32,845 nt of DNA from the IMG/VR virus record IMGVR_UViG_3300009379_000033, positions 1-32,845 of that record; one strand, written 5' to 3'. Shown piece by piece: positions 1 through 32,845 of the stretch; the first letter of the stretch is position 1, and every line of letters begins with the position of its first letter. The notes below the pieces were generated by a model. The model saw only the letters and a program-made list of their open reading frames with translations. It was not told where the DNA came from and ran no database searches. The stretch comes from a virus. The position numbers were made by a program, and so were the translations under genes.

Positions 1-1173
1 TTAACCCCTTTTTCGTTTCTTTTTGGACATTGTGTCTGAAACTGTGTCTGTGATTGTGTCTGACCTGTGCTCAGACTGCCTTTCCAGGTACGCCTCCTGC
101 TGCATTGCAGCCCTCCTTAGGTCTTCATCGTTGACAATATTGTACCGCTCGAAGACCGACCGCGTCTTATGCCCCGAGACCTTCATGGCGATCCCCTCTG
201 GAACCCCGGAGCGCACCATGTTGCGGATGGATGTCCGCCTCAGGTCGTGAAAGAGCCGGTCCACCCCGGCCTTCCTGCAGGCCGTACCCCACGCCCTGTC
301 GAACCGATAGTTCCGGTCCGTTCCCTTCTTGTTCACAAACACATAGGGGCAAAAGCTCCGGACCTGCTTCCGCCTCTCCCACAGCTCATCAAAAAGGGCC
401 CTCAGCTCCGAATCAAAATAGATGGTCCGGGCCTCCTCTCCCTTGGTGATGTCCGCCTCGACCCGGGCGCATCCATTGAACCGGTCCACCTGCGCCCAGG
501 GCAGCGTGAGAATCTCCGTCACCCGCCAACCGGTATGGTACCCAAAGGTGGCAATGGGCTTCAGGTGATTTGGCAGGTGCTTCCAGAGGCGCTCAAACTC
601 ATCATGCTCAAAGAACCCCTTTCGGGTGTTGTTCTCCTTCAGCATCTGGATCTCAGGCACACGATCCACCAGGGGCGGTGTGTATGATGCCCCGATGCGC
701 ATCATCCGTTTCAGGGCAGACAGCTCTCGATTGATGGTGGCGTTGGCCGCGCCCTTTTCAAGCTTTCCGCTTCCGCAGAACGGACAGGAGCCAGCATAGG
801 GAAAACGCTTTCCGCAATCTGTGCAGCCCCACCGCATCCGACCATCGATGTATTCATCGATGAGGACAGTCGTGATCTGGCTGGCCTGCTTCCCCTGAAA
901 AAAAGCGGCAAGCCGCTTCACACTGATCTCCGCCCGTGTCAGGGATTTCTTCTTGTTGATTCGGTAATCCCTCAAAAGCAGCTCACAGAGCTTCTCAAAA
1001 GTCACCGCATCACCGGCAGGCGTCAATGCTTTCGGCTGAATCCCGGCCTCAGCCATCTTCATAATCTCCCGGGCCTCCATCTTCTTCTTTTTGCCCGTGC
1101 TCTTTCGGATGGGCTCTCCGTTAACGTAGTATTGCATCCACCACGTCTTTCCACGCAGATATAACATTCCCAT
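1..1173 (-). CDS. int: Tyrosine recombinase (phage integrase) with inserted zinc ribbon
   Basis: Site-specific recombinase that would integrate and excise the phage DNA. The 390-residue protein has an N-terminal Arm-type domain (about 1-50), a core-binding SAM-like domain (about 55-165) and a C-terminal catalytic domain. The catalytic set is visible: R217 in HTGWRVTEI, K244, H309-xx-R312 in FHDLRRTS, H335 in SGHKTRS and nucleophile Y344 in FERYNI. An unusual feature is a C4 zinc ribbon (C117, C120, C130, C133) inserted between core-binding helices, just before the usual GAANATINREL helix. The C-terminus is a Thr/Ser/Asp-rich stretch followed by a basic KKKRKRG tail. The start is ATG at 1173. 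The gene ends at the window edge, so the attachment site is probably outside the window. The family is certain; the role of the zinc ribbon is unknown. Confidence 0.95.
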   Translation of the reverse strand: MGMLYLRGKTWWMQYYVNGEPIRKSTGKKKKMEAREIMKMAEAGIQPKALTPAGDAVTFEKLCELLLRDYRINKKKSLTRAEISVKRLAAFFQGKQASQITTVLIDEYIDGRMRWGCTDCGKRFPYAGSCPFCGSGKLEKGAANATINRELSALKRMMRIGASYTPPLVDRVPEIQMLKENNTRKGFFEHDEFERLWKHLPNHLKPIATFGYHTGWRVTEILTLPWAQVDRFNGCARVEADITKGEEARTIYFDSELRALFDELWERRKQVRSFCPYVFVNKKGTDRNYRFDRAWGTACRKAGVDRLFHDLRRTSIRNMVRSGVPEGIAMKVSGHKTRSVFERYNIVNDEDLRRAAMQQEAYLERQSEHRSDTITDTVSDTMSKKKRKRG

Positions 1174-1281
1174 ATCAGATCAACCTCCACATTGTGTGTG
1201 ACGGGCACAACAGGTTGTGATCCAGGAGAATTAAGCCACAGAACACCGTCGCACACAAACTAAAATGGAATGTAAAAAAAA

Positions 1282-1458
1282 TCATACGCCCTGCTTCATC
1301 TCCTGGATAAGCTTTTCTATGTCCTGCCGATCAAACATATGCTTGTTCCCGAATCCACAGTTCTTCAGCTTTCCCTGCCATTTCTTTGTCCGCCAGAACC
1401 AGGTGGAAGCGCCAAATTCCGCAACAATCTGCTTGTAAGTCATAAGTCGTCCGGACAT
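1282..1458 (-). CDS. Small AlpA/excisionase-like DNA-binding protein
   Basis: A 58-residue protein beginning MSGRLMTYKQIVAEFG. The start is ATG at 1458 because AGAGGAGA sits just upstream; a longer TTG start at 1476 would overlap the parB stop but would place that ribosome binding site inside the gene. The pattern of a first helix (TYKQIVAEFG), a short wing containing FGNKHMFDRQD and a final helix (IEKLIQEMKQ) fits MerR/AlpA-type winged helix proteins, which include phage excisionases. It is the last gene before the integrase in the same direction, the expected place for a recombination directionality factor. Excisionase function is inferred from size and position only. Confidence 0.6.
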   Translation of the reverse strand: MSGRLMTYKQIVAEFGASTWFWRTKKWQGKLKNCGFGNKHMFDRQDIEKLIQEMKQGV

Positions 1459-1472
1459 CGTGTTCTCTCCTC

Positions 1473-2552
1473 TCAATTCTTTACGCTCATGGGATCTTGG
1501 AGGACCTCAGCCATCGCTTCATTCATCGCTTTCTTGGTTTTGTGCCGACTCACCAGTTTCCACCCGCCATTATTGGTCAGCTCCTTTATTGCCTTGGCAT
1601 ACTCCTGCGTACGGAAGATACGGAAACCCGCCCGGAGTAGCTTGACGCTGCAAGCGCCGCTCAAATTGAGAGGCTCTTCAGGATAATTCCGCATCAACGA
1701 AGGAAAGGTGGAATCAATTGTGGCCCGAAGTTTTTCCAGTGCTTCATTAAATGCTGCACACTCTTCAGTGGGCTTCATCTCTGTTCTGAATTCCGCGTGA
1801 GATGCCTCTCTCAACCTCAGGGACTCTTCGACAGCATTCAGGCTTTCGGCATCTTTAGCCAATTTTAAAATTCTGTGGCTCATCCACTTCTTCGATGGAT
1901 CTTTTTTCTTCGGGGCCCTCACCTCTTTCCGCCCCATTGCCAGGTTGGCCGCCTCTTCCATCGCCTCCGGAGTCTCCATCCGGGCAATCTTAATCAGTTT
2001 CCTTTTGGGAATGTCTACGCGTAGACATTCCTCTCTGATCGGTGCCGGCAGTCTGTTCAGGCTCAGGGTTTCGGTGATGTTGTTTCGGGACTTGCCCACA
2101 ACCCGGGCCAGCTCCTGGTGGGTGTATCCGAACTCCTTTTGCATTCGGGCGTAGGCTGCGGCCTCTTCCAGGGGAGTGAGATCCGAGCGGAGCATGTTTC
2201 CGATCAGGGCAATTTCAGCCGGCTTGCCTGCGGTGACGTAACAGGGCACCGTTTTCTTGCAAACAAGCATGGCCGCTCGCCATCGCCTCTCGCCGTCTCC
2301 GATGAAATACTCTCCGTTCTCAATGAAGATGCATAAGGGAAGAAGGATGCCATGGGCATAGATCGAATCCCCCAGGACGGCCAGCTCCTCCTGGTTGAAA
2401 ACCTGCCGGGGCTGGTACGGGTTCGGCTTCAGGGACTCCACCGGCACGTTGAGAAAGGTGCCCTGGGGCAGGTCTTGATGAGATTCGGATTCGGACTCCC
2501 CGCCAAACCCGGCGGCGATCTTCACTTTTTTATCGACTCCAAGTTTTTTCAT
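1473..2552 (-). CDS. parB: ParB-family partition protein
   Basis: Centromere-binding protein of a ParABS partition system, 359 residues. The start is ATG at 2552, overlapping the parA stop as ATGA, a coupled arrangement; an upstream in-frame extension lies inside parA and is not used. Residues 30-110 form the ParB/Srx CTPase domain: VESLKPNPYQPRQVF, then GDGERRWRAA, matching the GERRxRA CTP-binding motif, then a NMLRSDLTPLEEA segment like the ENxxRxDLnPiEeA motif. An HTH follows (YTHQELARVVGKSRNNITETL). The C-terminal half is charged and helical, probably for dimerisation, and does not match a family I recognise. The coding sequence itself contains one copy of the palindrome TGTCTACGCGTAGACA (2012-2027), a candidate ParB target. 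The family is secure. Confidence 0.92.
   Translation of the reverse strand: MKKLGVDKKVKIAAGFGGESESESHQDLPQGTFLNVPVESLKPNPYQPRQVFNQEELAVLGDSIYAHGILLPLCIFIENGEYFIGDGERRWRAAMLVCKKTVPCYVTAGKPAEIALIGNMLRSDLTPLEEAAAYARMQKEFGYTHQELARVVGKSRNNITETLSLNRLPAPIREECLRVDIPKRKLIKIARMETPEAMEEAANLAMGRKEVRAPKKKDPSKKWMSHRILKLAKDAESLNAVEESLRLREASHAEFRTEMKPTEECAAFNEALEKLRATIDSTFPSLMRNYPEEPLNLSGACSVKLLRAGFRIFRTQEYAKAIKELTNNGGWKLVSRHKTKKAMNEAMAEVLQDPMSVKN
2008..2031. repeat. Palindrome copy 1 (inside parB), candidate parS site
   Basis: A perfect 24-bp palindrome centred on TGTCTACGCGTAGACA (2012-2027), with GGAA to the left and TTCC to the right. It is translated as ECLRVDIP within parB. The same 16-mer occurs at 24842-24857, 29594-29609 and 30174-30189. 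A 16-bp dyad next to or within parB is the typical form and place of a parS site; the assignment is an inference. Confidence 0.6.
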
Positions 2553-3295
2553 AAGGCCAGATACTCTTCGGTCAGGTTCCTGTAATCCTCGGCCCCGATT
2601 CCCCTGGGGGCGAATTGGAAAATGCTTTTTTGCTCGATGGCGGCCTGGCGAAGGGCTTCGTTCTTCCGGATCTTGGTGTCCAGGAGGATCTCTTCGTATT
2701 GCGCCAGCTGCTCCTCGGCCCATTCGTTGGTGCGGGTGGTTCGGCGTTCGTACATGGTGACAAACAGGCGGACCGTTTTCCCGTTCAGGCCGACCTCGGC
2801 GATCTTGTTATGGATGTTGGCGATCCCCCCAATGGAAAAACTCCCGTAGTCGCAGGGGATCAACACATGGGTCGCCGCCACCAGGGCGTTGACCGTTAAC
2901 AGGCCAAGGGAAGGGGAGCAGTCCAGAATCACATGGTCATAGGTAAGACCCTGAAGGGCTTTTGCCAGGCGCGTCTCCGAAAAGAGCTCCGGGATCAGGA
3001 AGTCCTCGGCTCGTTTCAAGGTCTCGTCCGCCGGGATGAGATCAATGGCCCCTTTGCTGACGATCACGTCTTTGACGATGGCATCGGTGGTAGCGGCATG
3101 CCGGTGCAGGACGTGGTTGATGAGGTGCTTGCACCCGGGAGCAAAGACTCCGGTGGCGCTGGTGAGGTTCGCCTGGGGGTCGAGGTCGATGAGAAGAACC
3201 CGCTCCCCCTTTTGTGCGAGCCCGGCGGCCAGATTGATGGAGGTGGTGGTTTTGCCCACGCCTCCTTTTTGGTTTGCGATGCAGGTGATGTTCAT
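2549..3295 (-). CDS. parA: ParA-family partition ATPase
   Basis: Walker-type ATPase that moves or anchors replicons together with ParB; 248 residues. The deviant Walker A motif KGGVGKTT is at residues 10-17, Walker A' is DLDPQAN, and Walker B is [11 protein letters not shown]. There is no N-terminal HTH extension, so it is the short (type Ib or chromosomal-like) class. AAGGAG lies nine bases before the ATG at 3295. It is followed by parB with a 4-bp overlap. Together with parB and the dispersed palindromes this suggests the phage is, or descends from, a replicon maintained as a plasmid, even though an integrase is present. Confidence 0.95.
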
Positions 3296-3313
3296 ATCTT
3301 TTAGCTCCTTATT

Positions 3314-4342
3314 TTAAAATCCATCAAACTCAGGAAGGGCTTTATATTCATCGACGGGCATCTGAACTTTAGAGATGACGTAGGGGGTATCATCGATATC
3401 CATCTCTCGGAGGAGGTCAATGATGCGGGTCGGATCCTGGTCGATGTATGAGGGGCCGCAACCACCGCCCAAAGCGATTTCATAAGCCACGATTTCTTCG
3501 TCATCAGAACTTTTCCTTGTGCCCAGACCCTCTCCCAATCCTTTTGCAACCTGAGCATCCATGGCATCGCCCCTTGCAGCTATCTCCTCAATTTTTATGT
3601 AATCCTGATGATTTTTCTTCAGAGCGCACTTTTTGCAAAGCATCCCCCCATACATTCCACACATGACTTTCTCAACGGGGTTGAGCTTGTCGCCACAATC
3701 CCGGCAGACATCACCTCCCTTTTTCATCTCCTTCTCGAAGATCTCCTGGGCTGCGGTCCAGTGATCAGTGTCAATTTTTTTGTATTCTTCCTCAGCGAGG
3801 ACAGGTTGGTCTGTGATCTTCGTGAAGGCTTCGGCTGATAAAGCAATGCCGTCCACGAAGATGCCGTCGTCTTCGTGGAGATCCAGGAGAAAATCGGCGG
3901 TGTCGGCATCCATGGCGTGTATCCGTGCCGACTCGAAAAGCCCGGTGGTCAACTCGTCAGTCTCGGCCTGGGCCCCAACGCAGGTTTTATATCCGTCGCC
4001 TTTTTTGTTGAGGTAGGTGGTGTCCATATATCGTCCCGGCGTTCTCTTCATCACGAGGGTCTCCTTATCGCTGCATTCGTCTGTTGGCTTTGTTTGTTCG
4101 GCGCGTAAATGCCAGCGCTCCGCACCGGCATAGTCGTTGCCGCCTATGGCCTCATAGCAAGAGCCATCCTCGGCCACGGCAATGCACCCCGGCGTCCAGT
4201 GCTGCGGATCGCGTAGCTCATTGACCCAACCCTGCGCCTCGCCACCGCTTATAACGATGACGCCTCCCTTGCCGTTGTATTCGTTATCGTCGCGCCAAGA
4301 TTGAGCCTTTTGCCGCGCGTCCTTCGTCTCGATGATTCTCAT
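3314..4342 (-). CDS. Unknown phage protein with a C4 zinc ribbon
   Basis: A 342-residue acidic protein of no family I recognise. The start is ATG at 4342, which shares one base with the preceding gene's TGA (TGATG). The middle (about 215-245) holds [17 protein letters not shown] followed by MLCKKC, a four-cysteine zinc ribbon. The N-terminal part contains a [18 protein letters not shown] segment that recalls small proteins describing 'product of query' domains, but nothing firm can be said. It lies in the leftward operon upstream of parA, with 18 bases between them. Confidence 0.75.
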
Positions 4343-4659
4343 CAACTCACCCCCCGAGAAAGCAGTTTCACGCGTGTGGTGATGTCCATGTCGTTGCCAT
4401 GGTCTTCATCCAGCGCCTCTTCTATGGCCTCGTCTTCCGTGGCCGCTTCAACTGTGGTGGTGTATTCGACGGTCTGTTCTACGGTGACTTCATACCGGTT
4501 CACGCCCGGCTCCAAATCAGCGGCCTTGACAGTCATGCGCTCTTCGACTTGCCAGATGGCCTCTATCTGCTCTCGGTCGCCGAATTTCAAGGGGCGATAG
4601 AGCAGGCAGAAGGGCATGCGAACGGATTTATCGACGACGGTATTCATGCCGCTTTTCAT
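4342..4659 (-). CDS. Unknown small acidic phage protein
   Basis: A 105-residue protein starting MKSGMNTVVDKS at ATG 4659, which overlaps the upstream stop as ATGA; a longer reading to 4713 would run into the neighbour and lacks a better start. The C-terminal half, from NRYEVTVEQTVEYTTTVEA to TEDEAIEEALDEDHGND, has the alternating strand then acidic helix pattern of small phage proteins in which a beta-hairpin is followed by an EAIEEA helix. Function unknown. It is part of the coupled leftward operon. Confidence 0.65.
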   Translation of the reverse strand: MKSGMNTVVDKSVRMPFCLLYRPLKFGDREQIEAIWQVEERMTVKAADLEPGVNRYEVTVEQTVEYTTTVEAATEDEAIEEALDEDHGNDMDITTRVKLLSRGVS

Positions 4660-4925
4660 TTCGTTCCCCCTTTCGTTTGTTCCACATGGCTCAGCGCCTC
4701 CAGGTCCACGCACCCCGCCTTTCCAACCAGCCAGGCCACTTCCCGGTCACCAGGCAAACAACCGATCCCCCGGATGATGTATGTCTCGCCGTCGTGGGGC
4801 CCTCCGATGACGGGGTGATACCGGACAGGGTCTTCCTTCACAAAGATGGGGTGAGGCTCTCCGAGCCGGGTTGCCGATGGCTTTTGGTTTTTTGATGCCG
4901 AATAACCCTTGTTTGCACGCTTCAT
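4656..4925 (-). CDS. Unknown small phage protein
   Basis: An 89-residue basic-then-neutral protein, MKRANKGYSASKNQKPSATR at the N-terminus and a compact segment VIGGPHDGETYIIRGIG further on. It overlaps both neighbours by four bases (ATGA), showing translational coupling. No known domain is recognised and no membrane segment is seen. Confidence 0.65.
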   Translation of the reverse strand: MKRANKGYSASKNQKPSATRLGEPHPIFVKEDPVRYHPVIGGPHDGETYIIRGIGCLPGDREVAWLVGKAGCVDLEALSHVEQTKGGTK

Positions 4926-5413
4926 GACTTTTTTCCTCTTCGTCGTGGGAGCATGGATCGAGCCGCCTTTGCTCCTGTTTTTGTTAGGTAAAAATAGGCT
5001 GAATTCTTTGGCAACAGGCCTTTGTGATATACAGGGCCTCCCATCAATCCCTTGTCGACAAGGGAAAGAAGATCGGGGTCATCTTTTGATGTGCAATAGT
5101 AGTCCCGAAAGCCATAACTGCTTGTATCGTTGCCGTTGGCGTGAGCGAGGATGCGTTGCTGGACACGTGGCACAGCCTTAAGACATTCATCGAGCATAGG
5201 TGCAAACAGATCGTTTTCCGGAGATCTTCGAATCTTCATTCTAAACCAGTCATTGTCCTCGTAATCCATCGACAATGCGGCATTATATTTAACTTTTGAT
5301 GCCGAATCTCCATATGCAATATCCGGTGTTGCCTCGCCCCATTCGCACCATGGCATAAGGACTTCATAGGCCTTTCGAATCGGTCGTTCTGTGGTACTGC
5401 AAGTGTTGCTCAT
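4922..5413 (-). CDS. Unknown phage protein, first gene of the leftward operon
   Basis: A 163-residue protein starting MSNTCSTTERPIRKAYEV at ATG 5413, with a perfect AGGAGG five bases upstream. The C-terminal part (GLMGGPVYHKGLLPKNSAYFYLTKTGAKAAR) has the look of a small winged-helix-like fold ending in YFYLTKTGAKAA, a phrase common in phage proteins where T.xGxxxAR closes a DNA-binding domain. I do not recognise a named family. As the first gene of the operon that ends in int, its upstream region should hold the operon promoter; a GTCAC-CC-GTGAC dyad lies at 5439-5450. Confidence 0.7.
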   Translation of the reverse strand: MSNTCSTTERPIRKAYEVLMPWCEWGEATPDIAYGDSASKVKYNAALSMDYEDNDWFRMKIRRSPENDLFAPMLDECLKAVPRVQQRILAHANGNDTSSYGFRDYYCTSKDDPDLLSLVDKGLMGGPVYHKGLLPKNSAYFYLTKTGAKAARSMLPRRRGKKS

Positions 5414-5438
5414 AACCGCCTCCTGGTTTTAGGCGCAG

Positions 5439-5450
5439 GTCACCCGTGAC
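5439..5450. promoter_or_regulatory. Inverted repeat upstream of the leftward operon
   Basis: GTCACCCGTGAC is an inverted repeat with 5-bp arms, 26 bases upstream of the first start codon of the minus-strand operon. Its position suits an operator. No convincing -35/-10 pair was found next to it. Confidence 0.3.
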
Positions 5451-5575
5451 GGGGAAACGCCTTTTTTGCCTGTTCGGTTGTCAGTTGGATGTTGTGGCCG
5501 GTGTCTCACACAGCAGCCATCCATCAGCTCATTTGTTCAGCCTGTCTCATCAGTGCCGGGAGGCCAGTCCCGGTC

Positions 5576-5605
5576 AGACTCCCGAAAAGGGAGTTTCGAC
5601 TTTTT
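5576..5605 (+). terminator. Possible rho-independent terminator (plus strand)
   Basis: An 8-bp stem AGACTCCC/GGGAGTTT (one G-T pair, GAAAA loop) is followed after four bases by TTTTT. No plus-strand gene ends here, so it would close a non-coding transcript starting near 5500. The T run is not directly attached to the stem, which lowers confidence. Confidence 0.35.
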
Positions 5606-5620
5606 CGCCTCTAAGGAACC

Positions 5621-5797
5621 CTACAGCGCCTTGACCCGGGTCAGCTCCACGGGAAAGGGGAAGCCCACAAGCCACACCATGCTGTTGCCCTTGCGAGAGA
5701 CAAAGGCGTCCGATCGGGTGAGGGTGGCCGTCCTCCTGCCCACGGCAACTGACGATTCGTTTGCTGCTCTTTCCAACATTGGGAAAAAGCTCCACAT
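5621..5797 (-). CDS. Doubtful 58-residue ORF, possibly a gene remnant
   Basis: Minus-strand reading from ATG 5797, ending ...VELTRVKAL. Codons in its second half have mostly G or C in the third position and encode a sensible hydrophobic segment (MVWLVGFPFPVELTR), as in real genes here. The ribosome binding site is poor (AGGA 12 bases upstream) and the first part reads better in another frame, which suggests a frameshifted remnant. A plus-strand reading ending DDLKEKLREIAYTISPNG covers the same DNA. It lies 79 bp downstream of the terminase-like gene in the same direction. Confidence 0.22.
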   Translation of the reverse strand: MWSFFPMLERAANESSVAVGRRTATLTRSDAFVSRKGNSMVWLVGFPFPVELTRVKAL

Positions 5798-5876
5798 GGA
5801 TGTCGATGATCCTAAAGACGACCTGAAAGAAAAATTGAGAGAGATCGCCTACACCATCAGCCCCAACGGATAAGAG

Positions 5877-6737
5877 TCAATTCCTCGCCCGGAGGCCGAG
5901 GCCTCCGGTGATCCCCTTCATCGTCTCGTTCAGAGAGATCAGCTGCTCTAAAATCCTCTCTTCTGTGGTTATTTCCACAGGCAGGGGGCCGCCCTGTTCT
6001 TCCTGCTTTGCCAGGAAACGGATACTGGGCCCCCAGGAGGCGTCCGCGCAGGCGGCCGCACACACCTCGCACTCCAGAAAATGGCTCGGGCAGGCAAAGG
6101 GACGCTGCCAGCGCGCTTTCTTTCGTTTTTCATCTCGCATCTTCTCTTCAGCCATAAACTGCATCCCATACTTCAGGTCGGTATCGGCATGCAGGAAGAA
6201 CCTTTGGGCGTCGGCCTTGCGGCCCGTTTCAGGGGCTGCATCCCGTCGGGTAAGGCGATAGTGAAGGAGATCCTGAAGCTGTGGCCTGTCCAGGCAATAT
6301 ACGTCAGACCCGAAAGGGGTTCCCTTCACCTGGACCTTTTGGAACTGGGTCTTTTCCCTTGGCAAGACCATAAAAACCGTTTCACCGCCGTTCTCCCGCA
6401 GCCACTCTTCTGCCTCGTTGGCCGTTTCATGATAGGGCCGAAGGGCTGTCCTGAAAATCGGCATCGTTTTCTCTGAGCCGTCCACCAAAAAATGGGTCCT
6501 GGAGACCAAGTCTTCTACCTCTTCCCACCTGGTTAAAACGCCATGTTTGATAAGCCAACTGGTGAGATCTTTGGCCCACGCCCGCACCACAAAATAGAAT
6601 ACCCCCTCTAAAACCACGATGCCGCAAGTCAAAGCGATGGCCTCTTTGGGGACAAGCCCTTCGGGTAAATCGGTCTTATGAGCGTCCAGGAACGCCTTGG
6701 CCTTCTTTTTCAATGCATCCAACGATCTTTTCTCCAT
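5877..6737 (-). CDS. Standalone terminase nuclease-domain homologue with altered active site
   Basis: A 286-residue protein homologous to the C-terminal nuclease half of this phage's own large terminase subunit (16916-18865, from about residue 376). Shared blocks include ALTCGI, YFVVRAW, KDLTSWLI, FQKVQVK, LQDLLHYRLTR, ETDLKY-like DTDLKYGMQF and CADASWGPSIRFLAK. It has no ATPase domain. All three acidic positions I identify in the terminase nuclease are changed: D389 to V41, D448 to R100, D588 to E222. After the homologous part it carries its own 40-residue helical tail (ITTEERILEQLISLNETMKG). The start is ATG 6737, with AAGGAG nine bases upstream; longer starts lack such a site. The gene is intact, so it looks maintained rather than decaying. 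Likely roles are binding a terminase, cos DNA or procapsid without cutting; this is inference. Confidence 0.85.
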   Translation of the reverse strand: MEKRSLDALKKKAKAFLDAHKTDLPEGLVPKEAIALTCGIVVLEGVFYFVVRAWAKDLTSWLIKHGVLTRWEEVEDLVSRTHFLVDGSEKTMPIFRTALRPYHETANEAEEWLRENGGETVFMVLPREKTQFQKVQVKGTPFGSDVYCLDRPQLQDLLHYRLTRRDAAPETGRKADAQRFFLHADTDLKYGMQFMAEEKMRDEKRKKARWQRPFACPSHFLECEVCAAACADASWGPSIRFLAKQEEQGGPLPVEITTEERILEQLISLNETMKGITGGLGLRARN

Positions 6738-6841
6738 GATTCCTACTCCTTCTTTTATGTAGATAGATTTTAGGTCCTTAATTATTCTGGTATCGCTTCG
6801 AGCTTTTAAAGGGGCATGCATTGCCTCCGTATGTGTTCCAC

Positions 6842-6892
6842 TGGGCCACGGTGTGTTACAAGAGGGGTTCCATGTGAAACCCGTGGGCCACG
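6842..6892. promoter_or_regulatory. Candidate operator in the divergent 6738-6953 region
   Basis: Two direct copies of TGGGCCACG (6842-6850 and 6884-6892) lie 42 bp apart, about four helical turns, and between them is the imperfect dyad GGTTCCATGTGAAACC (6866-6881). The region separates the leftward terminase-like gene from the rightward ribbon-helix-helix gene, so it is a plausible binding site for the latter. No clear -35/-10 pair was identified. Confidence 0.4.
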
Positions 6893-6953
6893 TTTCTTAT
6901 TGATTCCAGTCTATTGCATTGCGCTGTTGTACGTTCCTTGCTAAGGGAGAGCC

Positions 6954-7118
6954 ATGGATAAGTTGGAAAAGACCACACACATTCACATCCGGTGTACCCG
7001 GGACCTGAAGGAGCTGCTAACCAAAATCGCTGAAGAGCAGGAGCGCACCCTCTCCAGGCAGGTGGTCTATTTCCTCAAAAAATCCATCAAGCAGTATCAA
7101 GACAGTGGGTCAGGTTGA
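6954..7118 (+). CDS. Small Arc-type ribbon-helix-helix protein
   Basis: A 54-residue protein starting MDKLEKTTHIHIRCTRDLKE at ATG 6954, with AAGGGAGA just upstream. The pattern of a short strand (IHIRC), a helix (DLKELLTKIAEEQE), a turn (RTLS) and a second helix (RQVVYFLKKSIKQY) is that of an Arc/MetJ/CopG DNA-binding dimer. It is divergent from the terminase-like gene and convergent, by 22 bp of overlap, with the small HTH gene at 7097-7315. It probably represses from the shared region 6738-6953. The target is inferred. Confidence 0.75.
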   Translation: MDKLEKTTHIHIRCTRDLKELLTKIAEEQERTLSRQVVYFLKKSIKQYQDSGSG

Positions 7119-7315
7119 GCCGCTGCTTTTTTTATGGCTGCCTTGATCTCTTCGGGGGTTCCTTCCATCCAAACGTCGATCGACGTGCCAGTGACCTTAG
7201 CAATTTTTTTCGCATTTTGCCATGATGGTCGTTTCTTGCCTGCGAAAATTTCACAGACAAAACTTGCACTAAGCCCCGTCTTCACAACGATGTAGTTTTG
7301 GTTTAGCTTTTTCAT
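7097..7315 (-). CDS. Small XRE/Cro-type HTH regulator
   Basis: A 72-residue protein, MKKLNQNYIVVKTGLSASFV at the N-terminus. The HTH is visible as YIVVKTGLSASFVCEIFAGKKRPSWQ within residues 8-33, followed by AKKIAKVTGTSIDVWMEG, the usual fourth and fifth helices of XRE proteins. It is transcribed divergently from the larger HTH gene at 7423. No ribosome binding site is seen, and its promoter -10 box lies only 6 bases from the ATG, so the message is probably leaderless, as for lambda cI from PRM. It may act as the Cro or the CI of this phage; which one cannot be told from sequence alone. Confidence 0.8.
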   Translation of the reverse strand: MKKLNQNYIVVKTGLSASFVCEIFAGKKRPSWQNAKKIAKVTGTSIDVWMEGTPEEIKAAIKKAAAQPDPLS

Positions 7316-7321
7316 GACTTC

Positions 7322-7351
7322 ACATTAAGCGAAAGTCATTCTGCACGTCAA
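7322..7351 (-). promoter_or_regulatory. Promoter of the small HTH gene
   Basis: Read on the minus strand: TTGACG (7351-7346), an 18-base spacer and TAATGT (7327-7322), then six bases to the ATG at 7315. Transcription would begin at or next to the start codon. One GCGAAA half-site (7329-7334) lies in the spacer. Confidence 0.65.
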
Positions 7352-7409
7352 GATATATTTACGCAAATTGCGAAATTATTATTGTTGCATTGTTTCTCTA
7401 AAAGCGAAA
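7329..7409. promoter_or_regulatory. Candidate operators of the lysogeny switch
   Basis: The 107-bp gap between the divergent HTH genes holds a perfect dyad CGCAA-A-TTGCG (7362-7372) within TTTACGCAAATTGCGAAAT, plus single GCGAAA half-sites at 7329-7334 and 7404-7409. A TATATT box (7354-7359) could serve the rightward gene. Repeated half-sites around back-to-back promoters are typical of CI/Cro operators. Confidence 0.5.
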
Positions 7410-7422
7410 AAATTACATCACT

Positions 7423-7935
7423 ATGACGATTGACCCCACATACGAGTCTTTTTTTAAAGCGCTTTGCACTGTGATTGAGAGGGATTGGCGTGGCCGAAAA
7501 GGGGTTTTGGCCCAAGAAGCTGATATCTCTGGAGGGTATTTAAGTGATATCCTTAGCAGAAAGCGTAAAGCGTCTTTTAAAAAGCAAAGCTCCCTGGCTA
7601 TAGCCGCCGGATATACATACGAAGATTTTATTGATTTAGGCCAAAAGCTGCTGGCCGAAGAAGATCCAGGCAGCCTTAAAAAAAGCAGCGACACCAACCT
7701 GACAAAAGAAGTACCCAGTAAAGAAGTGAAGGTTGGCAAAAAAATGGAAGTTGAAGCACTGAAGGACCTTCTCCAGCATTACAAGGTGATGCTGGAGGCG
7801 AACACAGCGGAGCTTAGCGCCTTACGCGAAGAGATTGGTTACCTGAGAGAGCGAAACCGCGAGCTGGAAGCGGCAAAGCGGGAGGCGGAGACCCAAGACA
7901 AACCGTCAAAGCCTGAAAAAAAAACGGCCGTGTGA
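7423..7935 (+). CDS. HTH regulator with C-terminal coiled coil
   Basis: A 170-residue protein. Residues 15-65 form an XRE-like HTH (GVLAQEADISGGYLSDILS then KKQSSLAIAAGYTYEDFI). A lysine/serine-rich linker follows, then a long heptad-bearing helix (about 105-155, from EVEALKDLLQHYKVML to IGYLRERNRELEAAK) that should form a coiled-coil dimer. The layout resembles phage repressors of the short, protease-less type, where the C-terminus only oligomerises; there is no LexA-like peptidase domain. No strong ribosome binding site is seen. It is divergent from the small HTH gene. Likely the main repressor or the lytic antagonist. Confidence 0.78.
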   Translation: MTIDPTYESFFKALCTVIERDWRGRKGVLAQEADISGGYLSDILSRKRKASFKKQSSLAIAAGYTYEDFIDLGQKLLAEEDPGSLKKSSDTNLTKEVPSKEVKVGKKMEVEALKDLLQHYKVMLEANTAELSALREEIGYLRERNRELEAAKREAETQDKPSKPEKKTAV

Positions 7936-8039
7936 TTCCCATGCACAATCGCCCTGGAGCGGAGGTGCATTTTTTTTATCCCAAAAGGGAACAATGTTCA
8001 CGTGAAGGGAACGTTATAAATTAGGTGGTGGATGTTCTG

Positions 8040-8074
8040 CCGGGCTGCGTGTGTGGCCCGGTTTTGTTGTTTTT
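8040..8074 (+). terminator. Rho-independent terminator after the HTH gene
   Basis: CCGGGC (8040-8045), a 10-base loop and GCCCGG (8056-8061) are followed by TTTTGTTGTTTTT. It lies 28 bases before the next start codon, so it either ends the regulator transcript or acts as an attenuator in the leader of the BRCT gene; a TTATAA box at 8014-8019 could start such a leader. Confidence 0.6.
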
Positions 8075-8101
8075 AGGTTATTCTTAGTGAGGTGGTGGAA
8101 A

Positions 8102-9073
8102 ATGTCATTTGAAAATCTCAGCCCCAGCTTTAAAGGAAAAGCAGAATACCTCGAAAAAACCGTTGATCGACTTCGGGGGCTTATTGAAGGTATCAGTATC
8201 GATGATGAACTTGACGATGATGAGATTCTTCTGCTGAAGAACTGGATCGATGAACATCCCAGACTTCATGGTGAAGAACCCTTTGCAAGCCTCATTGCTT
8301 TGCTGAAAGACTGTCTTGAAGATGGCATCATTGATGAAGATGAGCGCGATGAAATCTCAGAGTGGTGTGCCTCATTTTTAAATGATTCCCCTTTTGCTGG
8401 GGATGTCACCGAGGCAATCAGGCGTCTTCACGGTGCGTTGAGTGGTATTCTTATCGACGATGTTATTACAGACGATGAAATTCTGAATCTTCAGGATTGG
8501 TTGTATGATTATGAGTCGCTTAAGGATAGCTGGCCCTTCAACGACCTGTGGGCCCTTCTTGACAGGATCCTTGAAGATGGCGTTATCGATGACGAAGAGA
8601 GAGAGGAATTTAAAGAGTTTTGTTCTTATTTTTCTGAAAAAATTGTGAAAAACCCTGACATTCAAGATGGCGTTTACATTGAGACCTGGATGAGGACAGG
8701 GTGTCCGATTTTTAAGCCTCTCATTGAGTTGTGTAATCACGATCACCAGATCACTTTCACTGAAAAGACCTTTTGCTTTACAGGTCCGGCAAAGTCAGGG
8801 CCGCGAACCGTACTCCACCAGATGCTGGAAGAGGCAGGAGGGGTCCCTATAAAAACGGCCAATTTGAAACTAGATTATTTGATCATTGGCGCGCAAAGTT
8901 CGCCCTCTTGGATCTACTCAACCTACGGGCGCAAGATTGAAACGGTTATCAACAATCGAAAAGCCAACAAATGCAACACTACCCTGATTTATGAAAATGA
9001 TTTTTTGAAACAGATTGAGGGGCACTTAAAGAATCCCGACATACAGAAATATATTACGCCGAAGAAAATTTAA
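8102..9073 (+). CDS. BRCT-domain protein with two acidic TerB-like repeats
   Basis: A 323-residue protein starting MSFENLSPSFKG at ATG 8102 (GAGGTGG upstream); a start at 8051 would run through the terminator hairpin. The N-terminal 190 residues hold two copies of an acidic helical unit: IDDELDDDEILLLKNWID then LEDGIIDEDERDEISEWC, repeated as IDDVITDDEILNLQDWL then LEDGVIDDEEREEFKEFC. These resemble TerB/EF-hand-like helical bundles. Residues 225-305 are a BRCT domain: FTEKTFCFTGPAKSGPR, LEEAGGVPIKTANLKLDYLIIG, a W near SPSWIYSTYG, and a final ENDFLKQI helix. BRCT domains of this kind sit at the end of bacterial NAD ligases and in nuclease-associated proteins and bind DNA ends or nicks. It precedes a PD-(D/E)XK-like gene by 24 bp. 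Probably accessory cargo; role unknown. Confidence 0.8.
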   Translation: MSFENLSPSFKGKAEYLEKTVDRLRGLIEGISIDDELDDDEILLLKNWIDEHPRLHGEEPFASLIALLKDCLEDGIIDEDERDEISEWCASFLNDSPFAGDVTEAIRRLHGALSGILIDDVITDDEILNLQDWLYDYESLKDSWPFNDLWALLDRILEDGVIDDEEREEFKEFCSYFSEKIVKNPDIQDGVYIETWMRTGCPIFKPLIELCNHDHQITFTEKTFCFTGPAKSGPRTVLHQMLEEAGGVPIKTANLKLDYLIIGAQSSPSWIYSTYGRKIETVINNRKANKCNTTLIYENDFLKQIEGHLKNPDIQKYITPKKI

Positions 9074-9097
9074 GGACGCTCAGTGGGAGGATAACTG

Positions 9098-9673
9098 ATG
9101 AAGCTCGAAATTTTATGGGAAAAGATAGCCCTCGCATTTCAAGAAAATATAGGCAATCTGAACGATGTCTATTCGGATTTTAAGCTCTACACGAGGGCTC
9201 TGACAGATATTCTATTGAAGTTGGGTGAACAATACTATGGGCACGTGTCCACAGAGTATTGGCCCAGGGTAGATATCTCTTATTTTGACCATTGGACAGC
9301 TTCGGATTGGGATGAGTGGGCCAGGGAGGTTGCTATAGAGATTGAAAATAGCTGTACCTGGGATGAAGAGTTGAACAAACTCTTCTGCATTAATGCTGGC
9401 ATCAAGGTTTTGATCACTTATCACGACGGTCCTGCGGATGAAATGTTAAATTTTTTGAATGGGGAGTTCAAAAGAATCTACGACAGCCGGAAGTACCACC
9501 AGGCCAATGATCAGTACCTGATTATTTTTGGCCCAACATGTACAGTGGATCTTCAAGATAGAAGGGAGTTTATGGCGTTTAGCTTTGATGGAAAAGAGGC
9601 TGTGCAATTGAAAACGTATGATATTTTTAGGAAATTGCAGTTGATGCAAGATGAGGCTGCCTCCACGTCATAA
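9098..9673 (+). CDS. Unknown protein, possible PD-(D/E)XK-like fold
   Basis: A 191-residue protein with a strong GGGAGGA ribosome binding site, in an apparent operon with the BRCT gene. No family is recognised with certainty. The order WPRVDISYFDH, then VAIEIENSCTWDEEL, then INAGIKVLITYH resembles the core of restriction-endonuclease-like folds: an Asp at the end of one strand (D59), an E-x-E strand and a following helix before another strand ending KVLITY. The usual catalytic lysine is not evident, so it may be an inactive relative. If so, the pair would be a DNA-end sensor with a nuclease-like partner. That is inference. Confidence 0.65.
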   Translation: MKLEILWEKIALAFQENIGNLNDVYSDFKLYTRALTDILLKLGEQYYGHVSTEYWPRVDISYFDHWTASDWDEWAREVAIEIENSCTWDEELNKLFCINAGIKVLITYHDGPADEMLNFLNGEFKRIYDSRKYHQANDQYLIIFGPTCTVDLQDRREFMAFSFDGKEAVQLKTYDIFRKLQLMQDEAASTS

Positions 9674-9718
9674 GATAATGGGGGCCAAACCTGAAACTAT
9701 TAACAAAGGCTTAAGTTT
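9673..9718 (+). repeat. Left copy of an imperfect direct repeat flanking the A+T-rich module
   Basis: This 46-bp segment contains CAAACCT, CTATTAACAAAG and TTAAGTTT and aligns with 11411-11453 at about 36 of 46 columns. It starts at the stop codon of the preceding gene, as the right copy also does. Confidence 0.6.
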
Positions 9719-9986
9719 GTCAGATGTGTAGACCTGACCCCTTTTTTTTGAAGGGTTAATGCACCCCTCTTCAACTTCATTCTATGAGGCTATTTGGAAA
9801 GTTTATAATAAATGGCATCGGTATGAAAAATAGCCCAAACGCTAAGGGTGCCCATAATCGATGGGCACATCAATCCTTTGCTCAACAAACGCATTGTGCC
9901 GAATCGCCCTCAGTTGCACTCTGGGTGCGCTCGCTACGCGAAGCGGCTATGCGTAGCATCAGCATAAAAAACAATCAGGAATTGAT
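9719..9986. other. Non-coding gap with hairpins before the A+T-rich module
   Basis: No supported gene. The segment AGACCTGACCCC (9729-9740) followed by a T run recalls REP-like sequences seen beside REP-associated transposases, but that is from memory. Two stem-loops are clear: GTGCCCAT/ATGGGCAC with loop AATCG (9848-9868), and GCTACGC/GCGTAGC (9933-9957). An open reading of 75 codons crosses the gap but its protein is low-complexity hairpin translation and is rejected. Confidence 0.5.
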
Positions 9987-10925
9987 ATGTCTAAAAACAC
10001 TGAATATATGACGTTTAGGTATTCAATTATCACGGAAAGTCAACTACAAATGTATACTGAGCCACTTCCTGATATCAAAGGCGCTGTAATTTACGATGCT
10101 TTGCAATATAACGAAAGAGATCGAGAGTTTCAAAGGTATGGCGTGGACTACAGTTTTATTGGTTTTCATTATGTCCAACCTCATACATATTCAAAATTTG
10201 ATGCAAATAGATATCTTATAGGGATGTTTGCAAAATTAAAAAAAACAGAAACCGGAGTTAGAGTACCTGGAAATATTTTATCGCAAAAACAGGATGATTG
10301 GGTGGGTTCAATAACGGTAGTGGATACATTTACTCAACATTTATTTGTAGAAAAAAATTGGAGATTTGGGAAAGCAGACCAGATAGAAAAAGCTCTAAAT
10401 TATGGTGTTCCCAAGCCAATACTCGAAAAATATAACTGCAGGGTAATTGTAAAAGCAAAAACGGATGAAAATATTTTCTGGGAGATAGTCAATGAGAGCA
10501 AATCTATTTATAAATTGTCTTTAAAAATGGTTTCTCCAAATATCCTTGAAACCAACAAAAAAGCGCGTGATGCCCTTAAGGACCTTCAAGCTCTTTTTAA
10601 GCAGGATGAAATGGATTTTACACTTAAAAATGATTCCGGAGATCTTCAGATACCTATTGATCCAATCGCTGACTACGTTGATTATATTTCAGAGGGTGAA
10701 GGTTCTTGGAAGATAACGAGTAAAAATCATGATGGGCCAAAGAGAATACATTCAAGCATAGATAATATTAAAATTATGGAGATTCCCGAGTCAAATGCCC
10801 CTAAAATAGACATTCCTATCCCGGAAGATGACCGAGAATCCTATAGAATTCGACAGCAACAAGAACAAAGGAACTTATCTCTTATAGAATTTTTCCATGA
10901 AAAATGCAGAAACTTCCATGAATAG
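9987..10925 (+). CDS. Unknown soluble protein of a two-gene module (RexA-like position)
   Basis: A 312-residue protein beginning MSKNTEYMTFRYSIITESQL; the 'CAGGAATTGAT' before the ATG gives a weak ribosome binding site. The DNA is visibly A+T-rich compared with its surroundings, a sign of separate origin. No named family is recognised. The segment order (a strand-rich N-terminal half, FTQHLFVEKNWRFGKADQIE, then CRVIVKAK, then FWEIVNESKSIYKLSLKM, then a helix NKKARDALKDLQALF) resembles in outline RexA of lambda and DUF4868/DUF4747-type proteins. It overlaps the next gene, a small four-helix membrane protein. The pairing, not residue identity, is the basis for suggesting an exclusion or abortive infection sensor. 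Confidence 0.7.
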   Translation: MSKNTEYMTFRYSIITESQLQMYTEPLPDIKGAVIYDALQYNERDREFQRYGVDYSFIGFHYVQPHTYSKFDANRYLIGMFAKLKKTETGVRVPGNILSQKQDDWVGSITVVDTFTQHLFVEKNWRFGKADQIEKALNYGVPKPILEKYNCRVIVKAKTDENIFWEIVNESKSIYKLSLKMVSPNILETNKKARDALKDLQALFKQDEMDFTLKNDSGDLQIPIDPIADYVDYISEGEGSWKITSKNHDGPKRIHSSIDNIKIMEIPESNAPKIDIPIPEDDRESYRIRQQQEQRNLSLIEFFHEKCRNFHE

Positions 10926-11412
10926 CATTCAATTAATAAAGCTCGGAATTCTTATTTTGGCGCTTACACTGTTTGCGTTTGTCGGAATTTATTTACAGAA
11001 AGAGATTTCGATTCAGATAATTATGCTACTCGACACTACTGTCCCGTGTATATTTGGAATAACGGTAACAGCTGTTCTTTTTATCCTCAAGCATATGGAT
11101 AGCATATCTACCGCTACATCATCACTTAGAGATTCAAAAAACCACGATAAGGTAAGTAAAACTCATCAATCTTATCAGGTGCTCAATGAAGAAGCTGTGT
11201 CTAACATTATTTTGTCATTAGCATTGTTTATTTTGGGGAAAATTCTTAAACTACCTAAAATCGATATTGAACTAAATCAACTTCAGATTATTGTCATATC
11301 TCTGAAATTTAGCTGTTTTGGTTCTATGTTGTATATAGCTTTTGACCAAATTTATTCATTGCGCACAATTATGAAATTTCGGAGCACAATAGAGATAAAC
11401 AAAAAGCAGTAG
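10897..11412 (+). CDS. Small four-helix membrane protein, partner of the preceding gene
   Basis: A 171-residue protein overlapping the upstream gene by 29 bp; an alternative start at 10918 gives 164 residues and an 8-bp overlap, and neither has a clear ribosome binding site. Four hydrophobic segments are seen: about 12-32 (LIKLGILILALTLFAFVG), 41-64 (IMLLDTTVPCIFGITVTAVL), 102-121 (VSNIILSLALFILGKIL) and 135-157 (IIVISLKFSCFGSMLYIAF). A charged loop lies between helices 2 and 3. Size and topology match RexB (four helices) and KwaA, both of which act at the inner membrane with a soluble partner. No sequence match is claimed. A+T-rich like its partner. Confidence 0.7.
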   Translation: MKNAETSMNSIQLIKLGILILALTLFAFVGIYLQKEISIQIIMLLDTTVPCIFGITVTAVLFILKHMDSISTATSSLRDSKNHDKVSKTHQSYQVLNEEAVSNIILSLALFILGKILKLPKIDIELNQLQIIVISLKFSCFGSMLYIAFDQIYSLRTIMKFRSTIEINKKQ

Positions 11413-11453
11413 AATGGTGGGCAAACCTACACTATTGACAAAGAATTAAGTTT
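11411..11453 (+). repeat. Right copy of the imperfect direct repeat flanking the A+T-rich module
   Basis: This 43-bp segment holds CAAACCT, CTATTGACAAAG and TTAAGTTT in the same order as 9673-9718. It begins within the stop codon of the membrane protein gene and ends just inside the 3' end of the converging antitoxin-like gene. Confidence 0.6.
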
Positions 11454-11901
11454 CATGGATTCCTTCAGGAGGGTTTCTCCGGAGTGGGTCGATACCCTTC
11501 TCTTTGCACATGTCAAGAAAAGCCTTTAGAGACAGTTCCCCTTCTTCACGAAGTTCCTGAACAGAAGCCCCGTAGAAATCAGCGCCGCCATTCAAGCCGA
11601 CAAATTCTCCACGGAACGTATCCAGCTCGGGGTCGTACTGGATGGCGGCTCTGTGGCCGCCAATCATCATGACGTTTTCCACATCGTTCTTGGATTTATA
11701 AGGCGACTTGGATTCATATTCTTCAATGAAGTTCCCGACAACCAGCAGAAGCGCCGTGAGGCCGGGATCATCGCCATCGGCCATCTTGTCGATGATAAAA
11801 TCGCTGAAGGCAATGAGTCGGTCCAGGTCATCCTCGTTTTCAGGCACTTTGATGCCCCGTACAGCCATCACCCATTGTTTTACGATTGTTTCAAAGTCCA
11901 T
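11446..11901 (-). CDS. HicB-like antitoxin domain fused to a HigA-like helical domain
   Basis: A 151-residue protein. The start is ATG 11901, with AAGGAGGA directly upstream; it overlaps the end of the HigA gene by 22 bp. The C-terminal part (about 80-145) is HicB-like: HRAAIQYDPELDTFRGEFVGL, then DFYGASVQELREEGELSLKAFLDMC. The N-terminal part (DDLDRLIAFSDFIIDKM then DPGLTALLLVVGNFIEEYE) resembles the N-terminal helical segment of HigA2/HTH-type antitoxins (EYxxAL..I..L followed by LA.LIExYE). No HTH is seen. Third gene of the higB-higA operon, which normally has two. It might be a second antitoxin, an anti-antitoxin or a spare partner for another toxin. Confidence 0.75.
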   Translation of the reverse strand: MDFETIVKQWVMAVRGIKVPENEDDLDRLIAFSDFIIDKMADGDDPGLTALLLVVGNFIEEYESKSPYKSKNDVENVMMIGGHRAAIQYDPELDTFRGEFVGLNGGADFYGASVQELREEGELSLKAFLDMCKEKGIDPLRRNPPEGIHET

Positions 11902-12221
11902 GGTTCCTCCTTCCATCTCACCTTACCCGCCGACTCTGCAAAAACCTTCACCTCGGCCAGCGTGTCGCCTAAGGTGATCTTTGCCATCTCCACGTCATAA
12001 TGGGCCTGGATGTTCATCCAGAACTCTGCGGATGTTCCGAAGTACCGGGACAGACGCAGGGCAGTGTCGGCGCTGAGGCCCCTTTTTCCATGGACGATTT
12101 TATTGATGCGCATGGCCGGGACGCCCAGGTCCTTTGCCAGGCGGTACTGGCTGATCCCCAGGGGTTTCATGAACTCTTCCAGCAGAATTTCTCCGGGGTG
12201 GGTTGGGTTAAAGTCTCTCAT
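11880..12221 (-). CDS. higA: HigA-family antitoxin (VapI type)
   Basis: A 113-residue HTH protein, with HPGEILLEEFMKPLGISQYRL, LAKDLGVPAMRINKIVHGKRGL and ADTALRLSRYFGTSAEFWMNIQ, the hallmark pattern of HigA/VapI antitoxins. AGGAGG lies just before the ATG at 12221. It follows the toxin gene by 8 bp, the toxin-first order typical of hig loci. It should neutralise HigB and repress the promoter at 12518-12546. Confidence 0.92.
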   Translation of the reverse strand: MRDFNPTHPGEILLEEFMKPLGISQYRLAKDLGVPAMRINKIVHGKRGLSADTALRLSRYFGTSAEFWMNIQAHYDVEMAKITLGDTLAEVKVFAESAGKVRWKEEPWTLKQS

Positions 12222-12229
12222 GGTCCCTC

Positions 12230-12511
12230 CTAATGGTAATCCACTATTTCAACATGATGCGCACCGCCTTGGTGCCACTCAAAACAAATGCGCCAGCGGT
12301 TGTTGATCCGAATACTGTGCTGACCCTGCCGATCTCCGCTTAAGGCTTCCAGCCGGTTGGCCGGTGGGATGCGAAGGTCGTTGAGATCATGGGCCGCGTG
12401 GAGCATGACAAGCTTTCTTTCGGCCTGTCTCTGGATGTCATGGGGCAGCTTTTTGGAAAATCGGCCTTCGAAGATGCGCCGGGTCTCTTTGCATTTGAAC
12501 GAGTTGATCAT
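12230..12511 (-). CDS. higB: HigB-family toxin (RelE superfamily mRNase)
   Basis: A 93-residue toxin. The diagnostic segment RLEALSGDRQGQHSIRINNRWRICFEW is complete in its key residues (GDRxGQxSIRIN.xWRICF), and a central basic helix ERKLVMLHAA precedes it. HigB toxins cleave mRNA on the ribosome. The ATG at 12511 has no ribosome binding site and lies six bases after the -10 box, so the transcript is probably leaderless. Within a prophage this is stabilising or phage-exclusion cargo. Confidence 0.93.
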   Translation of the reverse strand: MINSFKCKETRRIFEGRFSKKLPHDIQRQAERKLVMLHAAHDLNDLRIPPANRLEALSGDRQGQHSIRINNRWRICFEWHQGGAHHVEIVDYH

Positions 12512-12517
12512 GGTTGA

Positions 12518-12552
12518 ATAGTAACCTTATGGGATAATAGCGTCAAGGGTTA
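12518..12552 (-). promoter_or_regulatory. higBA promoter and operator
   Basis: Minus strand: TTGACG (12546-12541), 17-base spacer, TACTAT (12523-12518), then six bases to the higB ATG. The promoter is bracketed by the inverted repeat TAACC (12522-12526) and GGTTA (12548-12552), fitting autorepression by HigA. Confidence 0.7.
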
Positions 12553-12581
12553 TCCTTTTTGACGCGCCTTATGATTTTTTG

Positions 12582-12610
12582 TTGACAGTGCCCTTTTACT
12601 TCGATTAAGT
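12582..12610 (+). promoter_or_regulatory. Strong rightward promoter
   Basis: TTGACA (12582-12587), 17 bases, TTAAGT (12605-12610). It reads into a gene-free leader with a hairpin and T run at 12679-12708 and then towards the CII-like gene at 12833. It lies back to back with the higBA promoter. Confidence 0.6.
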
Positions 12611-12616
12611 ATTGTA

Positions 12617-12710
12617 CCACTCACACAGCACCACCCGCACAGGCCGGAGACAAGGCCCCGCGGTCCTTCCATCAGCTCATAGCCGAAAGGCATGGGCTAT
12701 TTTTGTTTCT
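12617..12710 (+). ncRNA. Possible small RNA or attenuated leader
   Basis: A transcript from the promoter at 12582 would begin near 12617 and meet ATAGCC/GGCTAT (12679-12684, 12695-12700) followed by TTTTTGTTT, a plausible terminator; GCC-GAAA-GGC is an alternative tetraloop hairpin in the same place. The product would be about 90 nt. CTCACACAGCA and CCATCAGCTCAT in it recur in order at 5505-5532, also followed by a hairpin. The rest of the gap to 12832 is A+T-rich and shows nothing clear. Confidence 0.35.
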
Positions 12711-12832
12711 ATTCCCCATGTTCAGCCCCCTCTCAGAATAAATTTCACTTTTTAAAAAAATAATATTCCACTTTACCTGTACCCCCACTCAACCCATTGG
12801 GGCTACAGACTTTTCCATCGGAGATTTAGGGA

Positions 12833-13303
12833 ATGGTATTAGCTGACACAGAACGTGATGAAATCACCAATGAAGCCAATGCAGCGGTCAAGCATCGTTG
12901 CAAAAAGTCGGAGGTGGTGAAGCGCATTGCGGAACGGATGTCTCTGTCCGATGCAACCATCTACGACTACCTGACAGGCCGCATCAAAGTAAACCTGCGC
13001 TTTTTAAAGGCCGTGGTGGCCGTGACTGAAGACCCCTTCCTGAAGAGGTATCTGGAGCCGGAAGGAATGAGCCTTGTGGCGAAAGAGGATGTCTTTTCAC
13101 CTACGGACAACTGGGACAAGGAGTCCTTTGACGTGGTGTCGGCCATTTCGACGCTCAGGGAGAAGGCCCAGGAGTTGGTGACCAACGGCAAACCCACCAA
13201 GAATGCCCAGCTTGAGCTGCTGGCAAACTTTCAGGTTTGCCGGAGGGAGTTGGACGAGCTGGAGGCGCTTATCCTTGGGCGTGTGCGTGACGGTGGGAAT
13301 TAG
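12833..13303 (+). CDS. CII-like phage regulatory protein
   Basis: A 156-residue protein with an N-terminal HTH: KKSEVVKRIAERMSLSDATIYDYLTGRIKVNLRFLKAVVAVT, in which helix 3 (SDATIYDYLTG) would read DNA. This layout is that of the phage regulatory protein CII/bacteriophage transcription regulator group. The C-terminal half is helical (STLREKAQELV, LLANFQVCRRELDELEALIL), likely for oligomerisation. GGAG lies 10 bases before the ATG. It is the first rightward gene after the promoter at 12582 and stands ahead of the replication genes, as cII does in lambdoid phages. The exact family is uncertain. Confidence 0.65.
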   Translation: MVLADTERDEITNEANAAVKHRCKKSEVVKRIAERMSLSDATIYDYLTGRIKVNLRFLKAVVAVTEDPFLKRYLEPEGMSLVAKEDVFSPTDNWDKESFDVVSAISTLREKAQELVTNGKPTKNAQLELLANFQVCRRELDELEALILGRVRDGGN

Positions 13304-13318
13304 GGGCAGGAGGACGCA

Positions 13319-13549
13319 ATGGGACAACCAGAACAGAAAACCCGAAACATCAAGCTTACCCGCGCCGTGCTGTGAGGCAAAAGCTTTGCGGAAGCCGGGC
13401 GGCTTTTCGATGTGGGTCAGACACGGGCACGACAGATCTATGACGCGAATGTGTGCATGTTTTTCTTTGACAGGGGCAGAGGCGAAGACGGGAAACAGAA
13501 GAGCCTTGCTGTGCTGAGACGAGAGTACACCGGGCACTGCCAATACTGA
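13319..13549 (+). pseudogene. HTH gene interrupted by an in-frame TGA at codon 19
   Basis: A perfect ribosome binding site (AGGAGG, five bases) precedes ATG 13319. Codons 1-18 read MGQPEQKTRNIKLTRAVL, then TGA (13373-13375), and the same frame continues GKSFAEAGRLFDVGQTRARQ, IYDANVCMFFF and on to TGA 13547-13549. The continuation is a good HTH (SFAEAGRLFDVGQTRARQIY), so the intended product is a 76-residue DNA-binding protein. The simplest reading is a nonsense mutation (for example CGA to TGA). A 7-bp hairpin GGAAGCC-GGGC-GGCTTTT begins 14 bases after the TGA, which resembles the placing of bacterial selenocysteine signals, but a selenocysteine in an HTH would be odd. It overlaps no other gene. 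Confidence 0.7.
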
Positions 13550-13757
13550 CGAAGTGAGCAGATTTGAATTGTTTCAATGTATTGAAATGACGAGAAAAAT
13601 AGAAACAGAAAACCGATAAAAATGGTCAGAAAATGAGAGAGCCCCGACAGTGGGCGCTGCCGAGGCTCTAATTCATCAACAAAACAATGAGAAAAAGATA
13701 ACACACGACGTTGTTCTATACAAGTAAAAAGTTGTGTTGTTAGAAAGGGTTAATCGT
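13550..13757. promoter_or_regulatory. Regulatory gap before the replication genes
   Basis: Contains a perfect dyad TTTCAAT-GT-ATTGAAA (13572-13587), likely an operator, and a stem-loop AGAGCC/GGCTCT with inner CG and CAG/CTG pairs (13638-13669). An A+T-rich stretch with ACAC/GTGT symmetry leads to GAAAGGG before the ATG at 13758. It could hold the replication promoter or part of an origin, but no iterons are seen. Confidence 0.4.
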
Positions 13758-14513
13758 ATGGAGAGGGGCTATTTGAAGGCATGGCGCAAGGTTGAAGATT
13801 CTGTGTCCTGGAGCCGGGGGTTGGAGTATCGAGGATTGATGTGGAGCATTCTCAATCGTGCTCGGTTTAAGCCGGTCTACTTTGCGGGGCACCACGTACC
13901 CGCCGGTTCATTCGGAATCGTCGTTTCGGAGTGGGCCCTGGGCGAGGGGATCACCCGAGCCAAGCTGCAGCGCATGCTCAAGGCCCTGGAAGAGGATGAA
14001 TTCATCAAAACGGAGAACGTGAGCAACCGATTTTGCCTGATTACAGTTGTGAATTGGGATACATACCAAGCCACACCCGAAGAAAGCGAGCAACCGGTGA
14101 ACAACCGGCGAACAACCGATGAACAATTACCTATTAAAGAAAGTAATAATAATATAACCCCCCAATTTTTGGAATTTGCAGAGGAGTACCAGAGGCTGCA
14201 ATGGCAAACCCACGGCAATGCTGCTCCAGACCTCACCGAGGAGGTGTTCTTCAAAGGGGCTGAAACCGTAGGCCGTCTTGTCCAGGACGGGTTCAGCTTT
14301 GCGTACATTCGAAGCGCTCTTCAGTGGGCACAGGGCCACCACTTCTGGGGCAAAGGGCAACTTGCGGCCCTCAGCGACTTGCGTCGGCGAAAGGGAGGCG
14401 CCGCCACCAACATGTTCCAGAAAATGGCTGTACAGTACGAGGCTGACCGAAAGGCAGCAACCCAGCAAACCATCATCACGGACCCCGAGACAATCTACAA
14501 GGACTTCGTATGA
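13758..14513 (+). CDS. Phage replication initiator, DnaD/lambda O-like
   Basis: A 251-residue protein starting MERGYLKAWRKVEDS at ATG 13758 (GAAAGGG eight bases upstream; a GTG start at 13734 lacks this). The first 110 residues are a winged helix of the type found in phage replication proteins: WSRGLEYRGLMWSILNRA, then PAGSFGIVVSEWALGEGITRAKLQRMLKALEEDEFIKTE and NRFCLITVVNWDTYQ. A polar linker with NNRRTTDEQ and ESNNN follows, then a helical C-terminal domain. It overlaps the helicase gene by ATGA, so the pair should act together: origin binding and loading of the helicase. Confidence 0.82.
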   Translation: MERGYLKAWRKVEDSVSWSRGLEYRGLMWSILNRARFKPVYFAGHHVPAGSFGIVVSEWALGEGITRAKLQRMLKALEEDEFIKTENVSNRFCLITVVNWDTYQATPEESEQPVNNRRTTDEQLPIKESNNNITPQFLEFAEEYQRLQWQTHGNAAPDLTEEVFFKGAETVGRLVQDGFSFAYIRSALQWAQGHHFWGKGQLAALSDLRRRKGGAATNMFQKMAVQYEADRKAATQQTIITDPETIYKDFV

Positions 14514-15808
14514 AAACTCGCAAACCACAACGCAACGCATCTCCACTCCTTGGAGCCACACCTGACCAGGTAGCCGCTGAAGAGTCTGTGATCGCCTCGC
14601 TCCTGTGCGACAACGACGATCTGTTTGAGCTGGATGACTTACACTCTGAGGATTTCTTCAACCCACAGGGCCAGCTTATCTTCTCGGCCATCACCGAGAT
14701 TGTAGGCCAGGGGAAGACGGCGGATCTTGTGACCGTGTCACATCGGCTAAAAGGCCAAGTGCCGGCGGGAGAGATCGCACGTTTTCTCGACAGCGTCCCT
14801 TTTTCGGTCAACCTGAAAGCTCATGCCTCCATCGTTCGAGAGGGCGCAAGGCGCAGGAACCTTCAGAGGCAGGCCTTCAAAGCAGCGCAGGCATGCAGCC
14901 AGGATATGGATATCAATGAAATCGTCTCGCTGATGCACGACACGGACGATGGCCGCACGACCAGGCATGACATTTCCATGGCATCCATAGCAACCCGGTC
15001 TCTGGAGTGGTTGGAAGAGATGGACGCGGCCGACGGCTCACCGGGAATCCCGACGGGGTTCAAGGAGTATGACAATCTCATGGGTGGGCTGCACCCGACG
15101 GATTTCATTCTCATCGCTGCCAGGCCCTCCATGGGCAAGACATCGTTGCTCCTGAACATTGCCCGGAACCTTGGCCACCGCAAGATCCCCGGGTTGATTT
15201 TTTCCATGGAGATGTCTGAAAGGCAGCTCTGCAACCGCCTGATCTCCGATGTGGGCAGCATCAACTCACGAATATTTCAACGTGGCAAGGTCCCCTCCGG
15301 GTCCATGTGGCAACGCATCAATGAGGCATCAAGCACTGTCGCTGAGATGCCGCTCTATATCGACGATACCCCGAATCAAAGCATTTCCCAGATCGAAACG
15401 ATCGCCCAAAAGTATCATCGCCAGTGTGGCATCGGCTGGATCGGCGTGGATTATCTGCAACAGATGAAAGGCTGGAACCCGAAAGAACAGGGAGACATGG
15501 CAGATATCACCAAACGGCTGAAGGGCCTGGCCAAGCGGCTGGGCATTCCGGTGATCGCCCTGTCCCAATTGAACCGGAAGCTTGAGGACCGGCCATTAAA
15601 AGTCCCGATCCTCTCTGACCTGCGCGACACCGGTGCCATGGAACAGGACGCGGACGTCGTGCTGTTCCCCTATCGGCCAGCCGTCTACACCGATGCGGCC
15701 CACCCCAACGCCGCCTTCATCAACGCCGCCAAGAACCGCAACGGCCCCCTCGGGAAATTCGAGGTGTACTGGGATGGTGAACATACCCGATTCTGCGACG
15801 CCCTTTGA
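14510..15808 (+). CDS. dnaB: Replicative DNA helicase, DnaB family
   Basis: A 432-residue hexameric 5'-3' helicase. The N-terminal DnaB domain starts ATPDQVAAEESVIASLLCDN with HSEDFFNPQGQLIFSAI; the RecA-like core has GIPTGFKEYDNLMGGLHPTD, Walker A ARPSMGKTSLLL, FSMEMSERQLCNRLIS, Walker B WIGVDYLQQM, LSQLNRKLEDR and SDLRDTGAMEQDADVVLF (arginine finger region), and ends NRNGPLGKFEVYWDGEHTRF. Full length for the family. Translation is coupled to the initiator by ATGA. Downstream, a CCCAAG-CGG-CTTGGG hairpin at 15841-15855 lies in the 127-bp gap before the next gene. Confidence 0.95.
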   Translation: MKTRKPQRNASPLLGATPDQVAAEESVIASLLCDNDDLFELDDLHSEDFFNPQGQLIFSAITEIVGQGKTADLVTVSHRLKGQVPAGEIARFLDSVPFSVNLKAHASIVREGARRRNLQRQAFKAAQACSQDMDINEIVSLMHDTDDGRTTRHDISMASIATRSLEWLEEMDAADGSPGIPTGFKEYDNLMGGLHPTDFILIAARPSMGKTSLLLNIARNLGHRKIPGLIFSMEMSERQLCNRLISDVGSINSRIFQRGKVPSGSMWQRINEASSTVAEMPLYIDDTPNQSISQIETIAQKYHRQCGIGWIGVDYLQQMKGWNPKEQGDMADITKRLKGLAKRLGIPVIALSQLNRKLEDRPLKVPILSDLRDTGAMEQDADVVLFPYRPAVYTDAAHPNAAFINAAKNRNGPLGKFEVYWDGEHTRFCDAL

Positions 15809-15935
15809 AGCCATGGAAGATAGGCGAAAGGAAAACACGGCCCAAGCGGCTTGGGTCCTTCTGGAGGAACCCCCTATGCGGGCAGGCTTGAGCGCGAGAG
15901 TTCACCGCACTTAAATTTTAAAACGGGCTGGAATA

Positions 15936-16358
15936 ATGGAACATCGTGAAAATACAGACCGGGGCGGCACACCGGCAGGCACGGGGATCTTCACCCCCGC
16001 CGAGGCAGCCGATGCCTTCGGCCCGGAGTTCCTGGACTTGGAGTGCTGCCGGGGATGGGTCCTCAACCGGATCCACAAGGCCGGAGCCGTCTGTCCCGGG
16101 TGCGGATCTTCCATCCAGGACGAACAACGGCTCTTCAGATTCTGGAGCGGAAAAAGATTGTCCTGCCCGGCCTGCGGAAAAAAGTTCACCAGCCTCACGG
16201 GGACTTTCCTCTCCGGAAGCCACATGGACTACCGGGCGCTCTTTCTGCTCTTCGTTTCTTTTGGCCAGGGGTGGAAGACGACGGAAACGGCCAGGCGGAT
16301 CGGATGCGACCCAGCCACGGTGAGAAACTGGCGCAAGAGAATCGAAGGGATGAAATAG
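15936..16358 (+). CDS. Zinc-ribbon and HTH DNA-binding protein (candidate late regulator)
   Basis: A 140-residue protein. Residues 50-85 form a C4 zinc ribbon (AVCPGCGSS and LSCPACGKKFTSLTGT), followed by DYRALFLLFVSFGQGWKTTE and an HTH TTETARRIGCDPATVRNWRKRIE. This zinc ribbon plus HTH order is the N-terminal half of IS1595/IS1-type transposases, but no catalytic domain follows, so it is a DNA-binding protein. It stands 6 bp before the small terminase gene, between the replication and packaging modules, the usual place for an activator of late transcription. That role is inferred. Confidence 0.7.
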   Translation: MEHRENTDRGGTPAGTGIFTPAEAADAFGPEFLDLECCRGWVLNRIHKAGAVCPGCGSSIQDEQRLFRFWSGKRLSCPACGKKFTSLTGTFLSGSHMDYRALFLLFVSFGQGWKTTETARRIGCDPATVRNWRKRIEGMK

Positions 16359-16364
16359 CTATTT

Positions 16365-16919
16365 ATGACGGACACACTTGCCAACCCCAAGACCATCACG
16401 GCCTACCTGAAGGAGGCCGGGTACAAGGTCAGTCAGTCCACGGTCTACAAGCACCGGGACGAGGGCCGGATCCCGATGCAGAAAGACGGGGCGTACCTGG
16501 TGAAGGACGTGGACCGCTATGCGTCCATGCACCTGAAGCGCCTCGACGGCGAAGCCTTCAATGAAGACATGGAGGCGGTCCAACGGAAGAAGCTCACGGC
16601 GGAAGCCAGGAAAGCGGACGCCCAGGCGGATCACTGGGAGCTTAAAACCCTGGTGGACTCCGGCCAGTACATCGACAGGGGCCTCTTCAACGGAGACCTG
16701 GCGGCACGGGCGGCGATCTTTCGGAATGACCTGGCAACGTTTTTCAGGACCAACGCAGGGGAGATGATCCGGCTTGTGAAGGGAGAGGCGGAGATGGGGC
16801 CCGACCTCATTGATTTTTGGCTGGAGAGACTGGAGGCCGCCATAGGGCGGTATGCGGAGCCGAAAAAATGGCCGGTGAAGGCCGTGAGTACGATGGCATC
16901 AGAGGAGATGGAAGAATGA
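16365..16919 (+). CDS. Terminase small subunit (Nu1-like)
   Basis: A 184-residue DNA-recognition subunit of the packaging motor. The N-terminus is a winged helix (ITAYLKEAGYKVSQSTVYKH, then EGRIPMQKDGAYLVKDVDRY), followed by a long charged helix (VQRKKLTAEARKADAQAD) and a C-terminal domain (NDLATFFRTNAGEMIRLVKG) that should bind the large subunit. It overlaps the large subunit gene by ATGA. The arrangement is that of lambda Nu1-A and related GpA-type terminases, suggesting cos packaging. Confidence 0.88.
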   Translation: MTDTLANPKTITAYLKEAGYKVSQSTVYKHRDEGRIPMQKDGAYLVKDVDRYASMHLKRLDGEAFNEDMEAVQRKKLTAEARKADAQADHWELKTLVDSGQYIDRGLFNGDLAARAAIFRNDLATFFRTNAGEMIRLVKGEAEMGPDLIDFWLERLEAAIGRYAEPKKWPVKAVSTMASEEMEE

Positions 16920-18865
16920 TTAGTGTTGATGATGGAAACCCTCAATATGTCGTCTTTACAGAAGCGGAGCGCCGTATCTTCAAGCCCAAGGAGAAAATAA
17001 CGGTCTCCCAGTGGGCCGAGCGTCACCGGTGGGTCGCCAAAGGCCCGGCGCAGGGGCCCTGGTCAAACGGCCTGACACCCTACCTGGTGGGGCCCATGGA
17101 CGCCTGGAACCTGCCCTGGGTGCAGAAAATCCTCCTCTGTTTCGCACCCCAGACGGGAAAAACCCAGGTGGCCATCAACTGCATGTGCTATGCGGTGGAC
17201 CAGGACCCCGGCCCGGGCATGTACGTGATGCCCGATGAAAAGGTGGTGAAGCGCATCAGCAGGCGACAGATCATCCCAGCCTTTAAGTTGTCTCCCAGAA
17301 TTGCGGAGCTTCTAAGCAAAAAAGCCGATGACGTGTCCACCCTTGCCATCAACTTCACCCACGGCATGGATATAATGATGGCCTGGGCCTCCTCGCCTGC
17401 GGTGATGGCCTCGGAGTCTGTCCGGTATCTCTTCTTTGACGAGCCGGGCAAGTACCCCGAGTTCTCCGGCAAAGAAGCGGACCCCTTCAGCCTGGGAGAG
17501 ATGAGGACCAACGCCTACCCCTTTACTAAGAAGATCCTCTACTTCTCCACCCCGAAGGAAGATGGGGACGCCTTTTCCCGGCTGCTGGAAGAGGAGGTGG
17601 AGGTTATGTACCACTATGAGGTTCCGTGCCCCATCGGTGGGTGTGGGGCCTTCCAGAAGATGGAATTTCCCTCCATCCACTGGCCAAAAGGCTCCCAGGC
17701 GGACCACAGAACCGTGGTCAGGAAAAAATCCGCCCGGTACACCTGCACCAAGTGTGGCATGGATTGGGACGATATCGACCGGAATCGGGCCGTGAAACTC
17801 GGGAAATGGGTTCCTGAGAAGGAGATCAAGAGGCCGGTTGCCGTGGGGTTCCACCTCCCCTCCTGGTACTCTCCTTTTGTAAGCCTCTCCGACGTGGCGG
17901 CGGCGTTTCTTAAAGGGCTCCAGGATCCGGCCAAGATGATGGCCTTTGACACCCAGCATAAGTCCGTGCCCTACAAACCGGTGATGACCACCACGGATGA
18001 AGGCAACCTCTTGAAGCACAAAACCGAAATCCCGCCGGGGATCGTGCCCAAGGCTGCCGTGGCCCTCACTTGTGGCATCGACATGCAGAAGAGCAATTTT
18101 TATTTTGTGGTCAGGGCCTGGGACAAGGACCTCACAAGCTGGCTGATCCAGTACGGGACCCTCTCCACCTGGGATGATGTAAAGAACCAAGTATTCAATA
18201 CCCGGTACCCGGCCCAGGATTCCCAGGAGACCATGGGGATCTTCCGGGCGGCGCTGGATACCGGCGGCGGCGTGAACACCGATGACGACTGGACCAGGAC
18301 GGAAGAGGCCTACGAATGGCTGAGGGACAACAGCCGGGGCGTGATCTTTGGAATCAAGGGCGCATCCAAGAGCCAGTTCCAAAAGGTCCAGGTGAAGGTC
18401 ATGGACAAGCTGCCCCGAAGCAACAAGCCCATTCCCGGTGGCCTGGAGCTGCGACTTCTCGACACACATCAATTAAAAGATCTTTTACACTATCGGCTCA
18501 CCCGAAAAGAGGCGAACCCGGACACGGGCAGGCCAGCGGACAATCAGCGGTTCTATCTCCACTCGGAAACCGACCTCAAATACGCAAAGCAGTTCCTGGC
18601 CGAAGAGAAGCGCCGGGATAAAAAAACAAAAAAGATCACCTGGAAGCAGATCGGAGGCCGGGACAACCACCTTCTGGACTGCGAAGTCTACGCCGCCGCC
18701 TGCGCCGACTCCTCATGGACGCCGAGTATTCGGTTTCTGGCTAAGGTCGAAGAGAAGAGGAAGGCAACTCCCAAGCCCAAAGTGGCCCCGAAGGTTGAAC
18801 CCCAGGACGTCCGACAAAGAATCACAGGAAATCGAAACCGGCCCAGCTGGTACAATAAGAGGTAA
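16916..18865 (+). CDS. Terminase large subunit, GpA family
   Basis: A 649-residue packaging ATPase and nuclease. The start is ATG 16916, inside the small subunit stop. ATPase domain: Walker A-like APQTGKTQVA near residue 78, Walker B YLFFDEPGKYP near 174, and motif III FSTPKEDGD. A zinc-binding segment has CPIGGCGA and TCTKCGMDW. The nuclease domain from about 376 has ALTCGIDMQ (D389), RAALDTGGG (D448) and LLDCEVYAAACA (D588), the three acidic residues expected to bind metal. It cuts concatemers and pumps DNA into the procapsid. A nuclease-only paralogue with these residues replaced is encoded at 5877-6737. Confidence 0.96.
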   Translation: MISVDDGNPQYVVFTEAERRIFKPKEKITVSQWAERHRWVAKGPAQGPWSNGLTPYLVGPMDAWNLPWVQKILLCFAPQTGKTQVAINCMCYAVDQDPGPGMYVMPDEKVVKRISRRQIIPAFKLSPRIAELLSKKADDVSTLAINFTHGMDIMMAWASSPAVMASESVRYLFFDEPGKYPEFSGKEADPFSLGEMRTNAYPFTKKILYFSTPKEDGDAFSRLLEEEVEVMYHYEVPCPIGGCGAFQKMEFPSIHWPKGSQADHRTVVRKKSARYTCTKCGMDWDDIDRNRAVKLGKWVPEKEIKRPVAVGFHLPSWYSPFVSLSDVAAAFLKGLQDPAKMMAFDTQHKSVPYKPVMTTTDEGNLLKHKTEIPPGIVPKAAVALTCGIDMQKSNFYFVVRAWDKDLTSWLIQYGTLSTWDDVKNQVFNTRYPAQDSQETMGIFRAALDTGGGVNTDDDWTRTEEAYEWLRDNSRGVIFGIKGASKSQFQKVQVKVMDKLPRSNKPIPGGLELRLLDTHQLKDLLHYRLTRKEANPDTGRPADNQRFYLHSETDLKYAKQFLAEEKRRDKKTKKITWKQIGGRDNHLLDCEVYAAACADSSWTPSIRFLAKVEEKRKATPKPKVAPKVEPQDVRQRITGNRNRPSWYNKR

Positions 18866-18866
18866 T

Positions 18867-19049
18867 ATGATGGCTGAAAAAACATTGAATGTAATGGAAA
18901 CGGCACAGATGATCTCCTGCTCACGGTCCCATGTCTACCGGTTGGTTGATGCCGGAGAGATCTCCGGGTACTGCACCGGGCAGAGAAAGGGAATACGAAT
19001 CATCGAGAGCAGCGTCGAGGCCTTTGTGGCGAGGAGGAAGAGCTCGTAA
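18867..19049 (+). CDS. Small HTH (excisionase/MerR-type) protein
   Basis: A 60-residue protein beginning MMAEKTLNVMETAQMISCSR, one base after the terminase stop. The sequence NVMETAQMISCSRSHVYRLVDAGEISGY followed by GIRIIESSVEAFVARRK is the HTH_17 excisionase-type pattern: helix, turn, recognition helix, wing, final helix. It could regulate late genes or act in excision. It is followed by a strong hairpin and the converging toxin-antitoxin operon. Confidence 0.78.
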   Translation: MMAEKTLNVMETAQMISCSRSHVYRLVDAGEISGYCTGQRKGIRIIESSVEAFVARRKSS

Positions 19050-19090
19050 GTTGTCGGCTTAGTGAAAAGCCTTATATATTAAGGTGCAGT

Positions 19091-19125
19091 GTGAAAGCGA
19101 CGAAACGAACGTTCGTCGTTTTCAC
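19091..19125. terminator. Long hairpin between convergent genes
   Basis: A 14-bp stem, GTGAAAGCGACGAA and TTCGTCGTTTTCAC with one G-T pair and a 7-base loop ACGAACG. It lies between the rightward HTH gene and the end of the leftward antitoxin gene, so it probably stops or insulates both transcripts. It lacks a T run, so it may instead be an end mark of the inserted cassette. Confidence 0.5.
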
Positions 19126-19148
19126 GTTTGGCCCATTGCACAGGCCTC

Positions 19149-19493
19149 TCACATATCCTCAATCTGTTCAAACCCAATCCCAAGGGCATCGGCAATTTTT
19201 TGAAGGGTCTCTTTCCGGAGATTTGCTTGCGGTTGTTCCATCTGGGAAAAAGCAGCCTGGGAGATCTCCATCCGCTCGGCAACGTCCCTTTGAGAGAGTC
19301 TCTTATGATGCCTCCATGCCTTGATGATGCTGCACTCTTTCATCACCATAAATTCGACCACGCTGTTTGGTATCGTGGCCTCTCCCCTCTTATGGTACCT
19401 AAGAAAATCCTTATATTCGTTATAGGGCACCACCGCAAAAAGAGGGTTCCCTCTGCTGTCATTGATGATTTGATGCTTAGTAAGTGCTTTCAT
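19149..19493 (-). CDS. Antitoxin with XRE HTH
   Basis: A 114-residue antitoxin. The N-terminal part (QIINDSRGNPLFAVVPYNEYKDFL) resembles Phd/RelB-type antitoxin strands; residues 55-110 form an XRE HTH (IIKAWRHHKRLSQRDVAERM, EISQAAFSQMEQ, TLQKIADALGIGFEQIE). It overlaps the toxin gene by 17 bp. It should bind the toxin and repress the promoter at 19737-19765. It is transcribed against the packaging and head genes and is therefore expressed in the lysogen independently of late genes. Confidence 0.88.
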   Translation of the reverse strand: MKALTKHQIINDSRGNPLFAVVPYNEYKDFLRYHKRGEATIPNSVVEFMVMKECSIIKAWRHHKRLSQRDVAERMEISQAAFSQMEQPQANLRKETLQKIADALGIGFEQIEDM

Positions 19494-19731
19494 CGCGTTT
19501 TTTTACCTCCTCAATCCTTATGACCTTAATCCCTGTGAACACATCAAAAAAAATTCTGAAACGCCCTGCCCTCAATCTGTAGGGGTGTTTATGATCCGTC
19601 AGTGTTTTGACATTCCGGCAATTGGGCCAATGGGCAAGGGCCTGGGTGTCCGTGAATATTTTTTGCTGGTCCGACTTTTGGAACTTACCGAGTTGCTTGA
19701 CCGCCTTTTTTGTCCATTCAATCGAGTTCAT
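19477..19731 (-). CDS. RelE/ParE-family toxin
   Basis: An 84-residue toxin: IEWTKKAVKQLGKFQKSDQQKIF, LKTLTDHKHPYRLRAGRFRIFFDV-type core (HPYRLRAGRFRIFFDV) and a final KVIRIEEVKKRDESTY strand and tail are typical of RelE family mRNA interferases. The RxGxxRIxF and KRDESTY elements are present. The ATG at 19731 is five bases from the -10 box, so the message is probably leaderless. Inserted between terminase and portal genes as a separate cassette. Confidence 0.9.
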   Translation of the reverse strand: MNSIEWTKKAVKQLGKFQKSDQQKIFTDTQALAHWPNCRNVKTLTDHKHPYRLRAGRFRIFFDVFTGIKVIRIEEVKKRDESTY

Positions 19732-19736
19732 ATTTT

Positions 19737-19765
19737 TATATAAGACGATTATAAGTTTATGTCAA
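19737..19765 (-). promoter_or_regulatory. Promoter of the RelE-type toxin-antitoxin operon
   Basis: Minus strand: TTGACA (19765-19760), 17-base spacer, TATATA (19742-19737), then five bases to the toxin ATG. A TTATA/TATAA dyad spans the spacer and could be the antitoxin operator. Confidence 0.75.
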
Positions 19766-19889
19766 CGATATAGGTTTGTAGCTTATTTCACCAAGAGCGT
19801 TTTAAAAATAAAGTGTCGCCATTGTCGCTATAGCCTCAGTTGTCGCTGTGTTCACATACATTCCGTAAAAAACCTGCCATATTTCCACC

Positions 19890-20111
19890 ATGGCAATTTT
19901 CACTCTACAAGAACTCAATGAACAGATCGCAGCTTTTAAACAGGCTCTCCTGGCCCTGGCCGTCAACCAGTCTTACAAGCTGGGCAGGCGGGAGTTTGTT
20001 CGAGCTGACATCGAAGAGATCCGGAAGACCCTGGTGTTTTTGGATCAAGAGCGGAGCAAGCTGCTTTCTGGTGCCGGGCCGAAATTCGTCACGGGGAGGA
20101 TTCTTCGATGA
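19890..20111 (+). CDS. gpW-like head-tail joining protein
   Basis: A 73-residue helical protein (FTLQELNEQIAAFKQALLAL, a strand pair around SYKLGRREFVRADIEEI, then RKTLVFLDQERSKLL) matching the small gpW/DUF6148 type that lies before lambda-type portals. It overlaps the portal gene by ATGA. In lambda, gpW closes the filled head for tail joining. No good ribosome binding site is visible; the upstream gap holds the toxin-antitoxin promoter on the other strand. Confidence 0.75.
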   Translation: MAIFTLQELNEQIAAFKQALLALAVNQSYKLGRREFVRADIEEIRKTLVFLDQERSKLLSGAGPKFVTGRILR

Positions 20112-21682
20112 CCTCCTTATTATATGGGCCGGACAATCGGCCTCTTCCTCCCTCGTCTTCTGTTGCTGCCAATACCTCCTACGGCGTGCATCGGAAGGCA
20201 GGCGGCCATTCCGGGACATTGTCCAATTGGATGACGTCCCGGATGAACCGGGATTCTGAGCCCTATGAGCGCAACACCATTGCATCTCGGGCTCAGGACC
20301 TGGTGGCCAACGATCCCCATGCGGCCAATATCGCGGACAGCATGGGGGTGAGCGTGGTGGGGACGGGTTTAAGACCCCAGTCCCGGCCCAACTGGAAGCT
20401 TTTGGGATGGAGTGAAGAGGAGGCGGAAACATTCCAGACCCAGGCGGAGTGGGCCTTCTCCATCTGGGAGAAGGAGGCGGATGCCGCCGGAAGGCTCCCC
20501 TTCTGGGCGATTCAGTCTCTCTCCGTCCAGTCCCTGGTGGTAAACGGGGAGTTCCTACGGATCCCGGTGATGATCGACGACCCGGGCCGCACCTTTTCCC
20601 TGGCCTTGCAGTGCGTGAACCCTCTTCGGATGTACACCCCTTCTGACAAAACCAACGACAGCAGCATCCGTGACGGAGTGAGCTTAGGCAAATACGGCAG
20701 GCCTGACTCCTACTGGATTGCCAATCCCGATAACTCTTACATCTCTTACAACCTTTCTTCTGGGAGCTTCGCTCAGGTCCCTGCCTGGGTGGGGCATCGG
20801 CCCGGGGTGTTCCACTCCTTTATACAGAAGGAGGATGAGCAGGTGCGGGGGATCTCTCTTCTCGCTCCTGGGATGAAGTTCTTCCGGGACCTGACCGACT
20901 ATCTCGATTTTGAGCTGGTGGGTGCCATCGTGGCGGCCAGCTTCCCTGTCTTTATTCGAACTCCCAATGCAGACGACGCCACACGCTCTTTGAACGGGGA
21001 CGCTGTTGCCGTCGGTGAGCTGACCCGCCACCAGGATGTGGCCGCAGGGACCGTGATCTACGGCAACCCTGGAGAAGAGCCGAAGGTCCTGGAGTCCAAC
21101 CGACCCGGCAACACTTTTCCCGAATTTGTGGAGCGGATCCTTCGGGGGATCGGCGTCTCCGTGGGGATGCCTTACGAGGTTGTGGCCAAGGACTTTTCCA
21201 AGACCAACTACTCCAGCGCTAGAGCGGCCCTCATGGAAGCGTGGCGGGTTTTTGGGTTTTATCAGAAGTGGCTGGTGGACAGCTTCTGCCAGAAGGTGTG
21301 GGAGATGGTCCTGGAAGAGGCGTGGCTGCGGGGGATGATCACCCTGCCTCCCGGCTCTCCCGACTGGTACGACGCCCGTCACGCCTACACACGGGCTACC
21401 TGGATTCCCCCGAAACGAGGCGAGATCGATCCCCTTAAAACAGCGAGAGCCCACGACCTGGAGCTTCAAAATAACACCAATACCCTTGCCGGCATTCTGG
21501 CGGAAAGCGGCGAGGACGTGGATGCCGTGATTGAGCAGCGCGCACGGGAGAAGCGGAAGCTGAAAGCAGCCGGGCTGTTGCCGGAGGAACCTGCGACACC
21601 GGAAACCAAAAAAACCAAGGCAGACGCAGCGGATGCCCTGATCGAACAAGCAGAGAAGGAAGAGGAGGCAGCCAATGCCTGA
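20108..21682 (+). CDS. Portal protein, lambda family
   Basis: A 524-residue dodecameric portal through which DNA enters the head. It opens with a family-typical segment ERNTIASRAQDLVANDPHAA and NIADSMGVSVVGTGLRPQS, then WEKEADAAGRLPFWAIQSLS, QCVNPLRMYTP, HSFIQKEDEQVRGISLLAP and, near the C-terminus, YSSARAALMEAWRVFGFYQKWLV, then PKRGEIDPLKTARAHDLELQ, all hallmarks of the lambda gpB family. The C-terminus is acidic and low in complexity (EQAEKEEEAANA). The next gene starts 8 bp before its end. Confidence 0.95.
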   Translation: MTSLLYGPDNRPLPPSSSVAANTSYGVHRKAGGHSGTLSNWMTSRMNRDSEPYERNTIASRAQDLVANDPHAANIADSMGVSVVGTGLRPQSRPNWKLLGWSEEEAETFQTQAEWAFSIWEKEADAAGRLPFWAIQSLSVQSLVVNGEFLRIPVMIDDPGRTFSLALQCVNPLRMYTPSDKTNDSSIRDGVSLGKYGRPDSYWIANPDNSYISYNLSSGSFAQVPAWVGHRPGVFHSFIQKEDEQVRGISLLAPGMKFFRDLTDYLDFELVGAIVAASFPVFIRTPNADDATRSLNGDAVAVGELTRHQDVAAGTVIYGNPGEEPKVLESNRPGNTFPEFVERILRGIGVSVGMPYEVVAKDFSKTNYSSARAALMEAWRVFGFYQKWLVDSFCQKVWEMVLEEAWLRGMITLPPGSPDWYDARHAYTRATWIPPKRGEIDPLKTARAHDLELQNNTNTLAGILAESGEDVDAVIEQRAREKRKLKAAGLLPEEPATPETKKTKADAADALIEQAEKEEEAANA

Positions 21683-22910
21683 GAGATTGCATGGACGGCC
21701 CTGGGCCATCACCACGGATGCCCACGAGGCGATTGTTGCCCTGGTGGAGTCCGGCAAGATTGACGCTTCCATGTTCACCGATGCCGACGAATCCAGTACA
21801 GACCTTGAGGTCACCGATTCCGTGGCGGTGATTCGGATCTCCGGAGCCCTCCAGAAGGAGCGAGCCCGTTACTGGTTCTGGCTGGATCGGGAAAGCACAT
21901 ACGCACAAATTCGTGAAGAGGTGGAAGCGGCCCTTGAGGACTCTGGGGTGAAGACGATCTGCCTCAAGGTGGACTCCCCCGGCGGTGACGTGGACGGCGT
22001 GAAAGAGCTTTCCGACTTCCTCCACCGGGCGGCAAGCAAAAAACCCATCTACGCCTACGCCGACGGTCTGATGTGCAGCGCCGCGTATTGGCTTTCTTCC
22101 ATCGCAAAGGAGATTGCCGCCCCGGCCACGGCCCAGGTGGGGAGCATCGGCGTGGTGACCATGCATGTGGACCGATCCAAGGCCCAGGAGGAGTACGGCT
22201 ACAAGATCACCTACATGACCGCCGGAAAATACAAAGCCTTCGGCAACCCGTCCGAGCCCTTAACCGAGGAATCCAAAGGGTACATCCAGGACCGGCTCGA
22301 CCGGCTTTATAGCATTTTTATCGATGATGTCGCCCGAAACCGTGGCGTTACCACAGACAAAGCCCTCACCATGGCCGATGGGAAAACCTTTTTGGCGCAG
22401 GATGCCCTGGAGATCGGCCTCATCGATCGCGTGGAAGAGAGCTTTGACACCTTTTTAACCAGAATCAAAGAGAGAGAGGAGGTCTTCGTCATGGATTACG
22501 GAGAATTTCAGACCAAACATCCGGAGCTTTACGCAAAGGCGATCAGTGATGGCAAAGACGCGGCAAAAACCGAAGCGGCATCCATGGTGTCAGCCGAATC
22601 AGAGCGGATCATGGGCATTGCAGCTTCCGTTCTTGGCAAGGAGCAAGGGGAGAAACTCACCGCCCTGGTTAGCTCCGGGGCCACCGTGGCCCAGATTGAA
22701 GCTTTCAGCAAGGTGCTGGGAAAGCCTGCTGCAACCCCGGAAGCCACGGAAACAGACGAGGCAGGCAAAGAGGGCGCAAGCCGTCAGAAGATTCTTGACG
22801 GCCTTCGGGCGAGCCACTCCCAGGGTGTGAAACCTGAGGTGGGAGGCGACGACCCATCAGGCGATGATCTTGAAAAGCAGGTGTCTGCCCTGGTGAGCTT
22901 GGTTAGTTAA
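21675..22910 (+). CDS. Capsid maturation protease, S49 family, with C-terminal scaffold part
   Basis: A 411-residue protein. The N-terminal 260 residues are an SppA/S49 serine protease: LKVDSPGGDVDGV, nucleophile S135 in GLMCSAAYWL, GSIGVVTMHVD, and the general-base lysine in MTAGKYKAFG (K185 or K187). It processes head proteins during assembly, as gpC does in lambda. The remainder, from about residue 273, is a helical alanine/glutamate-rich scaffold-like region, and an internal start precedes it (see 22491-22910). GGAGG is six bases before the ATG. Confidence 0.93.
   Translation: MPERLHGRPWAITTDAHEAIVALVESGKIDASMFTDADESSTDLEVTDSVAVIRISGALQKERARYWFWLDRESTYAQIREEVEAALEDSGVKTICLKVDSPGGDVDGVKELSDFLHRAASKKPIYAYADGLMCSAAYWLSSIAKEIAAPATAQVGSIGVVTMHVDRSKAQEEYGYKITYMTAGKYKAFGNPSEPLTEESKGYIQDRLDRLYSIFIDDVARNRGVTTDKALTMADGKTFLAQDALEIGLIDRVEESFDTFLTRIKEREEVFVMDYGEFQTKHPELYAKAISDGKDAAKTEAASMVSAESERIMGIAASVLGKEQGEKLTALVSSGATVAQIEAFSKVLGKPAATPEATETDEAGKEGASRQKILDGLRASHSQGVKPEVGGDDPSGDDLEKQVSALVSLVS
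22491..22910 (+). CDS. Nested scaffolding protein (Nu3-like) within the protease gene
   Basis: An in-frame internal ATG at 22491, codon 273 of the protease gene, is preceded by GAGAGAGGAGG with 8 bases spacing, a far better ribosome binding site than chance inside a gene. The product would be 139 residues, MDYGEFQTKHPELYAKAIS onward, a charged helical protein ending in a Gly/Asp-rich linker and EKQVSALVSLVS. This copies the lambda C/Nu3 arrangement, where Nu3 is the scaffold made from the 3' part of C. Confidence 0.7.
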   Translation: MDYGEFQTKHPELYAKAISDGKDAAKTEAASMVSAESERIMGIAASVLGKEQGEKLTALVSSGATVAQIEAFSKVLGKPAATPEATETDEAGKEGASRQKILDGLRASHSQGVKPEVGGDDPSGDDLEKQVSALVSLVS

Positions 22911-22921
22911 CGCAGGAAAAA

Positions 22922-23020
22922 GCCTCCGGCGGCAAGGTGTGCCACCTTGAAAGCTGGTTCTTTAAAAACCTGTTTGTCTGCCTTTTCAAAAGGCAGGCCC
23001 CCGGCAGGGCCGCCGGAGGC
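22922..23020 (+). repeat. Structured RNA-like element, copy A (decoration gene leader)
   Basis: Outer stem GCCTCCGGCGGC (22922-22933) with GCCGCCGGAGGC (23009-23020). Inside: hairpin CAAGGTG-TGC-CACCTTG (22933-22949), short GGTT/AACC pairing (22956-22970) and hairpin CTGCCTTTT-C-AAAAGGCAG (22978-22996). It is followed after 24 bases by the start codon. A longer copy with matching stems occurs at 24455-24624. Confidence 0.7.
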
Positions 23021-23044
23021 AATTGAGGCAACAAGGAGAAACAA

Positions 23045-23407
23045 ATGCAGCAGATGATTAAACAAGGGGACGTGATCAAGGATCGGGCCTTTCTTGGGGG
23101 GCACCCTCCCGTGACGGTTTCCGGGACCCTGACGAAGGGCCGGGCGTACCTGGCCGGTGAGGTCCTGGGGCAGGTGACGGCGGGCAAGAAACTGAAAGGG
23201 CTTGCCCCTGCGGCAGCCGATGGAACCCAGACGGCCATGGCAATTCTGGCAGGGGACGTGGATGCGACGGCAAGCGATGAGCCATGCGTCATCGTGGTCC
23301 ATGCGGAGGCCATCTCTGACGGTTTGGCCTGGCCCGACGGCATCACGGCTGCCCAGAAGCTCGTAGCCGTTGAGCAGCTCCAGGTAAAAGGTATTTACGT
23401 TAAATAG
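23045..23407 (+). CDS. Head decoration protein, gpD type
   Basis: A 120-residue protein with the HDPD pattern: ...VTVSGTLTKGRAYLAGEVLGQ, AMAILAGDVDATASDEPCVIVVHAE and a final QKLVAVEQLQVKGIYVK. In lambda such trimers clamp the expanded capsid. AAGGAG is eight bases before the ATG. The gene stands between the structured leader A and the capsid gene, 38 bp before the latter, as in lambda D-E. Confidence 0.9.
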   Translation: MQQMIKQGDVIKDRAFLGGHPPVTVSGTLTKGRAYLAGEVLGQVTAGKKLKGLAPAAADGTQTAMAILAGDVDATASDEPCVIVVHAEAISDGLAWPDGITAAQKLVAVEQLQVKGIYVK

Positions 23408-23445
23408 GCGCGCTTGCAGTGCCTGGATAAGGGGAAGAAAAAAAT

Positions 23446-24450
23446 ATGGAAATTGCATGGAGAGTACTGACACGGGCTGTGGAGCAACTGAAGACCCCGC
23501 CCCGGATGCTTCAGGACCTGATTTTTAAGGAGAGGAACGCCAACGAAGCGGACACTATCGATGTGGACATCACCGTGGGTGGTCGAAAGCTCGCTCCTTT
23601 TGTGACGGACGTGGAGGGCGGCAAGGTGGTCTCCGGGTCCACCCGTTCTCAGCGCTCCGTCAAGACGCCCCGCATCCGCTTGAAGGACTCCCTTACCGCA
23701 AAGCAGCTTCGCGGCGAGCGAGGCGTGGGCCAGCCCTTCTACGCCAAGGGACCGAAGTCAGTTGAAGAGGCAGAGCAGGCCAAGGTCATGAAGTCCGCTA
23801 AGGGGCTGAAGGACAGGGTCTTCACCACCCTGGAGTGGATGTGTGCCCAGGCCCTCACCGGCAAACTCGTTGTGGAGCAGGACAACGTGGCGTTTGAGGT
23901 GGATTACCAGATGCCTGCGGATCATAAGGTGGTCCTGGTCGGGGAATCGAAATGGACGGGGACCGAAGCCGATCCATTGAACGATATGCAGGCATGGAAC
24001 GACATGATCGTGGACAAGCTCGGGCGCGGGGCCACCATCATGATCTGTGGCACCGAAGCGGCTAAGGCCTTGAGGAAGACGGTCCCCAAGAGCGAGTGGA
24101 TGGACAGGACGAAGCATGTGCAGGTCGGTGGACTGGTTTGGGAGATGTCCTCCAACTACATGGGCAACCTGGGCGGGATCGATATCTATCGGTACGGGTC
24201 CTCCTTCGACGATGCCTCTGGGGCCGCTCGGCAGCTCATCGCCGCCGACAAGGTCTATATGGTGGCCACAGATGCCCGGATCAGCATTGAGTTCGGCAAC
24301 ATCCTGGACTTAGACGCCAACGTCGTGGGCGAACTCTTCGCAAAAAACTGGAAAGAGAAAGACCCCTCCGTCCTCTGGAACCTGGTGGAGTCCCGCCCCC
24401 TGCCCGTTATCTGGGAGCCGGAAGCCGTGGTTGAGGCGGACGTTCTTTAA
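23446..24450 (+). CDS. Major capsid protein, gpE family
   Basis: A 334-residue HK97-fold capsid protein of the lambda gpE class: it starts with PPRMLQDLIFKERNANEADT, then VTDVEGGKVVSGSTRSQRSV and TPRIRLKDSLTAKQL, and later LTGKLVVEQDNVAFEVDYQM, ATIMICGTEAAKALRK, and ends KNWKEKDPSVLWNLVESRPLP, all family hallmarks. Expected to be the most abundant protein. The RNA element B follows immediately after the stop codon. Confidence 0.95.
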   Translation: MEIAWRVLTRAVEQLKTPPRMLQDLIFKERNANEADTIDVDITVGGRKLAPFVTDVEGGKVVSGSTRSQRSVKTPRIRLKDSLTAKQLRGERGVGQPFYAKGPKSVEEAEQAKVMKSAKGLKDRVFTTLEWMCAQALTGKLVVEQDNVAFEVDYQMPADHKVVLVGESKWTGTEADPLNDMQAWNDMIVDKLGRGATIMICGTEAAKALRKTVPKSEWMDRTKHVQVGGLVWEMSSNYMGNLGGIDIYRYGSSFDDASGAARQLIAADKVYMVATDARISIEFGNILDLDANVVGELFAKNWKEKDPSVLWNLVESRPLPVIWEPEAVVEADVL

Positions 24451-24454
24451 AAGC

Positions 24455-24624
24455 TGCCTCCGGCGGCAAGGTGGAGCCACCTTGAAAGCTGGTTGCTGAT
24501 GCGCTTTGCCCTCGTACCTCGGGCAAAGCGCAACGGCGGTTATCGCAAATTTTAAAACCTGTTTATCAGACCCCTTTTAATCTGATGGGCAAAAGCTTGG
24601 CCGTCGGCAGACCCGCCGGAGGCA
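24455..24624 (+). repeat. Structured RNA-like element, copy B (after the capsid gene)
   Basis: Outer stem TGCCTCCGGCGG/CCGCCGGAGGCA (24455-24466, 24613-24624). Inside: CAAGGTG-GAGC-CACCTTG (24467-24484), an added 11-bp hairpin GCGCTTTGCCC/GGGCAAAGCGC (24501-24531) where copy A has only a short loop, and ATCAGA/TCTGAT (24565-24586) replacing the last hairpin of copy A with different bases. The core strings AAAGCTGGTT and AAACCTGTTT are shared with copy A. Confidence 0.7.
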
Positions 24625-24640
24625 CACAAAGGAGACCATC

Positions 24641-24835
24641 ATGGCGCGAAAGGCCAAAGACAAGAAAGTATCCCTGCTTCGGACTGTAAACCACGGGGGG
24701 ACGTATTACCCGCCCGGGGAGGTTTTAGTGCTGCCTGCCGACATCGCGGAGGAGTTGATTGACGGTGAGGCGGCGGAGCCTGTGCTGGCTGTGGCAGTGG
24801 TTGAGGAGCGTGAGCTTCTCGATACGGATGACTAA
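24641..24835 (+). CDS. Unknown small protein of the head operon
   Basis: A 64-residue protein, MARKAKDKKVSLLRTVNHGG at the N-terminus and TYYPPGEVLVLPADIAEELI in the middle, a small SH3-like pattern seen in phage head-completion-region proteins of the DUF7210 type. AAAGGAG lies before the ATG. Placed between capsid and lysis genes. The acidic C-terminus (EERELLDTDD) is followed at once by palindrome copy 2. Confidence 0.7.
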   Translation: MARKAKDKKVSLLRTVNHGGTYYPPGEVLVLPADIAEELIDGEAAEPVLAVAVVEERELLDTDD

Positions 24836-24863
24836 GGCGAATGTCTACGCGTAGACATTCGCC
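24836..24863. repeat. Palindrome copy 2, candidate ParB site or RNA hairpin
   Basis: A perfect 28-bp palindrome centred on TGTCTACGCGTAGACA (24842-24857), with GGCGAA to the left and TTCGCC to the right. It occupies the whole gap between two genes and ends three bases before the AAAGGGG ribosome binding site of the GAF-like gene. Confidence 0.7.
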
Positions 24864-24881
24864 CGAAAGGGGTTGGAACAG

Positions 24882-25541
24882 ATGGACGCAACAACCTGGA
24901 AGGCCATTGAGGTCAGTTCAAAGATAATGAACAGCCACGGCACATGGGTGGGACTTTTTACCCTGGCTCTGGGGCTGTTTGCCGGGAACGGGTGGCAGCT
25001 TCGGATTCAGCAACGCCTCAAGAACCGCTTTCGAAAAGAGCTGTTCGGCAAGATGCAGACGGGCAAGCAGGTGAACGACGCTTTGGACGGCCTCCTCATC
25101 GACTTGGATTGCGAGCGCGCCACCGTTTTCCAGTATCACAACGGCAACCAGAACGCGGTGGGGGTGCATTTTGACCGGTGCAGTAATACCCATGAACGTG
25201 TGCAGGTGGGGGCCTCGCCTCTCATGACGACCTTGCAGAGCCTGCCCAACTCGTTTTTTGCGAGCTGGAATACCGAGATGATGAAGATGAAGGAGATCCA
25301 TTGCCCGGACCTTGAGACCCTTCGGGGCACGGATTTTGGCCTGTACCAGTTCTTGGGGGAGCAGGGTGTCCGCTCCTTCTATCTGGTGGGGATCTTCTCC
25401 TTTGACGGGGACCCGGTGGGTTTTGTGGGGGTCCATTATTGCAGGGAGACGCGGGACCTTTCCCCGGAGGAGCTGGACCGGCTCCGGGCCACCTCTCTGA
25501 AGATCTGCGGCCTGGTGCTGGCTGGGAAGGGGGGTTCTTGA
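24882..25541 (+). CDS. Membrane-anchored GAF-like protein
   Basis: A 219-residue protein starting MDATTWKAIEVSSKIMN at ATG 24882 (AAAGGGG upstream; a TTG nine bases earlier is less likely). Residues 20-40 (TWVGLFTLALGLFAGNGW) form one membrane segment; a basic stretch LKNRFRKELFGKM follows. The rest looks like a GAF-type sensor domain: ERATVFQYHNGNQNAVGVHF, LGEQGVRSFYLVGIF, DGDPVGFVGVHYC and a closing LDRLRATSLKICGLVL helix. A soluble GAF-like domain attached to the membrane in front of the lysis genes is unusual. Ligand unknown. It overlaps the next gene. Confidence 0.65.
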   Translation: MDATTWKAIEVSSKIMNSHGTWVGLFTLALGLFAGNGWQLRIQQRLKNRFRKELFGKMQTGKQVNDALDGLLIDLDCERATVFQYHNGNQNAVGVHFDRCSNTHERVQVGASPLMTTLQSLPNSFFASWNTEMMKMKEIHCPDLETLRGTDFGLYQFLGEQGVRSFYLVGIFSFDGDPVGFVGVHYCRETRDLSPEELDRLRATSLKICGLVLAGKGGS

Positions 25542-25960
25542 GGCTCTCGCTGCTTCGCACGGAAACCTGCGACCAGGGGACCTTCGGCGTGATCATGACA
25601 CCTGAAGGAAAAGTCTACCGGACCCTGGAGCTGCCCAGGAGGGAGAACAGGCCGAACATCTCCTGCATCCCTGCGGGGATCTACGAGGTTCGGTGGGTTT
25701 ACTCTCCGAAGTTCAGGTGGTGCTACCAGATCATGGATGTGCCGGGCAGGACCCACATCAAGATGCATTCTGCCAACTATGGGGGGGATGTCTCCAAGGG
25801 GTTCAAGACCCACCTGCTCGGCTGTGTGGCCTTGGGCATGTACACCGGAACCCTGGGGAATCAGAGGGCGGTACTCTGCTCCCGCATCGCGGTGAGCGGC
25901 TTCAACCGGGAGCTGGCCGGGCAACCCTTCACTCTGACAATTAAGGAGCTTTACAGATGA
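25538..25960 (+). CDS. DUF5675-like protein, lysis-region
   Basis: A 140-residue protein read from TTG 25538, which overlaps the upstream stop (TTGA) and has AAGGGGGG before it; a start further upstream would lie deep in the neighbour. Hallmarks of DUF5675 are present: LRTETCDQGTFGVIM, YRTLELPRRENRPNISCIPAGIYEVRW, DVPGRTHIKMHSANY, LLGCVALG. The conserved H and C in a beta-rich fold resemble L,D-transpeptidase-like or hydrolase enzymes acting on cell wall, and the gene lies next to a holin, so endolysin-like work is plausible but not shown. Confidence 0.75.
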   Translation: MRLSLLRTETCDQGTFGVIMTPEGKVYRTLELPRRENRPNISCIPAGIYEVRWVYSPKFRWCYQIMDVPGRTHIKMHSANYGGDVSKGFKTHLLGCVALGMYTGTLGNQRAVLCSRIAVSGFNRELAGQPFTLTIKELYR

Positions 25961-26487
25961 TTGAATTGATAACGGGCTCGGCCTTCGGGCTTATCGGATC
26001 TGCGGTGACTAACATCTTCGGCCTGATGAAGCAGAAACAGGTGAACAAGCAGGAGGTGACGCTCCGGCAGATCGATCTTGAGGCCATGGACAAGGAGTAT
26101 GAGTTCCGGGACCGGGGAGCTACGCGAGAGGCTGAGACCGCCCTCTCCCTTTCAGCGGACAAGCTGATGGTGGAGAGTTTCGGGCACGACGCGGCCAGTT
26201 ACTCCAAAGGGGTGAAACCCAGTGCGCTTGGCTCCTTTCTTCTTGTGATCGTAGATTTTGTGCGGGGGCTCACCCGTTCCGGCCTCACCATTTACCTGAT
26301 CTGGCAGGTTTACTCCACCCGAGTCGAGGTGCAGGGGGTTCTTGATTCCATCGGGGCTTCGGCCCTGGATGCGGGGACCGCCCTGGGTATCTATCAGGAA
26401 GTGGTGAAGATGACGCTCTTCCTGGCGTCTGCTGCCATCTCCTGGTGGTTCGGCACACGGGCCAAAGGCTCACAGGTGAAACCATGA
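25957..26487 (+). CDS. Holin of the three-transmembrane type
   Basis: A 176-residue protein overlapping its neighbours by ATGA on each side. It has an N-terminal hydrophobic segment (ITGSAFGLIGSAVTNIFGLM), a charged helical part (QKQVNKQEVTLRQIDLEAMD) and C-terminal membrane segments (SFLLVIVDFVRGLT, LTIYLIWQVYST, MTLFLASAAISWWFG). This is the pattern of the GTA/3TM holin family that permeabilises the inner membrane at lysis. It pairs with the DUF5675-like gene. Confidence 0.78.
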   Translation: MIELITGSAFGLIGSAVTNIFGLMKQKQVNKQEVTLRQIDLEAMDKEYEFRDRGATREAETALSLSADKLMVESFGHDAASYSKGVKPSALGSFLLVIVDFVRGLTRSGLTIYLIWQVYSTRVEVQGVLDSIGASALDAGTALGIYQEVVKMTLFLASAAISWWFGTRAKGSQVKP

Positions 26488-26783
26488 ATTTCCATGAGCT
26501 GGTGGAACGGGACAACGCGGCGTTTGTGAACCCCGGCGAGTTCGGCGACACGATCCTATGGAACGGCAAGCCCGTTTACGGGGATGTGGCGGATGGGGAG
26601 GTCGAAAGCTCCGAGTATCGAGGGGTGAACATTCGAATCAAAACGGTGACCGTTGACGCAGGGGCGGTGGCGGCACCGGTGCCCGATGAGATGGTGGATC
26701 TGGATGGGGAGTCCCTTCGGGTGAAGACGGCAGAGGATGAGTTCGGGCTTCTGGAAGTCACTTTTTATAGGAATGAATCATAA
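26484..26783 (+). CDS. Head-tail attachment protein (gpFII-like)
   Basis: A 99-residue protein starting MNFHELVERDNAAFVNPGEF at ATG 26484, overlapping the holin stop by ATGA. FxxxVxRDxxxxFxNPxEFGDTIxWNGKPV is the mark of the phage head-tail attachment family that includes lambda gpFII. A C-terminal beta-rich part ends TFYRNES. Its gene shares a base with the next start (TAATG). Confidence 0.85.
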   Translation: MNFHELVERDNAAFVNPGEFGDTILWNGKPVYGDVADGEVESSEYRGVNIRIKTVTVDAGAVAAPVPDEMVDLDGESLRVKTAEDEFGLLEVTFYRNES

Positions 26784-27364
26784 TGTTTGAGATTGAAGTT
26801 AAGGAAGACACGGAGAATGTCGCACTCTTTTTCAAAACATTCGGCCCAAAAGCCGATCAGGCGATGGCACGAGCCTTGAGACGGGCAGCCACCAGCATCA
26901 AAGTCCGCGCAGGACAAGAGGCCAGGAAGCGTTACAACATCAAGGCAACGGCTGTGAAAAAAGCAGCAGTCGTTAAGTTTAATCGGTCGGACCAGTCGGC
27001 AACGGCTATCTTCAGCTCCATTCGATTGCCTCTGGCAAACTTCGAACCGTCAAAGCGGCCCCGCAAAGCAGGCAGGGCTACGCCGACGCTGACGGTCAAA
27101 GTAAAGGCCACCAGGAAACCCGTTCGAACGGTCTTTGTGGCAAAAATGAAAAGCGGGCATACCGGCGTTTTCCGGCGTACCGGCAAAAAAGGCAGAAATG
27201 GAAAACCGTATCTTGAGGCCATCGAAGAGCTGACATCCGTGTCCATCCCCCAAATGGTCGGCAACCCCGAAGTGCGGAAGTATGTGCAGGAGCTGGCCCT
27301 TGAGACCTTTGACAAAAATTTTACGCACGAAATGAACTACCTGATCCAGAAAGGAGGCAAGTGA
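26783..27364 (+). CDS. Minor tail protein Z-like (tail completion)
   Basis: A 193-residue basic protein: MARALRRAATSIKVRAGQEA, RYNIKATAVKKAAVVKFNRS, FRRTGKKGRNGKPYLEAIEEL and SVSIPQMVGNPEVRKYVQEL fit the gpZ family of tail completion proteins. It follows the head-tail attachment gene directly and precedes the tail terminator candidate, the usual connector gene order. Confidence 0.88.
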   Translation: MFEIEVKEDTENVALFFKTFGPKADQAMARALRRAATSIKVRAGQEARKRYNIKATAVKKAAVVKFNRSDQSATAIFSSIRLPLANFEPSKRPRKAGRATPTLTVKVKATRKPVRTVFVAKMKSGHTGVFRRTGKKGRNGKPYLEAIEELTSVSIPQMVGNPEVRKYVQELALETFDKNFTHEMNYLIQKGGK

Positions 27365-27852
27365 TGCCCTTTGGACTGATCAAAGGAGTTGAGGCCCTGC
27401 TGGCCGATGGCCTGAAGGACCCCCGGTTCCGGGTTCCCGGCTTGGATGAGGCCTATGCTCCGGCCCAGATCTTTCTTGGTGAGCTTCCCTCTAAAAAACA
27501 GGGCCAGATTGATTTCCCTTACGTGATTCTTCAGGCCGTCTCCGGCAGCGATCAGGATGAAAGCTCTGAGGTAACTGTCAAAATCCTTTGCGGGATCTAC
27601 ACGGCGGAGGGTGTTGAGGCGGGTGTGAACGACATCCTCAACCTCACCGCGCGATGCCGGAGGATTGTACTCTCAAGTCGAAGAACCGGGGACGGCTGGT
27701 TTACCTTAAAGCTTCCAGTGAAATGGGAATGTGGAGATCCGGACGCGAAGTATTTTCAACCCCGTCCCTATGCTGAGGGAGAGATCACCACGGTGTGGGA
27801 GACGGCGGGGATTCGGCAAACATTAACGGAAGAAGAGGAGGCATGTCTCTGA
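27364..27852 (+). CDS. Probable tail terminator/completion protein
   Basis: A 162-residue protein starting at ATG 27364 (AAGGAGG six bases upstream; a GTG directly before is in frame). The sequence FGLIKGVEALLADGLKDPRF and DFPYVILQAVSGSDQDESSE, then VKILCGIYTAEGVEAGVNDI with LNLTARCRRIVLS, follows the alpha-beta pattern of gpU-type tail terminators. The position between gpZ-like and sheath genes agrees. Family assigned by pattern and order, not by a clear motif. Confidence 0.65.
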   Translation: MPFGLIKGVEALLADGLKDPRFRVPGLDEAYAPAQIFLGELPSKKQGQIDFPYVILQAVSGSDQDESSEVTVKILCGIYTAEGVEAGVNDILNLTARCRRIVLSSRRTGDGWFTLKLPVKWECGDPDAKYFQPRPYAEGEITTVWETAGIRQTLTEEEEACL

Positions 27853-28130
27853 TGGCGGCAACAAAGAAAATAACATCAACAGTGGTTAAAGAGAAAAAAC
27901 CGGCTCAAGTCGCTTATGTGGGGCCGGAGGTTCGGCAGCCGGTGCATATCACCCGGTACCAGGTGTTCAGAAACGGCCTGCCCAAAGAGGTTGCAGCCTA
28001 CTTCAAAAAGCGGACGGAGCTGAACCGCTTTCTGGTGCCAGTGGAAAATCTTGCCATGGCCATGGCCGACCTCAACAACCCTGGGTCGCTTCTGGCCCGA
28101 AAATACGCTGAAGCGAAAGGAGCCAAGTAA
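27852..28130 (+). CDS. Unknown small basic protein before the sheath gene
   Basis: A 92-residue protein read from ATG 27852, which overlaps the upstream TGA (TGATG); an in-frame ATG at 27843 is also possible and sits right after GAGGAGG. Basic N-terminus (MAATKKITSTVVKEKKPAQV), then VRQPVHITRYQVFRNGLPKE and RTELNRFLVPVENLAMAMAD. Similar small proteins precede sheath genes in Mu/P2-like phages, but no family is named here. Confidence 0.65.
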   Translation: MAATKKITSTVVKEKKPAQVAYVGPEVRQPVHITRYQVFRNGLPKEVAAYFKKRTELNRFLVPVENLAMAMADLNNPGSLLARKYAEAKGAK

Positions 28131-28132
28131 TT

Positions 28133-29569
28133 ATGACATACAGACACGGTGTTTATGCATCGCAGATGCCCACGTCCATCACGCCACCCCGGAAGGTGTC
28201 CGCATCTCTGCCGGTGGTGGTGGGAACGGCCCCTGTGCACCTGGCAAAGGGCGGGATCGGGCCGGTGAACAAGGTGACCATGGCCTACACCTACAGCGAA
28301 GCCGTGGAGCTGCTGGGCTATTCGGATGCCTGGGAGAAGTACACGCTCTGTGAGTTCATCTATTCCCATTTTGCCCTGTTCGCCCTGGCTCCCATTGTCT
28401 TCATCAACGTCTTTGATCCGGCGGTTCACAAAGCCGCCGCCCCGGAAGGCGAGGCGACCTTTGCGGATGGCGCTATCACCTTGGATCATGGGGATCTTCT
28501 CGGGCCGGTGGTGATCACCTCTTCGGACAAGGCCACCACCTACGTGGAAGACACGGATTATGAGGTGGACCGGATTGCCGGGGTGATCCGGCGCATTGCC
28601 ACCGGTACCATCACAGCCGATGCCACAGTCAACCGCACCTATACCTACGCGGACCCCTCCAAGGTAACGGCTGCGGATATCGTGGGTGGGGTGGACGGTA
28701 CCACGGGAAAACTCACCGGCCTGGAGCTGGTGAACGAGGTGTTCCCCAAGTATCGCCTGGTGCCTGGTCTTGTTGTGGCCCCGGGCTGGTCTTCGGCCTC
28801 CACGGTCTCGGCGGTGATGACGGCCAAAGCGAAAAACATCAACGGGCTGTTTGGTTGCAAGGCGATTATCGACATCGATGACGCCACGGTGACCCGGTAC
28901 AGCGACGCGCCGGAATACAAAAACCAGAACAACCTCACCGACGCGGCGCAGATCGTCTGCTGGCCCAAGGTGAAGCTGGGGCAAAAGACCTTCCATATGT
29001 CCACTCAGATTGCCGGGCTCATCGCCCAGGTGGATGCGGACAACGAGGATATCCCTTACGCGTCGCCATCCAACCACAATTTCCAGATGGACGCCATGGT
29101 GGCAAACGGGGAAGAGGTGTGGCTTCAGCCGGAGCAGGCGAATTATTTGAACGGCAACGGCATCGTGACGGCCCTGAACTTCATCGGCGGGTGGAAATGC
29201 TGGGGCAACCGGACGGCCTGCTATCCCGCCAACACCGACCCCAAAGATTCTTGGATTTCGGTGAGCCGGATGTTCACCTGGGTGGGCAACACCCTGATCC
29301 TGAGCCACTGGTCCAAGCTCGACGCCCCGGCAAAGCGGCGGTTCATCGAGACCATTCGGGACTCTGCCCAGATGTGGCTGGACGGGCTTGTCTCCCGGCA
29401 GTTCCTCCTGGGCGCGAGGGTGGAGTTTCAGGCCGATGAAAACGCCGTGACGGACATGATGGACGGGATCTCCCGGTTCCATGTCTACATGACGCCGCCT
29501 TCACCGGCCAGGGAGATCGACTTCATCCAGGAGTACGATCCGGCCTATTTTTCAACCCTTTTTGCCTAA
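28133..29569 (+). CDS. Contractile tail sheath protein
   Basis: A 478-residue sheath subunit, so the phage is a myovirus. It begins MTYRHGVYASQMPTSITPP with SASLPVVVGTAPVHLA, the usual N-terminal handshake strand, and SEAVELLGYSDAWEKYTLCE; the C-terminal domain has LILSHWSKLDAPAKRRFIET, LDGLVSRQFLLGARVEF and a final strand HVYMTPPSPAREIDFIQEYD, all typical. The start is two bases after the preceding stop; GAAAGGAG lies upstream. It is followed by palindrome copy 3. Confidence 0.95.
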   Translation: MTYRHGVYASQMPTSITPPRKVSASLPVVVGTAPVHLAKGGIGPVNKVTMAYTYSEAVELLGYSDAWEKYTLCEFIYSHFALFALAPIVFINVFDPAVHKAAAPEGEATFADGAITLDHGDLLGPVVITSSDKATTYVEDTDYEVDRIAGVIRRIATGTITADATVNRTYTYADPSKVTAADIVGGVDGTTGKLTGLELVNEVFPKYRLVPGLVVAPGWSSASTVSAVMTAKAKNINGLFGCKAIIDIDDATVTRYSDAPEYKNQNNLTDAAQIVCWPKVKLGQKTFHMSTQIAGLIAQVDADNEDIPYASPSNHNFQMDAMVANGEEVWLQPEQANYLNGNGIVTALNFIGGWKCWGNRTACYPANTDPKDSWISVSRMFTWVGNTLILSHWSKLDAPAKRRFIETIRDSAQMWLDGLVSRQFLLGARVEFQADENAVTDMMDGISRFHVYMTPPSPAREIDFIQEYDPAYFSTLFA

Positions 29570-29587
29570 TTTTTCGCATATCAGGCT

Positions 29588-29615
29588 TTGGGATGTCTAC
29601 GCGTAGACATTCCAA
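29588..29615. repeat. Palindrome copy 3 (between sheath and tube genes)
   Basis: TGTCTACGCGTAGACA at 29594-29609, extended to 28 bp with a single mismatch (TTGGGA on the left, TTCCAA on the right). It ends 21 bases before the tube gene start codon. Confidence 0.7.
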
Positions 29616-29636
29616 GAGCCACACAGGAGAGAGCAC

Positions 29637-30161
29637 ATGAGCACGAACATGCCTGAGGTACTGACCAACTTTCGGCTCTATTACGACGGCGCTAAGGACA
29701 TGATGGGCGTGGTGGATGTCACCGTGCCGGACATCGAGCCCCTTAACGCAGCCATCAAGGGGGCCGGTATTCTGGGCGAGATCTCCGTTCCCATCATCGG
29801 GCACATCGGGGCCATGACCATGACCATCAATTTCCGAACCGTCACCCTGGACATGACCCTCTTTAGCATGCCCATCCCCCATGTGGTTGATCTCCGAGGG
29901 TCTCTGCAGGTTCAGGACATGGCCACGGGGAAACGCAAGGTGAAACCCGTGAGGATCTCCGGGCAGGGCTCCACCAAAAAGACCAGCCTCGGCAAGTTTG
30001 CCGTTGGGGAAGGCAACGACTCCAGCGTGGAGCTGGAGCTCACCCGTTTCAACCTGATGATTGACGGGGTTGAGAACATCCTCATCGACAAGCTCAACAA
30101 CGTCTACGTGGTGAACGGCGTGGACTGCCTGGAGGAGGTAAACAAGGCCCTGGGGCTGTAA
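29637..30161 (+). CDS. Major tail tube protein (P2 FII type)
   Basis: A 174-residue tube subunit: PEVLTNFRLYYDGAKDMMGV, VTVPDIEPLNAAIKGAGILG, ISVPIIGHIGAMTMTINFRT, and a C-terminal VELELTRFNLMIDGVENILI with DKLNNVYVVNGVDCLEEVNK; these match the P2/Mu phage major tail tube family. AGGAGAG precedes the ATG. It lies between palindrome copies 3 and 4. Confidence 0.94.
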   Translation: MSTNMPEVLTNFRLYYDGAKDMMGVVDVTVPDIEPLNAAIKGAGILGEISVPIIGHIGAMTMTINFRTVTLDMTLFSMPIPHVVDLRGSLQVQDMATGKRKVKPVRISGQGSTKKTSLGKFAVGEGNDSSVELELTRFNLMIDGVENILIDKLNNVYVVNGVDCLEEVNKALGL

Positions 30162-30173
30162 ATCAAAAACCGA

Positions 30174-30189
30174 TGTCTACGCGTAGACA
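30174..30189. repeat. Palindrome copy 4 (between tube and chaperone genes)
   Basis: TGTCTACGCGTAGACA again, with flanks that are not fully symmetric (CGA left, ATC right). It ends 27 bases before the chaperone gene start codon. Confidence 0.7.
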
Positions 30190-30216
30190 ATCTTAATGAA
30201 CAACAGGAGAGACAAG

Positions 30217-30504
30217 ATGAAAATTGTACTGAAAAAAGCGATCACGTTTGAAGGAAAAGAGATCAACGAAATCAACTTGGACCTTGATAGCCTCACCGGT
30301 GAGGACATGGCTCAGGCGGAACGGGAGTATTTTGCCACAGGTGGGCACCCTGTGGTGCCTTTGTTGATCAGCTCCGGGTACTGTGCTGCGCTTGCGTCGC
30401 GTGCAACACAGTACCCCTTTGAGGCCATCATGGCATTGCCCCTGAAGGAATGTCATAAGGTCGTGTCTGGGGTACAGAGTTTTTTGCTCGGTACGGAGAG
30501 TTAA
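30217..30504 (+). CDS. Tail assembly chaperone, short form (P2 E type)
   Basis: A 95-residue protein starting MKIVLKKAITFEGKEINEIN at ATG 30217 (AGGAGAG upstream). The pattern LDLDSLTGEDMAQAEREYFA, VPLLISSGYCAALASRATQY and MALPLKECHKVVSGVQSFLL fits the P2/Mu tail assembly chaperone family (E-type). The heptamer T TTT TTG at its 3' end allows a -1 shift to an extended form. It helps load the tape measure protein. Confidence 0.85.
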   Translation: MKIVLKKAITFEGKEINEINLDLDSLTGEDMAQAEREYFATGGHPVVPLLISSGYCAALASRATQYPFEAIMALPLKECHKVVSGVQSFLLGTES

Positions 30505-30635
30505 CGGTAAAACAGGCAAAAACACTCTGTTTTGATATGGCAAGGGCATCGCATACCGGCGTGGATTTCTATTACCGAATGCCCCTGCCACAACTCTTCG
30601 ATTGGTTAACTGTGATTAACGAGGCGGTGAAATAA
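30217..30635 (+). CDS. Tail assembly chaperone, frameshifted long form (P2 E+E' type)
   Basis: A -1 slip at T TTT TTG (30480-30486, in the correct phase with the E frame) continues in a second frame as ARYGELTVKQAKTLCFDMAR, ...DFYYRMPLPQLFDWLTVINE and ends at TAA 30633-30635. The fusion would be 139 residues. The same heptamer is used in phage P2 gene E. The tail extension has no good start of its own, and its stop overlaps the tape measure start (TAATG). Confidence 0.8.
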
Positions 30636-32845
30636 TGGCTGCAAAAGTACACGAGATAGGGATCAAGCTGAGCGGCGTGGTAAGCCAGAAATTCACCGGC
30701 TCGGTCTTAAACGCTTCCAAAACAGTGGGCATGCTGGGACAGAAGATCGTATCCCTCGAAAAAGCTCGTAAGGAAACAAGCAGGTTTGGACCACTTCAAA
30801 AAGAGATCGTAGATCTTGGACATCAATTTAAAAAAGCCGAAGAGGAGAGCAGGCAGCTTGCCACCGAAATTGCTCTGACGGAAAGCCATGCACAAAAGCT
30901 GGGGAGCCAATTTGAAGCGGCCGATCACAAGACAAGAAAACTGGAGGCCTCGCTGGGCAGCCAAAAAACCGCTTTTGCCAAACTAAAGCATGAAATGGCC
31001 TCAGCGAATGAGAAAGTTCAGACGACAAAAACCGAATTCTCCGAAGCTCGGGAGGCAAGCAAGCTGCTTGCATCCGAAATTGCTGCGACAGCAAAGCCGA
31101 CAAAGACGCTCCAAGATCAATTTGTCGCCGCCAAACAAAAAACTCAACTGCTGAAAACTTCGTTGGACAGCCAGAAGACATCTCTTGCCAAATTAAAACA
31201 TGAGATGACCTCTGCAAATGAGAAAACCCAGGCAATAAAAGCCGAATTTTCTGAAGCTCGTGAGGCAAGCAAGCGGTTTGCCTCCGAACTTGCCGCGACA
31301 GCAAAACCGACAAAGCTACTTCAAAACCGGTTTGAAGAGGCGAACCGAAAAGCGAAAGAGTTGAAAACATCCATGCGAGGACAGGGGAAAACGCTTGTTA
31401 CGCTAAAGCGTGAGTTAAGCGCCGCGGGTATGAAAACCAAGGCGCTTGCGAAACACAACGAGGATCTCGCAGAGTCCATCGATTTTGCGAGGCGAAAAGA
31501 AGAGAAGCTTCAAAGTATCATGATGAAGCAGAAAACTCTGCGAGGCAAGCGCGGGGAGATGCAGGGCAAGCTGTTTGACGCGGCGGCCATCGGGGCTGCC
31601 GTTGCGTTTCCCACCATGATTGCCGCTCGGTTCGAGCAGAGCATGGCTGAAGTCAAATCCCTCACCGGGGCGACCGGAAAAGATTTCGAAGCTTTGACGG
31701 CTAAGGCGCGGCTCCTGGGTTCCACCACCTCCTTTTCGGCCAGTGAAGCGGCTCAAGGCATGAAGTACCTGGGCATGGCGGGGTTCAGCACAACCCAAAT
31801 CGTTTCAGCCATGCCGGGTGTTCTCAACATGGCGAAAGCCGGAGCTGTGGACTTGGGGCTGGCGTCGGATATCGCATCGGACATCATGTCTGGTTTTGGT
31901 CTGAAGGCAACGGAGATGGGCCGCGTCTCCGACGTGCTCACCCGAACCTTCACCAGCTCCAACACCTCCCTTGAGATGCTTGGGGAGACCATGAAGTACG
32001 TGGCCCCCATCGCCTCCAAGGCGGGGATGTCCCTGGAGGAGACCTCGGCCATGGCCGGGCTGTTGGGCAACGTGGGGATCAAGGCGAGTATGGCCGGTAC
32101 CACGCTCAAGGGCATGGTGATGGGGATTGCGTCGCCGTCCGCGGAGGCATCCGAAGCTTTGAAAAAACTGGGGGTCAGCACCGCTGATGCTCAGGGGAAC
32201 ATACGGCCCATGACGGGAATTCTCGGGGATCTCTCCAAGGCCACCAAAAACATGGGCAACGCCGAAAAGCTGGACGTTGTGAAGACCATTTTCGGCAAGG
32301 TCTCGGCGGCGGGTCTCACCGAGCTGCTCTCCCAGGCCGGTGAAAACGGCATTCAGGAGTACATCAAGAAGGTCCAGAACTCCAAAGGCGCGGCGGAGCA
32401 AATCGCCAAGGTAATGGACAACACCACCATTGGTGCCCTCAAAGGGCTTGGCTCGGCGGCGGAAGGCATTGCCATTGTGCTCGGGAATACCCTTACTCCG
32501 GCGATTACGGCAGCGGCCCATGGCCTTGCGTTCATCACACGGGGCGTCACCGCCGCAGCGGAAAAATTTCCTATGGTGACAAAGGTTGTGGGCCTCCTCG
32601 TGGGGGGGACAGTTGCTCTGACAACCACAGTTATCGCTGCAGGCTACGCCTGGTCTTTTGCGAGTACCGGTATCGCTAAGGCCCAGGAAATGTATACGTT
32701 GGTCAGCCTGCGTTTAAAGGGTGTGACGATTCGCACCCTCGCCCACAGCGCCGCCCAAAAAGTTGCCACTGTGACCACCCGGATGATGGCGTTGGCTACC
32801 GCCGGTGCCACGCGCGCCTCGGCCATGGCCAATGTAGGGCTTTTG
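30635..32845 (+). CDS. Tape measure protein (5' part, cut by window end)
   Basis: 737 codons are seen, with no stop. MAAKVHEIGIKLSGVVSQKF is followed by a coiled-coil region (about 30-320) with tandem units of 69-70 residues starting at 30896, 31103 and 31313 (for example LKHEMxSANEK, EFSEAREASK and ATAKPTK). From about residue 325 comes a PhageMin_Tail-type domain (FEQSMAEVKSLTGATGKDFE, LGSTTSFSASEAAQGMKYLG, EMLGETMKYVAPIASKAGMS) and then hydrophobic segments (VGLLVGGTVALTTTVIAAGY). It sets tail length and later enters or crosses the host membrane. The repeat number may set length. Confidence 0.93.
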   Translation, partial: MAAKVHEIGIKLSGVVSQKFTGSVLNASKTVGMLGQKIVSLEKARKETSRFGPLQKEIVDLGHQFKKAEEESRQLATEIALTESHAQKLGSQFEAADHKTRKLEASLGSQKTAFAKLKHEMASANEKVQTTKTEFSEAREASKLLASEIAATAKPTKTLQDQFVAAKQKTQLLKTSLDSQKTSLAKLKHEMTSANEKTQAIKAEFSEAREASKRFASELAATAKPTKLLQNRFEEANRKAKELKTSMRGQGKTLVTLKRELSAAGMKTKALAKHNEDLAESIDFARRKEEKLQSIMMKQKTLRGKRGEMQGKLFDAAAIGAAVAFPTMIAARFEQSMAEVKSLTGATGKDFEALTAKARLLGSTTSFSASEAAQGMKYLGMAGFSTTQIVSAMPGVLNMAKAGAVDLGLASDIASDIMSGFGLKATEMGRVSDVLTRTFTSSNTSLEMLGETMKYVAPIASKAGMSLEETSAMAGLLGNVGIKASMAGTTLKGMVMGIASPSAEASEALKKLGVSTADAQGNIRPMTGILGDLSKATKNMGNAEKLDVVKTIFGKVSAAGLTELLSQAGENGIQEYIKKVQNSKGAAEQIAKVMDNTTIGALKGLGSAAEGIAIVLGNTLTPAITAAAHGLAFITRGVTAAAEKFPMVTKVVGLLVGGTVALTTTVIAAGYAWSFASTGIAKAQEMYTLVSLRLKGVTIRTLAHSAAQKVATVTTRMMALATAGATRASAMANVGLL

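Follow-up and report, generated by a model that had tools for sequence, protein, structure and literature searches.

A standalone paralogue of the large terminase nuclease domain, altered at its catalytic site, among the lysogeny and partition genes of a phage

The minus strand of the window (the whole 32,845-nucleotide stretch analysed, IMG/VR record IMGVR_UViG_3300009379_000033) carries at positions 5877..6737 a gene for a standalone paralogue, here called SA, of the nuclease domain of the phage's own large terminase (TerL). SA is a real and rare dead paralogue, probably maintained, located among lysogeny and partition genes. The 286-residue protein is a GpA-type terminase nuclease domain without the ATPase. 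It matches Pfam PF20454 (GpA_nuclease) with 57.5 bits against a curated cut-off of 22.5, and PHROG 15 (terminase large subunit) with an E value of 1.8e-15. No Pfam profile match to an ATPase (Walker) domain was obtained for SA, whereas the full-length GpA-type large terminase of the window (16817..18865, plus strand, 682 residues), which represents the source family of SA, matches both domains. By BLASTP the two proteins are 50% identical across TerL residues 401-672 (248 bits, E 6e-82), the start of SA being equivalent to TerL residue ~382. The C-terminal RPSWYxxR tail conserved in TerLs is missing from SA in the alignment. The reading frame is uninterrupted, and its ATG at 6737 is preceded by GAAGGAG. 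Re-examination of the sequence thus upheld the preliminary description as to coordinates, paralogy to the phage's own TerL, three acid substitutions, ribosome-binding site and direction of the gene. PADLOC models gave no match to SA or to the copy in prophage G051 described below at E values up to 1, nor did a PDB sequence search with TerL and SA return any relative within the same limit.

Loss of the catalytic site was assessed against an alignment with 30 TerLs, which has 17 strictly invariant positions in the nuclease domain. SA differs at six of them (D422V, D481R, G484H, G515P, K554Q and D621E). The acidic positions D422, D481 and D621 of TerL are all among the invariant ones and correspond to V41, R100 and E222 of SA, while the KG motif (K514, G515) is replaced by LP. 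With groups of positions set post hoc, all 5 active-site positions were altered in SA compared to 10 of 33 other TerL-conserved positions (p 0.006); the same test on the G051 copy, with groups likewise set post hoc, gave 4/5 versus 7/27 (p 0.037). In the predicted SA fold, V41 lies on the first strand, R100 on a later strand and E222 on the last core helix. These locations match those expected of an RNase-H triad, by comparison with the nuclease acids D302, D388 and D471 of HK97 TerL (PMC9410871). With both the triad and the KG motif gone, the earlier designation of the protein as nuclease-dead is borne out at the sequence level. SA also contains the motif C216-x2-H219-x3-C223-x2-C226 (residues 216-226; window 6060-6092, minus strand). 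C216 and C226, which adjoin the conserved H219 and C223, are not found in the window TerL, and judging from these residues the cluster could form a metal site. It is nevertheless hardly credible that SA is an active nuclease working through another metal site such as this one, given that substitutions affect the whole acidic triad and the KG motif, that the cluster is predicted to lie on or beside helix 219-231 of the RNase-H fold, and that it is incomplete in the G051 copy.

The AlphaFold model of SA (pLDDT 90.2, pTM 0.85) shows an intact RNase-H-like TerL nuclease fold. The alignment supplied for this prediction included TerLs, which favours a TerL-like fold, so that the model shows compatibility with the fold and not stability. 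When the model was compared to PDB structures, TerL nuclease domains ranked first, with Z scores of 10-13.3 (11.3 for HK97 TerL). An extra helical tail had been described beforehand; a helix is indeed predicted at residues 258-278, but with low confidence (pLDDT about 50-71 per block).

SA is the first gene of a leftward run whose last members are parA, parB and the integrase gene; the structural genes have the opposite orientation. Its leader with the ribosome-binding site (CTACATAAAAGAAGGAGTAGGAATC; 6738..6772, minus strand) is similar, in an alignment, to that of the next gene in the run, a likeness that points to capture of a terminase fragment downstream of a ribosome-binding site already in place. 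A sigma-70-like promoter match (TTTAAA-18-AATAAT; 6781..6810, minus strand) lies about 44 bp before the SA start and constitutes weak evidence. Across a 216-bp gap, a ribbon-helix-helix gene (6954..7118, plus strand) diverges from SA. Upstream of SA and on its strand stands the gene of a Cro-like HTH protein (7097..7315, minus strand) and, divergent from cro, that of a repressor-like HTH protein (7423..7935, plus strand; weak PHROG match). The Cro-like and repressor-like proteins are respectively 70% and 63-64% identical to their counterparts in the Desulfoluna spongiiphila and D. butyratoxydans prophages (L038 and L047). On the other side of SA, only a 3′ remnant of the next small gene is left (..TRSDAFVSRKGNSMVWLVGF..; 5621..5757, minus strand), its start being lost in the window. 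About 120 bp (5759..5876) replace this start and had no match in the related loci compared. Read on the plus strand, the same segment is the end of an open reading frame (..DDSFAALSNIGKKLHMDVDDPKDDLKEKLREIAYTISPNG).

Beyond what the preliminary description had noticed, the run continues with ParA (2549..3295, minus strand; Pfam AAA_31, 4.6e-48) and ParB (1473..2723, minus strand; ParB_N 5e-17, HTH_ParB 2e-15), and terminates with a tyrosine integrase (1..1173, minus strand; Phage_integrase 1.8e-20). The order ParA-ParB then integrase (window 1-3295) recurs in the D. butyratoxydans prophage (L047/L048) and in G051. The combination may reflect either a plasmid-like stage or the union of both modes of maintenance in one lysogeny module. 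The cargo located between the immunity genes and parAB varies among sibling prophages and is defence-like in some, where it comprises an Mrr_cat nuclease, an AAA NTPase, and a trypsin-like peptidase that matches PADLOC protease models. In a D. butyratoxydans prophage the peptidase gene stands beside that of a 319-residue protein, between repressor and parAB (L040:9744-11860). The corresponding place in a D. limicola prophage is occupied by a 691-residue AAA/STAND-like NTPase and an overlapping 267-residue partner (L043:11953-14776). PADLOC matches of this pair are very weak, and an undescribed defence pair is possible.

Full-length TerLs 78-90% identical to the window TerL in the nuclease region were found in prophages of three Desulfoluna species. 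Standalone copies were sought with P0001 and P0003 in 389 order-level genomes, with a P0001/P0003 profile in 395 phylum-level genomes, and in viral scans. Only three were found across these collections: that of the window, one in a D. spongiiphila prophage and one in G051. The D. spongiiphila copy (L038 17150-17500) occupies the corresponding site, with a leader and start near-identical to those of SA (33/34 bases). Its frame is broken by an internal deletion and a frameshift, and acids 1 and 3, which lie in the surviving parts, are still aspartate. The G051 copy (L080 2832-3398), from a distant desulfobacterial prophage, is an unbroken open reading frame of 188 residues that immediately follows a Cro-like gene and precedes ParA-ParB-integrase. 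It retains the first acid, has N and G in place of the other two, lacks the KG motif, and is devoid of a block of the nuclease core aligned to about residues 156-200 of SA. Frame-broken homologues, which had been named beforehand as a sign that the gene is a simple remnant, were therefore encountered in one case out of two. Finally, the D. butyratoxydans module (L047/L048) possesses cro, the ribbon-helix-helix gene, the repressor and the integrase, and no copy of SA. With three copies found, one of them broken, and one sibling module without it, the gene is rare and unstable.

Other searches were negative within their scope. The SA proteins used as single-sequence queries against viral and genome collections found nothing, and degenerate SA-specific DNA patterns gave no match. 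In 25 viral records searched whole, only full or contig-cut TerLs were present, and annotated phages and plasmids contained only distant TerLs. Among 20 loci of integrase relatives, none had a window-type ParA or a nuclease copy, and no more than weak ParB matches were seen, at a few of the loci. No precedent for a standalone or decoy terminase nuclease was found in the literature. Short GpA_nuclease frames of other genomes were considered as SA-like genes and rejected, as they are broken, truncated or contig-edge TerLs, or isolated chromosomal remnants. Most of the short TerL frames read keep recognisable catalytic motifs, while the window and G051 copies combine an unbroken frame with a dead site. 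At one locus (L164:5736-7698), terminase ATPase and nuclease are encoded in two overlapping frames (443 and 281 residues), owing either to a frameshift or to a split or recoded TerL.

A maximum-likelihood tree places the two intact copies within the Desulfoluna-type TerL clade (support 98/100), and the G051 phage's own TerL sits in another, well-supported clade. The G051 copy thus does not derive from the present terminase gene of its own phage. It may have travelled with the module, since G051 and the window share 47-51% identity in ParA, ParB and integrase. The data neither support a grouping of the window and G051 copies as a single lineage nor reject it (p-AU 0.19). Acids 1 and 3 are still present in the D. 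spongiiphila copy and acid 1 in the G051 copy, so that the losses in the window and G051 lineages were probably independent, at least in part. The SA branch is long, 0.81 compared to 0.01-0.17 for Desulfoluna-type TerLs.

Such a branch raises the question of decay. The main rival reading holds that TerL DNA was inserted accidentally, acquired a good ribosome-binding site by chance, has no present function and is being lost. The branch length is in keeping with this, as are the broken frame in D. spongiiphila, the absence of a copy from the D. butyratoxydans module despite its matching immunity genes, the truncation of the G051 copy and the decapitation of the small gene that adjoins SA in the window itself. 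However, SA contains no stop or frameshift in spite of about 50% amino-acid divergence. In neutral simulations run to the observed divergence, none of 500 runs was free of stops (mean 7.8 stops), and at one third of this divergence 8% stayed open. A codon model rejected ω = 1 on the SA branch (LRT 72.9), with a branch ω below 1; synonymous sites are saturated and the branch may include time spent as part of a terminase, before capture. For this last reason, the pair formed by the window and D. spongiiphila copies is a better test of constraint. Over 98 codons, it gave pS 0.72 and pN 0.30, a ratio of 0.42 that equals those of the neighbouring regulators (repressor 0.40, cro 0.38); terL gave 0.12. 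This ratio assumes a single shared capture, as the common leader suggests, and the pS value, higher than those of the neighbours, makes separate origins possible. A codon-position test confined to the TerL-invariant sites was uninformative and set aside, because the bias of invariant third positions is towards codons in which a change at that position is not silent.

Moreover, the high-confidence predicted fold argues against decay, as does the intact second copy at the corresponding position in a distant phage (G051). The other short TerL frames, broken or truncated yet mostly with recognisable catalytic motifs, show the reverse of what is seen in SA. Slow decay is possible but somewhat unlikely, though scarcely less probable than the reading preferred below. 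The initial view that SA is not a simple remnant is supported by the absence of stops, the branch ω, the pN/pS ratio, the predicted fold and the same-position copy.

As to function, our best guess, put forward tentatively, is that SA acts as a dominant-negative packaging interference protein expressed during lysogeny. The sequence supports a history in which a 3′ fragment of a Desulfoluna-type gpA gene was captured by a temperate phage, next to the ribosome-binding site with which the leftward lysogeny/partition run begins on the cro side. The fragment then persisted as a protein of its own, whose RNase-H-like terminase nuclease fold is intact, and lost its metal-binding acids and KG motif in two lineages, at least in part independently. 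SA would be produced during lysogeny, a state in which nuclease activity would do harm, and would hinder packaging by superinfecting or co-resident phages with gpA-type terminases, resulting in superinfection exclusion late in the lytic cycle. Interference is favoured by the cargo location, the lysogeny-side strand, the loss of a nuclease harmful in the lysogen and the foreign origin of the gene in G051. In lambda gpA, the N-terminus binds the small terminase subunit (TerS) and the C-terminal tail binds the portal. Since SA has neither the TerS-binding N-terminus nor the portal-binding tail, the best-known decoy routes are absent and the mechanism would have to be binding of cos DNA or co-assembly with TerL. 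SA may thus occupy cos DNA or join TerL assemblies as a dead subunit. A decoy directed against superinfecting phages, as originally envisaged, is plausible but unproven; it fits the lysogeny-side location and the foreign copy of G051. The other use envisaged was to keep the phage's own motor inactive; in G051 this is less likely, since copy and motor there belong to different TerL clades. The broader proposal of a dead TerL nuclease as an exclusion protein that poisons the packaging of competitors, transferable with the lysogeny module to phages with a different terminase, is rather unlikely as it stands.

Two further roles were weighed. SA could be a regulator of its own lysogeny, i.e. a DNA-binding protein that protects cos, restrains TerL cutting of the prophage or plasmid form, or regulates par/int. 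Its position as the first gene of the run ending in parA-parB-int, divergent from the ribbon-helix-helix gene, would suit such a role. The different clades of the G051 copy and its phage's TerL, together with the sibling module L047 without a copy, make it clearly unlikely. Alternatively, a dead TerL domain might shield the prophage by occupying Avs-type STAND receptors, so that its own TerL goes undetected during induction. Avs1-4 sense the large terminase or the portal (PMC12931631), and the SA model aligns to the terminase of the Avs3-terminase structure 8dgc (Z 10.0), as would any TerL nuclease domain. However, SA sits with lysogeny genes and not with the late genes where TerL is made, and most related phages have no SA, which renders a shield highly unlikely.

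If packaging interference by SA is true, it would represent exclusion at the packaging stage built from the large subunit of the motor itself, whereas the published blockers Rpp and Ppi act via the small subunit. It would also provide a natural dominant-negative tool for cos terminases of the gpA type, and would indicate that pieces of terminase can persist as dead paralogues. If only decay is involved, SA is a well-documented case of a gene fragment captured into a phage operon.

SA can be compared to several known systems. It resembles the nuclease domain of GpA-type TerLs (PF20454, PHROG 15; lambda gpA) in sequence family and predicted RNase-H-like fold, but it has no ATPase, catalytic acids, KG motif or C-terminal tail, and is encoded on the opposite strand among lysogeny genes. 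Chromosomal TerL pseudogene fragments (e.g. L165, L167 and L171) are, like SA, partial nucleases without the ATPase. These fragments are truncated or interrupted, mostly retain recognisable motifs and were not seen in a lysogeny run, whereas SA is unbroken and has lost the motifs. Rpp of E. coli PICIs and Ppi of SaPIs block packaging by binding TerS (PMC6739421). The likeness resides in the proposed outcome, blocking the packaging of another phage; they act on the small terminase while SA derives from the large one, a distinction drawn from their descriptions and not from sequence comparison. Finally, Tab of Pseudomonas aeruginosa phage JBD26 is encoded by a minus-strand prophage gene, is expressed in the lysogen and stops the assembly of competing phages (PMC10884400). 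SA likewise is a minus-strand prophage gene, and lysogen expression and the block of competitors, known for Tab, are proposed for SA. Tab, however, has 83 residues, its gene stands between terS and terL, and the step it blocks is tail assembly, whereas SA is a 286-residue, TerL-derived protein encoded with parAB and int.
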